A stretch of DNA of 50,459 bases, from contig CAJCIN010000283.1 of the NCBI GenBank assembly GCA_903970385.1, positions 1 through 50,459 on the forward strand, read 5' to 3'. The stretch comes from Rhodospirillales bacterium (GTDB taxonomy: Bacteria; Vulcanimicrobiota; Vulcanimicrobiia; Vulcanimicrobiales; Vulcanimicrobiaceae). Below, piece after piece: positions 1 to 50,459 of this stretch. A program made the position numbers and the translations under genes. The stretch's first letter is position 1. Each line of letters starts with the position of its first letter. The notes below the pieces were generated by a model. It had not been told where the DNA came from and did not search any database. It saw only the letters and a program-made list of their open reading frames with translations.

Positions 1-1107
1 GCCCGTAGTCGTGCCGTCGTGCGGAATCTCCGCTCCGCCGTCGTCGACGACGAGGAGCTCTCCGGACGTGACGAGTTCGACGCCTTGCCGCGCCTTGATC
101 TTCGCGCGCTCCGCGAGCGACAGCTTCGCATGGGCGGCGAGAGGCTCGCAAATGGTGATGAACGGCGCCGTTTCGGTCAACCCGTAGACCTGGGTGACCT
201 CCCACTTCAAATCGTTTTCAATGCGCTCGATCGTCGCGGCCGCGGGCGGCGCTCCCGCCGTCAACACGCGGACGCCCGGCGGCGCCGCCCGTCGCATCTC
301 TTCGGGCGCGTTCGCGATGCCGATCAGGACCGTCGGCGCGGCGCACATCAACGTGACGCGCTCGCGCGCGACCAGATCGAAGATTCGCGCCGCCTCGACT
401 TTCCGCAAACAGACGTGCGTGCCGCCGGCCGCGGTGATCGTCCACACGAACGTCCAACCGTTCGCGTGAAACATCGGCAGCGTCCACAGATAGCGCTCGT
501 CCGGCGTCATGTGCACGTGGATCATCGTGCCGACGGTGTTCGCGTACGCGCTCCGGTGCGTCACCATCACGCCCTTCGGATTCGCCGTCGTTCCGCTCGT
601 GTAGTTGATCGTGACGAGATCGTCTTCCGAGATCTCGGCGCGCTCGAAACCCGCACCGGACGCACGCGCGAGTTCGGTTTCGTAATCGAGCCAGCCGGGC
701 TTCGCGCCTTCCAGCGCGACGAACTGCTCGACGGCCGGGAGCTTGTCGCGAACGCTGTCGATCGCATCGATCTGATCGGCGTGCACGCACACGATGCGCG
801 AGCCGCTGTGGTTGATGATGTAGGCGAAGTCGTCCGGCGTCAGACGGTAATTGATCGGCACGACGATCGCGCCGATCTGGGGTACGGCATAGAAACCTTC
901 GAGCAGCGCGTGCGTGTTCGGAGCGAGATACGCGACGCGGTCGCCCTTGCGAATGCCGAGACGTTGCAGCACGGACGACCAAGTGTCGCAGCGCTCGCCG
1001 AACTGCGTGTACGTGTACCGAACGTTCTCGTCGACGACGGCCTCGCGATCCGGATAGATCCGGCGCGCGCGGCGCATGAAGTCGAGCGGCGTCATCGCGA
1101 TCTTCAT
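1..1107 (-). CDS. Acyl-CoA ligase (AMP-forming), C-terminus beyond the left edge
   Basis: Member of the adenylate-forming family that activates a carboxylic acid with ATP and CoA. I translated the minus strand by hand from ATG at 1107; the frame stays open to base 1, so about 369 residues are visible and the C-terminal subdomain is missing. The P-loop motif YTSGTTANPKGVM and the following MFHANGW segment are typical of fatty-acyl or short-chain acyl-CoA ligases. It follows the small gene at 1104-1355 with an ATGA overlap and is the last visible gene of the glpX-aldolase run. A second, different acyl-CoA synthetase lies at 34991-36763. Substrate chain length cannot be told from this fragment. 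Confidence 0.9.
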   Translation of the reverse strand, partial: MKIAMTPLDFMRRARRIYPDREAVVDENVRYTYTQFGERCDTWSSVLQRLGIRKGDRVAYLAPNTHALLEGFYAVPQIGAIVVPINYRLTPDDFAYIINHSGSRIVCVHADQIDAIDSVRDKLPAVEQFVALEGAKPGWLDYETELARASGAGFERAEISEDDLVTINYTSGTTANPKGVMVTHRSAYANTVGTMIHVHMTPDERYLWTLPMFHANGWTFVWTITAAGGTHVCLRKVEAARIFDLVARERVTLMCAAPTVLIGIANAPEEMRRAAPPGVRVLTAGAPPAAATIERIENDLKWEVTQVYGLTETAPFITICEPLAAHAKLSLAERAKIKARQGVELVTSGELLVVDDGGAEIPHDGTTTG

Positions 1108-1355
1108 GCCGGGTCCGCCTCGAGACCCGCCGTCGAGAGCGGCTCGTCGAGCGTCGCCGCGAGCGTCAGCCCGTCGGGAAGCGGGATTTCCTCGTCCAGC
1201 GGACGCTGCAGGCCGACGGCGAGCTCGCCGTTCTGCATCGCGGCGAGCCCGCGCATCTCCCAACCCTGCGAGCCCATGAGCGCGAGCGCCGGATCGACCG
1301 CGCCGGGATCGCCCGAGGCGATCGTGACGAACGCGAACTCGTAGCGCGAGCGCAT
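1104..1355 (-). CDS. Small DUF4177-like protein (83 aa)
   Basis: An 83-residue protein between the aldolase and the acyl-CoA ligase. The ATG at 1355 overlaps the aldolase stop (TGATG), and its own stop overlaps the ligase start, so it sits in a coupled operon. The N-terminal part has the pattern RYEFAFV ... MGSQGWEMRGLAA, which resembles the DUF4177 family (short proteins with a conserved 'GWELV'-type motif). The rest is acidic and has no recognised motif. No signal peptide or membrane segment is visible. Function unknown; the family link is a weak visual match. Confidence 0.7.
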   Translation of the reverse strand: MRSRYEFAFVTIASGDPGAVDPALALMGSQGWEMRGLAAMQNGELAVGLQRPLDEEIPLPDGLTLAATLDEPLSTAGLEADPA

Positions 1356-2407
1356 CAGCGGCTCAGGACGAGGCCCTTTTCCGCATCGGCCGACCACGTA
1401 CCGAGCGACGCGAGCGAATTCATCTGCGCGCGGTGATGGATCGCCTTCTGCGCGGCGTCGACGTTCTTGTCGTCGCCCTTCCACGTCGTGAGTGCCGCGT
1501 GCTGGAGCGCGCGACCGTACGAGAACGTGAGCGGCCACGGCGCGCCGAGCTTCTTGCCGAGCACGTTGAGCTCGTTGAGATGCGCGGTCGCTTCTTCGTC
1601 GCCCTGACCGCCGGAAAGGAACGCGATACCGGCGACCGCGGCGGGGACGCATCGCATCAAAATCGTCAGCGTGCGTTCCGCGACTTCGCTCACGGAGGCT
1701 TTCGATCCGGACTTCTGGCCCGGCACGACCATGCTCGGCTTGAGCACCATCTCTTCGTACTTCACGTTGAGGCGGTGCAGCTCGTTGAACACGTGGTGCA
1801 ACGTGCGTTCGTGCACGGCGAAGCTCGTCTCGATCGATTGCGCGGCGTTGCCGTCGCTCAACACTTCCGGTTCGACGATCGGCACGAGGCCGCCGGCCTG
1901 GCAGATGGCCGCGTAGCGCGCGAGCGCATGTGCGTTCGCATGCAGGCACGCATCCGTCGGGATGCCGGTCTTCTCGTCGATCGTGATGACGGCGCGCCAC
2001 TTCGCGAACTTCGCACCGAGCTTCACGTACTCGTCGACGCGCTTCGCGAGCCCGTCGAGGCCTTCCGTGATCTTCTCCTCGGGCTTCGCGAGCGCGAGCG
2101 GCTGGACGCCCGTGTCGAGCTTGATGCCCGGGAACGAGGCGTCGGACTGCAGGACGTCGACGAAACTCTTGCCGGCGCGACCGTTCTGGCGGATCGTCTC
2201 GTCGTACAAGATGACGCCGCTGAAGTACGAGCCGAATTCCGGCATCGTGAAGAGCATGTCGCGATAGTTGCGACGCATCTCCTCCGTCTCCGGAATGCCG
2301 AGCGGCGTGAAGCGTTTGTTCGCCGTCCCGGTGCTTTCGTCGGCGGCGAGGATGCCCTTACCGGGGGCGACCATCGCGCGGGCGACGGCTGCGAGTTCGC
2401 TGCTCAT
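1355..2407 (-). CDS. fba: Fructose-bisphosphate aldolase, class I
   Basis: Class I (Schiff-base) aldolase, 350 aa, interconverting fructose 1,6-bisphosphate with dihydroxyacetone phosphate and glyceraldehyde 3-phosphate in the cytosol. The N-terminus carries GKGILAADESTGT, and the central part KWRAVI and VPIVEPEVL, all typical of the animal/plant-type class I family. The lysine in EMVLKPSMV is the expected Schiff-base residue. ATG at 2407 overlaps the glpX stop (ATGA), which decides the start; the open frame extends further upstream only as a shadow of glpX. Paired with GlpX it forms consecutive steps of gluconeogenesis or the Calvin cycle. Confidence 0.95.
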   Translation of the reverse strand: MSSELAAVARAMVAPGKGILAADESTGTANKRFTPLGIPETEEMRRNYRDMLFTMPEFGSYFSGVILYDETIRQNGRAGKSFVDVLQSDASFPGIKLDTGVQPLALAKPEEKITEGLDGLAKRVDEYVKLGAKFAKWRAVITIDEKTGIPTDACLHANAHALARYAAICQAGGLVPIVEPEVLSDGNAAQSIETSFAVHERTLHHVFNELHRLNVKYEEMVLKPSMVVPGQKSGSKASVSEVAERTLTILMRCVPAAVAGIAFLSGGQGDEEATAHLNELNVLGKKLGAPWPLTFSYGRALQHAALTTWKGDDKNVDAAQKAIHHRAQMNSLASLGTWSADAEKGLVLSR

Positions 2408-3426
2408 GAAGGTACGTGCTCCTTGAGAAGGGTCGTTGAAGAGAGGCCGTTGAGGGCGCCGAGCTTGACGAACGCCTGGAGATCGTGCTTGCCGTCCACC
2501 ATGCGCGTCGTGTTCGTCAGGGAAGAGATGATGATCGACTGCGTGTACGCGGAACCGCGGACGTAGCTCACACCCTGGAGCAACTCGCCGTCGGTCACGC
2601 CCGTCGCCACGAGCATCGAGAGATCGGATCGGCAGAGGTCGTCGAGATTCAGCAGCTTCGTTGGATCGATGCCTTCTTCTTTCGCGATGGCTTCCTCGCC
2701 GTCGCGGAGCCAGAGCCGGCCCTGCATGTCGCCGCCGAGACACTTGATCGCGCACGCGGCGACGACGCCTTCGGTCGCACCGCCGATGCCGAGCAGGATG
2801 TCGATGCGGCTGCGCTCCTCGAGCGCGGCGATGATGCCGTTCGCGATGTCGCCGTCGCCGAACAGCCGCACGCGCGCGCCGAGTTCGCGCAGCTTGCGCA
2901 CGTACTCGTCGTTCCGCGGCCGCTCGAGCACGGCGACCGTGATCTCCTCGACGGGCCGGCCCATCGCGCGAGCGACGCTGCGAACGTTTTCCTCGACCGT
3001 CGCGTCGAGCGAGATCGCGCCCTTGGCTTGCTTACCGACGATGATCTTGTCCATGTACGCGATGTGCGTGTGGAAGAGCGAACCGCGTTCGGCGGCCGCG
3101 ACGACCGAGATCGCGCCGTGACCGCCCTTCGAGGCGAGCGTCGTGCCGTCGATCGGATCGACCGCGACGTCCATCTTCGGGCCGTCGCCCGTGCCGACGT
3201 GCTCGCCGATGTAGAGCATCGGCGCTTCGTCTTTCTCGCCCTCGCCGATGACGACGACGCCGTCGATGTCGACCTCGCCGAGGACGCCGCGCATCGCGTC
3301 GACGGCCGCTTGATCGACCCCGTTCTTGTCGCCCCGGCCGACGAGCTTGCCGGACACGATCGCAGCGGCTTCGGTCGCGCGCAGGAATTCCAACTCGACC
3401 CGAGCGTCGATCCGTCGTCTCGTCAT
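2404..3426 (-). CDS. glpX: Fructose-1,6-bisphosphatase class II (GlpX)
   Basis: Class II FBPase, 340 aa, hydrolysing fructose 1,6-bisphosphate to fructose 6-phosphate (in some bacteria also sedoheptulose bisphosphate). The metal-binding motifs GEGEKDEAPML and VDPIDGTT are intact, and GGATEGVVAACAIKCLGG near residue 215 is characteristic of GlpX. I chose ATG at 3426, just downstream of a possible -10 element; an in-frame ATG at 3453 would add nine residues of poor match. First gene of the minus-strand run with aldolase, so the two opposing sugar-phosphate enzymes are co-translated. Divergent from the kynureninase-like gene at 3530. Confidence 0.96.
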   Translation of the reverse strand: MTRRRIDARVELEFLRATEAAAIVSGKLVGRGDKNGVDQAAVDAMRGVLGEVDIDGVVVIGEGEKDEAPMLYIGEHVGTGDGPKMDVAVDPIDGTTLASKGGHGAISVVAAAERGSLFHTHIAYMDKIIVGKQAKGAISLDATVEENVRSVARAMGRPVEEITVAVLERPRNDEYVRKLRELGARVRLFGDGDIANGIIAALEERSRIDILLGIGGATEGVVAACAIKCLGGDMQGRLWLRDGEEAIAKEEGIDPTKLLNLDDLCRSDLSMLVATGVTDGELLQGVSYVRGSAYTQSIIISSLTNTTRMVDGKHDLQAFVKLGALNGLSSTTLLKEHVPS

Positions 3427-3431
3427 GCCGT

Positions 3432-3460
3432 ACCATAGTGCGCGAGCGGCCAAAAGTCAT
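3432..3460 (-). promoter_or_regulatory. Possible glpX promoter, giving a near-leaderless transcript
   Basis: On the minus strand a -35-like ATGACT (3460-3455) and a -10-like TATGGT (3437-3432) are separated by 17 nt. The -10 ends 5 nt before the glpX ATG, so initiation would fall at or next to the start codon. Each hexamer matches the sigma70 consensus at 4 of 6 positions, so this is only suggestive. No ribosome binding site precedes the ATG, consistent with a leaderless mRNA. Confidence 0.3.
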
Positions 3461-3529
3461 GCCGCCATAAGACCGACGCCCGCGGGGTCCTTCGGGCGGT
3501 ACGGGAAGGGGCCCGTCGAACGTCGCGTC

Positions 3530-4684
3530 ATGCCCACCACCACGGCGCCGCGCCTGCGCGAGCGCTTCCCCACGCTCGCGAACGCGACGTATCTCGTTTC
3601 TCATTCGATGGGCGCGCCGCCGCTCGGCGCGCGCGACGCTCTACGCGCGTACTGGGACGCGTGGGCCGAGAACGGCCCCGAGGCGTGGGATCGCTGGCTG
3701 CCGGAAATCGCGGAGATCGCGGACGGGCTCGGCTCGATTTTCGGCGCGCCGCCCGGCAGCGTGTCGCTCGTTCCGAACGTGTCCCTCGCGCAAGCCGCGA
3801 TCGCGTCGGCACGTTCGTTCGCCGCGCCGCGTTGCAACGTCGTGATCGAAGCGACGCAGTTTCCGACCGTGACGTACCTTTGGAAGGCGTGGGAACGCTA
3901 CGGGGCCCGCGTCGTCGAGGTGCCGTCCGACGACGGACGCACGATGTCGACCGATCGCATCTGTAGCGCGATCGACGAACGCACGGCCGTCGTCGCCCTC
4001 TCGCACGCGGCCTACGTCTCCGGGGCGACGATCGACGTTGCCGCGATCGCGGCGCGGTGCCGCGAGGCGGGAGCGCTCTTCGTCCTCGACGCGTACCAAA
4101 CGACCGGTATCGTTCCGTTCGATGCCGTCGCGCTCGGCGTCGACGTGGTCGTCGGCGGCAGCCACAAGTGGCTGTGCGGCGGCGCGGGCTGCGGCTTCGT
4201 TTACGTGCGTCCCGGCCTTCGCGCGCAGCTCGAACCGGCGATCACCGGCTGGATGGGTCACGCGGAACCGTTCGCGTTCGAAGCGGCGCCGATCCGGCTC
4301 GCCGAGGGCGCGCATCGCTTCAACACGGGAACGCCGACCGTGCCGGGCTACCTCGCGGCGCGTGCGGGCCACGACGCGATTCGCGAGCTCGGCGTCGAAG
4401 CGATTCACGCGCACAACGTGCGCCTGACGACAGTCCTCGCGGACGGCGCGCTCGCACGCGGGTTCGACGTGCCGACGCCGCTCGATCCGCAGCGGCGTAC
4501 GGGCTGGATCGGCATGGACTTCGACGGCGCGGATCGCGCCGCGGCCGCGCTGTTCGAACGCCGCATCTTCGTCGACTACCGGCCCGGCTGCGGCCTGCGC
4601 GTCAGCCCCCACTTCTACACGTCGGACGACGACGTCGACGCGTTCTTCACGGCGGTCGACGAGATCCGGCGCGCGACCGCGTGA
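3530..4684 (+). CDS. Kynureninase-like class V aminotransferase-fold PLP enzyme
   Basis: A 384-residue PLP enzyme of the class V aminotransferase fold. The PLP lysine is K213 in GGSHKWLCGG, with the upstream aspartate in LDAYQTTG. The block LCGGAGCGFVYV followed by GWMGHAEPFAF resembles kynureninase, which cleaves kynurenine to anthranilate and alanine; isopenicillin-N epimerase-like or cysteine-desulfurase-like relatives remain possible. ATG at 3530 follows a purine-rich GGGAAGGGG about 20 nt upstream; an upstream extension in this frame is antisense to glpX. Its stop overlaps the next gene (GTGA). A formamidase-like hydrolase is at 32721, but no tryptophan dioxygenase is in the window. Confidence 0.8.
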   Translation: MPTTTAPRLRERFPTLANATYLVSHSMGAPPLGARDALRAYWDAWAENGPEAWDRWLPEIAEIADGLGSIFGAPPGSVSLVPNVSLAQAAIASARSFAAPRCNVVIEATQFPTVTYLWKAWERYGARVVEVPSDDGRTMSTDRICSAIDERTAVVALSHAAYVSGATIDVAAIAARCREAGALFVLDAYQTTGIVPFDAVALGVDVVVGGSHKWLCGGAGCGFVYVRPGLRAQLEPAITGWMGHAEPFAFEAAPIRLAEGAHRFNTGTPTVPGYLAARAGHDAIRELGVEAIHAHNVRLTTVLADGALARGFDVPTPLDPQRRTGWIGMDFDGADRAAAALFERRIFVDYRPGCGLRVSPHFYTSDDDVDAFFTAVDEIRRATA

Positions 4685-5262
4685 ACGCCGCGCGCTCCGT
4701 CATCGCGACCGCTCTCGCGGGCCTCGCCGCGTTCGCATGCGCGTCCCGCGCCGGCGCGATGTCCGGCGTTCCGCCGCTGCCGCGCTGCATCGTCGCGGAC
4801 GCGACGCTTTCGACGCGGCTGGATTCGGCCGTCAACACGGCGGGTGACGCCTTCGCGTTCACGATCGTCGATCGCGTCGACGCGAACGGACCGATCCCGG
4901 AAATCCCGCCGGGCACGAAGGGGTACGGCGTCGTCGCGTTCGCCGCGCATGCGAACGGTGCCGGCGTTCCGGGACGGCTCGTCGTCGAGCCGCGGTTTCT
5001 CGCCTTACCGGACGGTTCGCATTTCTCGGTGATGGCCGATCCGCAACTCGCGGAAGCGTTCGCGCAAGGATCGAGCAGCAACGTTCCGGGTGCGCTCGAA
5101 CTCGTGCCGGGCATCGGCCTCGCCATCACGGGCTACAACGCGTTGCATCGCGGCAAGGAAGTCGTTCTGGAAAAGGGCATGCCGTTTCGCGTCGTCCTCG
5201 GCGACGATCTCGCTTCGGCGACGTGCTTCGTGCCGTCGCCGGACGCGCTCAACGTCCGATGA
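4681..5262 (+). CDS. Secreted protein of unknown function (193 aa)
   Basis: Starts with GTG at 4681, overlapping the previous stop (GTGA). The N-terminus is a signal peptide: a short basic stretch, then a hydrophobic run rich in Ala and Leu, ending near ASRAGA at about residue 26. The mature part contains an IPPGTKGYG loop and a hydrophobic GALELVPGIGLAITGYN segment near residues 140-156, which could insert in a membrane or be a buried strand. I recognise no family. Coupling to the kynureninase-like gene and to the next gene suggests one transcript, but a functional link is not evident. Confidence 0.75.
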   Translation: MNAARSVIATALAGLAAFACASRAGAMSGVPPLPRCIVADATLSTRLDSAVNTAGDAFAFTIVDRVDANGPIPEIPPGTKGYGVVAFAAHANGAGVPGRLVVEPRFLALPDGSHFSVMADPQLAEAFAQGSSSNVPGALELVPGIGLAITGYNALHRGKEVVLEKGMPFRVVLGDDLASATCFVPSPDALNVR

Positions 5263-5678
5263 TCCGCGCCGAATTTATCACGGGGATCGTCACGGCGAGC
5301 GCGTCGCCGTTACCGCTACCGACGGCGCTGCCGACCGGTTCCCCGTCGATCGTCGTCTACCACGTGCGCGACGGCGCGGCGACTCCGACGCCCGAGGGTC
5401 TCTTGCACGCGAAGGGCGTGCACGTGAACGTCTCGACCGATCCGGCGGACGTCGCCGCCGCACAGGCGGCCGTCGACGCCGCAGGGGCGTCCCTCGCTCC
5501 CGCGGCGCCGTTCGATGCGCGCTGGGCCATCCGGTTCGAAACGGCGACCGGCCGGTCCGTCCACAGCGTCTATTGCGATGCCGGCGGCGCGGCCGGGCAG
5601 ATCGACGGTCACGCCGTGACGTTCGCGAACGGCGCGAGCCTGATCGCGTACCTCGAGCGACGCTTCGGGGAGCGCTGA
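5259..5678 (+). CDS. Unknown small protein (139 aa)
   Basis: ATG at 5259 overlaps the preceding stop (ATGA), so I prefer it to an upstream in-frame ATG at 5223 that lies inside the neighbour. The sequence is low in charge at the N-terminus (a Pro/Leu/Ser-rich stretch) and has two central cysteine-poor alpha/beta-like halves ending in SLIAYLERRF. No family recognised, no clear signal peptide, no membrane helix. It closes the kynureninase-like operon; formate dehydrogenase begins 64 nt later. Confidence 0.7.
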   Translation: MIRAEFITGIVTASASPLPLPTALPTGSPSIVVYHVRDGAATPTPEGLLHAKGVHVNVSTDPADVAAAQAAVDAAGASLAPAAPFDARWAIRFETATGRSVHSVYCDAGGAAGQIDGHAVTFANGASLIAYLERRFGER

Positions 5679-5742
5679 TCGCGCGCGGGCCACGTCCGCG
5701 GCGTCCAACGGATAAGCACGCGGTAGCGGGGTAGGAAACGGA

Positions 5743-8700
5743 ATGGCCATCAAACGACCGGCGATCGATCTGACGGGCGCGCTCGGGCGGGCGATCGCGA
5801 AGCTCCGGCTCGGCGATCGCGTTGCGATGCTGCCGAACGTCGAATCGAAACGCTCGCGCGCGCTGAAGGGCCGGATCGCGAACGCGAAAGCGGTGACGAG
5901 CGTGTGTCCGTATTGCGCGGTCGGGTGTTCGACGCTCGCATACGTGAGCGACGAGGGGAAGCTGCTCGACGTCGAGGGCAACCCGGACAGCCCCGTGAGC
6001 GGCGGCCACCTCTGCCCGAAAGGCTCCGCGATCTTCGGGCTCACGGTCAACGAGCAACGCTGGACGACCGCGAAGTATCGCGCGCCGTACGCCGCCGAAT
6101 GGACGGACGTGCCGCGCGACTGGGCGTTGCAACGCATCGCCGAACGCTTCAAGGAAACGCGCGACGCGACGTTCGTTCGCACGGGGCCCGACGGGAAACG
6201 ACTGGGTCACACGCTCGGCATCGCGTCGCTCGGCGGCGCTACGTTCGGCGTCGAAGAGAACTACCTCTTACAGAAGCTCTTCAAGTCGGCCGGCGTCGTG
6301 TCGGTCGAGAACCAAGCCCGAATATGACATAGCTCGACGGTGCCTGGTCTAGGCACCTCGTTCGGTCGCGGCGGCGCGACGACGTACGTTCAAGATCTTC
6401 GCAACAGCGATTGCATCTTGATCGAAGGCTCGAACTTCGCGGAGTGCCATCCCGTCGCGTTCCGCTTCGTCATGGAGGCGAAGGAACGCGGCGCGAAGAT
6501 CATCCACGTCGATCCGCGCTTCACGCGCACGTCCGCGGTCGCCGACGTCTACGCGCCGATCCGGAGCGGCAGCGACATCGTGTTCCTCGGGGCGCTCATC
6601 TCGTGGATGCTGCGCAACGAACGCTACTTCAAAGAGTACGTGCTCGCGTACACCAACGCGTCGTACCTCGTGCGCGAAGATTTCCGCGACACCGAAGACC
6701 TCGACGGCCTCTTCTCCGGCTGGCAGCAACCGGAGCCGAAGACGGAAACGCCGACCGATCGCGGCAGCCACGCATCGATGGGATCGGACGAACACCGGGC
6801 GGCGCCCGGCTCGTACGATCAGGAAACGTGGCAGTTCGAAACCGAAGAAGTTCCGCGCTTCGACGGCGCGGGCACCGTTCGCGTGCCGAAGCGCGATGCG
6901 ACGCTCCAACATCCGCGCTGCGTGATCAACGTCTTACGCCGGCACTTCGAACGCTACACGCCGGAGATGGTCGAGGACGTCTGCGGGACGCCGAGCGAGA
7001 GCTTCCACACGATCGCGAATCTCCTCGCCGACAACAGCACGCGCGAGCGCACGACGGCGTTCGCGTACGCCGTCGGCTGGACGCAACACACGGTCGGCGT
7101 GCAGTACATCCGCACGGCCGCGATCTTGCAGACGCTGCTCGGCAACATGGGCCGCCCCGGCGGCGGGATCATGGCGCTGCGCGGCCACGCGAACATCCAG
7201 GGTGCGACCGACATCCCGACGCTGTACGATCTGCTGCCGGGTTATCTGCCGATGCCCTCCGCGCTGCGCGACGAACAGACGCTCGCCGCATACCTCGCTT
7301 CGGCGAGCAAACCCACCGGCTGGTGGTTCAACACGCCGAAGTACGTCGTGTCGTTGCTCAAAGCGTACTACGGCGACGCGGCCACGGCCGAGAACGATTT
7401 CTGCTTCGACTACCTGCCGCAGATCGCGGGCGACTACTCGGCGCTACCGACGCAAATGTCGATGAAGGACGGCAACGTCGACGGCTATTTCGTGATCGGT
7501 CAGAATCCGGCGTCGTCGGGCATGAACGCCGAGATGGCGCGCGCGGCGATGGAGCGCTTGAAGTGGATGGTCGTCGTCGATTCGTACGAGACGGAGACGG
7601 CATCGTTCTGGAAACGCGAGGGCGCCGACCCGAGCTCGATCGCGACCGAACTCTTCTTCTTGCCGGCCGCGACCGTGCTCGAAAAAGAAGGCACGATGGT
7701 CAACACCAACCGGCTGCTGCAGTGGCACGACCGCGCGCTCGACCCGGCGGGCGAGGCGCGTTCGGATCTCTACTACTTCTACGAACTCGGCAATCGCCTG
7801 AAGGCGCTGTACGCGGGCTCGACGGATCCGAAGGATCGCGGGCTGCTCGACCTCACGTGGACGTACGAGAGCGACGACGCGCACGAACGCGCGCTCGGCG
7901 AACCCTCGGCGACGAAAGTCTTGCGAGAGATCAACGGCTACGTCGCCGAGCCCGGCAAGGCGCCGGACGCGTGCGAGCAAGTCGCCGGCTTCGCCGATCT
8001 CAAAGACGACGGCACGACGGCCGCGGGCTGCTGGATCTACAGCGGCGTCCATCCGGATCGGACGAAGAACCGCGCGCGGTCGCGCAACGCCGACGACGTC
8101 GCGTCGCTCGACTGGGGCTTCGCGTGGCCCGCGAACCGCCGCATGCTCTACAATCGCGCGTCGGCCGATCCCGACGGCAGACCGTGGAGCGAACGCAAGC
8201 GCTACATGTCGTGGGACGAAGGCGCCGGGACATGGGTCGGGCCGGACATCGTCGACTTTCCCGCGACGAAGTCGCCGCACGAGCCGGCGAAACCCGGCGC
8301 GAGCGGCGTCGACGCGCACGCGGGGAGCGATCCGTTCATCATGCAGCTCGACGGTCGCGCGCAGTTATTCGTCGCGACCTCGCTCAAGGACGGCCCGCTT
8401 CCCGCGCACTACGAGCCGCTGGAGTCGCCCGTCGCAAACTTGGTCTACACGCAGCAGAACAATCCGAGCCTGCGCGAGTGGAATCGTTCGGACAATCCCT
8501 CGAACGGGACGGACAATCCCGACTATCCGTACGTGCTGACGACGTACCGCTTGACGGAACAATCGGGCATCATGACGCGGTACGTGCCGTGGCTCGCGGA
8601 ATTGCAACCCGCGCTCTTCGCGGAGATCGATCCCGAACTCGCGGTGACGGTCGGTGTGCGCAACGGCGACTGGGTCACGGTCGTGACGAAGCTCGGCGAG

Positions 8701-9021
8701 ATCGAGGCGCGCGCGCTCGTGAGCGGCCGCATGCGACCGCTGCGTCTCGGCAGGGGACGTCGCGTCCATCAGGTCGGCGTCCCGTACAACTACGGTAGCC
8801 TCGGCTTCACGTCGGGCGATCCGATCGGGCAACTCGTGCCGCTCGCGATGGATCCGAACGTCTCGATCCACGAGGCAAAGACCATCACGTGCAACGTGCG
8901 CGCCGGCCGTCGCCGTGAGTACGTTGCGGCCGGTCGGGCCGTCGACGAAAACGTGCCGGCGGACGAGAAGCAACCGCACGGTGCGCCGGAAGCGCACGGG
9001 GCCGACGGCGGCCCCGGCTAG
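5743..9021 (+). CDS. fdhA: Formate dehydrogenase catalytic subunit, selenoprotein (UGA = Sec195)
   Basis: Molybdenum/tungsten bis-MGD subunit oxidising formate to CO2, 1092 residues if the in-frame TGA at 6325-6327 is read as selenocysteine. Residues before it end VENQARI, and residues after it read HSSTVPGLGTSFGRGG, which matches the Sec-His active site of FdnG-type enzymes; the frame continues unbroken to 9021. The N-terminal 4Fe-4S site is C55, C58, C62 and C91 (CPYCAVGC ... CPKG). ATG at 5743 has TAGGAAA upstream. No twin-arginine signal is present in the first 55 residues, unlike E. coli FdnG/FdoG. First gene of an operon with fdhB, nrfD, fdhD and moeA. A Cys homologue or a pseudogene is unlikely because both halves are fully conserved. 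Confidence 0.95.
6325..6360 (+). promoter_or_regulatory. Selenocysteine UGA codon and bSECIS hairpin
   Basis: The TGA at 6325-6327 is followed by a hairpin: a perfect 7-bp stem 6339-6345/6351-6357 closed by the loop GGTCT (6346-6350). Below a single bulged C (6338), CGA (6335-6337) pairs with TCG (6358-6360). As I remember the E. coli fdhF element, its apical loop also contains GGUCU, with a bulged base on the 5' side and 18 nt between UGA and that loop; here the spacing is also 18 nt. This is the structure SelB binds to recode UGA. selA, selB, selD and the Sec tRNA are not in the window. Confidence 0.88.
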
Positions 9022-9032
9022 AACGAGGCGAT

Positions 9033-9863
9033 ATGGCGAACGGTTTCTTCACGGACACGACGCTCTGCATCGGCTGCAAAGCGTGCGAGGTCGCGTGCAA
9101 GCAGTGGAACCAGTTGCCCGCCGACGGCTACGAGTTCACGGGCGATTCCTACGACAACACGAGTGCGCTGAGCGCGACCACGTGGCGTCACGTCGCGTTC
9201 GTCGAGCAGAACGCGCCGCCCGACGCGCCGCCCACGCTGAACAAGTGGCTCATGATGAGCGACGTCTGCAAGCACTGCACGTATGCCGGCTGTCTCGAGG
9301 CGTGCCCGACGGGCGCGATCGTGCGCAACGAATTCGACGACGTCTACATCCAACCGGACGTCTGCAACGGCTGCGGTTACTGCGTCCCGTCGTGTCCGTT
9401 CGGCGTCGTCGACTTGATCACGCACGCCGACTACACGGAGACGCGGCACTTCGTCTCGGACGGCCGCACGCACGACGACGCGACGCAGAAGACGGGTGGC
9501 GTCGCCGGCAAGTGCACGCTCTGCTACGATCGCCAGAAGGTCGGTGCGGTGCCGGCGTGCGCGAAGGCGTGCCCGACGGAGTCGATCCAATTCGGCGACG
9601 TCGCCGAACTCAAGAAGCGGGCGAAGCTGCGCGTCGAGCAGCTCTCGGAACGCGGCACCGATTCGTATCTGTACGGCGTCGATTCCGATTCGTCGGTCGG
9701 CGATCTCAACGCGTTCTTTCTGTTGACGGCGCCGCCGGAAGCGTACAATCTGCCGGCGCGTCCGGTCTTGCCGTCGACGCATCAGCCGGCCGGGTACACG
9801 AGCGCCGCGTTCGCTGCGGGAGCGCTCGCGCTCGTCGGATACGCGCTGTTCCGCGCGCGATGA
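9033..9863 (+). CDS. fdhB: Formate dehydrogenase iron-sulfur subunit
   Basis: FeS electron-transfer subunit, 276 aa, taking electrons from FdhA towards the membrane. Four ferredoxin-type cysteine groups are visible: C12/C15/C18/C22 (LCIGCKACEVACK), a CKHC ... CLEACP group, CNGCGYCVPSCP, and CTLCYDRQ ... ACAKACP. The C-terminus (about residues 253-272) is a single hydrophobic helix followed by FRAR, a tail anchor as in FdnH/FdoH. It starts 11 nt after fdhA with GAGG upstream and overlaps nrfD by ATGA. Length and cluster pattern fit the FdnH/HybA-like family. Confidence 0.93.
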   Translation: MANGFFTDTTLCIGCKACEVACKQWNQLPADGYEFTGDSYDNTSALSATTWRHVAFVEQNAPPDAPPTLNKWLMMSDVCKHCTYAGCLEACPTGAIVRNEFDDVYIQPDVCNGCGYCVPSCPFGVVDLITHADYTETRHFVSDGRTHDDATQKTGGVAGKCTLCYDRQKVGAVPACAKACPTESIQFGDVAELKKRAKLRVEQLSERGTDSYLYGVDSDSSVGDLNAFFLLTAPPEAYNLPARPVLPSTHQPAGYTSAAFAAGALALVGYALFRAR

Positions 9864-10840
9864 GCGCCGCACTCGATCCCGACGCATCGTATCGCGGCGC
9901 GGGCGACGGCGCGCCGCTCCCGGCGCACGCGTCGCCGACGTACTACGACCGGCCGCTCCTCAAGAAGCCGCATTGGGAATGGGAAGTCATCGCGTACCTC
10001 TTCATGGGCGGCGTGATGGGCGGCTCCGGCATCCTCGTGGCCTTGGCGGACGAGACCGGCGACGACGAAGCGCTCGCGCGCAGCGCTCGCTATCTCTCGT
10101 TCGTCCTCGCGTCGACGTGTCCGATCGTGCTCATCAAACACCTCGGCCGGCCCGAACGATTCTTGCACATGTTGCGGATCGTCAAATTCAAGTCGGTCAT
10201 GTCGATGGGCGTGTGGGGCTTGATCGCGTTCTCACTCCCGGCGACGGCGGCCGCGGCCGCGCAACTCGTGCGCGACGGCGTGCTGCCGGAAGAGCTCGAC
10301 TTCGTACACGCGCTCGGTCCGCGCGCTCTGACGAATCCGTTGCAGCTCGTGCTCGGTGCGTTCATCGCCGGATACACCGGCGTGCTGCTCAGCGCCACGG
10401 CGAATCCGCTGTGGGCGACGGGCAAACGGCACATCCCCGCGATCTCCGTCTGCTCGGGCGTCGCAGGCGCGTGCGCGGCGAACAACGCGATGCTCGCCCT
10501 CTTCGGCGGAAACGAGACGACGGCGCGCAAGCTCGACCGGCTCGAATCCGTCGCCGGAATCGCCGAACTCGCGCTCCTGCTTTCGTTCCGCACGCACGCG
10601 GGCGCGATCGGCCTACCGATGTTCGCCGGCCGGCGCGGCGCGAAACTACGGAGCGCGACGATGTTCGGCGGCATCCTCGTTCCGTCGCTCCTCAACCTCG
10701 TGCCGTTCCACGCGCGTTGGAAGACGCTGCTCGCTTCCGCGCTGACCCTCGCCGGAGGCTACGTGTTGCGCGAGTCGATGATCGAAGCCGGCAAAGAATC
10801 CGCGGACGATCCGCGCGTGAGTTCGCGGCAACCGGAATGA
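9860..10840 (+). CDS. nrfD: NrfD/PsrC-family membrane subunit of formate dehydrogenase
   Basis: A polytopic membrane protein, 326 aa, with about eight hydrophobic segments after a hydrophilic N-terminus of about 45 residues. The GGVMGGSG start of the first helix and the LGRPERFLHMLR loop are characteristic of NrfD/PsrC quinone-interacting subunits. It therefore replaces the heme cytochrome b (FdnI) of the E. coli enzyme, so electrons probably go straight from FdhB clusters to the quinone pool. ATG at 9860 overlaps the fdhB stop, and its stop overlaps fdhD, both as ATGA. Confidence 0.9.
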   Translation: MSAALDPDASYRGAGDGAPLPAHASPTYYDRPLLKKPHWEWEVIAYLFMGGVMGGSGILVALADETGDDEALARSARYLSFVLASTCPIVLIKHLGRPERFLHMLRIVKFKSVMSMGVWGLIAFSLPATAAAAAQLVRDGVLPEELDFVHALGPRALTNPLQLVLGAFIAGYTGVLLSATANPLWATGKRHIPAISVCSGVAGACAANNAMLALFGGNETTARKLDRLESVAGIAELALLLSFRTHAGAIGLPMFAGRRGAKLRSATMFGGILVPSLLNLVPFHARWKTLLASALTLAGGYVLRESMIEAGKESADDPRVSSRQPE

Positions 10841-11694
10841 TCGACGAGCGCCCCGGTCCGACGGTCGAGACGCGGCTCGTGGCGTACGAGGCCGGCAAAG
10901 CGACGCCGCGATACGATCGCCTCGCGACCGAAGAACCGCTCGAAATCCGGTTGCGCGCCGGCGGCGAATCGCGAACGGTCGCGATCACGATGCGCACGCC
11001 CGGCCACGATTTCGAACTCGCGGCCGGGTTTCTGCACGGCGAAGGCATCCTCGACGACGCGGACGCGTTGCTCGGCATCTCGTTCTGCATCGATCGCGAC
11101 GTCGATGCGGAACAACGCTACAACATCGTCAACGTCGACCTCGCCGCTCGCACGTTGCCGCCGCTCGAAACGCTCGACCGCCACTTCACGACGACGAGCG
11201 CGTGCGGCGTCTGCGGCAAGGCCAACCTCGACGCGCTCGAAGCGCGCGGGCTCGCCGTCGTCGAGAGCGATCTCGCGCTCGACGCGGCGACGATCGTCGC
11301 GTTGCCCGACCGTCTTCGCGCGGCGCAAGGCGTTTTCGCACAGACGGGAGGCTTGCACGCCGCGGCCCTCTTCGACGCCGCCGGCACCATCGCGATCGTC
11401 CGCGAGGACGTTGGCCGGCACAACGCGGTCGACAAGGTCGTCGGCTCGATGTTGATCGCGCGTCGATTGCCGCTCGCCAAAAGCGCGCTCTTCGTGAGCG
11501 GCCGCACCAGTTACGAGATCGTTGCGAAAGCCGTCGCCGCACGCATTCCGATCGTGTGCGCCGTGTCGGCGCCGAGCAGTCTCGCGGTCGATCTCGCGCG
11601 CCGCTTCGGCGTGACGCTCGTCGGATTCGTCCGCGGCGAACGCTTCAACGTCTACGCGCACGATCGCCGTATCTCGGGAACGCCGCGCACGTGA
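10837..11694 (+). CDS. fdhD: Formate dehydrogenase accessory sulfurtransferase FdhD
   Basis: FdhD passes sulfur from IscS to the molybdenum cofactor and is needed for active formate dehydrogenase. The protein has 285 residues, close to the usual length. The essential cysteine pair is C123/C126 in TTSACGVCGK. The segment REDVGRHNAVDKVVG and the SGRTSYEIVAKA block are family hallmarks. ATG at 10837 overlaps the nrfD stop (ATGA); the open frame continues far upstream only as an nrfD shadow. Its presence in the same operon supports the dehydrogenase being matured and used. Confidence 0.96.
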   Translation: MIDERPGPTVETRLVAYEAGKATPRYDRLATEEPLEIRLRAGGESRTVAITMRTPGHDFELAAGFLHGEGILDDADALLGISFCIDRDVDAEQRYNIVNVDLAARTLPPLETLDRHFTTTSACGVCGKANLDALEARGLAVVESDLALDAATIVALPDRLRAAQGVFAQTGGLHAAALFDAAGTIAIVREDVGRHNAVDKVVGSMLIARRLPLAKSALFVSGRTSYEIVAKAVAARIPIVCAVSAPSSLAVDLARRFGVTLVGFVRGERFNVYAHDRRISGTPRT

Positions 11695-12935
11695 GCGACG
11701 CGGCGATCCCGTTCGAAGACGCCGTCGCACGCATCGCGAGCGCGTGCGACGCGCTCGACGTCCGGACGGTCGCGCTCGCGGATGCCGCGGGCCGCGTGCT
11801 CGCGCACGACCTGTTCGCAGAAGACGATCTCGTACCGTTCGCGCGATCGGCGATGGACGGCTTCGCGATCGTCGCCGCGGATGCACGCGAGCGTGACACG
11901 TTCTTGGTACGCGGCCGCGCGTATGCCGAAGGCGCGCCCCGTCGCGTCCACGAGCCGGGAACGGCGACGGCGATCGCGACCGGAGCGCCGATTCCGGGGG
12001 GCGCGGACGCCGTCGTCCCGTTCGAAGACACGGTCGAATCGAACGGATCGATTCGTCTTCTCGACCCGCGCGCCGTGTATGCGGGAGCGCACGTCTTTCC
12101 ACCGGGCGAAGATGCCCGGCGCGGCGACGTCGTCGGCCGGCGCGGCGACGTGCTGCGGCCGGCGTCGCTCTCGCTGCTCGCATCCGCGGGGCACGCGCGC
12201 TTCGACGTCGTCCGTAAACCGCGCGCGTGCGTGGTGACGTCCGGTCAGGAGATCGTGCCGGTCTCGGCGAGCCCGGGCTTCGGCGAGATCCGCAACAGCA
12301 ACGCGACGGCCGTCGTCGCCGCGCTCGCGACATTCGGTGCCGAGGTCGTCGACGTCGTGCACGTGCGCGACGACCGCGCCGACGTGCGTCGCGCGATCGC
12401 GCGCGCCGCCGAACGCGCCGACGTCGTCGTCACGACCGGCGGTGCGTCCGTCGGCGAACGCGATTACGTCAAGAGCGCGCTCGACGAGCTCGGCGCCGCC
12501 TTCGCGTTTCGCGAGGTCGCGATGCGGCCCGGCCGTCCGTCCGCGCTCGCGACGCTCGGCGAGAGCCGCGTCCTCGCATTGCCCGGGAATCCGGCCGCCG
12601 TATCGGTCGCCCTCCACGAACTCGTGCGCGTCGCGATCGCGCGTCTCGCGGGAGCGCGCGACGTCAGGCTGCCGCGCGTCGGCGCGCGTCTGCGCGGGAC
12701 GTTGCGCGGAAAAGGCGACCGCACGTACTTCGCGTTCGCCGCGCTCGGCGTCGATGCCGACGGCCGGCTCGAAGCGCTTCCGCTCGACAACCAGTGCTCG
12801 GCGTTGACGCGAACGTCAGCCGATGCAGGCGGCTTCGCGGTGGTCGGCCCGGATCGCGGCGACGTCCGCGACGGCGAGCTGGTCGACGTCGACGTTTTCG
12901 ATTGGGACGGGGTGCGGGCGGCCGTCCGGGTCTGA
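11691..12935 (+). CDS. moeA: Molybdopterin molybdenumtransferase MoeA
   Basis: MoeA inserts molybdate into adenylylated molybdopterin. The 414-residue protein starts with GTG at 11691, overlapping fdhD (GTGA). Recognisable are RSAMDGFAI near residue 50, an ATGAPIPGGADAVVPFEDT stretch, the VVTSGQEI strand, TTGGASVGERDYV and LPGNPAAVSVALHELV, in the family order. The C-terminal domain IV continues to 12935 and overlaps the convergent phosphatase gene by 120 nt. It completes a cofactor-plus-enzyme operon for formate dehydrogenase. Confidence 0.95.
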   Translation: MSDAAIPFEDAVARIASACDALDVRTVALADAAGRVLAHDLFAEDDLVPFARSAMDGFAIVAADARERDTFLVRGRAYAEGAPRRVHEPGTATAIATGAPIPGGADAVVPFEDTVESNGSIRLLDPRAVYAGAHVFPPGEDARRGDVVGRRGDVLRPASLSLLASAGHARFDVVRKPRACVVTSGQEIVPVSASPGFGEIRNSNATAVVAALATFGAEVVDVVHVRDDRADVRRAIARAAERADVVVTTGGASVGERDYVKSALDELGAAFAFREVAMRPGRPSALATLGESRVLALPGNPAAVSVALHELVRVAIARLAGARDVRLPRVGARLRGTLRGKGDRTYFAFAALGVDADGRLEALPLDNQCSALTRTSADAGGFAVVGPDRGDVRDGELVDVDVFDWDGVRAAVRV

Positions 12936-14378
12936 ATCGCCCGGCGGGGCCTGCCAGCGATTCGCCTGCAGTGCGCTGAGCGACGGCACCTCGACGTCGG
13001 CGTCGCCTGCGAGGCGCGCGAACGAGATCGTGAGGATCGCGACGTCGTCGGTCGGTTCGCTGCTCTCGAACACGTGGCGGCGGATCGCGAGCGCCGGGTC
13101 AGCGTCGCCGACGGCGACGCGCGCCGCTTCGAGCAGGCGCGCTTGGCCGGCGACGATGTCGCGCTTGTGTTCGAGCACGCCGTCGGTGTAGAGGATCATC
13201 ATCGCGCCGCGTTCGGCGGTCGCCGTGAACGACCGGTACTTCGGGTCGGGAACGATGCCGAGCGGCAGCCCCTCGTGGTCGAGGAATTGCGACTCCGCGC
13301 CGACACGCGCCATGACCGGCGGCGGATGTCCGGCGGTCGCATACGTTATCTCGCGCGTCGCCGGATCGATGTAACCGCAGATCGCCGTCACCATGCGCGA
13401 GTCCTGCAGCAGCAGCGACCGGTTCGCGCGATGCAACACGACCGCGGGATCGTTCTCGTGGAGCGCGGCCGAGACGATCGCTTGCCGCGCGCGATTCATC
13501 ATGACGGCCGCGTCGAGCCCGTGACCCGCGACGTCGCCGATCGAGAACATGATGCGTTTGTCGGGTAATTCGAACGCGTCGTACCAATCGCCGCCGACCT
13601 GCGCTTCGGCCGAGGCGGGAACGTACGTCGCGTGCAAGCCGACGCCCGGCGTGAAGGGCAGCGCCTTCTGCAAGAACGCCTCTTGCAACGCGTCGGCGAT
13701 ACGCTTCTCGTTCTCGTACAGCATCCGCGACTCGAACGCCGCACGTGCCGCGCCCGCTTGCAGAAATCCGAATGCGAGCGCGGCAAGCGCGAGCACGGCG
13801 ATGACCGCCACGTTCAAAATCAAGACGAGCGAGATCGCGGCTTCCGCGCTATCGGCCGCTCGCGATGCCGCACCGTCGATCGTCGCCTGCAGACGTTGAT
13901 CGAGCGCGCGGAACGTATCGATATTTGCCTTCCCGCGTCGCTGCAACGCGAGCGTTTGCGGCGTGCGGTCCGGTTTCGCGATCAACGGACGCGCGATGTC
14001 CGCGACCCATTCCGCATTGTTGCGCCGCTCGCTTTCGACGAGCGGCACGGCCTGCGCGAGCTCGACGGTCGCGACCGCTTTGGCGAGCCCGTCGAACGCG
14101 GCGGGCGCCTTCGCGAGCGCGACGCGATACGGCTCGAGGAAATCGGCGTCGCCCGTACTCGTAAACCCGCGCAGACCCGTCTCTTCGTTGAGCTGGATGC
14201 GGAAGACGAGGGCGCGCGCTCGCTGCGCCGCACGCATCGATTGCTGGAAACGCGACGTATCGTCGATCTTCGCGTGCACGAACAAACTCGCCAGGGCCAA
14301 GAGCGGCACGACGACGACGAGGACGAAAAACGGGGCGCGGAGCTCGCGGTAGATAGAATCTCGCTTCCAGTTCGCCAT
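12816..14378 (-). CDS. CHASE3-SpoIIE serine phosphatase (RsbU/RsbP-like)
   Basis: Membrane sensor phosphatase, 520 aa from ATG 14378. It has a transmembrane helix at about residues 13-35, an extracytoplasmic helical CHASE3-like domain (about 40-175, with NEETGLRGF), a second helix at about 182-207, and a PP2C/SpoIIE domain (about 240-460) with VGGDWYDAF, GDVAGHG and ILYTDGV metal-site motifs, ending TDDVAILTI. Such enzymes dephosphorylate anti-anti-sigma factors. An in-frame ATG at 14432 would add 18 residues; neither start has a good ribosome binding site. About 40 C-terminal residues are encoded opposite moeA. An RsbW-like kinase is at 26574. Confidence 0.88.
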   Translation of the reverse strand: MANWKRDSIYRELRAPFFVLVVVVPLLALASLFVHAKIDDTSRFQQSMRAAQRARALVFRIQLNEETGLRGFTSTGDADFLEPYRVALAKAPAAFDGLAKAVATVELAQAVPLVESERRNNAEWVADIARPLIAKPDRTPQTLALQRRGKANIDTFRALDQRLQATIDGAASRAADSAEAAISLVLILNVAVIAVLALAALAFGFLQAGAARAAFESRMLYENEKRIADALQEAFLQKALPFTPGVGLHATYVPASAEAQVGGDWYDAFELPDKRIMFSIGDVAGHGLDAAVMMNRARQAIVSAALHENDPAVVLHRANRSLLLQDSRMVTAICGYIDPATREITYATAGHPPPVMARVGAESQFLDHEGLPLGIVPDPKYRSFTATAERGAMMILYTDGVLEHKRDIVAGQARLLEAARVAVGDADPALAIRRHVFESSEPTDDVAILTISFARLAGDADVEVPSLSALQANRWQAPPGDSDPDGRPHPVPIENVDVDQLAVADVAAIRADHREAACIG

Positions 14379-14447
14379 ATACGACGTGTTCGGTCGCTTA
14401 GACGACGTCAGTCGCTCCACCCATCCTGCCATAAACGATGCTATGTC

Positions 14448-14774
14448 CTACTTGGTGGCAACGACCCGGTCGGCGCGGAGCCAACTCTCCAGATGGCGGA
14501 CGTATTCCGGCCCGATCGTGTCGAGCAGGCAACGGACGTACGCCTCGTACGCGCCGGCGCGATCCGCCGAGAGACACCGTTCCAACTCGCGGCGGTGGAT
14601 CGCCATGTAGCCCTCGCGCAGACGCAGGCCGCCGTGGACGAGCGCCACGAGCAGTTCGCTCGACGACCGCTCCGGATGCCGGTCGAGGCGCTCCGCGAAC
14701 CAGCGATCGAGCGCGAGCGGCAACCGCATCGAACGCGACGGACCCATCAGGCCCGAACCTTTCGCGCGCGCCAT
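14448..14774 (-). CDS. Ribbon-helix-helix-like small protein (108 aa)
   Basis: A 108-residue protein in the minus-strand run between the His-rich peptide and the phosphatase. Residues 15-52 read as a short strand (SMRLPLALDRWF) followed by two helices (RHPERSSSELLVALVHGG), a pattern like MetJ/CopG ribbon-helix-helix DNA-binding domains. The C-terminal half is a helical region with many Arg and Glu. It could be a transcriptional regulator or an adaptor; no family was recognised with certainty. The phosphatase begins 15-69 nt downstream of its stop, depending on the start used. Confidence 0.65.
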   Translation of the reverse strand: MARAKGSGLMGPSRSMRLPLALDRWFAERLDRHPERSSSELLVALVHGGLRLREGYMAIHRRELERCLSADRAGAYEAYVRCLLDTIGPEYVRHLESWLRADRVVATK

Positions 14775-14801
14775 CAGATCCGCGCGTTCGCGCGAGCGCT
14801 C

Positions 14802-14990
14802 CTACGCATGGTGGTGCGTCGCGTCGCCCTGCGTCTCGTCGTCGTGACTGTGCACGATGCCGCCGTGCTCGTGATGGACGTGATCGTGATCGTGATCCGC
14901 ATGACCGTGATCGTGCACGTGCCGCACGCCGTCGGCGTGTTCGTGCTCGTGCAGATGGCCGTCCGGCCGCGCTTGGTCGTCGTCGTTCAT
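14802..14990 (-). CDS. Histidine-rich metal-binding peptide (62 aa)
   Basis: Nineteen of 62 residues are His, arranged as HxH and HDH repeats with many Asp/Glu from residue 12 to 61. ATG at 14990 overlaps the inositol monophosphatase stop by ATGA, and the stop is TAG at 14802. Such sequences bind Ni2+, Zn2+ or similar ions, as in the tails of HypB or SlyD, which is established for those proteins and inferred here. The peptide is too short for a known fold. It is an in-frame, coupled gene rather than an obvious shadow of the opposite strand. Confidence 0.7.
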   Translation of the reverse strand: MNDDDQARPDGHLHEHEHADGVRHVHDHGHADHDHDHVHHEHGGIVHSHDDETQGDATHHHA

Positions 14991-15802
14991 GACCCGAGAA
15001 TTTCTGCTCGCAGACGGGCGGCCCCGCTCGCGATCGCGAGCTCGGCGCACATTTCCGTGTGTACGCGGCCGTTGGTCGCGAGGATCGATCCGGCGCCGGG
15101 TGCGTAGACCGATCCGTCGATCGCGCTCACGGTGCCGCCCGCTTCGCGCACGATGAGCGCGCCCGCCGCGACGTCCCAGATCTTGAGATCGAACTCCCAA
15201 AACGCATCGAACGTGCCGTTCGCGACGAACGCGAGGTCGAGCGCGGCCGAGCCGTCGCGCCGGACCGCCTGCGCGACGCGCGAGAGATGCGCGAAGTGTT
15301 CGCCGTTGCGGTCGTAATCGGCAGGCTTGAACCCCGTGCAGACCATCGCGTCCGCGACCGCCTCCGGTTGCGAGACCGCGATCGGCTTTCCGTCGCACGT
15401 CGCCCCGCGGCCCCGCGCACCGGCGAACGTCGCGTCGAGCGCCGGCGCGTAGATCGCGCCGGCGAGCACGTCGCCGTCGCGCTCGTACGCGATCGAGACG
15501 CAGTAGAGCGGGTAGCCGTGGAGATAGTTCGTCGTCCCGTCCAGCGGATCGACGATCCAACGCTCGCCCGTGTCGCCCGCGCGTTCGCCGTCCTCTTCGC
15601 CGAGGATCGCGCTGCCCGGAAACGCGGCCTGCAAGCGTTCGACGATCAGCCGTTCGCTCGCACGATCCGCCGCCGTCACGAGGTCGCCGCGCGCGCCTTT
15701 TTCGCGCGCATCGAGCGGGCCGGTGCCGAGACGTCGCAGCAGCGCCCCCGCTTCGCGCGCCGTCTCGACGGCCGTTCGTAACGGGTCCGCCAGCGTTTGC
15801 AA
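14987..15802 (-). CDS. Inositol monophosphatase family protein (SuhB-like)
   Basis: Mg2+-dependent phosphatase of the IMPase/FBPase/CysQ superfamily, 271 aa. All metal motifs are present: GEEDGER (about residue 71), WIVDPLDGTTNYLHG (about 85-99) and WDVAAGALIVREAGG (about 215). The WIVDPLDGTTNYLHG block points to inositol-1-phosphatase/SuhB rather than CysQ, but histidinol-phosphate phosphatase activity is also found in this family. First gene of a run with the His-rich peptide, the RHH-like protein and the phosphatase. The start at 15802 lies 35 nt from the divergent DUF4149 gene. Confidence 0.93.
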   Translation of the reverse strand: MQTLADPLRTAVETAREAGALLRRLGTGPLDAREKGARGDLVTAADRASERLIVERLQAAFPGSAILGEEDGERAGDTGERWIVDPLDGTTNYLHGYPLYCVSIAYERDGDVLAGAIYAPALDATFAGARGRGATCDGKPIAVSQPEAVADAMVCTGFKPADYDRNGEHFAHLSRVAQAVRRDGSAALDLAFVANGTFDAFWEFDLKIWDVAAGALIVREAGGTVSAIDGSVYAPGAGSILATNGRVHTEMCAELAIASGAARLRAEILGS

Positions 15803-15837
15803 GGGCGAGCCGGACGGCGAGCGAGAACGCGATCGCG

Positions 15838-16359
15838 ATGTTGGAGCGGAGCGTCGTTGCGGTTGAAGGTGCGGTCCTCGGATTGTGGGCGGGGGCGATG
15901 GCGGGCTTCGCCTTCGTGTTCGCGCCGATCGCTTTCAGGACCGTTCCCGACATGGGCACGTTCTCGGCGCTGATCGGCGCCTTCATTCGCGGGCTCGCGC
16001 CGTTCGGAAACGTCTGCGGCGGCGTCGCGATCGCGGCCGCTCTCGTGCGCGCCGTCGCCCCGGAAGCGCGGGGTCTCGCCATCGGCCGGGTGGGACTCGT
16101 CGCGATCGGGCTCGTCGCGTCGGGCTACGAGACGGCCGTCATCGTCCCGCACATGGAGGCGACCGCCGCGCAGATCCCGGGCGCGATCGACACCGTTCCG
16201 AAAGACGATCCGCGGCGCGTCGCCTACGACGAAGAGCATCACCGCTCGACGCGCGTCTACGGCCTCGCTTTCCTCGCGGTGCTCGCGGCGGCGACGCTCG
16301 TGCCCTTCGGACGCCGGCGCTCCGGGCCGCCGAGCGGGGTTGACCCTGCCGAAGCGTGA
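15838..16359 (+). CDS. DUF4149-type integral membrane protein
   Basis: A 173-residue protein with four hydrophobic segments (about residues 8-35, 45-70, 80-105, 140-160). The AGAMAGFAFVFAPIAF start and the late DDPRRVAYDEEHHRSTRVYG block fit the DUF4149/TMEM205-like family of unknown function. Divergent from the inositol monophosphatase gene. The promoter of the following Mg2+-riboswitch operon overlaps its last codons, so the two are probably separate transcripts. Confidence 0.8.
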   Translation: MLERSVVAVEGAVLGLWAGAMAGFAFVFAPIAFRTVPDMGTFSALIGAFIRGLAPFGNVCGGVAIAAALVRAVAPEARGLAIGRVGLVAIGLVASGYETAVIVPHMEATAAQIPGAIDTVPKDDPRRVAYDEEHHRSTRVYGLAFLAVLAAATLVPFGRRRSGPPSGVDPAEA

Positions 16360-16369
16360 CCCGTATACT
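16340..16369 (+). promoter_or_regulatory. Sigma70-type promoter of the M-box operon
   Basis: TTGACC (16340-16345) and TATACT (16364-16369) are separated by 18 nt and match the consensus at 5 of 6 positions each. A start site about 7 nt further would place the 5' end at about 16376, immediately before the first riboswitch stem. It is the best promoter-like sequence I see in the window. The -35 box lies inside the last codons of the DUF4149 gene. Confidence 0.75.
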
Positions 16370-16379
16370 TGTCGCCAGG

Positions 16380-16546
16380 ACATCTCGATAGGTGAGGCGT
16401 CTGCGATACACATATGCCGCTGCCCCGAAACGTCGAAAGACGCCAAGTGGGTCGAACAGGTTCCGCCGACATAAGGCGGCGCTCAAAGCGGCTGACGAAC
16501 GTTCGTCTACGGTCCGCAGTGCCGAAACTCGAAGCGACTGAGATGT
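16380..16546 (+). ncRNA. M-box (ykoK) magnesium riboswitch aptamer
   Basis: The conserved core of the M-box class is readable by eye: GGTGAGGC (16391-16398), CATATGCCGCTGCC, AACGTCGAAAGACGCCAA, TGGGTCGAACAG, CGACATAAGG, and CAGTGCCGAAACTCGAAGCGA near the 3' end. The closing stem P1 pairs ACATCTC (16380-16386) with GAGATGT (16540-16546). In this class Mg2+ binding compacts the aptamer and switches off expression of Mg2+ uptake genes. Here it precedes an MgtE-like sensor and an NRAMP-type transporter, the expected kind of target. Confidence 0.92.
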
Positions 16547-16547
16547 A

Positions 16548-16608
16548 GCCGAGGCTCGCCCGAGCCCTCGGCTTCATGCCGGTCGCGCCGAAATGCGTCC
16601 GGCTTTTT
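16548..16608 (+). terminator. Riboswitch expression platform with intrinsic terminator
   Basis: Two hairpins follow the aptamer. The first (16548-16572) pairs GCCGAGG with CCTCGGC around an inner CTCG/CGAG. The second pairs GCCGG (16578-16582) with CCGGC (16599-16603), with an inner CGCG/TGCG stack, and is followed directly by TTTTT (16604-16608). The second is a standard rho-independent terminator 30 nt before the first gene. I infer that Mg2+ binding favours it; the competing antiterminator pairing was not worked out. Confidence 0.75.
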
Positions 16609-16637
16609 CGTGTCTCGGTCGAGGGAAGGCAGTCGAC

Positions 16638-17936
16638 ATGGCGTTCGCAGACGGCTACCTTTCGGATCTGATCGGTCGCCAGGCGGTGCTCGAAGGGCCC
16701 GCGCGACTTCCGGTTGGCCGCGTCGTCGATTTTTACGTCGGGAAGCCGGACGACACGTTTCCACGCATCGACGGAATCGTCGTACGTACGAAAGCCGGTC
16801 CGCTGCAGAGTTCGGTGAACGACGTCGTCGACATCGACGAGAACGGCGTGCTCGTGCTGCGCGTCGCGCCGAGCGAAACGCCCGCACCGGAAAACAGCGC
16901 GCTCTTCCTCGTCAAGGATCTCTTCGACAAGCAGATCGTCGACGTCGACGGCCGCAAGGTCGTGCGCATCAACGATCTCGAGATCGCGAACACGAGCGGG
17001 ACGCTGCGCGTCGTGGCCGCGGATATCGGCGTCGCGGGATTGTTGCGACGCCTCGGAGCGGGGCGGATCGCACCGCGCTTGCTCGATCGCGTTCCGCGCA
17101 ACATCATCGCATGGGACAACGTCGCGCCGATCTCCGACGTCAACCCGACGCAGGTGCAACTCTCCGTCTCCGAGTCGCGCCTCTCGCGCTTGCATCCCTC
17201 GGAGCTCGCGGACATCATCGGCGAACTCTCGGCGAAAGACGCGGCGCGCGTCGTCGGCGCGCTCGACGACGAAACGGCGGCCGACGCGTTCGAGCATCTC
17301 GATGCCGACGTCCAGCAGTCGATCATCGCCGACCTCGGCACGGATCGCGCTGCGGACATCATCGAGGAGATGGACTCCGACGACGCCGCCGACTTGCTCG
17401 GCGAACTCGACGAGGAACAGCGCACGGCGTTGCTCGCCAAGATCGAGGACCGCGAATACGCGGACGAGCTCGAGGAACTCGTCGAGTACGAGAGCGACAG
17501 CGCGGGCGGTCTCATGACGACGGACTACGTCTGGATCTATCCGCACCGCACGACGGAAGCGACGATCGGCAAGATCCGGCAGATCGCACCCGAGTCGGAA
17601 TTCATCTACTACCTGTACGTCACGGACGATCGTCGCAAATTACTCGGCACGATCTCGCTGCGGACGCTCTTGCTCTCGTTGCCGACGGCGTTCATCCACA
17701 TGCTGATGGACACGGACGTCGTCAGCGTCTCGGCCGATACGAGCGCGGAAGACGTCGCCTCGGCGATCGCCCGTTACGATCTGCTCGCCGTCCCCGTTCT
17801 CGACGACGAAGGCTGCATGCTCGGGATCGTGACGGTCGACGACGCGATCGACGCGATCATTCCCGCGAAGATCGCCAACTCGCTCCCCCGGTTCATCCGG
17901 CATCACGGGAAAAGGCCGCGCGTTGGAGCGCCTTAA
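16638..17936 (+). CDS. Soluble PRC-barrel/MgtE_N/CBS-pair protein without a channel domain
   Basis: A 432-residue cytoplasmic protein. Residues 5-75 and about 90-160 look like PRC-barrel-type beta domains (VGRVVDFYVG; VDVDGRKVVRINDLEI). Residues about 184-285 are the acidic helical MgtE N domain with repeats such as LHPSELADIIGEL and DDAADLLGEL, followed by the MgtE signature DSAGGLMTTDYV (287-298). A CBS pair spans about 293-410. It stops where MgtE would enter its plug helix and membrane domain, and no hydrophobic segment is present. ATG at 16638 has GGGAAGG upstream; an upstream ATG at 16593 lies in the terminator. The stop overlaps the NRAMP-like gene by 14 nt. I infer a Mg2+ sensor for that transporter. 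Confidence 0.9.
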   Translation: MAFADGYLSDLIGRQAVLEGPARLPVGRVVDFYVGKPDDTFPRIDGIVVRTKAGPLQSSVNDVVDIDENGVLVLRVAPSETPAPENSALFLVKDLFDKQIVDVDGRKVVRINDLEIANTSGTLRVVAADIGVAGLLRRLGAGRIAPRLLDRVPRNIIAWDNVAPISDVNPTQVQLSVSESRLSRLHPSELADIIGELSAKDAARVVGALDDETAADAFEHLDADVQQSIIADLGTDRAADIIEEMDSDDAADLLGELDEEQRTALLAKIEDREYADELEELVEYESDSAGGLMTTDYVWIYPHRTTEATIGKIRQIAPESEFIYYLYVTDDRRKLLGTISLRTLLLSLPTAFIHMLMDTDVVSVSADTSAEDVASAIARYDLLAVPVLDDEGCMLGIVTVDDAIDAIIPAKIANSLPRFIRHHGKRPRVGAP

Positions 17937-19209
17937 GAGCTCGCGCTTCTGGCGTAACGTTCTCTTCGTCGTTTCGGTGCTCGGGCCGGGGTTCATCACC
18001 GCGTCCGCCGGCAACGACGTCGGCGGCATCTTCACCTATTCCGTCGCAGGCGCGCAATTCGGCTACTCGGTCATTTGGCCACTGATCCCGATCGCGGTCT
18101 CGCTCATCGTCGTGCAAGAGATGGCGGCGCGCATGGGCGCGGTGACGGGCAAGGGGCTCGCCGCGCTGATCCGTGAGGAGTTCGGCGTCTGGATCGCGCT
18201 GCTGACGATGATCGGGCTCTTCTTCATGAACACGTTCACGACGTCGGCCGAGTTCGCCGGCATCGCGTCGGCGAGCGAGATCTTCGGCGTATCGCGCTAC
18301 GTCGCCGTGCCCGCCTGCGTCATCCTCGTGTTCGCGTTCGTCCTGCGCATCAGCGCGAGTCTGGTCGAGCGCGTGTTCGTCGTCTTGTCGCTCGTGTACG
18401 TCACGTACATCATCTCGGGCTTTCTCGCGCATCCGGTGTGGAAAGACGTCGCCCGCGGCACGTTCGTGCCGTCGGTCGACACGCACGATCCCGCATATCT
18501 CGGCACGGTCGTCGCGTTGATCGGCACCACGATCTCACCGTACATGCAGTTCTACCTGCAATCGGCGATCGTGGAAAAGGGCACCCGGCCGAAGGGTCTG
18601 CTCGCGACGCGCATCGACGTCGCGAACGGGTCGATCCTCGCGATCATCGTGGCGGCGTTCATGATCATCGCGAACGCTGCGACGATCTACGTGTTCAACC
18701 AGCATCATGCGGCGCATCCGATCGTCGTGACGCAGGCATCCGACGTCGCGGTCGCCCTGCAACCGCTCGCCGGAAAGTTCGCGAGCGCGCTGTTCGCGTT
18801 CGGCATCCTCAACGCCGGCATCTTCGCGGCCGCCGTGCTTCCGCTCTCGACGAGCTACCTCGTCTGCGAAGCGTTCGGCTTCGAAGCCGCGCTCGATCGC
18901 CGTTTCAGCGAGGCGCCCGTCTTCTTCACGCTCTTCGCGGCCGGTCTCATCGCCGGTGCGGCGCTCGTGCTCATCCCCGGCATTCCGCTCGTTCCGCTCG
19001 CCATCGCATCGCAGGTCGTGCAAGGCCTCCTGCTTCCGCTCGAACTCGTGCTGATGCTCGTGATCATCAACCGCGTTCGCGTGATGGGGGTGTATCGGAA
19101 CACGCGCTCCGCGAACGCGATCTCGTGGGCCACCGTCGTCATCGTCGGCGTCATCGCGCTGTACTACACGTACACGCAGATCGCCGGACTGTTCGTCCAC
19201 GCGCCGTAG
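17923..19209 (+). CDS. NRAMP-family (SLC11-like) divalent metal transporter, possibly Mg2+-type
   Basis: A polytopic membrane protein, 428 aa with about eleven helices, starting at TTG 17923 inside the end of the preceding gene. The first helix has the NRAMP landmark GPGFITAS, but the canonical DPGN metal motif is replaced by NDVGG (31-35). On helix 6 the usual MPH is replaced by TTISPYMQ (202-209). These positions coordinate Mn2+/Fe2+ in classical NRAMP proteins. A branch called NRMT, described as transporting Mg2+, also departs from those motifs. The Mg2+ riboswitch upstream supports Mg2+ as substrate; Mn2+ cannot be excluded. Confidence 0.88.
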   Translation: MERLKSSRFWRNVLFVVSVLGPGFITASAGNDVGGIFTYSVAGAQFGYSVIWPLIPIAVSLIVVQEMAARMGAVTGKGLAALIREEFGVWIALLTMIGLFFMNTFTTSAEFAGIASASEIFGVSRYVAVPACVILVFAFVLRISASLVERVFVVLSLVYVTYIISGFLAHPVWKDVARGTFVPSVDTHDPAYLGTVVALIGTTISPYMQFYLQSAIVEKGTRPKGLLATRIDVANGSILAIIVAAFMIIANAATIYVFNQHHAAHPIVVTQASDVAVALQPLAGKFASALFAFGILNAGIFAAAVLPLSTSYLVCEAFGFEAALDRRFSEAPVFFTLFAAGLIAGAALVLIPGIPLVPLAIASQVVQGLLLPLELVLMLVIINRVRVMGVYRNTRSANAISWATVVIVGVIALYYTYTQIAGLFVHAP

Positions 19210-19213
19210 CCGC

Positions 19214-21136
19214 ATGCATCGCACCGTTCGTCTCCGGTACGCGTCCCTCGCGCTCGCGGCGTCGATCTTTGCGGCGCCGGCCGGACGCGCGAGCGCGCAA
19301 GCGCCCGCCGCGCAACCGTCCGCGGCCGCATCTCCGAGCGCGTCCGCCACGCCGCGACCGCTCGGCTTGCACGCGTCGCTCGACGCGTCGCTCACCTCGA
19401 TCGATCAATCGACGCGCGGCCCGGGGCAGATCGGACCCGAGGCGTCCGGCTTCATCGCGGGTGCGCCGCTCGCACCGAATACGCCGTACGATTTCTTCTC
19501 GAGCGCGCCGCAAACGCCGGGCGTCGCCGGCATCGGTCAGGCGATCGCGACGGCCGCATACGGGTTCCGAACGTTCGACGCGACGATCACCGGCGGCTTC
19601 GGCGACGTCGACGGCAGCGTCACGAACGCGGCATACTGGGGCGAGTCGCTCTTTCCGGCGCTGAATCCACATCTCGGCGCGCAGGCGTTGCCGTACCGGA
19701 TCGCATTTCCGGCGCACGCGGGCGAAGACGACGGGCGCACGTTCCGCGCGTCGCTGCTCGGCGCGACGCTCGCGAGCGCGGACGGCAACGTGCGCGTGCG
19801 CGGCGGCTACTTCGATCTCGCGCAGACCGATCGTTTCGCGTTCGCGCAGCCGGCGCTGACGAGCGTGAATCCCGCGATCGGCTTCGCGACGCCGGAGACG
19901 CTCGGCAACGGCGCGCCGGCTCTCGACGATTGGAGCCCGGTCGCGACGCAGTTGCCGCTCGACGGATTCGACCTCGTCGCGAAGCGCGGCGACGGCACGC
20001 TCGAAGTGACGACCGCCGCGTTGCCGTCGCTGCCCGGCGAATCCGCGCGGCTCGACATGGGTTCGCTCGTGTCCGATCGCGGCGAGGGAACGCGGTTCTC
20101 GGCCGACCTCGTGCACGTCGCCACGAGCGGCCTGCCGTTCGTCACGACCGTGCCGTTCGGTGCGGACCCGACGTACGACGTGACGCCGCAAGGCGTCTTG
20201 CCGACGAGCACGCTCGACGGACAGCGGCAGACGATCGCGGCCGGTCGCGGTGCGTTTCATATTTCGACGGCATACGCGCTCGACGGCACGGTCGAGATCG
20301 GGCGCACGTGGTACGACGCGAGCGACCCCGCGCGCCCCGGTACGGCGCGGCCCGGCGGCTACTATCACGCCGGACTGACGAAGACGAAGGGTCGCGTCAC
20401 GGCATCGCTCGACGTCTACCGGATGGAGGCGAGGTACGCGCCGATCATCTTGCCGTACGGCGTGCCGGAGAATCAGTGGAGCGCCGCGTTCGCGTGGCCG
20501 GGCCAGTGGCTCAAATCCAACTATCAATCGATCGACAACACCGTGCTCGGCGTCAATCGCCAGGGCTATCGCCTACGCTACTTCGTCGACAAGGGTCCGC
20601 TCGAGGTTCATCTCGAGTACGTCGACCTGCGTCAGATTTCGCCCGAGACGACCGCGACGGCGGAACAGACCGGCTTCGTCGACGGCTACTACTTGCCGCA
20701 GGCGCCGGCCGCCGCGACGTTCGGGCGGCAGCGGCGGTACGGCTTCTGGGCGGCGTGGCATCCGGCGTTCGGCGATGTGACGCTCGACGTCGTCGACGAT
20801 ACGCTGAACCGCCCGACGGGCGCCGGGCATCCGCTCGACGGCGTGTCGTACGAGGTCCCGCAGGCGATACTCACCGTCGACCGCCGCGTCTCGCCGAACG
20901 TGATCGCCTCCATGGGTCTCGGGCGCTACGCGATGGACGGCCGCTTCTCGGAGCCGATCGATTTCGCGGAGCGATCGTTCGTCGCGGGCGCCGAAGTTCG
21001 CGAAACGTCGCGCGCATCGGTGCTCGTGAGTTTTCGCCGGAGCGCCTTCGCGGGCGTCTCGACCTTCCCGGCTGCGGGCACGTCCCCGGATTTCACGGGA
21101 TCGCTCCTCGTGATCGAGCAGCGCCTGCACCTCTGA
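19214..21136 (+). CDS. Secreted beta-rich protein, possible outer-membrane barrel (640 aa)
   Basis: It starts 4 nt after the NRAMP-like stop and so is likely in the M-box operon. The N-terminus is a signal peptide with cleavage near RASAQ (about residue 29), then an Ala/Pro/Ser-rich linker to about residue 55. The rest alternates short beta strands and Gly/Asp/Asn turns, with no long helix: for example VRVRGGYFDLAQTD, YRLRYFVDKG and RYGFWAAWHPAFGDVTLDVV. The last strand ends RLHL. This composition suits an outer-membrane beta barrel, though the C-terminus lacks the usual aromatic. I recognise no family; a porin-like role in metal entry is inference from the operon. Confidence 0.75.
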   Translation: MHRTVRLRYASLALAASIFAAPAGRASAQAPAAQPSAAASPSASATPRPLGLHASLDASLTSIDQSTRGPGQIGPEASGFIAGAPLAPNTPYDFFSSAPQTPGVAGIGQAIATAAYGFRTFDATITGGFGDVDGSVTNAAYWGESLFPALNPHLGAQALPYRIAFPAHAGEDDGRTFRASLLGATLASADGNVRVRGGYFDLAQTDRFAFAQPALTSVNPAIGFATPETLGNGAPALDDWSPVATQLPLDGFDLVAKRGDGTLEVTTAALPSLPGESARLDMGSLVSDRGEGTRFSADLVHVATSGLPFVTTVPFGADPTYDVTPQGVLPTSTLDGQRQTIAAGRGAFHISTAYALDGTVEIGRTWYDASDPARPGTARPGGYYHAGLTKTKGRVTASLDVYRMEARYAPIILPYGVPENQWSAAFAWPGQWLKSNYQSIDNTVLGVNRQGYRLRYFVDKGPLEVHLEYVDLRQISPETTATAEQTGFVDGYYLPQAPAAATFGRQRRYGFWAAWHPAFGDVTLDVVDDTLNRPTGAGHPLDGVSYEVPQAILTVDRRVSPNVIASMGLGRYAMDGRFSEPIDFAERSFVAGAEVRETSRASVLVSFRRSAFAGVSTFPAAGTSPDFTGSLLVIEQRLHL

Positions 21137-21151
21137 GGCGCGTGTTAAGAT

Positions 21152-21169
21152 GGGGCTGGGTTCAGCCTC
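21152..21169 (+). terminator. Weak terminator-like hairpin after the beta-rich protein gene
   Basis: GGGGCTG (21152-21158) pairs with CAGCCTC (21163-21169) around GGTT, with one G-T pair, 15 nt after the stop at 21136. Only two T follow, so termination would be inefficient. It overlaps the end of the convergent small membrane protein gene. Confidence 0.35.
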
Positions 21170-21488
21170 TTACGGCGTGCATGCCGATACTGAAAACGAT
21201 CGCGAACACCACGAACCCGACGACGTACGCACCGACGATCAACGGCCGCGGGCGGCCTTTGCGGGCGAATGCGGTTCCCATGGCATAAGTGCCCCCATTG
21301 AGGATCGCGAGGATCCAGTGCAACGCGGGTGGTGCGACTTTCGTCACCCCCCACACCGCGAAACCGACGACGATCTGGAGGACCAGCAGATAGAGAACGT
21401 AGCGGCGAGCCGGCTCCCAGAAGATGGCTGCGAGCGACGCGAACACGACGATGAAGCCGACGGCATAGTGTACGTTCAAAAGAGACAT
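21162..21488 (-). CDS. Small integral membrane protein (108 aa)
   Basis: A 108-residue protein with about four transmembrane segments (residues 5-25, 30-50, 56-72, 84-105) joined by short charged loops (WEPARRY, ARKGRPRP). ATG at 21488 faces the divergent PucR-type gene 17 nt away. No family recognised. It resembles small uncharacterised four-helix membrane proteins found near respiratory genes, but nothing in the sequence fixes a role. Confidence 0.7.
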   Translation of the reverse strand: MSLLNVHYAVGFIVVFASLAAIFWEPARRYVLYLLVLQIVVGFAVWGVTKVAPPALHWILAILNGGTYAMGTAFARKGRPRPLIVGAYVVGFVVFAIVFSIGMHAVRG

Positions 21489-21505
21489 GCGCAGGGACTC
21501 TTCGC

Positions 21506-22729
21506 GTGATCGATAGCGCCGTCATGTCGAACGACGAACTCGTCGAATTCGCCGAAGGGCTCGCCCGCGTCGCGAGCACGGGCGGCGGCCCGAAGGCGCT
21601 CGCCGCGCATCTCGGCACGCTGCTCGACGCCGCGGTCCTCGTCGAAGATGCCGAATGGCGTCACGTCGCGCTCGCGGGCGCGGCGAAACGCTCCGTCCCG
21701 CCGTCCAGCCGCGATCTGATTTCCGCCGCTCCGAAAGACGGCGAGGGCGCGGTCGCGCTGCAGACGCCCGGCGACGCCGCCGGCGGCGTCGCGGTGCGCA
21801 TCCGCGGCGGCGACTCGCCGCTCGGCTGGCTTTCCGTGTTCCCGAACGGCAGCGGCGCCGAGGGCCGGCTCGCGGCCGTGCGGCTCGCAGCCGCCGCGAT
21901 CGCGGTCGAACTCTCACGCGACGCGGGCGGCGGTCGCAATCGCCGCAAATCGTTTTGGGACCGTTTGATCTCGCGCGCGTACGACGATCCGATCGAAGCG
22001 AAGGACGATGCGACGGCCCGCGGCATCTCGCTCGCGGCGAGCTACGTCGCGGTCGCGATCGAAGCCGAGGGGCTCGAAGAGACGGTCGCGGCAACGAAGA
22101 TGGGCGACCTGCGACGCATCTGTCTCGAAACGCTCCGCTCGGGTTCGGGCGATATCGTCGTCCTCGAACGCGGCGGCGGCTTCGTGTTTCTCTGCCCCGC
22201 GCCGATGGAGGTCGACGCCGCGAACGCGCGCACGGCCGCGACGCTGATCGCGCGCACCGCGACGAAGAATCACTTCGGCGCGAAGATCGTCGGCGGCGTC
22301 GGCCGCCCGGCGGAAGCGATCGCGGCGCACCGTACGGTCGAGGAAGCGCGCGAATCGATGTTCATCGCGCGGCGCCTCTTCGGCGGTTCGCGCGTGATGC
22401 CGTACGAAGATCTCGGCGTCTACCCGATGCTCTTGCGCGGCGGCGCGACGTCCGCCGAACTGCGCGAGGTGTCCGACCGTATCCTCGCGCCGTTACGCGC
22501 GTACGACGAAAAGCACCAGACCGAATTGATTCGCACGCTGCGCCTCTATTTCGACGTCGGGCAGAACGTGAAGACCGCCGCAGCCGAGCTCTCGGTACAC
22601 CGGCATACCGTGTTCTACCGCTTGCGTCAGATCGCCGAGATCAGCGGTCACGATCTCGATTCGGCTCACGATCAACTCACTCTGCGAACGGCGATGGCGA
22701 TCGATGCACTCAACTCTCACGAACGGTAA
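21506..22729 (+). CDS. PucR/CdaR-type transcriptional regulator
   Basis: A 407-residue protein with an N-terminal GAF-like region (about 1-130), a central GGDEF-like/CdaR domain and a C-terminal helix-turn-helix at about residues 345-400. The HTH (NVKTAAAELSVHRHTVFYRLRQIAEISG) is the signature of the PucR family, which controls use of purines, sugar acids, amines and aromatics. I use GTG at 21506, which has AGGG 9 nt upstream; ATG at 21524 is possible. Its 3' end overlaps the glutamine-synthetase-like gene by 26 nt, making that gene and the ones after it likely targets. Confidence 0.88.
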   Translation: MIDSAVMSNDELVEFAEGLARVASTGGGPKALAAHLGTLLDAAVLVEDAEWRHVALAGAAKRSVPPSSRDLISAAPKDGEGAVALQTPGDAAGGVAVRIRGGDSPLGWLSVFPNGSGAEGRLAAVRLAAAAIAVELSRDAGGGRNRRKSFWDRLISRAYDDPIEAKDDATARGISLAASYVAVAIEAEGLEETVAATKMGDLRRICLETLRSGSGDIVVLERGGGFVFLCPAPMEVDAANARTAATLIARTATKNHFGAKIVGGVGRPAEAIAAHRTVEEARESMFIARRLFGGSRVMPYEDLGVYPMLLRGGATSAELREVSDRILAPLRAYDEKHQTELIRTLRLYFDVGQNVKTAAAELSVHRHTVFYRLRQIAEISGHDLDSAHDQLTLRTAMAIDALNSHER

Positions 22730-24050
22730 GGCGATCAACAAACGCGACGTGCTGCGGCTCGCGAAAGAACGCGACGTCCGCTTCGTGCGCCTGTCGTTCG
22801 TCGACATCCTCGGCATCAACAAGAGCGTGTCGATCCCCGTCGCCGAACTCGAGCGTGCGATCGAAGGCCGCGTCACGTTCGACGGCGGATCGATCGACGG
22901 TTTCGTGCGCGGCGAGGAAGCCGACATGCGGCTGTTGCCGGATCTCGCGACGTTCGCCGTCTACCCCTGGACGAACGGCGGCCACAACGAGGCGCGTCTC
23001 ATCTGCAATATCGCGACGGCGGACGGCGAGCCGTTCGAGGGCTGTCCGCGGACGACGCTGATGCGGGCGATCGACGATGCGGCGGACGTCGCGACGGGCT
23101 TGCAGAGCGGTCTCGAAGTCGAATTCTATCTCTTCGACGTCGGCCCGGGCGGCGCGCCGACCACCGCATCGAACGACGTCGGATCGTATTTCGACATCAA
23201 CGAGAGCGACCGCGGCGAGCTCGCGCGCACGGAGATCGTGACGGCCCTCGAAGCGATGGGACTCGGCGTCGCGAGCTCGCATCACGAACACGGCGCGGGT
23301 CAGCACGAGATCGATCTGCGCGAGACGGGGCTGCTCGCGGCATCCGACGCGCTGATCACGCTGCGCACCGTCGCGAAACACGTCGCCGCGCGGCACGGGC
23401 TCCACGCGACGTTCATGCCGAAACCGGCCGAGCACCTCGCAGGTAGCGGCGTGCACGTGTACTTCGCGTTTCCGCGCGACGCCGCGGAGGGCGAGGACGT
23501 CGAGGACGACGACCTCGGCGAGAACGCGCTCTTCGCGATCGGCGGTTTGCTCGAACACGCGCCGGCCTTCACGGCGATCTGCAACCCGACCGTCAACTCC
23601 TACAAGCGGCTCGTCGCCGCGTGGGACGCACCGATCTACACCGTCTGGTCGCACCGCAGCGCGAACTCGCTCGTGCGCGTTCCGTCGCCCGAGGACGCGC
23701 GTTCGCGCATTGAGGTCCGCAGCGCCGACCCCTCGTGCAACCCGTATCTCGCGATGTCGGTGCTGCTCGCGAGCGCGGCGCACGGCATCCGTTCGCACGC
23801 GCTGCCGGGCGATCCGTTGACGGGTTCGACGTACGAACTCAACGATCGCGAGCGCGATCGCCGGCGCATCAAGACGCTGCCGAAGTCGCTGCGCCAGGCA
23901 CTCGTCGAACTCGAGAAAGACGTCGTCGTCCGCGCCGCACTCGGCGACCACATCTACCTCGCGTTCCGCGACGCGAAGGTCGCCGAATACGAACGCTATC
24001 GCCGTGCCGTCCACCCCTGGGAGCGCGAAGCGTATCTGCGCGTCTACTGA
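22704..24050 (+). CDS. Glutamine-synthetase family ligase (GlnA-like)
   Basis: A 448-residue member of the glutamine synthetase family, which makes glutamine or gamma-glutamyl amides from glutamate, ATP and an amine. Visible are FDGGSIDGF near residue 60, the metal-site EVEFYLFD, EHGAGQHEIDL, GSGVHVYF and NPTVNSYKRLV, in family order. GSGVHVYF deviates from the usual GSGMHxHxS. ATG at 22704 lies inside the PucR gene, so translation is probably coupled. Being directly behind a PucR regulator and before a ketoacid decarboxylase, it may be a gamma-glutamyl-amine ligase rather than the housekeeping enzyme; the sequence alone does not settle this. Confidence 0.88.
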   Translation: MHSTLTNGKAINKRDVLRLAKERDVRFVRLSFVDILGINKSVSIPVAELERAIEGRVTFDGGSIDGFVRGEEADMRLLPDLATFAVYPWTNGGHNEARLICNIATADGEPFEGCPRTTLMRAIDDAADVATGLQSGLEVEFYLFDVGPGGAPTTASNDVGSYFDINESDRGELARTEIVTALEAMGLGVASSHHEHGAGQHEIDLRETGLLAASDALITLRTVAKHVAARHGLHATFMPKPAEHLAGSGVHVYFAFPRDAAEGEDVEDDDLGENALFAIGGLLEHAPAFTAICNPTVNSYKRLVAAWDAPIYTVWSHRSANSLVRVPSPEDARSRIEVRSADPSCNPYLAMSVLLASAAHGIRSHALPGDPLTGSTYELNDRERDRRRIKTLPKSLRQALVELEKDVVVRAALGDHIYLAFRDAKVAEYERYRRAVHPWEREAYLRVY

Positions 24051-24069
24051 CGGCGCATCGCGAACGATC

Positions 24070-24561
24070 ATGGAGACGGAATCACGATCCGGCGATTCGC
24101 AGCGCATCGGCGTTCGCGCCGCCGTGCGAGCCGATGAGGACGCCATCCTCGCCCTCGCGCGGCGGTTTTCCGAAACGCGGCCTGCGTGGCGCTCCGCCGA
24201 GGAAGTCGACGAGGGTGAGATGCGCGTGCTCCGCCGCGTGCTCGCGCAGCCGGCATCGCACGAGGCGATCTTCGTTGCCGAACGTGACGGCGTCGAGGGA
24301 TTCGTCTACGTCTATGCCGAGCCCGACTTCTTCACGGGCGAGCCGCACGCGCACATCTCCGAGATCGCCGTCGCCCGCGACGGGTCGGGCGCCGGCCGCG
24401 CCCTGATGGCGATGGCGGAACGCTGGGCGACCGATCGCGGCCATCGCTACGTCTCGTTGCACGTCAACGCGGCGAACGAGCGCGCCGCACGCTTCTACGC
24501 GACGCTCGGCTACGATCTCGAGTGGCAGCGACTCAACAAGCGATTGTCCGACGTAACGTAG
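24070..24561 (+). CDS. GNAT N-acetyltransferase (163 aa)
   Basis: Single-domain GNAT transferring an acetyl group from acetyl-CoA to an amine. Motif A is visible as ISEIAVARDGSGAGRALMAMAERWA (the R/Q-x-x-G-x-G/A loop varies to RDGSGAG), followed by the NERAARFYATLGY motif B. ATG at 24070 is preferred over an upstream in-frame ATG at 24004 that lies inside the previous gene. It sits 19 nt after the glutamine-synthetase-like gene and just before the decarboxylase. Substrate unknown. Confidence 0.87.
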   Translation: METESRSGDSQRIGVRAAVRADEDAILALARRFSETRPAWRSAEEVDEGEMRVLRRVLAQPASHEAIFVAERDGVEGFVYVYAEPDFFTGEPHAHISEIAVARDGSGAGRALMAMAERWATDRGHRYVSLHVNAANERAARFYATLGYDLEWQRLNKRLSDVT

Positions 24562-24562
24562 C

Positions 24563-26146
24563 GTGAGCCGCACGACGGTGCGCGACGCCGTAGTTTCGTT
24601 GTTGCGCGAGGCCGGCATGACGACGGTCTTCGGCAACCCCGGTTCGACGGAGCTGCGTTTCCTGCGCTCGTGGCCGAGCGACTTCCGGTACGTGACGGCG
24701 CTTCACGAAGGCAGCGCCGTCGCGATGGCGGACGCGTACGCGCAGCTGTCGCGAAACGCGGCCTTCGTCAACCTGCACTCGGCGGGCGGACTCGGCAACG
24801 CGATGGGCAGCGTGTTCACGGCCTACAAGAATCAGACGCCGCTCGTGATCACCGCCGGCCAGCAGACCCGCGCGCTGATGCCGAACGCACCGTTCCTTTA
24901 CGCGCGGGATGCCGTCGTGATGCCGCAGCCGTACGTGAAGTGGAGCTGCGAGCCCGCACGCGCGGAAGACGTGCCCGCGGCGATCGAGCACGCGTATCAC
25001 GTCGCGATGCAACGGCCGTTCGGGCCGACGTTCGTCTCGATCCCCGAGGACGATTGGGATCGCGAGACCGTCGAGACGCCGCTGCGTCGGGTCATCGCCG
25101 ATGTCGTCGCGTCACCGGAAGGCATCGAGACGATCCTCGCGGCGCTTGCGGCGAGCGCGCGTCCCGCAATCGTCGTCGGACCCGGCGTCGACCGCGACGA
25201 TGCGAGCGCCGCTACGGTCGCACTCGCCGAGCGTCTGGGTGCCGCCGTCTACGTCTCTCCGCTCTCGAGCCGTTGCAGCTTCCCGGAGCGCCACCCGAAT
25301 TTTGCGGGTTTTCTCGCGCCCGTGCGTACGCACGTCGTCGAGCGACTGCGCGAGCACGATCTGGTCCTCGTGCTCGGTGCGCCGGTCTTCACGTACCACG
25401 TCTTCACGGACGGCCCGCCGATCGCGGAGGGAACCGTCGTCGTGCAGGTGACGGACGATCCGGACGCGGTCGCGTCGGCGGCCGCCGGCACGAGCATCGT
25501 CGCGACGCTGCGCGCGACGCTCGATGCGGTCCTCGCACGCATGCCGCCCGAGCCGCGCGCCGGATCCGGCGTCGCGCGAGCCGCTCCGAGGCCGCTCGTC
25601 GACACGCTGAGCGGCGCGCTCGCGTTACGCGCGCTCGCACACGTGCTTCCGGCCGATGCGATCGTCGTCGAAGAGGCACCCTCGCATCGCAACGCGCTCC
25701 ACGAGTACGTTCCGATCGAACGGGCAGGCACGTTCTATGCCGCCGCGAGCGGCAGCCTCGGATGGGCGCTGCCCGCAGCGGTCGGAGCGGCGCTCGCGCG
25801 TCCGTCGCGGCGCATCGTCGCGATCCTCGGCGACGGCTCGAGCATGTACGCGATCACGGCGTTGTGGACGGCCGCACGATTCGCGCTGCCGATCACGTTC
25901 GTCATCCTCGACAATGCCTCGTATGCCGCGATGAACCAATTCGGCCGCTTTCTCGGATTCGAAGGCATGCCGTCCTTCGATCTCGCGGGCTTGGATTTCG
26001 TGCGCGCCGCGGAAGCCTTCGGCGTGCGCGGCGTGCGTATCGAGCTCGCGGGCGATCTCGAGGAGGCGTTCCGCGCCTGCTTCGCATCGCCGCTGCCGAC
26101 GCTCGTCGACGTTGCGGTCGACGACGCCGCAGCGACCATCTACTAG
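24563..26146 (+). CDS. mdlC: Benzoylformate decarboxylase-like ThDP enzyme
   Basis: Thiamine-diphosphate enzyme, 527 aa, of the benzoylformate decarboxylase type (2-oxo acid to aldehyde plus CO2). The N-terminus has FGNPGSTELRF, with the serine expected in the active site, then LHEGSAVAMADAYAQ with the ThDP glutamate, and NLHSAGGLGNAMG with the first catalytic histidine. The ThDP-binding motif GDGSSMYAI ... LDN is at about residues 427-455. It starts with GTG 24563, one base after the GNAT stop. Oxalyl-CoA or phenylpyruvate decarboxylase are less likely given the N-terminal motifs. The substrate could be a branched or aromatic ketoacid. Confidence 0.9.
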   Translation: MSRTTVRDAVVSLLREAGMTTVFGNPGSTELRFLRSWPSDFRYVTALHEGSAVAMADAYAQLSRNAAFVNLHSAGGLGNAMGSVFTAYKNQTPLVITAGQQTRALMPNAPFLYARDAVVMPQPYVKWSCEPARAEDVPAAIEHAYHVAMQRPFGPTFVSIPEDDWDRETVETPLRRVIADVVASPEGIETILAALAASARPAIVVGPGVDRDDASAATVALAERLGAAVYVSPLSSRCSFPERHPNFAGFLAPVRTHVVERLREHDLVLVLGAPVFTYHVFTDGPPIAEGTVVVQVTDDPDAVASAAAGTSIVATLRATLDAVLARMPPEPRAGSGVARAAPRPLVDTLSGALALRALAHVLPADAIVVEEAPSHRNALHEYVPIERAGTFYAAASGSLGWALPAAVGAALARPSRRIVAILGDGSSMYAITALWTAARFALPITFVILDNASYAAMNQFGRFLGFEGMPSFDLAGLDFVRAAEAFGVRGVRIELAGDLEEAFRACFASPLPTLVDVAVDDAAATIY

Positions 26147-26147
26147 C

Positions 26148-26160
26148 GCGGATACGATCC
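26148..26160 (+). repeat. Short hairpin right after mdlC
   Basis: CGGAT (26148-26152) pairs with ATCCG (26156-26160) around ACG, immediately after the stop of the decarboxylase gene. There is no T tract. It may help end or protect the transcript. Confidence 0.3.
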
Positions 26161-26163
26161 GGG

Positions 26164-26210
26164 CGGAGTACGTGTTGCCCACGAACTAGCGCACGATACG
26201 TCGTACTCCG
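26164..26210. repeat. 9-bp inverted repeat with 29-nt spacer
   Basis: CGGAGTACG (26164-26172) and CGTACTCCG (26202-26210) are perfect inverted copies. They sit in front of the possible plus-strand frame at 26214 and beyond the end of the possible minus-strand frame. They could be an operator or part of a transcript end; neither is proved. Confidence 0.45.
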
Positions 26211-26304
26211 ACGAATGCGCGCGCGAACAGGTTCGCCAATCGATCTCCCGAAAGTTTGCGCGGTGGAAGAGACTTCCAAGGACAAAGTCCGAGCGATCTA
26301 CGAT

Positions 26305-26508
26305 TTACGGGCCGCCGTCGAAGAGCAAGTCTTCGCGCAGGTTCGGGCGGATCGTGACGACAGTCCGACGGCCCGCGAGGTCCTGCTCGACGCCACGCTC
26401 AACGTGGAAGCGAAGACGCAAGACGCGATCGAGATATGCCATGACTGCGAACGGCCGCACGCCGTAGATCTGCCGCACGAGCGTCGGTCGCGCGTCGGCG
26501 AGTCTCAT
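26305..26508 (-). CDS. Doubtful small protein downstream of the RsbW-like gene (67 aa)
   Basis: A minus-strand frame from ATG 26508 to the stop at 26305. The reading continues upstream without a stop into the RsbW-like gene in another frame, giving a protein-like stretch (LTPFELGPEEVDLDDVL) but no start codon there. The amino-acid composition is hydrophobic and plausible, yet the opposite strand is equally open. No family recognised. Keep as a weak candidate only. Confidence 0.3.
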   Translation of the reverse strand: MRLADARPTLVRQIYGVRPFAVMAYLDRVLRLRFHVERGVEQDLAGRRTVVTIRPNLREDLLFDGGP

Positions 26509-26573
26509 GAGAACGTCGTCGAGGTCGACTTCTTCCGGCCCCAGCTCGAACGGCGTCAGTCGGGCGAGGAGAG

Positions 26574-27020
26574 CTAAAGCTCTTCTTGCTTCGGCGCGTC
26601 GCTTCGCTCGAGCACGAGTTTCTTCGTCAAGCGAACGCGCCGTCCGCCGTCGAGAAACTGAACGCCGTCGGTCGTCTCGTGCATGATGCGCAGTCCGAAA
26701 CCACGGATCGACTCGGCCTTTCGTGGAAGGGACTCGACGTTATTCCAGCCGGCGAATCCGCCGCCCGAATCCGAGATCTCGATCGTCATCTTGCCGAACT
26801 CGAATCGTGCTCCGACGGAGATCGAACCGTTGTCGGAGCGTCCGTGTTCTACGGCGTTCGCGAGCGCCTCGCCGACCGCTAACTCCAAATCTTGGAGTTG
26901 CGCACCCGCGAATCCGGCGGCCCGAGCAAACGCGACGATGGCGCCGCGGGCAATAGACGCTGACCCCTCGACATTGGGATACATCGCCTGGTGAAGCAGC
27001 ATCGACGAGGAGATACCCAT
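26574..27020 (-). CDS. Anti-sigma regulatory factor / serine kinase, RsbW-like
   Basis: A 148-residue GHKL-type ATPase of the RsbW/SpoIIAB family, which binds a sigma factor or phosphorylates an anti-anti-sigma factor. The N box is ELAVGEALANAVEHG, the G1 box ISDSGGGF, and the G2 box RGFGLRIM. The start ATG at 27020 has AGGA 5 nt upstream on the minus strand. No STAS anti-anti-sigma gene or sigma factor is adjacent. The CHASE3-SpoIIE phosphatase at 12816 is a possible antagonist elsewhere in the window. Confidence 0.9.
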   Translation of the reverse strand: MGISSSMLLHQAMYPNVEGSASIARGAIVAFARAAGFAGAQLQDLELAVGEALANAVEHGRSDNGSISVGARFEFGKMTIEISDSGGGFAGWNNVESLPRKAESIRGFGLRIMHETTDGVQFLDGGRRVRLTKKLVLERSDAPKQEEL

Positions 27021-27083
27021 AAGTCCTACTACTAACCGAAAGACCAGGTATGCTGCGTCACTCGTGAGCTACGGACGAAGACG

Positions 27084-27554
27084 TTACAGCCCGAGCTCGC
27101 CGAGGCTCGGGTGGTCGTCCGGACGCGGCTCGTCCCGGTTCCATCGGAAGAGGCGATCCGGTTCGGCCAGCGGGACGTCGTTGATGCTCGCGTGCCGCAC
27201 GCGCATCAGGCCGTTCTCGTCGAACTCCCAGTTCTCGTTGCCGTACGCGCGAGACCAGCGGCCCGCGGCGTCGTGGTATTCGTACGCGAAGCGCACCGCG
27301 ATCCGATCGTCGCCGAAGGCCCACAGCTCCTTGACGAGCCGGTACTCGAGCTCGGCCGCCCATTTGCGCGTCAGGAACGCGACGATCTCTTCGCGGCCCG
27401 TCACGAACTCCGAGCGATTGCGCCAACGGCTGTCCTCGGTGTACGCGAGCGAGACGCGCACGGGATCGCACGTGTTCCAACCATTCTCGGCGGCGCGCAC
27501 TTTTGCGATCGCCGAATCGCGCGTGAACGGCGGGAGCGGAGGTCGGGCGTTCAT
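27084..27554 (-). CDS. DUF1348 / NTF2-like (SnoaL-fold) protein
   Basis: A 156-residue protein with the DUF1348 pattern: [20 protein letters not shown], then [21 protein letters not shown], and a C-terminal REASIN-like stretch (RVRHASIND). The family folds as an NTF2-like cone; its function is unknown. ATG at 27554 overlaps the decarboxylase stop (ATGA), which fixes the start; 18 more in-frame residues upstream belong to the shadow of that gene. Confidence 0.85.
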
Positions 27555-28984
27555 ACGTTCGCGTTCGCCATGTTCGCCGTCGTCGCCGCCTCGCGCAGCA
27601 AGCGCCATCCGGCCGCGACGTCGCCGAGCGTCGTGCGTTCGTTCCCGATCGCGATGCGGATCGCGACGCGGCCGTTCAGCTTGGTCGTCGAGAAATAGGC
27701 TTCGCCCGACGCGTTGACGCGGTCGACGATCGCGAGGTTGTGCGCGTCGAGCGCGTCACCGCCGTCGACGTCCGCCGGCTCGTGCCGGAAACACACGACC
27801 GAGAGCGGATGCGGCGCGACGACGATCCACGCCGGCTCGGCCTCCACCCACGTCGCGAACGTTTGCGCGAGCGCGACGTGCCCGCGCAACAGGTCGCGCA
27901 TGCGGTTCGCGCCGAGGTGGCGGATCGCGAACCACAATTTGAGCGCGCGAAACCGGCGTCCGAGTTGCAGACCGTAGTCCATGTAGTTGCGCACGTCGCC
28001 GTCTGACGTCACGAGATAGTCGGCGACGAGACTGAACGTGCGCCGGAGATTCTCCATATCGCGCACGTAGAGCACGGAGAGATCGATCGGGACGAAGAGC
28101 CACTTGTGCGGGTTCACGACGAGCGAATCGGCGAACTCGCAGCCGGCGAGCAGCGTACGAAACTCGGGCACGATCGCCGCGGGGCCGGCGTACGACGCGT
28201 CGACGTGCAGCCACGCAGCGTAACGCCGCGCGATCTCCGCGATCGCCGGCACCGGGTCCGACGAGGTCGTCGACGTCGTCCCGACCGTCGCGGCGACGCA
28301 CATCGGACGCATGCCGCGCGCGACGTCCGCCGCCAGCGCCGCTTCGAGGGCGTCCGGCCGCATCGCGAAGGCATCGTCGCAGGCGATCTTCACGACGTTC
28401 GCGCGACCGATGCCGAGCGCGATCGCGGCCTTCTCGACGTGCGAATGCGTGTGATCGGTAACGTACACGCGGAGCGGCGGGAGATCGGACCGTCCGCCCA
28501 TGCCGCGATCGCGGATCTCGAGGCCGAGCGCTTCGCGCGCCGCGGCGAGGGCCGTGAAGCCGGCGATCGATGCGGTATCGTAGACGATCCCGTGCAGGCC
28601 GTCGTCGAGGCCGAGCAGCGTGCGCAACCACACGAGAACGACTTCTTCGAGCTCGGTTGCCGCGGGCGACGTCCGCCAGAGCATCGCGTTGACGTCGAGT
28701 GCGGCGGCCAGCGCTTCGGCGACGACTGCCGCCGGCGTCGCGCTGATCGAGAAGTGCGCGAAAAAGCGCGGATGGTTCCAATGCGTGATGCCCGGCAGCA
28801 CGAGCGATTCGAAGTCGGCGAAGATCGTCTCGAATGCCTCGCCGTCTTTCGGCGCTTCCGCGGGCAACGCGCGATGCAGATCGCCCGGCCGCGCGCGGGA
28901 GAGCACGGGATAGCGCTCGGGATGCCGGTAGTAGTCGTCGATCCAGCGAGCGGCGCGATCGAAGGCGCTTAGGAGATCGTCCAA
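27551..28984 (-). CDS. PLP-dependent decarboxylase, aromatic-L-amino-acid type
   Basis: Group II PLP decarboxylase, 477 aa, removing the carboxyl group of aromatic or related amino acids. Typical blocks are [12 protein letters not shown] near residue 80, [27 protein letters not shown] with the PLP aspartate, and [12 protein letters not shown], whose lysine binds PLP. There is no ATG near the expected N-terminus; TTG at 28984, inside the 3' end of the small Sm-like gene, gives the right length and implies coupling. The ORF extends much further upstream only as a shadow. The substrate (Trp, Tyr, Phe, Dopa or Glu-like) cannot be told. Confidence 0.9.
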
Positions 28985-29169
28985 ATGCCGACGATCTCGT
29001 GGATGTAGATCGTCGCACCTTCTTCGCCGGGCCGCTTGAGAAAGACCGAGAGCGACTGCTCGGAGAGCAGCTCGGTCCGAAGCTCGCCCACGAGTTCCGA
29101 CGCGTCGTCGAGTCGCACGCGAACGCGGTGCCCCGCGTACGAGCGCAGTTCCGAAACGTCCACCGTCAT
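28969..29169 (-). CDS. Small Sm-like (SH3-barrel) protein (66 aa)
   Basis: A 66-residue protein whose beta pattern (SYAGHRVRVRLDDASELVGELR ... [12 protein letters not shown]) resembles an Sm/LSm-type small barrel: an Sm1-like strand pair with a Gly, then a late strand. ATG at 29169 has GGCGG 9 nt upstream; a further ATG at 29184 is possible. The decarboxylase start lies in its last codons, so the two are translationally coupled. The fold assignment is visual. It could bind RNA, nucleotides or a protein partner. Confidence 0.6.
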   Translation of the reverse strand: MTVDVSELRSYAGHRVRVRLDDASELVGELRTELLSEQSLSVFLKRPGEEGATIYIHEIVGIWTIS

Positions 29170-29309
29170 GCACCCGCCATACACTGTCGTGGACGCCCGA
29201 GCCCGAGAGGGAGTTCCTTCGATCGCGACGCTCGGCGACCGGAGTCACCGAAGCCGCCGCGAACATCCCCTACATTGGCGTCACCTGACGTCCGCGCGGA
29301 GGCAGCTCG

Positions 29310-30362
29310 ATGAAATACCGGACCTATCCCAAGACCGACATCACCGTCAGCGTCGTCGGCTTCGGGCTCTGGACGACCTCGACCGGCTGGTGGGGGACGT
29401 TCACGGACGACGACGCCGTCGGCCTGATGCACGAGGCGCTCGACGCCGGCATCACGCTCTACGACGCCGCCGATACGTACGGAAACGGCCGGAGCGAAGA
29501 GCAGCTCGGCAAGGCATTCGCCGACCGGCGCGACCGCGTCGTCTATTCGACGAAGTTCGGCTACGATTTCTACACGTATGCGGGCGAGCGCAAGGGCCAG
29601 CAAGAGATCCCGCACGATTTCTCGCCGGCGTTCGTACGCTACGCGCTCGAACAGTCGCTGCGGCGTCTGCAGACGGACGTGATCGACATCTATTCGATCC
29701 ACAACGCGCATCTGACCGAGATCGAAAACGACGAGCTCTTCGCATTGCTCGAGTCGTTCAAGACCGAAGGCAAGATCAAGTCGTACGGCACGGCGCTCGG
29801 GCCCGCGATCGGCTGGCTCGTCGAAGGCTGCGAATCGTCGCGCCGCCGCAACGTGACGAACGTGCAGATGATCTACAACGCGCTCGAGCAGTTCCCGGGC
29901 AACGAGATGATCCGCGCGGCGAACGAAGCGAATGCCGACACGGGCTTCCAGATCCGCGTGCCGCATTCGAGCGGGATGCTCGAGGGCAAGTACACGGTCG
30001 ACACCGTGTTTCCGGCCGGCGACCATCGCAATCATCGCCCGAAACAGTGGCTCATCAACGGCGTCAAGAAAATCGAAACGCTCCGCTTCCTCGAGGAGCC
30101 CGGCCGCACGCTCGGACAGGCCGCGATCCAGTGGCTGCTCGCAGAACCGCGCGTCATGTCGGTGCTGCCGAACATCTACGATCGCGAACAGGTGCTCGAA
30201 TTCGCGGCCGCCTCCGACACGCCGCCGCTCTCGAGCGCGGAGCTCGCGCGCGTGTCCGAATTGTTCGCGGAGAACTTCGGCGTGACCGAAGAACCCGGCC
30301 GGTACAAGGGCACGATGTCGTACGACGACGTCGCGAAGACGCCCGAGACGGCGTCCGTCTAG
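29310..30362 (+). CDS. Aldo/keto reductase
   Basis: NAD(P)H-dependent oxidoreductase of the AKR superfamily, 350 aa, TIM barrel. The catalytic set is visible: Asp in YDAADTYGNGRSEEQLG, Tyr of TYGNG, Lys in YSTKFGYD, and His in YSIHNAH. ATG at 29310 has a strong GGAGG 7 nt upstream. A RidA gene follows after 14 nt. The substrate cannot be derived; members act on sugars, aldehydes or ketones. Confidence 0.93.
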   Translation: MKYRTYPKTDITVSVVGFGLWTTSTGWWGTFTDDDAVGLMHEALDAGITLYDAADTYGNGRSEEQLGKAFADRRDRVVYSTKFGYDFYTYAGERKGQQEIPHDFSPAFVRYALEQSLRRLQTDVIDIYSIHNAHLTEIENDELFALLESFKTEGKIKSYGTALGPAIGWLVEGCESSRRRNVTNVQMIYNALEQFPGNEMIRAANEANADTGFQIRVPHSSGMLEGKYTVDTVFPAGDHRNHRPKQWLINGVKKIETLRFLEEPGRTLGQAAIQWLLAEPRVMSVLPNIYDREQVLEFAAASDTPPLSSAELARVSELFAENFGVTEEPGRYKGTMSYDDVAKTPETASV

Positions 30363-30376
30363 CCGCTTCGGCACGC

Positions 30377-30754
30377 ATGATCGAAAAGGTACTCACCGCC
30401 GAGGCGCCCGCGCCGATCGGCCCGTACAATCAAGCGATCCGCGCGGGCGACTTCCTCTTCTGCAGCGGTCAGATTCCGCTCGACGTCGCGACGGGCGAAC
30501 TCGTGCCGGGCGACATCGTCGCGCAGACGCATCAGGTGATGAAGAACGTCCGCGCCGTGTTGGCGGCAGGACAAGCGACGTTCGCGAACGTCGTCAAAAC
30601 GACGATCTTCCTCGTCGACATGAACGACTTCGCCGCGGTCAACGGCGCGTACGGCACGTACTTCACGGAGGTCGCGCCCGCCCGATCCACGGTGGCGGTC
30701 GCGGCTCTCCCGCGCGGCTCGCGCGTGGAGATCGAGGTCGTCGCCCACCTGTAG
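30377..30754 (+). CDS. ridA: RidA/YjgF family enamine/imine deaminase
   Basis: A 125-residue protein with the RidA pattern APAPIGPYNQAI at the start, LFCSGQIPLD, and the arginine motif ARSTVAVAALPRGSRVEIE near the end, which is the catalytic Arg site. RidA proteins hydrolyse reactive 2-aminoacrylate-type intermediates made by PLP enzymes. ATG at 30377 is 14 nt after the aldo/keto reductase. Convergent with fumC, whose stop is 25 nt away. PLP enzymes elsewhere in the window (3530, 27551) are possible sources of its substrates. Confidence 0.95.
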   Translation: MIEKVLTAEAPAPIGPYNQAIRAGDFLFCSGQIPLDVATGELVPGDIVAQTHQVMKNVRAVLAAGQATFANVVKTTIFLVDMNDFAAVNGAYGTYFTEVAPARSTVAVAALPRGSRVEIEVVAHL

Positions 30755-30779
30755 CGAGCGACGCCTCGATCGCTGCGAT

Positions 30780-32201
30780 TTACGAGTGCGTCATGTCCTT
30801 CGGGACGACGAACGTGTCGAATTCTTCGCTCGAGACGTAGCCGAGGCCGAGCGCGGCTTCCTTGAGCGTCGACTTGTCCTTGTGCGCCTTCTTCGCGATC
30901 TCGGCGGCCTTGTCGTAACCGATCTTCGGCGAGAGCGCCGTGACGGTCATGAGCGACTCCGAGAGATACTTCGCGATGATGTCCTCGTTCGCGACGAGCC
31001 CCTCGATGCAGTGGACGCGGAACATCGTGCACGCGTCGCGCAGCAGCGTCGTCGAGTGCAAGAAATTGTAGATCATCACCGGGTTGAATACGTTGAGTTC
31101 GAAATTGCCCTGCGATGCGCCGAAGCCGATGGCGGCGTCGTTACCGAACACCTGGACGACGACCATCGTGACGGCCTCGCACTGCGTCGGGTTCACCTTG
31201 CCCGGCATGATCGAGCTGCCCGGCTCGTTCTCGGGGAGCGAGAGCTCGCCGATGCCCGCGCGTGGTCCGCTGCCGAGCCACCGAACGTCGTTCGCGATCT
31301 TCATCAGCGCGGCGCCGAGTTGCTTGAGCGAGCCCGACGCGAACACGAAGTCGTCGTGCGACGCGAGCGCGGTGAATTTGTTCGGATGCGAACGGAACGC
31401 CATGCCCGTGAGCTCCGCGATCTTCTTCGCCGCGCGATCCGCGAACTCGGGGTGCGCGTTGAGCCCGGTGCCGACCGCCGTGCCGCCGATCGCGAGGTCG
31501 TAGATGTGATCGGTGGCTTCACCGATCGCGACGAGCGCGCGATCGAGTTGGTTCACGTAGCCGGAGAACTCTTGGCCGAGCGTGAGCGGCGTCGCGTCCT
31601 GGAGATGCGTGCGGCCGACCTTCACGATGTTCGTCCACTGCTTCGCCTTGACGTCGAGCGCGTCGCGCAGCTTCTTCACCGCGGGCAACATGTCGACGAC
31701 GGCTTCCGCGGCGGCCATGTGCATCGCCGTCGGGAACGTGTCGTTCGACGACTGCGACATGTTGACGTGATCGTTCGGATGCACGGGCTTCTTCGAGCCC
31801 ATCTCGCCGCCCGCGAGTTCGATCGCGCGATTCGAGATGACCTCGTTCACGTTCATGTTCGTCTGCGTGCCGGAGCCCGTCTGCCAGACGCGGAGCGGAA
31901 AGTGCGCGTCGAGCTTGCCCGCGATCACTTCGTCCGCCGCGCGCACGATCAGATCCGTCTTCTCGGCGTCGAGCTTCCCGAGATCTTTGTTGACGAGCGC
32001 CGCCGCCTTCTTCAGCGTCGCCATGGCCTTGACGACCTGGCGCGGCATGACGTCGCGCGGCGTCGTGCCGTCGCCGATGTCGAAGTTGACGAGCGAGCGC
32101 GCGGCTTGCGCGCCGTAATATTTGTCGGTCGGGACCTGAACGGCACCCATCGAGTCGGTTTCGGTGCGCGTCGCGCTCCCGTTGGTCGTGATCGTAGACA
32201 T
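30780..32201 (-). CDS. fumC: Fumarate hydratase class II (FumC)
   Basis: Class II fumarase of the TCA cycle, 473 aa, with no iron-sulfur cluster. The superfamily signature [11 protein letters not shown] is intact, as are [28 protein letters not shown] and [12 protein letters not shown] in order. ATG at 32201 has GGGAAGAA upstream; 148 further in-frame codons lie over intergenic DNA and the opposite gene and are not coding. The adenylosuccinate-lyase relatives lack these blocks. A 9-bp hairpin lies 43 nt upstream of its start. Confidence 0.97.
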
Positions 32202-32242
32202 GGCGGTTTCTTCCCGCGCCCACGAGCGGATTCCACCCGCGC

Positions 32243-32265
32243 AGGCCCCGGCCGGTCCGGGGCCT
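32243..32265. repeat. GC-rich 9-bp hairpin between fumC and the 32311 gene
   Basis: AGGCCCCGG (32243-32251) and CCGGGGCCT (32257-32265) form a perfect stem with a CCGGT loop. On the plus strand only TTT follows. It lies in the divergent 109-nt intergenic region, 42 nt from the fumC start and 46 nt before 32311. It could be an operator, a leader structure or a terminator for unknown antisense transcription. Confidence 0.55.
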
Positions 32266-32310
32266 TTCGCCCCGAGAAGTACCGGGTGCGCGAACGCGAA
32301 TGAGCGGTCC

Positions 32311-32724
32311 ATGATCGACGCGTTGACGAGCGCCCTTTTCTCGGCGCTGCTCGAGCCGACCGACCCGCCGGCGACGGCCGGCGGCGTGCGCGTCGCGCAG
32401 ACGGTCACGGGCGGCGATGCCGCGGTCCTCAAGCGTGCCGCGACGCTCCTCGCGGAGCTGCAAGCCGGAACGATCGATCGCAACGAACTCTCGACCGACC
32501 TCAGCGCGGAATACACGAAGACGGTGCTCTCCGAGACGCAGAAGACGCTGCCTTCCGGCGAACCCGAGACGATCGTGCAGATTCGCAAGAATCGCGTCGG
32601 CGGGGATACGACGTACGTGTTTCGCGTGAAGTGGGCGCAAGGCACGCTCGACTACACGTTCTCGTTCGACGACACGACGTTCGAGATCGTGAAGCTGTAC
32701 TTCCGCACCGGGCCGCCGAACTGA
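32311..32724 (+). CDS. Unknown protein, possible DUF3887-like (137 aa)
   Basis: A 137-residue protein from ATG 32311. It has an N-terminal helix (residues 1-20), then a helical [25 protein letters not shown] segment and a C-terminal beta sheet ([23 protein letters not shown] ... [18 protein letters not shown]). The layout resembles DUF3887/NTF2-like modules found in front of hydrolases, and a formamidase-like alpha/beta hydrolase follows directly. No signal peptide. Function unknown. Confidence 0.75.
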
Positions 32725-33557
32725 CCGCTCCCGTCTACGGCGTCTACTCGCAGCGCGAGCTCGACGCTCAGTACGACACGTCGGTGCCGGTCGCCGGAAA
32801 CGTCGCTCCGTATCTCGAGCGGTTCGCGGCCGAGAGCGCGACGACGAAAGCGGCGTTCGCGCACGAAGCGAACCTGCGCTACGGCTCGCACGAGCGCGAG
32901 ACGATCGACTATTTCCCAGCGACGCCGGGTGCGCCGCTCTTCGTCTGGGTGCACGGCGGCTACTGGCGGCGGCTCTCGAAAGACGATAACGCGTTCGTCG
33001 CGGGCGTGCCGCTTCGCGCGGGTGCCGCCGTCGCGCTCGTCAACTATCCGCTCGCACCCGAGGCCGATCTCGATCGCATCGTCGCATCGGTGCGCTCCGC
33101 GCACGCCTTCGCGCTCGCGCGCGCGTCGGGCGACGGTGCGTTCCCGGCGCGCGTCGTTGCGGGCGGCCACTCCGTCGGCGCGCAACTCGCGGCCGCGATC
33201 GCGGCGACGAGCTCGCTCGACGGTTTGCTCACGCTGAGCGGGCTGTACGATCTCGAGCCCGTTCGCCGTTCGAACGTCAACGAGACGATCGCGATGGACG
33301 AGGCGACCGCCGCGCGTCACTCACCGCTCCTCGTACCGCCCGCGCGCGCGAGCGCGCTCGTCGCCGCCGTGGGCGAACGCGAGCAAGACGAGTTCCATCG
33401 CCAGCAACGCGCGTACGCCGCGGCGTGGCGCGCGTGGGGCGGCGACGTCACCGAAATCGACGAACCGGGCGACGACCACTTCTCGATCGTTCTCCGCTTG
33501 CTCCACGACGACGACGCGCTCTCCGGTGCGCTACGAACGCTGCTGACCGGACGCTGA
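32721..33557 (+). CDS. Alpha/beta hydrolase, kynurenine-formamidase-like
   Basis: An alpha/beta hydrolase of about 278 aa. The oxyanion motif HGGYW, the nucleophile elbow GGHSVGAQLA and a C-terminal DDHFS with the histidine are all present. HGGYW is typical of arylformamidase/KynB-like esterases, which open N-formylkynurenine; other small esterases share it. There is no ATG, GTG or TTG between the preceding stop and the start of the homologous region. A CTG at 32721, overlapping the upstream TGA, is the likeliest start; GTG at 32631 is the alternative. It overlaps the convergent NmrA-like gene by 27 nt. Confidence 0.82.
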   Translation: MTAPVYGVYSQRELDAQYDTSVPVAGNVAPYLERFAAESATTKAAFAHEANLRYGSHERETIDYFPATPGAPLFVWVHGGYWRRLSKDDNAFVAGVPLRAGAAVALVNYPLAPEADLDRIVASVRSAHAFALARASGDGAFPARVVAGGHSVGAQLAAAIAATSSLDGLLTLSGLYDLEPVRRSNVNETIAMDEATAARHSPLLVPPARASALVAAVGEREQDEFHRQQRAYAAAWRAWGGDVTEIDEPGDDHFSIVLRLLHDDDALSGALRTLLTGR

Positions 33558-34460
33558 GGCAGACGATACGCGACGAGCCAACACGTCGCGCGCGGTCGTC
33601 CAGGTTCGCGCGCCATAGCGATCGTTGTCGAGCGGGTCGAGTTTGCCGCGACCGCTCGCCATGTCGCGAAGATACTGCATGCCCTGCCACGCCGGAAAGA
33701 CGTCGTCGCTCGGCGGCGTGAGCGTCCGCGCGATCCGGATCAGAGCGCTCAGGAGCCCGATGCCGCCGGGACGTAGCGGCCGGAAGCGCTCCTTCGTGAC
33801 GTCGGTCATGATGCCGGCGAGGTCGCGCGGCGTCACGGTCGTGCCGGCGATGCGGAGAAAGCGTGGCGACGCGTCGTCGAGCGCGACGTCCGCGACGTAG
33901 CTCGCGACGTCGTCCTTCGCCGTGAAGTCGAGCGGCTGGTCGACGTCGCCCCAGGTGAGGATCCGGTGCTGTTTGCGCAACACGATCGGCGCTTCGCCCG
34001 TGAGGAGCTCGGCGAACGCGCCGTTCAAGACGGACGTCGTACGGATCGGCGTACCGTCGATGCGCGCCATGAACGCGCGGCGCAGGTCCATGTTGCGATT
34101 GTCGCCCGGCCGCGTCTTCGTGTAGTCGAGCGAGTAGTCGGACGGAATGAAACGCGGCACGCCGGCCGCGACGGCCGCGTCGAGCAGTCTGCCTTGCATC
34201 CCGATGATGACCGGCTCGAGCCCGTTGAGTGCGGAGACGACGCACGACGCGCGGGCACAGGCGTCGCGCAGTCCGGCCGCGTCGTCGTAATCGACCTCGA
34301 CGATGGTCGCTCCGGTCGCGATCGATCCGGCACGAGCCGCGGCGGCGGCGCCTGGCCGCACGAGCGCGCGAAACGGAACGTTGCGGTCGCCGAACGCCTT
34401 CGCGATGCGACCGCCGAGGTCACCCGTGCCGCCGGCGAGGACGACTACGCGAACTCCCAT
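33531..34460 (-). CDS. NmrA-like NAD(P)-binding protein
   Basis: A 309-residue short-chain-dehydrogenase-fold protein of the NmrA type. The N-terminus has the nucleotide-binding strand and GGTGDLGGRIAKAF loop, then VVEVDYDD-like and RFIPSDYSLDY segments. These proteins sense the redox state or reduce small aromatic compounds (isoflavone-reductase relatives). ATG at 34460 lies inside the end of the 50-residue gene. The last gene of the run that begins with the acyl-CoA synthetase at 36763. Confidence 0.85.
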   Translation of the reverse strand: MGVRVVVLAGGTGDLGGRIAKAFGDRNVPFRALVRPGAAAAARAGSIATGATIVEVDYDDAAGLRDACARASCVVSALNGLEPVIIGMQGRLLDAAVAAGVPRFIPSDYSLDYTKTRPGDNRNMDLRRAFMARIDGTPIRTTSVLNGAFAELLTGEAPIVLRKQHRILTWGDVDQPLDFTAKDDVASYVADVALDDASPRFLRIAGTTVTPRDLAGIMTDVTKERFRPLRPGGIGLLSALIRIARTLTPPSDDVFPAWQGMQYLRDMASGRGKLDPLDNDRYGARTWTTARDVLARRVSSASASGQQRS

Positions 34461-34597
34461 TCGCAGGCTTCGTTGTCGCCGAAATGCGTCGGCGCCGGAA
34501 ACGTCTCGCCTTTGGTGACGTTCGCGATCACGTCGGGATGCAGCACGCAGTGCACGCTGCCGTCTCGCGGAACTTCTTCACCCGGCTTGTGCGCCAT
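34445..34597 (-). CDS. YjzC-like 50-residue protein
   Basis: A short gene translated by hand: 50 aa from ATG 34597 to TAG at 34445. The start has a strong AAGGAG 7 nt upstream, right after the stop of the VOC gene. The sequence reads HKPGEEVPRDGSVHC ... VTKGETFPAPTH ... GDNEACEWEFA; the KPG...VP and VTKGExFP pattern resembles the YjzC family, and two Cys and three His might bind a metal. It overlaps the NmrA-like start by 16 nt. Function unknown. Confidence 0.8.
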   Translation of the reverse strand: MAHKPGEEVPRDGSVHCVLHPDVIANVTKGETFPAPTHFGDNEACEWEFA

Positions 34598-34607
34598 GAC
34601 GTTCTCC

Positions 34608-34994
34608 TTACGAGTTCGATGAGGGCTTCGAGCGCTCGTGAACGCCGAACGGATTACCTTCGGTATCCATGCACCAGCCCGTCGTGCAAACGTCCCCGCC
34701 GTAGCGAGAAATCAATCTGCCGCCGAGCGCTTCGACGCGCGCGATCGCGGCTTCCGAGTCGTCGACGCCGAACATCGCGCCGCCCGTCGGCACGCGCTCT
34801 TGCCCGGGCACGTGTGCGATCGCGAACGCGCCGCCGTCGGGCAAGTCGTACTCGACGAAATACGGCGATTCGACGGCGCCGGGTTTGATGTCGAACAGCG
34901 ATTCGTAGAACGTGCGCGCACGCTGGAGATCGTCCGAGAGATACATGACGAAATGCACGCCCTCGACGATCGCCGGACGGGTCGACTCGGTCAC
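34608..34994 (-). CDS. VOC family (glyoxalase/bleomycin-resistance fold) protein
   Basis: A 128-residue vicinal-oxygen-chelate protein with one fold repeat pair: VHFVMYLSDDLQRARTFYESLF at the start, then FVEYDLPDGGAFAIAH, and GGDVCTTGWCMDTEGNPFGVHE at the end. These are typical of dioxygenases, glyoxalases or resistance proteins; the metal residues are not obvious. GTG at 34994 overlaps the acyl-CoA synthetase stop (GTGA). Confidence 0.87.
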   Translation of the reverse strand: MTESTRPAIVEGVHFVMYLSDDLQRARTFYESLFDIKPGAVESPYFVEYDLPDGGAFAIAHVPGQERVPTGGAMFGVDDSEAAIARVEALGGRLISRYGGDVCTTGWCMDTEGNPFGVHERSKPSSNS

Positions 34995-36763
34995 GCGCGC
35001 GCTTCCTTCGGGGACGCATACGCCGACTCGATGAGCGTCGCGAACTTCTTTTCGACCACGCGCCGTTTGACTTTGAGCGTCGGGGAGAGTTCCCCGTCCT
35101 CGATCGTGAGGTCGCGGGGGAGGATCGCGAACCGGCGGATCGCCTCGAAGCTCGCGAGATCGGCCGACTTCTCGTCGATCTCGCGCTTGACGATCTCGCG
35201 CACGTCGGCGCGGTGCGAGAGGTCGCCCGTCGTCGCTGCGGCGGGAAGCTCGAGTTCTCGCCGCACGAGTTCCCAGTTCGGACTCACGAGCGCGACGGGA
35301 TACGGCCGGCCGTCGCCGATCACGAAACACTGGCCGAGATAGATCGAACGTTTGAGCGCGGATTCCACGCGGCCCGGCGCGACGTACTTTCCGGCGGACG
35401 TCTTGATCAATTCTTTCTTGCGATCGGTGATCGAGAGATAGCCGTCGGCGTCGATCTCGCCGACGTCGCCCGTCAAGAACCAGCCGTCGCTCGTGAACGA
35501 GCGCTCGCCCGGCGAACGATAGTACCCTTTCATCACGTTCGGGCCGCGAACCAAGATCTCACCGTCCGGCGCGAGTTTGATCTCGACGCCCGAGATCGGT
35601 TTGCCGACCGTCCCGTAGCGGATCGCGTCGATCGGGTTTCCGGTAACGACCGGCGACGTCTCGGTGAGGCCGTAGCCCTCGGCGATCGGGATGCCCATCC
35701 CCGCGAAGGTCAGCATGATGTCGCGATGCAGCGGCGCGCTGCCGCTCGTGAAGTACTCGAGCCGGTCGAGACCGATCTGCGGCCGGATCTTCGAGAGCAC
35801 GAGCTTCTGCGCGATCGCGTACTGCAGACCGAGCATCGTGGCCGGCTTCCCGCCGTTCTGCGCGGCGGCGGCATGCTCGCGACCGACGCCGAGCGCCCAC
35901 GGAACGAGCTTGGCCTTGAGTCCGCCGTCCGCTTTCGCACGTCCGACGATGCCCGCGAGTACGCGCTCGAAGATGCGCGGTACGAGATTCATCACGCGCG
36001 GCCGCACCGAACGCAGATCCTCGAGCAGATAGTCGGGCGTCGTCACGTGCACGAGCGCGCGATTGAGCGCGAAGATCAGGATCGTCGTGTGTTCGTAGAT
36101 GTGGGCGAACGGCAACACGGAGAGCACGGCGCTCTCGCCGTCCTTCAGCGTTTGCGGCAAGAGTTCGGAGGCCGCGCGCGCGTTCGAGATCAGGTTGCGA
36201 TGGCTCAGCATCACGCCCTTCGGATCGCCCGTGGTGCCCGACGTGTAGATGAGCACGGCGAGATCGTCCGGATCGGTCGCGGCGTCGGGTACGTACGATG
36301 CGTCGCTCGCGTGCGCGAACGACACGAGCGCCCCCGGGCCGTCCCCATCGAACGTCACGATGCGCGGAGCGCTCGGACACGCCGCGCGAATGCGCTCGGC
36401 ATCGGCGGCCGTTTCGACGAACGCGAGCTTCGCTTCCGAGTCTTTGAAGATGTATTCCATCTGGTCGAGCGCGAGCGTCGCGAAGACCGGCACGACCACA
36501 GCGCCCGCGAAAAGAATGCCGAAGTCCGCCGCGATCCAGTCGACGCGGTTGTTCGCGATCAGCGCGACGCGGTCGCCCGGCGCGACGCCCGCTTCACGCA
36601 GCGCGCCGGCGATGGCGGTCGCTCGGCCGAGCATCCCGGTCGCCGAGGTGTACGTCCAGTCCGGCGCTCCGAGCCGCTCCGCGTACGCTCGCTCGCGCGG
36701 CTCGGCGAGCGCGTCGTAGATGAAACGGGCGAGCGTTTCCGAGGAAGGGAGCAGATCCGGCAT
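34991..36763 (-). CDS. fadD: Long-chain acyl-CoA synthetase (FadD15/AMP-forming type)
   Basis: A 590-residue AMP-forming ligase activating fatty acids to acyl-CoA. The P-loop is [16 protein letters not shown], the A5 motif [12 protein letters not shown], and the C-terminal hinge [33 protein letters not shown], in the order of the long-chain class. ATG at 36763 has no ribosome binding site. First gene of a coupled run with the VOC, YjzC-like and NmrA-like genes; divergent from the FadJ-thiolase pair, which use its product. Confidence 0.94.
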
Positions 36764-36888
36764 GCAGTGTTGCGCTACGGCTCCCTCAAAGAAGTTCCTA
36801 TTGACGCCGCTCCTTCAATGGCTCCCGGCCCGGACCGCGAAGGGAACAGTCCCCAAATCGGCTCCCCCGCGGCGCCAGGAGAGACAGA

Positions 36889-39027
36889 ATGTTAGAGACC
36901 GAGGCCCCTCCGAAGGCGCCCGCGCGGGGCGAGACCCGCGACGGCGTCCGGGTGATCACGCTGACCAATCCGCCCGTGAACGCGCTTTCGTTCGCGACCG
37001 CCGGGGCCGTGCTCCACGAGATCGAGACCGCGGAGACCGACGACGCGGTCCGCGCCATCGTGATCACGGGCTCGAACGGCTTCTTCAGCGGCGGCGCCGA
37101 CATCAACGCGTTCGCGGCCGGACCGGTACCCGGGGGGAAGACCGTGCGCGACCTCGTCGCCGCGATCGAAAAGGGTGCGAAGACGTACGTCGCCGCGATC
37201 GACGGCCCGGCTCTCGGCGGCGGCCTCGAGCTCGCGCTCGCGTGCGACTACCGCCTCGGCTCGGCGAACGCCAAAGTCGGCTTGCCGGAAATCTTGCTCG
37301 GCCTCATTCCGGGCGCCGGCGGCACGCAGCGCCTGCCGCGTCTGCTCGCGACGAAGAACCCGATGAATTTCGGCGGCGTGCAGATGGCGCTCCAGATGAT
37401 GCTCGAGGGCAAACCCAAAGACGCGAAACCGGCGAAGGGCATGGGCATTCTCGACGAGCTCGTCGAGGGCGACGTCGTGGCGCACGCCGTCGAGTTCGCG
37501 CGCGCGAAAGCCGGCACCAAAAACCGCATCAGCGAGATGAAGATCAAGATTCCGCCGCCCATGGTCGCGCTCGCGCACGGCATGGTGCCGCCCGAAGACA
37601 AGGGCGGTTTCGCCGCGCACAAGTTGATCGACGCGATGGAAGCCGCGTCCGATCTCGACTACAAGCACGGCATCGCGCGCGAGTTCCGCATCTTCAAGGA
37701 ACTCGTCACGAGCCTGCCGTCGCAGTCCGCCGTGCATCTCTTCTTCGCGGAACGCGAACTCGGGAAGATTCCGGGCCTCGCGCAAGACACGAAGCCGAAG
37801 ACGATCGAGAAGGCGGCCGTCGTCGGCGCCGGCACGATGGGCACCGGCATCGCGATGGTCTTCGCGAACGCCGGCATTCCCGTCTCGGTGATCGACGTCA
37901 ATCCGGAACAGGTCGAGCGCGGCAAGAAGAACGTCGCCGACACGTACGCGGCCCAAGTCAAGAAGGGCCGCTTGACCGAGGACAAAGCGAAGGAACGCGT
38001 CGAGAACGTTTCGTTCGTCGGCGCCTACGACGCGATCGCGGATTCCGATCTCGTGATCGAAGCCGTGTTCGAATCGATGGCGGTCAAAAAAGAAGTCTTT
38101 GCGGCGCTCGACAAGGCCGTCAAGAAGGGCGCGATCCTCGCATCGAATACGTCGACGCTCGACATCGACGAGATCGCGAGTGCGACGACGCGTCCGGAGA
38201 AAGTCGTCGGCCTGCACTTCTTCGCGCCGGCGAACATCATGCAATTGCTCGAAGTCGTGCGCGGTTCGAAGACCGACGTCGAGACGCTCGTCACGTCGAT
38301 GGCGCTCGCGAAGAAGCTCAAAAAGAAAGGCGTGCTCTCGGGCAACGCGTTCGGCTTCATCGGCAACCGGATGCTCTTCGACTACGTCCGCGAAGCGACG
38401 TTCTTGCTCGAGGAAGGCGCGACGCCGATGCAGATCGACAACGCGATCAAGAGTTTCGGCTTCCCGATGGGTCCGTTCGCGATGAGCGACCTCTCCGGCA
38501 TCGACGTCTTCTACAAGATCGCGCAGGAAGCGCCGAAGGTCGACTACCGGCAGTCGGAGATCTCGCACCGGCTCTACGAACTCGGCCGCTACGGTCAGAA
38601 GACGGGCTCGGGCTTCTTCACCTACGAGCCCGGCAAACGCGAGCCGAAGCGCGACGAAGACGTCGAGCGCATCATCGCCGAGGAATCGAAGCGGCTCGGC
38701 ATCACGCGCCGCACCGACATCACGGACGAAGAGATCGTGAATCGCTGCATGTTCGCGCTCGTGAATCAGGGCGCCCAACTGCTCGGCGACGGCATCGCCC
38801 TGCGTCCCGGCGACGAAGACGTCGTCTGGCTCTTCGGTTACGGCTTCCCGTGGTATCACGGCGGCCCGATGTGGTGGGCCGACACGATCGGCGTCAAGAA
38901 CATCTACGATCAGATCGTCGAGTGGCAGAAGACGCTCGGCAAGCACTGGGTGCCGGCACCCAAACTCAAGGAAGCCGCCGAGCGCGGATCGTTCGCACCT
39001 CGTCCGAATACTGGAGCGTTCAACTAA
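36889..39027 (+). CDS. fadJ: FadJ-type bifunctional enoyl-CoA hydratase/3-hydroxyacyl-CoA dehydrogenase
   Basis: A 712-residue beta-oxidation protein. Residues 1-190 are the crotonase domain ([32 protein letters not shown] with the catalytic glutamates), followed by a linker to about 300. The NAD-binding domain follows ([21 protein letters not shown], about 308-330), then the dehydrogenase C-terminal domains with KPK-like FEPGKR end. It hydrates enoyl-CoA and oxidises 3-hydroxyacyl-CoA. ATG at 36889 has AGGAGAG 7 nt upstream. The stop overlaps the thiolase start (TAATG). Confidence 0.95.
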
Positions 39028-40220
39028 TGCCCGAAGCAGTCATCGTCAGCGGCGCGCGCACCCCGATCGGCAAGGCGTTCCGCGGCGCGTTCAACATGAC
39101 GCACGGCGCGACGATGGCGGGTCACGTCATCAAGCACGCCGTCGAACGTTCGGGCGTCGATCCGAACGACATCGAAGACACCGTGCTCGGCGTCGGCAAT
39201 CCCGAGGGCGCGACGGGCCACAATCTCGCGCGCAACGCATCGATCCGCGCCGGTCTTCCGATCACGGTCGCGGGCACGACGATGACGCGCTACTGCGCGT
39301 CCGGCCTCCAGGCGATCTCGACGGCCGCGCACCGCGTCGTCGCGGACGGCGTTCCCGTCATGGTCGCGGGCGGCGCCGAGTCGATCAGCCTCGTGCAGAA
39401 CAACACGAACATCAAGTTCTTCACGGAAGAGTGGCTGATGCGGCATCAGGCGGATCTCTTCATGCCGATGATCGAGACGGCCGACCTCGTGGCGAAGCGC
39501 TATAAGATCTCGCGCGAAGCGCAAGACGAATACGCGTTGCAGAGCCAGCAGCGCACGGCGGCCGCGCAAGACGCGGGCCACTTCGATGCCGAGATCGTGC
39601 CGCTGCCCGCGTACAAGTACGAGGAAGACAAGGCGACGGGCGAGGTCCGCGAGGTCATGCAGACGCTGACCAAGGACGAGGGCAATCGCGCCGACACGAC
39701 GCTCGAGGGGCTCGCGAAGCTCAAGGGCGCGAGCCTGATGAATCCCAAGTCGCCGATCACCGCCGGAAACGCATCGCAGCTCTCCGACGGGGCCGCCGCG
39801 CTCGTCATCACGAGCTACGACTACGCGGAAAAGCACGATCTCAAGCCGCTCGCATATTATCGCGGCTTTGCCGTCGCCGGCCTGGACCCCGAAGAGATGG
39901 GCATCGGCCCCGTCTTCGCGGTGCCGAAGCTCCTCGCGCGCCATGGGCTCACCGTCGACGACATCGATCTGTGGGAGCTCAACGAGGCGTTCGCCGTGCA
40001 GACGCTCTACTGCCGCGACACGCTGCACATCGACAACGAGAAGTACAACGTCGACGGCGGCGCGATCTCGATCGGCCACCCGTACGGCATGAGCGGCGCG
40101 CGCATGACGCTGCACGGCATCCACGCCGGCCGTCGACGCAAGGCGAAGTGGCTCGTCGTGACGATGTGCGTCGGCGGCGGCATGGGCGCGGCCGGCCTCT
40201 TCGAACTCATCAACGACTAG
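39027..40220 (+). CDS. fadA: Acetyl-CoA acyltransferase (thiolase, FadA/FadI-like)
   Basis: Thiolase, 397 aa, cleaving 3-ketoacyl-CoA to acetyl-CoA and a shortened acyl-CoA. The nucleophilic cysteine is in [11 protein letters not shown] near residue 92, the ELNEAFAVQ motif and [17 protein letters not shown] carry the histidine, and [16 protein letters not shown] carries the second cysteine. ATG at 39027 overlaps the FadJ stop. A long frame upstream is a FadJ shadow. With FadJ it forms the usual two-gene module. Confidence 0.95.
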
Positions 40221-40229
40221 CCGCGCGGG

Positions 40230-40254
40230 GCACGCGAACTACGTGTTCGCGTGC
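40230..40254. terminator. Perfect 10-bp hairpin at a convergent gene end
   Basis: GCACGCGAAC (40230-40239) pairs with GTTCGCGTGC (40245-40254) around TACGT. It lies 9 nt after the thiolase stop and includes the stop codon of the convergent gene at 40239. No T tract follows on either strand, so it may act as a barrier, a weak two-way terminator or an mRNA-stabilising structure. Confidence 0.55.
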
Positions 40255-40679
40255 TCCTTCGCTTCGCGGTACTCGGCGATGTGCTCGTAAACGCCGTCCG
40301 GGAACGTGAGATCTTTGTACACGTTGCCGGCATCCGGATCGTCCGGATTCGGGATGATCGCGAAGTCTTGCTGCGCCTGGTACTCGAGAATCTTCGCGCG
40401 CTTCGGCGGATTGTAACCGGCGCTCGTGACTTGCGCGACGAGAGCGCGAGCGTCGTCTTCGCTGAAGTCGTTGTCTTTGCGCAATTGCGCGACCACGTCG
40501 TCGTCGCTGCCGAAATGCCGCGCGACCATCGCGAACACGAGCCGCCCGTAGTGGCCGATGTCCTCGCCTCGATCGAGCGAGTCGAGCAGGTGCGCCATCA
40601 TGGAATTGGATCGCATATCTTCGAACATACGGGTCTCGTACCCGAACGTACGTTCGATCAAACTCGGGCGAGCGGTCAC
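40239..40679 (-). CDS. Unknown 146-residue protein
   Basis: Starts with GTG at 40679, overlapping the DUF2807-type stop (GTGA). It begins LIERTFGYETRMFEDMRSNSMMAHLLDSLDRGEDIGHYGRLVFAMVARHFG, which is a helical stretch, and ends with an acidic helix EHIAEYREAKEHANT. The middle PPKRAKILEYQAQQDFAIIPNPDDPD suggests a loop region. No family recognised; no signal or membrane segment. It resembles no known enzyme. Confidence 0.78.
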   Translation of the reverse strand: MTARPSLIERTFGYETRMFEDMRSNSMMAHLLDSLDRGEDIGHYGRLVFAMVARHFGSDDDVVAQLRKDNDFSEDDARALVAQVTSAGYNPPKRAKILEYQAQQDFAIIPNPDDPDAGNVYKDLTFPDGVYEHIAEYREAKEHANT

Positions 40680-41323
40680 ACCGCGCCGATGCTGCCGAGT
40701 CCGTTCACGTGGCTGTCGACGTGCTGCGGATGACCGGCATAGTCGATCTTTCCGACGCCGTTGACGTGTAACGACAGCGAACCGCTACCGCGCACGGTGA
40801 TCTTGCCGACGCCGTTGAGATCGGCGTCGACGTCGCGCGCCGCGACCGAACCGGCATCGATCTTGCCCGTGCCGCTGAGCGATATGGTCTCGTGCGCCGC
40901 TTTTCCGAAGGCCACGACCGAGGCCGCGCCCGGCACCGCGAGCGACACGTCGCCCCCGGTCAGGCCGTAGATCTTCACCGAGCCCGCCCCCGCGATCTTG
41001 AAGTCGCGCAGGGTGGGCAGGCCGATGTCGAGCTTGAGGATGTGCTGCCCGTACGAATCCCCGTCGCGCATGCCGACGACGAGCGTTCCGTCGCGAACCT
41101 CGGTCGTGACGCGATCGACCGAGTCGCGGTCGCCCGTCATCGAGAAACGCGGAGCATGCTGCCCCGCGGTGATCGTCGCGGTGAACGCCCCGCGCAGCTC
41201 GACGCGATCGAACGCTGCCACGATGCGGGTCTCGGTGACGTCGTCCGCGGCGCGCCCGGGCGCGGCGAGCGACGCGAAGGCCGCGAGCAGCGCGGGAACG
41301 CGCCGGATCGATCGAAGAATCAT
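40676..41323 (-). CDS. DUF2807 (GIN-domain) secreted protein
   Basis: A 215-residue protein with a signal peptide (hydrophobic residues 9-22, cleavage near GRAAD), followed by the DUF2807 beta-helix pattern: AFDRVELRGAFTATITAG, VVGMRDG, and Gly-rich repeats such as GAGSVKIYGL, GTGKIDAGSV and GVGKITVRGSG. The domain is a putative adhesin head found in secreted proteins of unknown function. ATG at 41323 is only 5 nt from the divergent GNAT start. Coupled to the 146-residue gene downstream. Confidence 0.88.
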   Translation of the reverse strand: MILRSIRRVPALLAAFASLAAPGRAADDVTETRIVAAFDRVELRGAFTATITAGQHAPRFSMTGDRDSVDRVTTEVRDGTLVVGMRDGDSYGQHILKLDIGLPTLRDFKIAGAGSVKIYGLTGGDVSLAVPGAASVVAFGKAAHETISLSGTGKIDAGSVAARDVDADLNGVGKITVRGSGSLSLHVNGVGKIDYAGHPQHVDSHVNGLGSIGAV

Positions 41324-41328
41324 GCCGG

Positions 41329-41880
41329 ATGTACGGCGGCTCGGGGCCTGAAGTTTCGCCCGCGGCGACCCCGGTCGTCGAGACGGAGCGTCTGCGCCTA
41401 CGCGGACACCGCTCGAACGATCTCGAGGCGTGCGCCGCGATGTGGGGCGATCCGGACGTGGTCCGGTACATCGGCGGCTCGCCGTCCACGAAGCAACAGA
41501 CGTGGATGCGTCTGCTCAATTACGTCGGGCACTGGAATACCGTCGGCTTCGGATACTGGCTCGTCGAGGACAAGCGAACGCGGCGCTTCGTCGGCGAGGT
41601 CGGATTCGCCGACTTCAAACGCGATCTGGATCCGTCGTTCGCGCTCTTGCCCGAGATCGGCTGGGCGCTGCGAAGCGACGCGCGCGGCATGGGCTACGCG
41701 CGCGAAGCGGTCGGTGCCGCACTCGCGTGGGGCGACGCGCGTTGGGCGCGCACCTTCTGCATCATTTCACCCCAGAACGTACCGTCGCTCCGCGTCGCGA
41801 GCGCGTTCGATTACCGCGAGACGTCGCGCGTACGCTATCACGGCGACGACACGATCGTGTTCGAACGCTCGCGCTCGTGA
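41329..41880 (+). CDS. GNAT acetyltransferase, RimJ/RimL-like (183 aa)
   Basis: GNAT of the RimJ/RimL type: VETERLRLRGHRSNDLEA at the start, GFGYWLVEDKRTRRFVGEVGF, then GWALRSDARGMGYAREAVGAAL (the acetyl-CoA loop) and QNVPSLRVASAFDYRE. It may acetylate a protein N-terminus or a small amine. The start at 41329 lies 5 nt from the divergent DUF2807 gene, so at least one of them probably has no leader. A 2-nt gap separates its stop from the convergent SRPBCC gene. Confidence 0.88.
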   Translation: MYGGSGPEVSPAATPVVETERLRLRGHRSNDLEACAAMWGDPDVVRYIGGSPSTKQQTWMRLLNYVGHWNTVGFGYWLVEDKRTRRFVGEVGFADFKRDLDPSFALLPEIGWALRSDARGMGYAREAVGAALAWGDARWARTFCIISPQNVPSLRVASAFDYRETSRVRYHGDDTIVFERSRS

Positions 41881-41882
41881 CG

Positions 41883-42371
41883 TTACGCGAAGAGGTCGTC
41901 TAAGCGGTCGTAGCACGCCGCGTTCCCTTGATCCATGCTGGATTCCAGCGCCCTGTTGCGGGCTTCGATGGATTCGTACGCAAGCGTCATCGTAAACGTG
42001 GTCGATCCGTCGACCTTGTCGAAGGTCCACGTCTCGACCGACTCGCCCGGATATGCGGGATCGTCGAATCTCTCCGTGTGGACGACGCGCTCGGGTCGCG
42101 TGATGTCGGTATAGACGCCGCTCACGACGAATTCTTGTCCATCCGCGTCGTTGCGCCAGACGTATCGGAACGCGCCGCCGACTCTCAAGGCGATGTCACA
42201 GACCGCGAGCGTCCAGCCGGCCGGCGCGATCAGCCATCGTTTCACGCTGCCGGGCGTCGTAAACGCGTCGAAGACGCGTTCGCGCGGTGCGTCGAAGACG
42301 CGCGTCATGACGATCTCACGATCGGTCGGCGTCGTTACCTCGAGCTGACGTTTGGTCGACCCATCTCGCAT
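41883..42371 (-). CDS. SRPBCC (AHSA1-like) domain protein
   Basis: A 162-residue START-fold protein of the AHSA1/YndB type: REIVMTRVFDAPRERVFDAFTTPGSVKRWLIAP near the start, VGGAFRYVW, and YESIEARNRALESSMDQGNAACYDRLDDLF at the end. Such proteins bind hydrophobic ligands in a deep cavity; roles vary. ATG at 42371 with no clear ribosome binding site. It lies after the esterase in the same direction, 16 nt away. Confidence 0.92.
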   Translation of the reverse strand: MRDGSTKRQLEVTTPTDREIVMTRVFDAPRERVFDAFTTPGSVKRWLIAPAGWTLAVCDIALRVGGAFRYVWRNDADGQEFVVSGVYTDITRPERVVHTERFDDPAYPGESVETWTFDKVDGSTTFTMTLAYESIEARNRALESSMDQGNAACYDRLDDLFA

Positions 42372-42387
42372 CGCTCTTTCTGCGTTT

Positions 42388-43218
42388 CTACACCGCGCGT
42401 CGGTCGCGCAGGAAAAACTCCATCATCGCGTCGCTCGCGCGCGGACCGCGCGGGTAGGTGTGCGAACCGCGAAAACTGCCGCCGCTCCAAGCGTGGCCCA
42501 TGTCGCGAACGTTCCACGATTCGACGCGCACGAGGCCGGTCTTGTCGATCCACCGCTCGATCGCGACGTCGCCGCGCTCTTCGAGCACCGCATCGGCGCC
42601 GGTCATCCCGAAGAGCCGGAGGAATTGTTGCGCGAGCACGGCCGCGTTGACCGGGTGGACCGTGCGGTCGTGCGCGCCCGTCCACACGGTGGCTCGCATG
42701 CGGCGATACGCCGCCGGCGGCGGATCGTTCGCAAACGCGGAGACGTCGGGCGCGCCGAGATCTCCGTGCATCGCGGAGAGCGCGCTCGGGACGTCGTGAC
42801 TGACGTGCAGCGGAACGCCCGCCATCACGCCGACGGCGGCGAAGACGTCGGGTGCCTGTTCGGCGAGGATCGCGGCCATCGCGCCGCCCGCCGACAGTCC
42901 CGCGAGATACACGCGGTCGCGATCGATCGGATGCCGCGCCATCACGTCGGCGACGAGCGCGAGGATCATGGCCGGTTCGCCGTCCGCTCGCGCCTGATGC
43001 CGCCGCGAGAACCAGTTCCAGCAGCGGTTCGGATTGTGCGCGACGCTCTGCTCGGGATAGACGACGTAGGCGCCGGTGCGTTCGGCGACGCTATCGAAGC
43101 GCGTGCCGGCGGCGAAGTCGCTCGCCGTTTGGGTGCAGCCGTGGAGCGCGACGACGAGCGGCGCCGTTCCGGTCGCTTCGCGCGGGGCCGTCGGAATGAA
43201 GAGCCGGTGCTTTAGTAT
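42388..43218 (-). CDS. PHB depolymerase-family esterase with no canonical start codon
   Basis: An alpha/beta hydrolase related to the PHB-depolymerase/LpqC esterases. Translation by hand of the minus strand gives LHGCTQTASDFAAGTRF, VVYPEQS, NRCWNWF, the nucleophile GLSAGGAMAA, and a terminal MGHAWSGG with the histidine. The frame is open back to the nuoN stop (TAA at 43233-43231) but contains no ATG, GTG or TTG before the homology; I list it from ATA at 43218 (276 aa). An ATG at 42969 would remove the LHG motif, leaving 193 aa. It may use a rare start, or its start may have been lost. A lipase or feruloyl esterase role is possible. Confidence 0.75.
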   Translation of the reverse strand: MLKHRLFIPTAPREATGTAPLVVALHGCTQTASDFAAGTRFDSVAERTGAYVVYPEQSVAHNPNRCWNWFSRRHQARADGEPAMILALVADVMARHPIDRDRVYLAGLSAGGAMAAILAEQAPDVFAAVGVMAGVPLHVSHDVPSALSAMHGDLGAPDVSAFANDPPPAAYRRMRATVWTGAHDRTVHPVNAAVLAQQFLRLFGMTGADAVLEERGDVAIERWIDKTGLVRVESWNVRDMGHAWSGGSFRGSHTYPRGPRASDAMMEFFLRDRRAV

Positions 43219-43230
43219 GTAAGCCGCGCC

Positions 43231-44673
43231 TTACTTCACGAGCGGCACGATGTCGCTCGGCAAGATGGGATAGAGGCCGAGCGCGAGCGTGGCGACCGCA
43301 CAGATCGCGACGCCGACCCAGGGCAGCGCGCTCGCGGGCTTCGTCGCGCGCTGGATCTCGGCGCCCGTCGTGCGGCCGTACATTGCGAACACGATCTTGA
43401 AGTACGCGTACGCCGAGATCGCCGTGCCGACGATCAGCAGGACCGCGAGCCACGCGTAGCCGGAGTTCACGTCGGTCGCGAGGATCAGGATCTTCCCCGT
43501 GAATCCCGCCGTGGGCGGCAAGCCCGCGAGCGACAACAGGAAGAACGTCATCGCACCGGCGAGCACCGGCTGCCGGTAGCCGAGCCCGGCGAACGTCGCG
43601 AGGCGCGAGCCTTCTTCTCGCTCGCGCGAGAGCAATGCGACGACGGCGAACGCGCCGAGGTTCATGAACGTGTACGCGCCGAGATAGAAAATCGCGTAGC
43701 GCAAGCCTTGCTCCGACGTGCCCGCCATCGACGCGACGATGTAGCCGAGCTGCGCGATACCGGAATAGGCGAGAAGACGCTTGATGTCCGTCTGCGCGAG
43801 CGCGGCGACGTTCCCGACGATCATCGAGATCGCGGCGACGATCCAGAGCGGCGCGAGGATCGCGTGCGCCTGCGGCAGCGGCGCGAGCGCGTACGCGAAG
43901 CGCGCGAGCACCGCGAGCGTTCCCGCCTTCGTCACCACGCTCATGAATGCCGTGACGGGTAGCGGTGCGCCCTCGTAGACGTCGGGCGTCCAGACGTGGA
44001 ACGGTACGAGGCTGAGCTTGAAGCAGAGGCCGATCAAAAACATGCCGCAGCCGACGTCGAACAGCGCGTTCGAGATCGTCGGGCCGGCGATCGCCGCGAG
44101 CGAGACGGAGCCCGTCGCGCCGAAGATCAACGCCATCCCGTACAAGAGAAACCCCGAAGCCGTCGACGAGAGGATCAAGTATTTGAGCGCCGATTCGCGC
44201 GCGCCGGCGCGCGGCGAGAGCCCGCACAGGCAATAGAGCGCGAGCGACAGCAATTCGAGGCCGAGGAAGATCGTCATGAAGTTGGCCGCGCCGGCCATCA
44301 GCATCGCGCCGCTCGCGCTCCACAACACGAGCGCGATCGCGCCGCCGGCTTGATCTTCGCGCCCGAGCGTAGAGCCGAGGAGTAGCGAGAAGATCGCCGC
44401 GACGACGACGATCTCTTCGAAGACGATCGCGAACCCGCCGAGCACGAACGCGCCGCCGAACGCGGCGACCGGATGACCCCACGCTCCGAGCGCGACGACG
44501 CCCGCGATCGCGAGGGCGAGGATCGCGACGCCGAGCACGACCGGGCGGCGCAGATGCTTCGGCAGCGTCAGATCGGCGAGGATCACGACGAGCGCGGAGA
44601 GCGCTACGATCGTCATCGGCACGACGGCGCTCCAATCGCTACTGCCGAACGGGATGATCGATTGCGGCGTCAT
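43231..44673 (-). CDS. nuoN: NADH-quinone oxidoreductase subunit N
   Basis: Antiporter-like membrane subunit of complex I, 480 aa with about 14 helices. The conserved lysine segments VPFHVWTPDVYEGAPLPVTAFMSVVTKAG and DIKRLLAYSGIAQLGY are present. ATG at 44673 overlaps the nuoM stop (ATGA); the upstream extension is a nuoM shadow. Last gene of the nuo operon; it ends 12 nt before the esterase reading. Confidence 0.96.
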   Translation of the reverse strand: MTPQSIIPFGSSDWSAVVPMTIVALSALVVILADLTLPKHLRRPVVLGVAILALAIAGVVALGAWGHPVAAFGGAFVLGGFAIVFEEIVVVAAIFSLLLGSTLGREDQAGGAIALVLWSASGAMLMAGAANFMTIFLGLELLSLALYCLCGLSPRAGARESALKYLILSSTASGFLLYGMALIFGATGSVSLAAIAGPTISNALFDVGCGMFLIGLCFKLSLVPFHVWTPDVYEGAPLPVTAFMSVVTKAGTLAVLARFAYALAPLPQAHAILAPLWIVAAISMIVGNVAALAQTDIKRLLAYSGIAQLGYIVASMAGTSEQGLRYAIFYLGAYTFMNLGAFAVVALLSREREEGSRLATFAGLGYRQPVLAGAMTFFLLSLAGLPPTAGFTGKILILATDVNSGYAWLAVLLIVGTAISAYAYFKIVFAMYGRTTGAEIQRATKPASALPWVGVAICAVATLALGLYPILPSDIVPLVK

Positions 44674-46106
44674 GGCGTCTCCACGCGTGCGACGGCGTTC
44701 GCGACGGTACCGTGCGATGCGGCGCTCGCCGCGAGCGGTCCCGGGTTCACGCCGAGCAGCACGATCGCGACGACGAGCGGCGCGAGCGCGAGAAATTCGA
44801 TCGGCGAGAGATCTTCGCGTTCCGGAAGATCCGCGAGCTCCGGCCCGTGCATCGTTCCCTGGAACAGACGCAGCATGTAGGCCGCCGCGAGCACGATCGG
44901 CACGAGCGCGACGATCGTCTGCCACACGAGCCCGGCGGAATAGAGCCCGGTGAGAATGAGGATCTCGCCCGCGAAGCCGCAGAGGCCCGGGAGGCCGAGC
45001 GCCGCGAGCGCGACGAGCGTGAGACCGCCGGCGAGGCGCGGATTGCGTGCGCCGAGACCGCCGAGTCGCGAGAGCAGTCGCGTGTCCTCACGCAGCTCCA
45101 CCTCGCCGATCGTCATGAAGAGGCCGGCGCTGAAGAGCCCGTGAGCGACGATGTACACGACGGCACCGCCGTACGCGATCGGATCGAAGCTGAACACCGC
45201 GAGCACGATCAGCCCGAGATGCGAGAGCGACGAGTATGCGACGATCCGCTTCGTGTCGTCTTGCGCGAGCGCCGCGAGCGCGCCGTAGACGAGCGAGATC
45301 AGGCCGAGCGCGATCATCGCCGCGGCGGCGCGATGCATCGGACCGCCGAGCAGCGCCGAACCGACGACGATGAAGCCGTACAGACCGGCCTTCGATTGCA
45401 CGGCGCTGACGACGGCCGCCATCGGCGCCGGCAGATCGGCGTACGTATCGGGCGCCCACGTGTGGAACGGAAAGACCGGCGTCTTGATGAGAAACGCGAG
45501 CGTGAAGCCGGCGAAGATCCAGAACGACCACAGGGGCGAGATCTGCGCGAGCGAACCCGGCGCGGCGCCGATGACGTCGGTCGTGCCCTGCACGATGCCG
45601 AACGCGGCCGTGGCGAGCAACAGCGCGAGACCGCCCGTGAGATTGTAGATGAGATACTTCCACGCCGTGGCGCTCGATTTCGTGGGCGACCACGCCACGA
45701 GCACGATGAACACCGGGATCAGCATGAGGTCCCAGAACAGCGCGAACAGCATGAGATCGCGCGCCACGAACACGCCCGTCATCGCGCCGAGCAAGATCAA
45801 CATCTGCGCGACGAAGTCGCGGCCGCGCGGAAGACGCGTCACCATCAGCGCGCAGCCCGTGGTCAGCGCGAGCAACAACACGATCCAATAGCCCGGCCCG
45901 TTCAAACCGACGTGAAAGTTTGCGGCGAACGGCCGCTGCAGCCAGCGCAGCGATTCGTCGGGCAGACCGTAGCCGAACGCGACGACGAGGAACGCGGCGA
46001 ACGAGACGCCCACGGCGATCCATTTCGCCGCATTCTCCGCGGAGCGCGGCAGCGCGTAGCAGAGCAGTCCCGCGACGATCGGCACGATGACGAGCGCCCA
46101 GATCAT
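44670..46106 (-). CDS. nuoM: NADH-quinone oxidoreductase subunit M
   Basis: Antiporter-like proton-pumping subunit of complex I, 478 aa with about 14 helices. Landmarks are LALFWDLMLIPVFI-like helix 5 (with the catalytic Glu replaced by the local FWDLMLIP pattern), KTPVFPFHTWAPDTYADLPAPMAAVVSAVQSKAGLYG and DDTKRIVAYSSLSHLG. ATG at 46106 overlaps nuoL (ATGA). In most NuoM proteins helix 5 carries a glutamate (FWELMLIP); here the first acidic residue is Asp, which may do the same job. Confidence 0.95.
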   Translation of the reverse strand: MIWALVIVPIVAGLLCYALPRSAENAAKWIAVGVSFAAFLVVAFGYGLPDESLRWLQRPFAANFHVGLNGPGYWIVLLLALTTGCALMVTRLPRGRDFVAQMLILLGAMTGVFVARDLMLFALFWDLMLIPVFIVLVAWSPTKSSATAWKYLIYNLTGGLALLLATAAFGIVQGTTDVIGAAPGSLAQISPLWSFWIFAGFTLAFLIKTPVFPFHTWAPDTYADLPAPMAAVVSAVQSKAGLYGFIVVGSALLGGPMHRAAAAMIALGLISLVYGALAALAQDDTKRIVAYSSLSHLGLIVLAVFSFDPIAYGGAVVYIVAHGLFSAGLFMTIGEVELREDTRLLSRLGGLGARNPRLAGGLTLVALAALGLPGLCGFAGEILILTGLYSAGLVWQTIVALVPIVLAAAYMLRLFQGTMHGPELADLPEREDLSPIEFLALAPLVVAIVLLGVNPGPLAASAASHGTVANAVARVETP

Positions 46107-48040
46107 CGTCCGGCAATCCCGACGAACGCGAAGTACGCGATGAAGCACGCGGCACCGATCGCGATCGTGAACGCGTACGTCCGGACGAGACCGTTTTGCA
46201 ACGCGCGCGCGACGAGACCGAGCGCACCGGCGAGCCACGCGATGTCGCGTACGGCGGCATCGATCACGTGCGGATCGAGGACGCGGCCGATGAACGCTCC
46301 GAGCGCCTGCGCCGGACGCACGATCGCGAACGCGATCGCATCGTCGAACCAAAACGCGCGCTCGAGCGCGACGGGCATTGCGAGCGCCTCCGCGCGCAAC
46401 CGCTCGACGGAGCCGCGGAGCGCCGCGGGCGTTCCGTAGCGGAGATACGCGATCACGACGCCGACGGTGACGACGGCGTACACGATGAATTGCGAGGCGA
46501 GCTCGGGGATCGGCAGCGGCGGCGCGTTGACGTTCTCGCTCGTACCGAACAGCGTTCCGAAATAGCGGTACCACGGGCTCGTATTGCCGCCGATCGAGAG
46601 CCAGCCGGCGGCGACGGTCGGCACCATCAGGATCGCGACGGGCAGACGCATCAGCCATTCCGGTGCGTGCGCCGCATCGTGGTCCTCGGCGTGCGCGACG
46701 TGAGCGGCCTCGGGAATCGCGAGCGCCACGTCCGGCACGTCGTCGCGCTCGGGCCCGAAGAACACGACGAAGATCATGCGGAACATGTAGAACGCGGTGA
46801 TGCCCGCGGTCAGGATGCCCGCGACGTACAGGATGCCGTGACCGCGTTCGAGCGTCCCGTAGATGACCGCGTCCTTCGAATACGACCCGGAGAAGAACGG
46901 AAACCCGATGATCGCGAGCGTGCCGAGCAGCATCGCCCAGAACGCGAACGGCATCCGCCGGTAGAGACCGCCCATCTTGCGCACGTCTTGCTCGTCGTTC
47001 AGCGCGTGGATGATGATGCCGGCGCCGAGGAATAGCTGCGCTTTGAAGAACGCGTGCGTGAAGAAGTGCAGGACGCCCGCCTGATAGGCGCCGACGCCGA
47101 CGCCCATGATCATGTAGCCGATCTGCGACATCGTCGAATAGGCGAGGATGCGTTTGATGTCCCACTGCGCGATCCCGAGCACCGCACCGGTCAGCATCGT
47201 GATGCCGCCGACGATCGCCACGATCGATTGGGCGGTCGGCGAGAGATTGTAGAGCGGCGCGAAACGCGCGATCAGGTATACGCCGGCGGTCACCATCGTG
47301 GCCGCGTGGATGAGCGCGGAGACGGGCGTCGGGCCTTCCATCGCGTCGGGCAGCCACGTGTGCAGCGGCACCTGCGCCGATTTCGCGGCGGCGCCGACGA
47401 AGAGGCCGAGGCACACGGCGATCAGCACGCCGACCGGCAGCGTGCCGGCCTTCGCGAAGATGTCGGCGTACGCGATCGAGCCCGTGCTCGCGAAGAGCGC
47501 GAAGATCGCGAACATGATCCCGATGTCGCCGACCACGTTGATCACGAACGCCTTGCGCGCGGCCGCGACGGCCGTCGGCTTGTAGAACCAGAATCCGATC
47601 AGGAAATACGACGCGAGGCCGACGAGCCCCCAACCGACGAGCAGCCCGACGACGTTGTCGGAGAGCACGAGCGTCAGCATCGAGAACACGAAGAAGTTCA
47701 GGTAGGCGAAGAATCGCGCGAAGGCGCGATCCGACCACATGTAACCGATCGAATACACGTGGATCAAACCGCCGACGCCCGTGATGATCAGCGTCCAGAG
47801 CAGCGATAGCGCGTCGAGCCGCAGGCCGAACGTGTAGCCGGGAATCCACGTGACGAGCGTCTCGCCGACGCCCGTCTCGTTGCTCGCCTGCGAGAAGAGC
47901 GATCCCGCGCACGCGAGCGACGCGAACACGACCGCGGAGCCGAGCGGCCCCGCACCGCGCCGCAACTGCGGACCGAACGCCCAGATCACGATCGCGCCGG
48001 CGAGCGGCAGCAGCCAGCATGCGAGCAGCAACGCGTTCAT
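46103..48040 (-). CDS. nuoL: NADH-quinone oxidoreductase subunit L
   Basis: Largest antiporter-like subunit, 645 aa with about 16 helices. It has the SAQVPLHTWLPDAMEGPTPVSALIHAATMVTAGVYL block with the key lysine and histidines, and DIKRILAYSTMSQIGYM. A long C-terminal amphipathic helix region is expected after about residue 500. ATG at 48040 overlaps the nuoK stop (ATGA). It carries the lateral helix that links the antiporter modules in known complex I structures. Confidence 0.96.
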   Translation of the reverse strand: MNALLLACWLLPLAGAIVIWAFGPQLRRGAGPLGSAVVFASLACAGSLFSQASNETGVGETLVTWIPGYTFGLRLDALSLLWTLIITGVGGLIHVYSIGYMWSDRAFARFFAYLNFFVFSMLTLVLSDNVVGLLVGWGLVGLASYFLIGFWFYKPTAVAAARKAFVINVVGDIGIMFAIFALFASTGSIAYADIFAKAGTLPVGVLIAVCLGLFVGAAAKSAQVPLHTWLPDAMEGPTPVSALIHAATMVTAGVYLIARFAPLYNLSPTAQSIVAIVGGITMLTGAVLGIAQWDIKRILAYSTMSQIGYMIMGVGVGAYQAGVLHFFTHAFFKAQLFLGAGIIIHALNDEQDVRKMGGLYRRMPFAFWAMLLGTLAIIGFPFFSGSYSKDAVIYGTLERGHGILYVAGILTAGITAFYMFRMIFVVFFGPERDDVPDVALAIPEAAHVAHAEDHDAAHAPEWLMRLPVAILMVPTVAAGWLSIGGNTSPWYRYFGTLFGTSENVNAPPLPIPELASQFIVYAVVTVGVVIAYLRYGTPAALRGSVERLRAEALAMPVALERAFWFDDAIAFAIVRPAQALGAFIGRVLDPHVIDAAVRDIAWLAGALGLVARALQNGLVRTYAFTIAIGAACFIAYFAFVGIAGR

Positions 48041-48342
48041 CCGTGCATGCCCGCGACTTCGTCGAGATCGACGTTCTTCGCGCGGCGAAACACCGCGACG
48101 ACGATCGCGAGCCCGATCGCCGCTTCCGCCGCCGCGACCGTCACGACGAGAAACACGAAAATGTGGCCGGCATTGTTGACCCAGGCGCGCGAGAAGGCGA
48201 CGAGCGCGAGGTTCGCCGCGTTGAACATCAATTCGATCGCCATGAGAACGATCAGCGGGTTGCGGCGGACGATCACGCCCGCGACACCGATGAAGAACAT
48301 CACGGCCGAGAGCGTGACGTAATTCGTGAGCTCGACGCTCAT
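48037..48342 (-). CDS. nuoK: NADH-quinone oxidoreductase subunit K
   Basis: A 101-residue three-helix subunit with MSVELTNYVTLSAVMFFIG, ELMFNAANLALVAF (conserved glutamate in helix 2) and VVTVAAAEAAIGLAIVVAVFRR (glutamate in helix 3). Both membrane glutamates that belong to the proton path in complex I are there. ATG at 48342 is one base after the nuoJ stop. Confidence 0.97.
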   Translation of the reverse strand: MSVELTNYVTLSAVMFFIGVAGVIVRRNPLIVLMAIELMFNAANLALVAFSRAWVNNAGHIFVFLVVTVAAAEAAIGLAIVVAVFRRAKNVDLDEVAGMHG

Positions 48343-48343
48343 G

Positions 48344-48943
48344 CTACCTGCCCGCCTTGACGATCGGTTCGCGATCCGCCGACTTCAGCCGGCTCTTCGG
48401 GTGCGAGCCGTGCGTGCGCTGCGGCGCGGCGTCGCCCGCGAGCAACACGACGCCGATCACGGCGACCATCAGGATGAACGCCGTCACTTCGAACGGGAGC
48501 AGCTGCACGGTGAAGAGCGCGACGCCGAAATCGCCGACGCTGCCGAAGACGTTCGCGTTTCCGACGGGCCCGATCGTCGTCGCGTGCGGCACGGGCACGC
48601 CGAGCGGAACGTGCGAGATACCGAACGCGAGGAAACCGAACGCGATCGCGGTCGTGACGATCGCCGGTATCGCGACGCGCGGCATCCGGTTCGGTCCCTC
48701 GGCGAACGGTCCGATGCCGCTCGAGAGCAGCGCGATGACGAACACGAAGAGCATCAGGATGGCGCCGCTGTAGACGACGATCTGAATGATGCCGAGAAAT
48801 TCCGCGTTCAACGTGAAATAGAGCGCCGCGAGCACGAGAAAATTCGCGAGCAGGCCGACGACGCTGTAGACCGGGCTCTTCTGCGTCACCGTGAAGACGG
48901 CCGACGCGATCAAGAGGACGGCGAGAACGTAGAACGGGATCAC
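48344..48943 (-). CDS. nuoJ: NADH-quinone oxidoreductase subunit J
   Basis: A 199-residue membrane subunit with five helices; the conserved block is EFLGIIQIVVYSGAILMLFVFVIALL, containing helix 3 with the pi-bulge region. The C-terminus has a soluble basic tail of about 30 residues (HGSHPKSRLKSADREP), longer than in many homologues. Start ATG 48943 is 7 nt after the nuoI stop. Confidence 0.96.
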   Translation of the reverse strand: MIPFYVLAVLLIASAVFTVTQKSPVYSVVGLLANFLVLAALYFTLNAEFLGIIQIVVYSGAILMLFVFVIALLSSGIGPFAEGPNRMPRVAIPAIVTTAIAFGFLAFGISHVPLGVPVPHATTIGPVGNANVFGSVGDFGVALFTVQLLPFEVTAFILMVAVIGVVLLAGDAAPQRTHGSHPKSRLKSADREPIVKAGR

Positions 48944-48950
48944 GCGCGGG

Positions 48951-49547
48951 TCACCCGGCCAGGCCCTTTCGCTCGGTCTTCAAGATCTCGCCGCGATTCG
49001 TCGCGCCGTAGCCGTCGGCGATCGAGACCGTGCTCTTCTGCTCGATCACGCCGCCGAGGTCGGAGGGGATGCCGTTCGGCCGCTCGTCGGGCGCCGTGCC
49101 GCGACCGGCCTCGGGCGGCACGAGCAGACGATCCTTGCTGTAGATGAACGAGCCGCGGCGATAGTCCGCCATCTCGAAACGCGGCGTGAGCACGATCGCG
49201 TCGGTCGGGCACGCCTCTTCGCACAGGCCGCAAAAGATACAGCGCAGTTCGTCGATCTCGTAGCGCGCCGCGTAGCGTTCGCCGGGCGAACGGCGATCGT
49301 CCGGCGCGTTCTCCGCGCCGATGACCGTGATCGCGTTCGCGGGGCATGCGATCGAGCAGAGCTCGCAGCCGATGCAACGCTCCTTGCCGTCCGCGTACCG
49401 CCGCAACTCGTGCAGCCCGTGGAAGCGCGGCGCGTGCTGCTTCTTCACGTTCGGGTATTGCACGGTCGGTTTTTTCTGGAACGCGAATTGCAGGGTCGTT
49501 GCGAAACCCTTCGCGAGGGCCGCGATCGCGCCGACGAACGGATACAC
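48951..49547 (-). CDS. nuoI: NADH-quinone oxidoreductase subunit I (2 x 4Fe-4S)
   Basis: A 198-residue FeS subunit bearing clusters N6a and N6b: CIGCELCSIACPANAI and CIFCGLCEEACPTDAI. An N-terminal amphipathic helix (FVGAIAALAKGFATTLQFAF) anchors it to the membrane arm. The C-terminal tail of about 45 residues after the second cluster is a little longer than in E. coli. ATG at 49547 is 14 nt after the nuoH stop. Confidence 0.96.
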   Translation of the reverse strand: MYPFVGAIAALAKGFATTLQFAFQKKPTVQYPNVKKQHAPRFHGLHELRRYADGKERCIGCELCSIACPANAITVIGAENAPDDRRSPGERYAARYEIDELRCIFCGLCEEACPTDAIVLTPRFEMADYRRGSFIYSKDRLLVPPEAGRGTAPDERPNGIPSDLGGVIEQKSTVSIADGYGATNRGEILKTERKGLAG

Positions 49548-49561
49548 TGGTCGTTACCCCG

Positions 49562-50459
49562 CTACTGCGGCATGAAGGCGACGACCGCGGCCGTCACCAT
49601 CAGATTGAGCGTCGCGACCGGCAAGAGAAACTTCCAGCCGAAGTTCATCAGCCGGTCATAGCGCAAGCGCGGCAGCGTGGTCCGCAGCCAGATATACATG
49701 AAGATGAAGAGCGCCGCCTTCAGCACGAACCACACGAGCCCCGGCACGAACGTCAACCCGAACGGCGCGTCCCAGCCGCCGAGAAACAGCAGCGTGGCGA
49801 TGCACGCGACCGTGATCATGTTCAGGTACTCGGCGATGAAGAACAGGCCGAAACGCAGGCCCGAGTACTCCGTGTGGAATCCGCCGACGAGCTCGGTCTC
49901 GGCTTCGACGAGGTCGAACGGCGCGCGGTTCGTCTCGGCGATCGCCGTGATGATGTAGATCGCGAAGCCGACGATTTGCGGCACGATGTACCACATCTTC
50001 GTCTGCGCGTGCACGATGCCGGACAGCGACGTCGTACCCGCGAGGATCAGCACGCCGATCACGGACATCGTCATCGCGAGCTCGTAGCTCACCATCTGCG
50101 CGGTCGAGCGCACGCTGCCGAGCAGCGGAAATTTCGAGCCCGACGACCAGCCCGCGAGCGAGATGCCGTACACGCCGATCGACGTGATCGCGAAGATCAC
50201 GAGGATGCCGGCGTTCACGTCGCCGACGCCCCACAGACCGGCGCTCGATTCCGAGAAAGGAATGACCGCGAACGCGCCCATCGCGCAGACGAGCGAGATG
50301 AACGGTGCGAGCTTGTAGATCAGCGGATCGGCGGTGCTCGGCGTGAGATCTTCCTTGAAGAGCATCTTCGCCGCGTCCGCGGCCGGTTGCATCAGGCCCC
50401 ACGGCCCGACGCGGTTCGGCCCGGGCCGCAACTGCATCCACGCCATGATCTTGCGCTCG
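49562..50459 (-). CDS. nuoH: NADH-quinone oxidoreductase subunit H, N-terminus beyond the right edge
   Basis: Quinone-site membrane subunit; about 298 residues are visible and the frame is open at base 50459. The readable start is [21 protein letters not shown], the usual loop after helix 1, so roughly 40 N-terminal residues are missing. The conserved [27 protein letters not shown] block (E-rich quinone loop) and [19 protein letters not shown] are complete. The order H-I-J-K-L-M-N matches the standard nuo operon. Confidence 0.96.

Follow-up and report, generated by a model that had tools for sequence, protein, structure and literature searches.

An M-box operon in a candidate-phylum Eremiobacterota bacterium combining a channel-less MgtE-like putative sensor, a predicted NRAMP-related Mg2+ transporter and a secreted protein from an uncharacterised family

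The window analysed here, the whole stretch of 50,459 nucleotides, comes from a soil bacterium of the candidate phylum Eremiobacterota. In it an M-box precedes three closely packed genes, for a putative sensor, a transporter related to NRAMPs and a secreted protein. The features of this unit and its conserved neighbours are:

16340..16369, + strand, sigma-70-like promoter TTGACC-18-TATACT (10/12 matches)
16377..16549, + strand, M-box Mg2+ riboswitch aptamer (RF00380), complete (119.6 bits, E 2.8e-26)
16578..16608, + strand, intrinsic riboswitch terminator, made up of a hairpin (16578-16603) and TTTTT (16604-16608)
16638..17936, + strand, sensor gene: PRC-like N-terminal domains, MgtE N domain, CBS pair and short conserved tail
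17923..19209, + strand, predicted NRAMP-related Mg2+ transporter (NRMT/NrmT type; motifs DVGG and TTIS), overlapping the sensor gene by 14 nt
19214..21136, + strand, secreted protein, predicted to lie in the outer membrane, whose uncharacterised family is associated with M-box and NRAMP; 4 nt after the transporter gene
21506..22729, + strand, PucR-type regulator, a conserved neighbour outside the M-box unit
22704..24050, + strand, glutamine synthetase-like gene, a conserved neighbour

This succession of promoter, M-box, terminator and three genes, with the 14-nt overlap and the 4-nt gap, had been proposed in a sequence-only reading of the window and is found as claimed. The promoter-like match is a single hit in a motif scan in which 0.5 would be expected by chance. 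The aptamer is full length (positions 1-169), and its score lies well above the curated gathering score of 44 bits, which places it within RF00380. The terminator hairpin has a predicted folding energy of -16.1 kcal/mol and was missed by a simple terminator scan because of an internal mismatch in the stem; the same layout is found in most of the related M-box leaders compared. Since a T-run lies about 49-69 nt 3' of the aptamer in 17 of 20 such leaders, the terminator is more than a chance occurrence. By analogy with known M-boxes, this one would act as a Mg2+-responsive expression switch. The M-box leaders of relatives, not that of the window, carry an undescribed ORF of about 48 residues.

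The first gene product is 432 residues long from a corrected start at ATG 16638. The start given by the ORF caller (16593) was rejected because it falls inside the terminator and because the relatives begin at the position corresponding to 16638. Profile searches identify an MgtE N domain (E 3.3e-25) and a CBS pair (E 5.5e-17), which bears out the earlier view of the protein as the regulatory part of an MgtE without its channel. In MgtE Mg2+ channels the same N domain and CBS pair, with the conserved acidic interface residues, belong to the channel protein, whereas the window sensor is a separate soluble protein that lacks both the plug helix and the transmembrane channel. The channel domain (PF01769) was looked for in other frames at the locus and elsewhere in the genome, and none was found; the gene is therefore not an MgtE. 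The sensor shares 36% identity with the MgtE cytosolic domain, and its structure model superimposes on the Mg2+-bound crystal structure of that domain with a TM score of 0.85 by target length (2.1 A). We take D91, D95, D226, D247, D250 and E59 to be Mg2+ ligands of TtMgtE; positions aligned with D91, D95 and D247 are Asp in all 46 sensor sequences, and those equivalent to D226 and D250 are Asp in nearly all. Two of the four ATP-site residues checked are changed (D188 to T, F227 to L). The two N-terminal domains are beta-rich in the model and plausibly PRC-barrel-like; the single Pfam PRC match is below cut-off (E 0.035, 14.5 versus 21.2 bits).

The second gene product matches the Nramp profile (E 4.7e-85), and its nearest relative in the PDB is the SLC11-family Mg2+ transporter EleNRMT (PMC8806188; E 4.4e-101, versus 5.6e-22 for MntH). 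Identity to EleNRMT is 46%, as against 26% to DraNramp, so that the protein stands nearer to the NRMTs than to the MntH-type NRAMPs. The canonical Mn2+ motif (DPGN, MPH) has been lost. In TM1, DPGN is replaced by DVGG, conforming to the DxxG of NRMTs. In TM6 the motif TTIS opens with the T of the NRMT TxxA/T (which replaces AxxM) and differs from EleNRMT in ending with S, a position occupied by S, A or T among relatives in the transporter's group. The proposal of an NRAMP with changed metal motifs is thus upheld, and the protein is probably a Mg2+ transporter of the NRMT type, a function that is predicted here and established for EleNRMT.

An M-box heading a sensor-NRAMP pair is not new: M-box "mgtE-nramp operons" were described by Shin et al. 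in 2014 (PMC4072509), who also noted that a truncated MgtE adjoins most NrmT genes. The sequence-only reading knew of no description of the three-gene arrangement; the pair had been published, and the third protein belongs to an undescribed family. The window unit resembles the NrmT operons in joining an M-box, a gene for an MgtE N-terminal domain and an Nramp-related gene, and differs from them in its Gram-negative-type host phylum, in the extra N-terminal beta-rich region of the sensor, in the third secreted protein and in the lack of an MgtE channel from the genomes examined.

Our comparison adds that all 44 sensor-bearing genomes encode an NRAMP and none encodes an MgtE channel domain. An NRAMP gene lies directly 3' of the sensor gene in 47 of 77 assessable loci, those of Clostridia included (L084-L088), and is not adjacent in about 40%. 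Where the sensor gene is linked to an NRAMP, 24 of 33 loci have an M-box upstream of the sensor gene, against 2 of 16 where it is not (Fisher p 1e-4). In 12 of 15 unlinked genomes a separate NRAMP is preceded by an M-box; when the two genes are apart, the M-box is thus mostly found with the transporter. The notion of a Mg2+-riboswitch operon built on a conserved sensor-NRAMP pair is thereby supported. Linkage has changed state at least eight times on the sensor tree. No natural sensor-NRAMP fusion was seen among the sensor loci, and apparent long overlaps proved to be ORFs extended upstream. A second sensor-NRAMP operon in the assembly (contig C173) is 79% identical over 2.8 kb; since the alignment continues through the upstream genes, it may be the window locus from a related organism rather than a paralogue.

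The third protein has no relative in Pfam, NCBIfam, PHROG or the PDB, and none of 24 members of its family has a Pfam match, OprB included; assignment to a known porin family or to a PDB relative was accordingly rejected. Judged by its sequence, it is the founding member of an uncharacterised family. Its N-terminus is signal-peptide-like (read by eye), the family C-terminus is conserved as VEQRxx[F/L/I/Y], and strand alternation is only modestly above that of shuffled sequences (29 versus 22 +/- 2.9). The window genome encodes Omp85, and the outer membrane of a cultivated member of the phylum is covered with LPS (PMC9758169). Conservation of the third gene at sensor loci was considered and rejected: none of the other sensor loci has it within flanks of up to 5 kb, and it is therefore an occasional addition there. 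Its links to M-box and NRAMP appear only in a genome-wide search for the family, by which 13 of 36 intact loci lie in an M-box unit and/or beside an NRAMP (chance below 1e-13). Thus an uncharacterised family is repeatedly placed under an M-box in related bacteria, a further new result. Operon partners and sequence features make an outer-membrane beta-barrel that admits Mg2+ or other divalent cations to the periplasm the most likely role.

Several known systems offer partial parallels. The Bradyrhizobium outer-membrane Mn2+ channel MnoP (PMC9334652) is likewise an entry protein for divalent metal uptake, with a different substrate and regulation and with no sequence relation to the third protein implied. 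The pe20 operon of M. tuberculosis (PMC12810186) places proteins implicated in Mg2+ uptake under an M-box and has a small conserved leader ORF, as do the Eremiobacterota relatives of the window and not the window itself; its PE/PPE proteins belong to another family, and control there is translational and Rho-dependent, in contrast to the intrinsic terminator found here.

Because the acidic interface residues of MgtE are kept, control of the transporter in trans is the best reading of the sensor, possibly through physical contact. Two published results on Acidobacterium capsulatum point elsewhere (PMC4072509): its sensor, the only partner tested, had no measurable effect on Mg2+ rescue by its transporter in B. 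subtilis, and its NrmT acted there as a Mn2+ transporter. The former would suit a free CBS protein that responds to Mg2+/ATP, signals to another partner, such as the adjoining PucR-type regulator and glutamine synthetase genes, and does not gate the transporter. The sensor-[X]-PucR-glutamine synthetase block is kept even where the NRAMP is missing, and the sensor gene directly overlaps the PucR gene in 11 loci, so another or additional target is possible. Yet M-box control tracks linkage to NRAMP and not to PucR, Clostridia too pair the sensor with NRAMP, and every sensor genome retains an NRAMP, which makes signalling elsewhere without gating somewhat unlikely. The latter result, together with the TM6 serine where NRMTs carry A or T, would fit transport mainly of Mn2+ or another transition metal, the M-box reflecting only general divalent-cation control. 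This we regard as distinctly improbable, as the A. capsulatum gene lacks the M-box that the window gene has, and the window transporter, devoid of DPGN/MPH, groups with EleNRMT. In addition, with no MgtE channel in any sensor genome and no CorA in 15 of 20 checked (the window genome has one), a Mg2+ importer is needed.

As to the third protein, it could be an envelope protein that shares the transcript by chance and is unconnected with metal entry: 23 of the 36 family loci lie away from NRAMP and M-box, and the single-sequence AlphaFold model gives no usable fold (pLDDT 30.7); nor is there a structural match. Such a coincidence is unlikely, given that the association recurs on the family tree (at least seven changes of state), that in five loci an M-box stands directly upstream of the third-family gene with the NRAMP absent, and that an OprB carbohydrate porin, to which the window protein has no match, fills the same slot in the M-box/NRAMP unit of one relative (L104). 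These comparisons lend support to the earlier guess of an envelope entry protein.

Taken together, we favour, with a probability of roughly 0.58, an operon for Mg2+ uptake in which feedback acts at two levels and which probably encodes an outer-membrane entry protein of its own. At high cytosolic Mg2+ the M-box would fold and the terminator at 16578-16608 would halt transcription, as in known M-boxes; at low Mg2+ all three proteins would be made. The third protein would give Mg2+ or other divalent cations access to the periplasm and the NRMT-type transporter would move Mg2+ across the inner membrane, while the channel-less MgtE N-CBS protein, as a soluble Mg2+ sensor that is perhaps also ATP-dependent, would act on the transporter in trans and slow transport as Mg2+ recovers. 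In its fullest form, which we put forward only tentatively, the third protein would found a new family of Mg2+-regulated outer-membrane channels in Gram-negative-type bacteria, and the operon would carry Mg2+ from outside to the cytosol under feedback by M-box RNA and by a separate sensor, derived from MgtE, that gates a transporter of the NRAMP fold.

The question of what the channel-less MgtE does beside NrmT dates from 2014 and can be put to the test in these genomes, which lack every MgtE channel and mostly lack CorA: here the sensor finds no channel of its own class to shut. Should it gate the NRAMP, a regulatory module would have been detached from one transporter class and put to work on a fold unrelated to it. 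The usual view is that Mg2+ crosses the outer membrane through general porins; the third family, if its proposed role is true, would provide a dedicated, riboswitch-controlled Mg2+ route across an LPS outer membrane.

The M-box unit proposed by the sequence-only reading is real, and its promoter, M-box, hairpin and three genes were all found in the window:

16340-16369, promoter
16377-16549, M-box
16578-16603, hairpin, followed by T5
16638..17936 (+), sensor, a channel-less MgtE N-domain and CBS protein
17923..19209 (+), NRAMP gene (NRMT), predicted Mg2+ transporter
19214..21136 (+), third gene, predicted secreted protein of an uncharacterised family

The RNA element, the gene order (sensor, NRAMP and third gene, the first two overlapping by 14 nt and the last set off by a 4-nt gap), the domain make-up, the motif changes and the co-occurrence are direct observations for this unit. 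A sensor start at 16593 was rejected, because the open reading frame from there crosses the terminator and relatives begin at 16638; the corrected start is the ATG at 16638. A terminator-like T-run lies about 49-69 nt 3' of the aptamer in 17 of the 20 M-box leaders compared, that of the window being one of them. Nearly all relatives of the sensor come from candidate Eremiobacterota.

The MgtE N domain and CBS pair of the sensor match the cytosolic domain of TtMgtE (E 5e-38), and the protein terminates soon after CBS2, as had been read from the sequence; a conserved LPRF-like tail stands in place of the plug helix and channel. The structure predicted from a 46-sequence input (mean pLDDT 83.8) most closely matches the Mg2+-bound MgtE cytosolic domain. 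All 46 sensors carry Asp at the positions aligned with TtMgtE D91, D95 and D247, and those of D226, D250 and E59 (the last as Asp) are nearly invariant; these six residues are putative Mg2+ ligands. The ATP-contact residues named for MgtE include Y170, R187, D188 and F227 (PMC5529423), of which the sensor keeps Y170 and R187, with D188 and F227 changed.

The adjoining transporter belongs to the Nramp family (Pfam, E 4.7e-85), and among solved structures it is closest to EleNRMT (7qia, E 4.4e-101, against 5.6e-22 for MntH structures), to which it aligns with 46% identity, compared with 26% for DraNramp. The metal motifs are indeed changed, to DVGG in TM1 and TTIS in TM6, and the Mn2+ motif is gone. 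The published NRMT motif is DxxG-TxxA/T (PMC8806188), from which the window transporter deviates at the final TM6 position; within its group this residue is S, A or T. Since EleNRMT is the closest relative and the Mn2+ motif is lost, Mg2+ is the likely predicted substrate. A further M-box-controlled NRAMP group (loci L092, L095, L102, L111 and L116) has TTxA in TM6 and, in members whose TM1 stretch is covered, DAGA there; its identity to EleNRMT is about 30%.

The sequence-only reading knew of no description of this three-gene arrangement. Its core was reported by Shin et al. 2014, who identified M-boxes ahead of genes related to Nramp, gave these genes the name NrmT and demonstrated that one from C. 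acetobutylicum transports Mg2+. They also observed that most NrmT genes adjoin a homologue of the cytoplasmic N-terminal domain of MgtE, and their Fig. S5 shows 'mgtE-nramp operons' (PMC4072509). The one pair assayed came from A. capsulatum and had no M-box; Mg2+ rescue was no better with the sensor than without it, and the transporter was able to rescue uptake of Mn2+. The authors assigned no role to the partial MgtE (PMC4072509), and our literature search on that role gave nothing later. The observation is confirmed, with its core previously described; new are the family of the third protein and the pattern across genomes.

We collected 80 sensor loci, 77 of which had enough downstream sequence to score the next gene; NRAMP is directly next to the sensor in 47 of these, Desulfosporosinus and Mahella among them. 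The proposed co-occurrence with the M-box also holds: 24 of 33 linked loci have an M-box directly 5' of the sensor, against 2 of 16 unlinked ones (Fisher p 1.4e-4, indicative, as related genomes are not independent), and it precedes the separate NRAMP gene in 12 of 15 unlinked genomes, so the riboswitch goes with the transporter. Linkage changes at least eight times on the sensor tree. Separate encoding of sensor and transporter, as at the unlinked loci, fits action in trans. A hidden MgtE channel, which would have undone the proposal, was sought in 44 genomes and the channel domain found in none, by a search positive in 9 of 14 control genomes; an NRAMP gene is present in all 44. CorA occurs in 5 of 20 genomes checked, the window's included.

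Two further arrangements involve the sensor. A block of sensor, PucR-type regulator and glutamine synthetase is conserved in Eremiobacterota (the window, with regulator and synthetase at 21506-24050, and L034, L037, L051, L054, L060 and L076), and at 11 loci, where no NRAMP intervenes, the sensor and PucR genes overlap. The window's assembly (3.26 Mb in 312 contigs) also holds a second M-box-sensor-NRAMP unit (L007, G000:C173), whose sensor is 83% identical to that of the window, its NRAMP just 51%, with upstream genes aligning at 79%; either this reflects a duplication in which the transporter was exchanged, or the contig belongs to a related organism.

The third protein has no relative in Pfam, NCBIfam, PHROG or PDB, and structure prediction gave no usable fold. 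Its family occurs in 28 of the 60 genomes searched, the window's included, and the combined set comprises 36 intact distinct loci and one fragment. Twelve of the 36 lie in M-box units, the window's among them, as follows:

M-box-NRAMP-third gene: genomes G051, G076, G079, G085, G007
M-box-third gene-NRAMP: G035
M-box directly 5' of third gene, without NRAMP: G080, G081, G094, G006, G024
NRAMP-third gene at a contig end, beyond the 12: G092

Under a simple random-placement model the chance of such M-box/NRAMP association is below 1e-13, and the family tree shows at least seven changes in M-box association. The N-terminus resembles a signal peptide (judged by eye), a conserved VEQRxx[F/L/I/Y] strand forms the C-terminus and alternating strands modestly exceed shuffles; Omp85 is encoded in the window's genome, and an LPS-covered outer membrane is known from cultivated V. 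alpinus (PMC9758169). A candidate outer-membrane entry protein is the best, unproven, reading. In genome G034 an OprB porin (L104:2614-3990 (-), PF04966, E 5.3e-28) sits between the M-box and the NRMT gene, in the slot held elsewhere by this family. Members at L117, L121, L128 and L129 neighbour a gene for a NicO-like transporter (from a single weak Pfam match), which suggests that the family may serve further metals.

M-box leaders that do not directly precede a sensor frequently hold an open reading frame about 46-51 codons long that has a ribosome-binding site, lies roughly 160-230 nt 3' of the aptamer and encodes the motif H[DN]DxLRANQ...FSxWRALV. A six-frame search of 59 genomes gave 15 matches, nearly all just past an M-box or immediately before the NRAMP or third-gene family (at least 11 just past an M-box, one directly 5' of NRAMP and one directly 5' of the third gene), and none in the window's genome. 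Loci and genomes with this reading frame include:

L147 (G035:C16), L090 (G015:C118), L104 (G034:C154), L091 (G022:C157), L097 (G032:C27)
L092, L095, L153; also genomes G072, G021, G025

The product has no Pfam match and is possibly an undescribed magnesium-regulated microprotein; the M. tuberculosis M-box leader also holds a small open reading frame, specific to mycobacteria (PMC12810186).

By analogy with known families, the NRMT would import Mg2+ and the M-box would shut the unit off when Mg2+ is high. More tentatively, the sensor would slow the transporter in trans, and the third protein would pass Mg2+ across the outer membrane.
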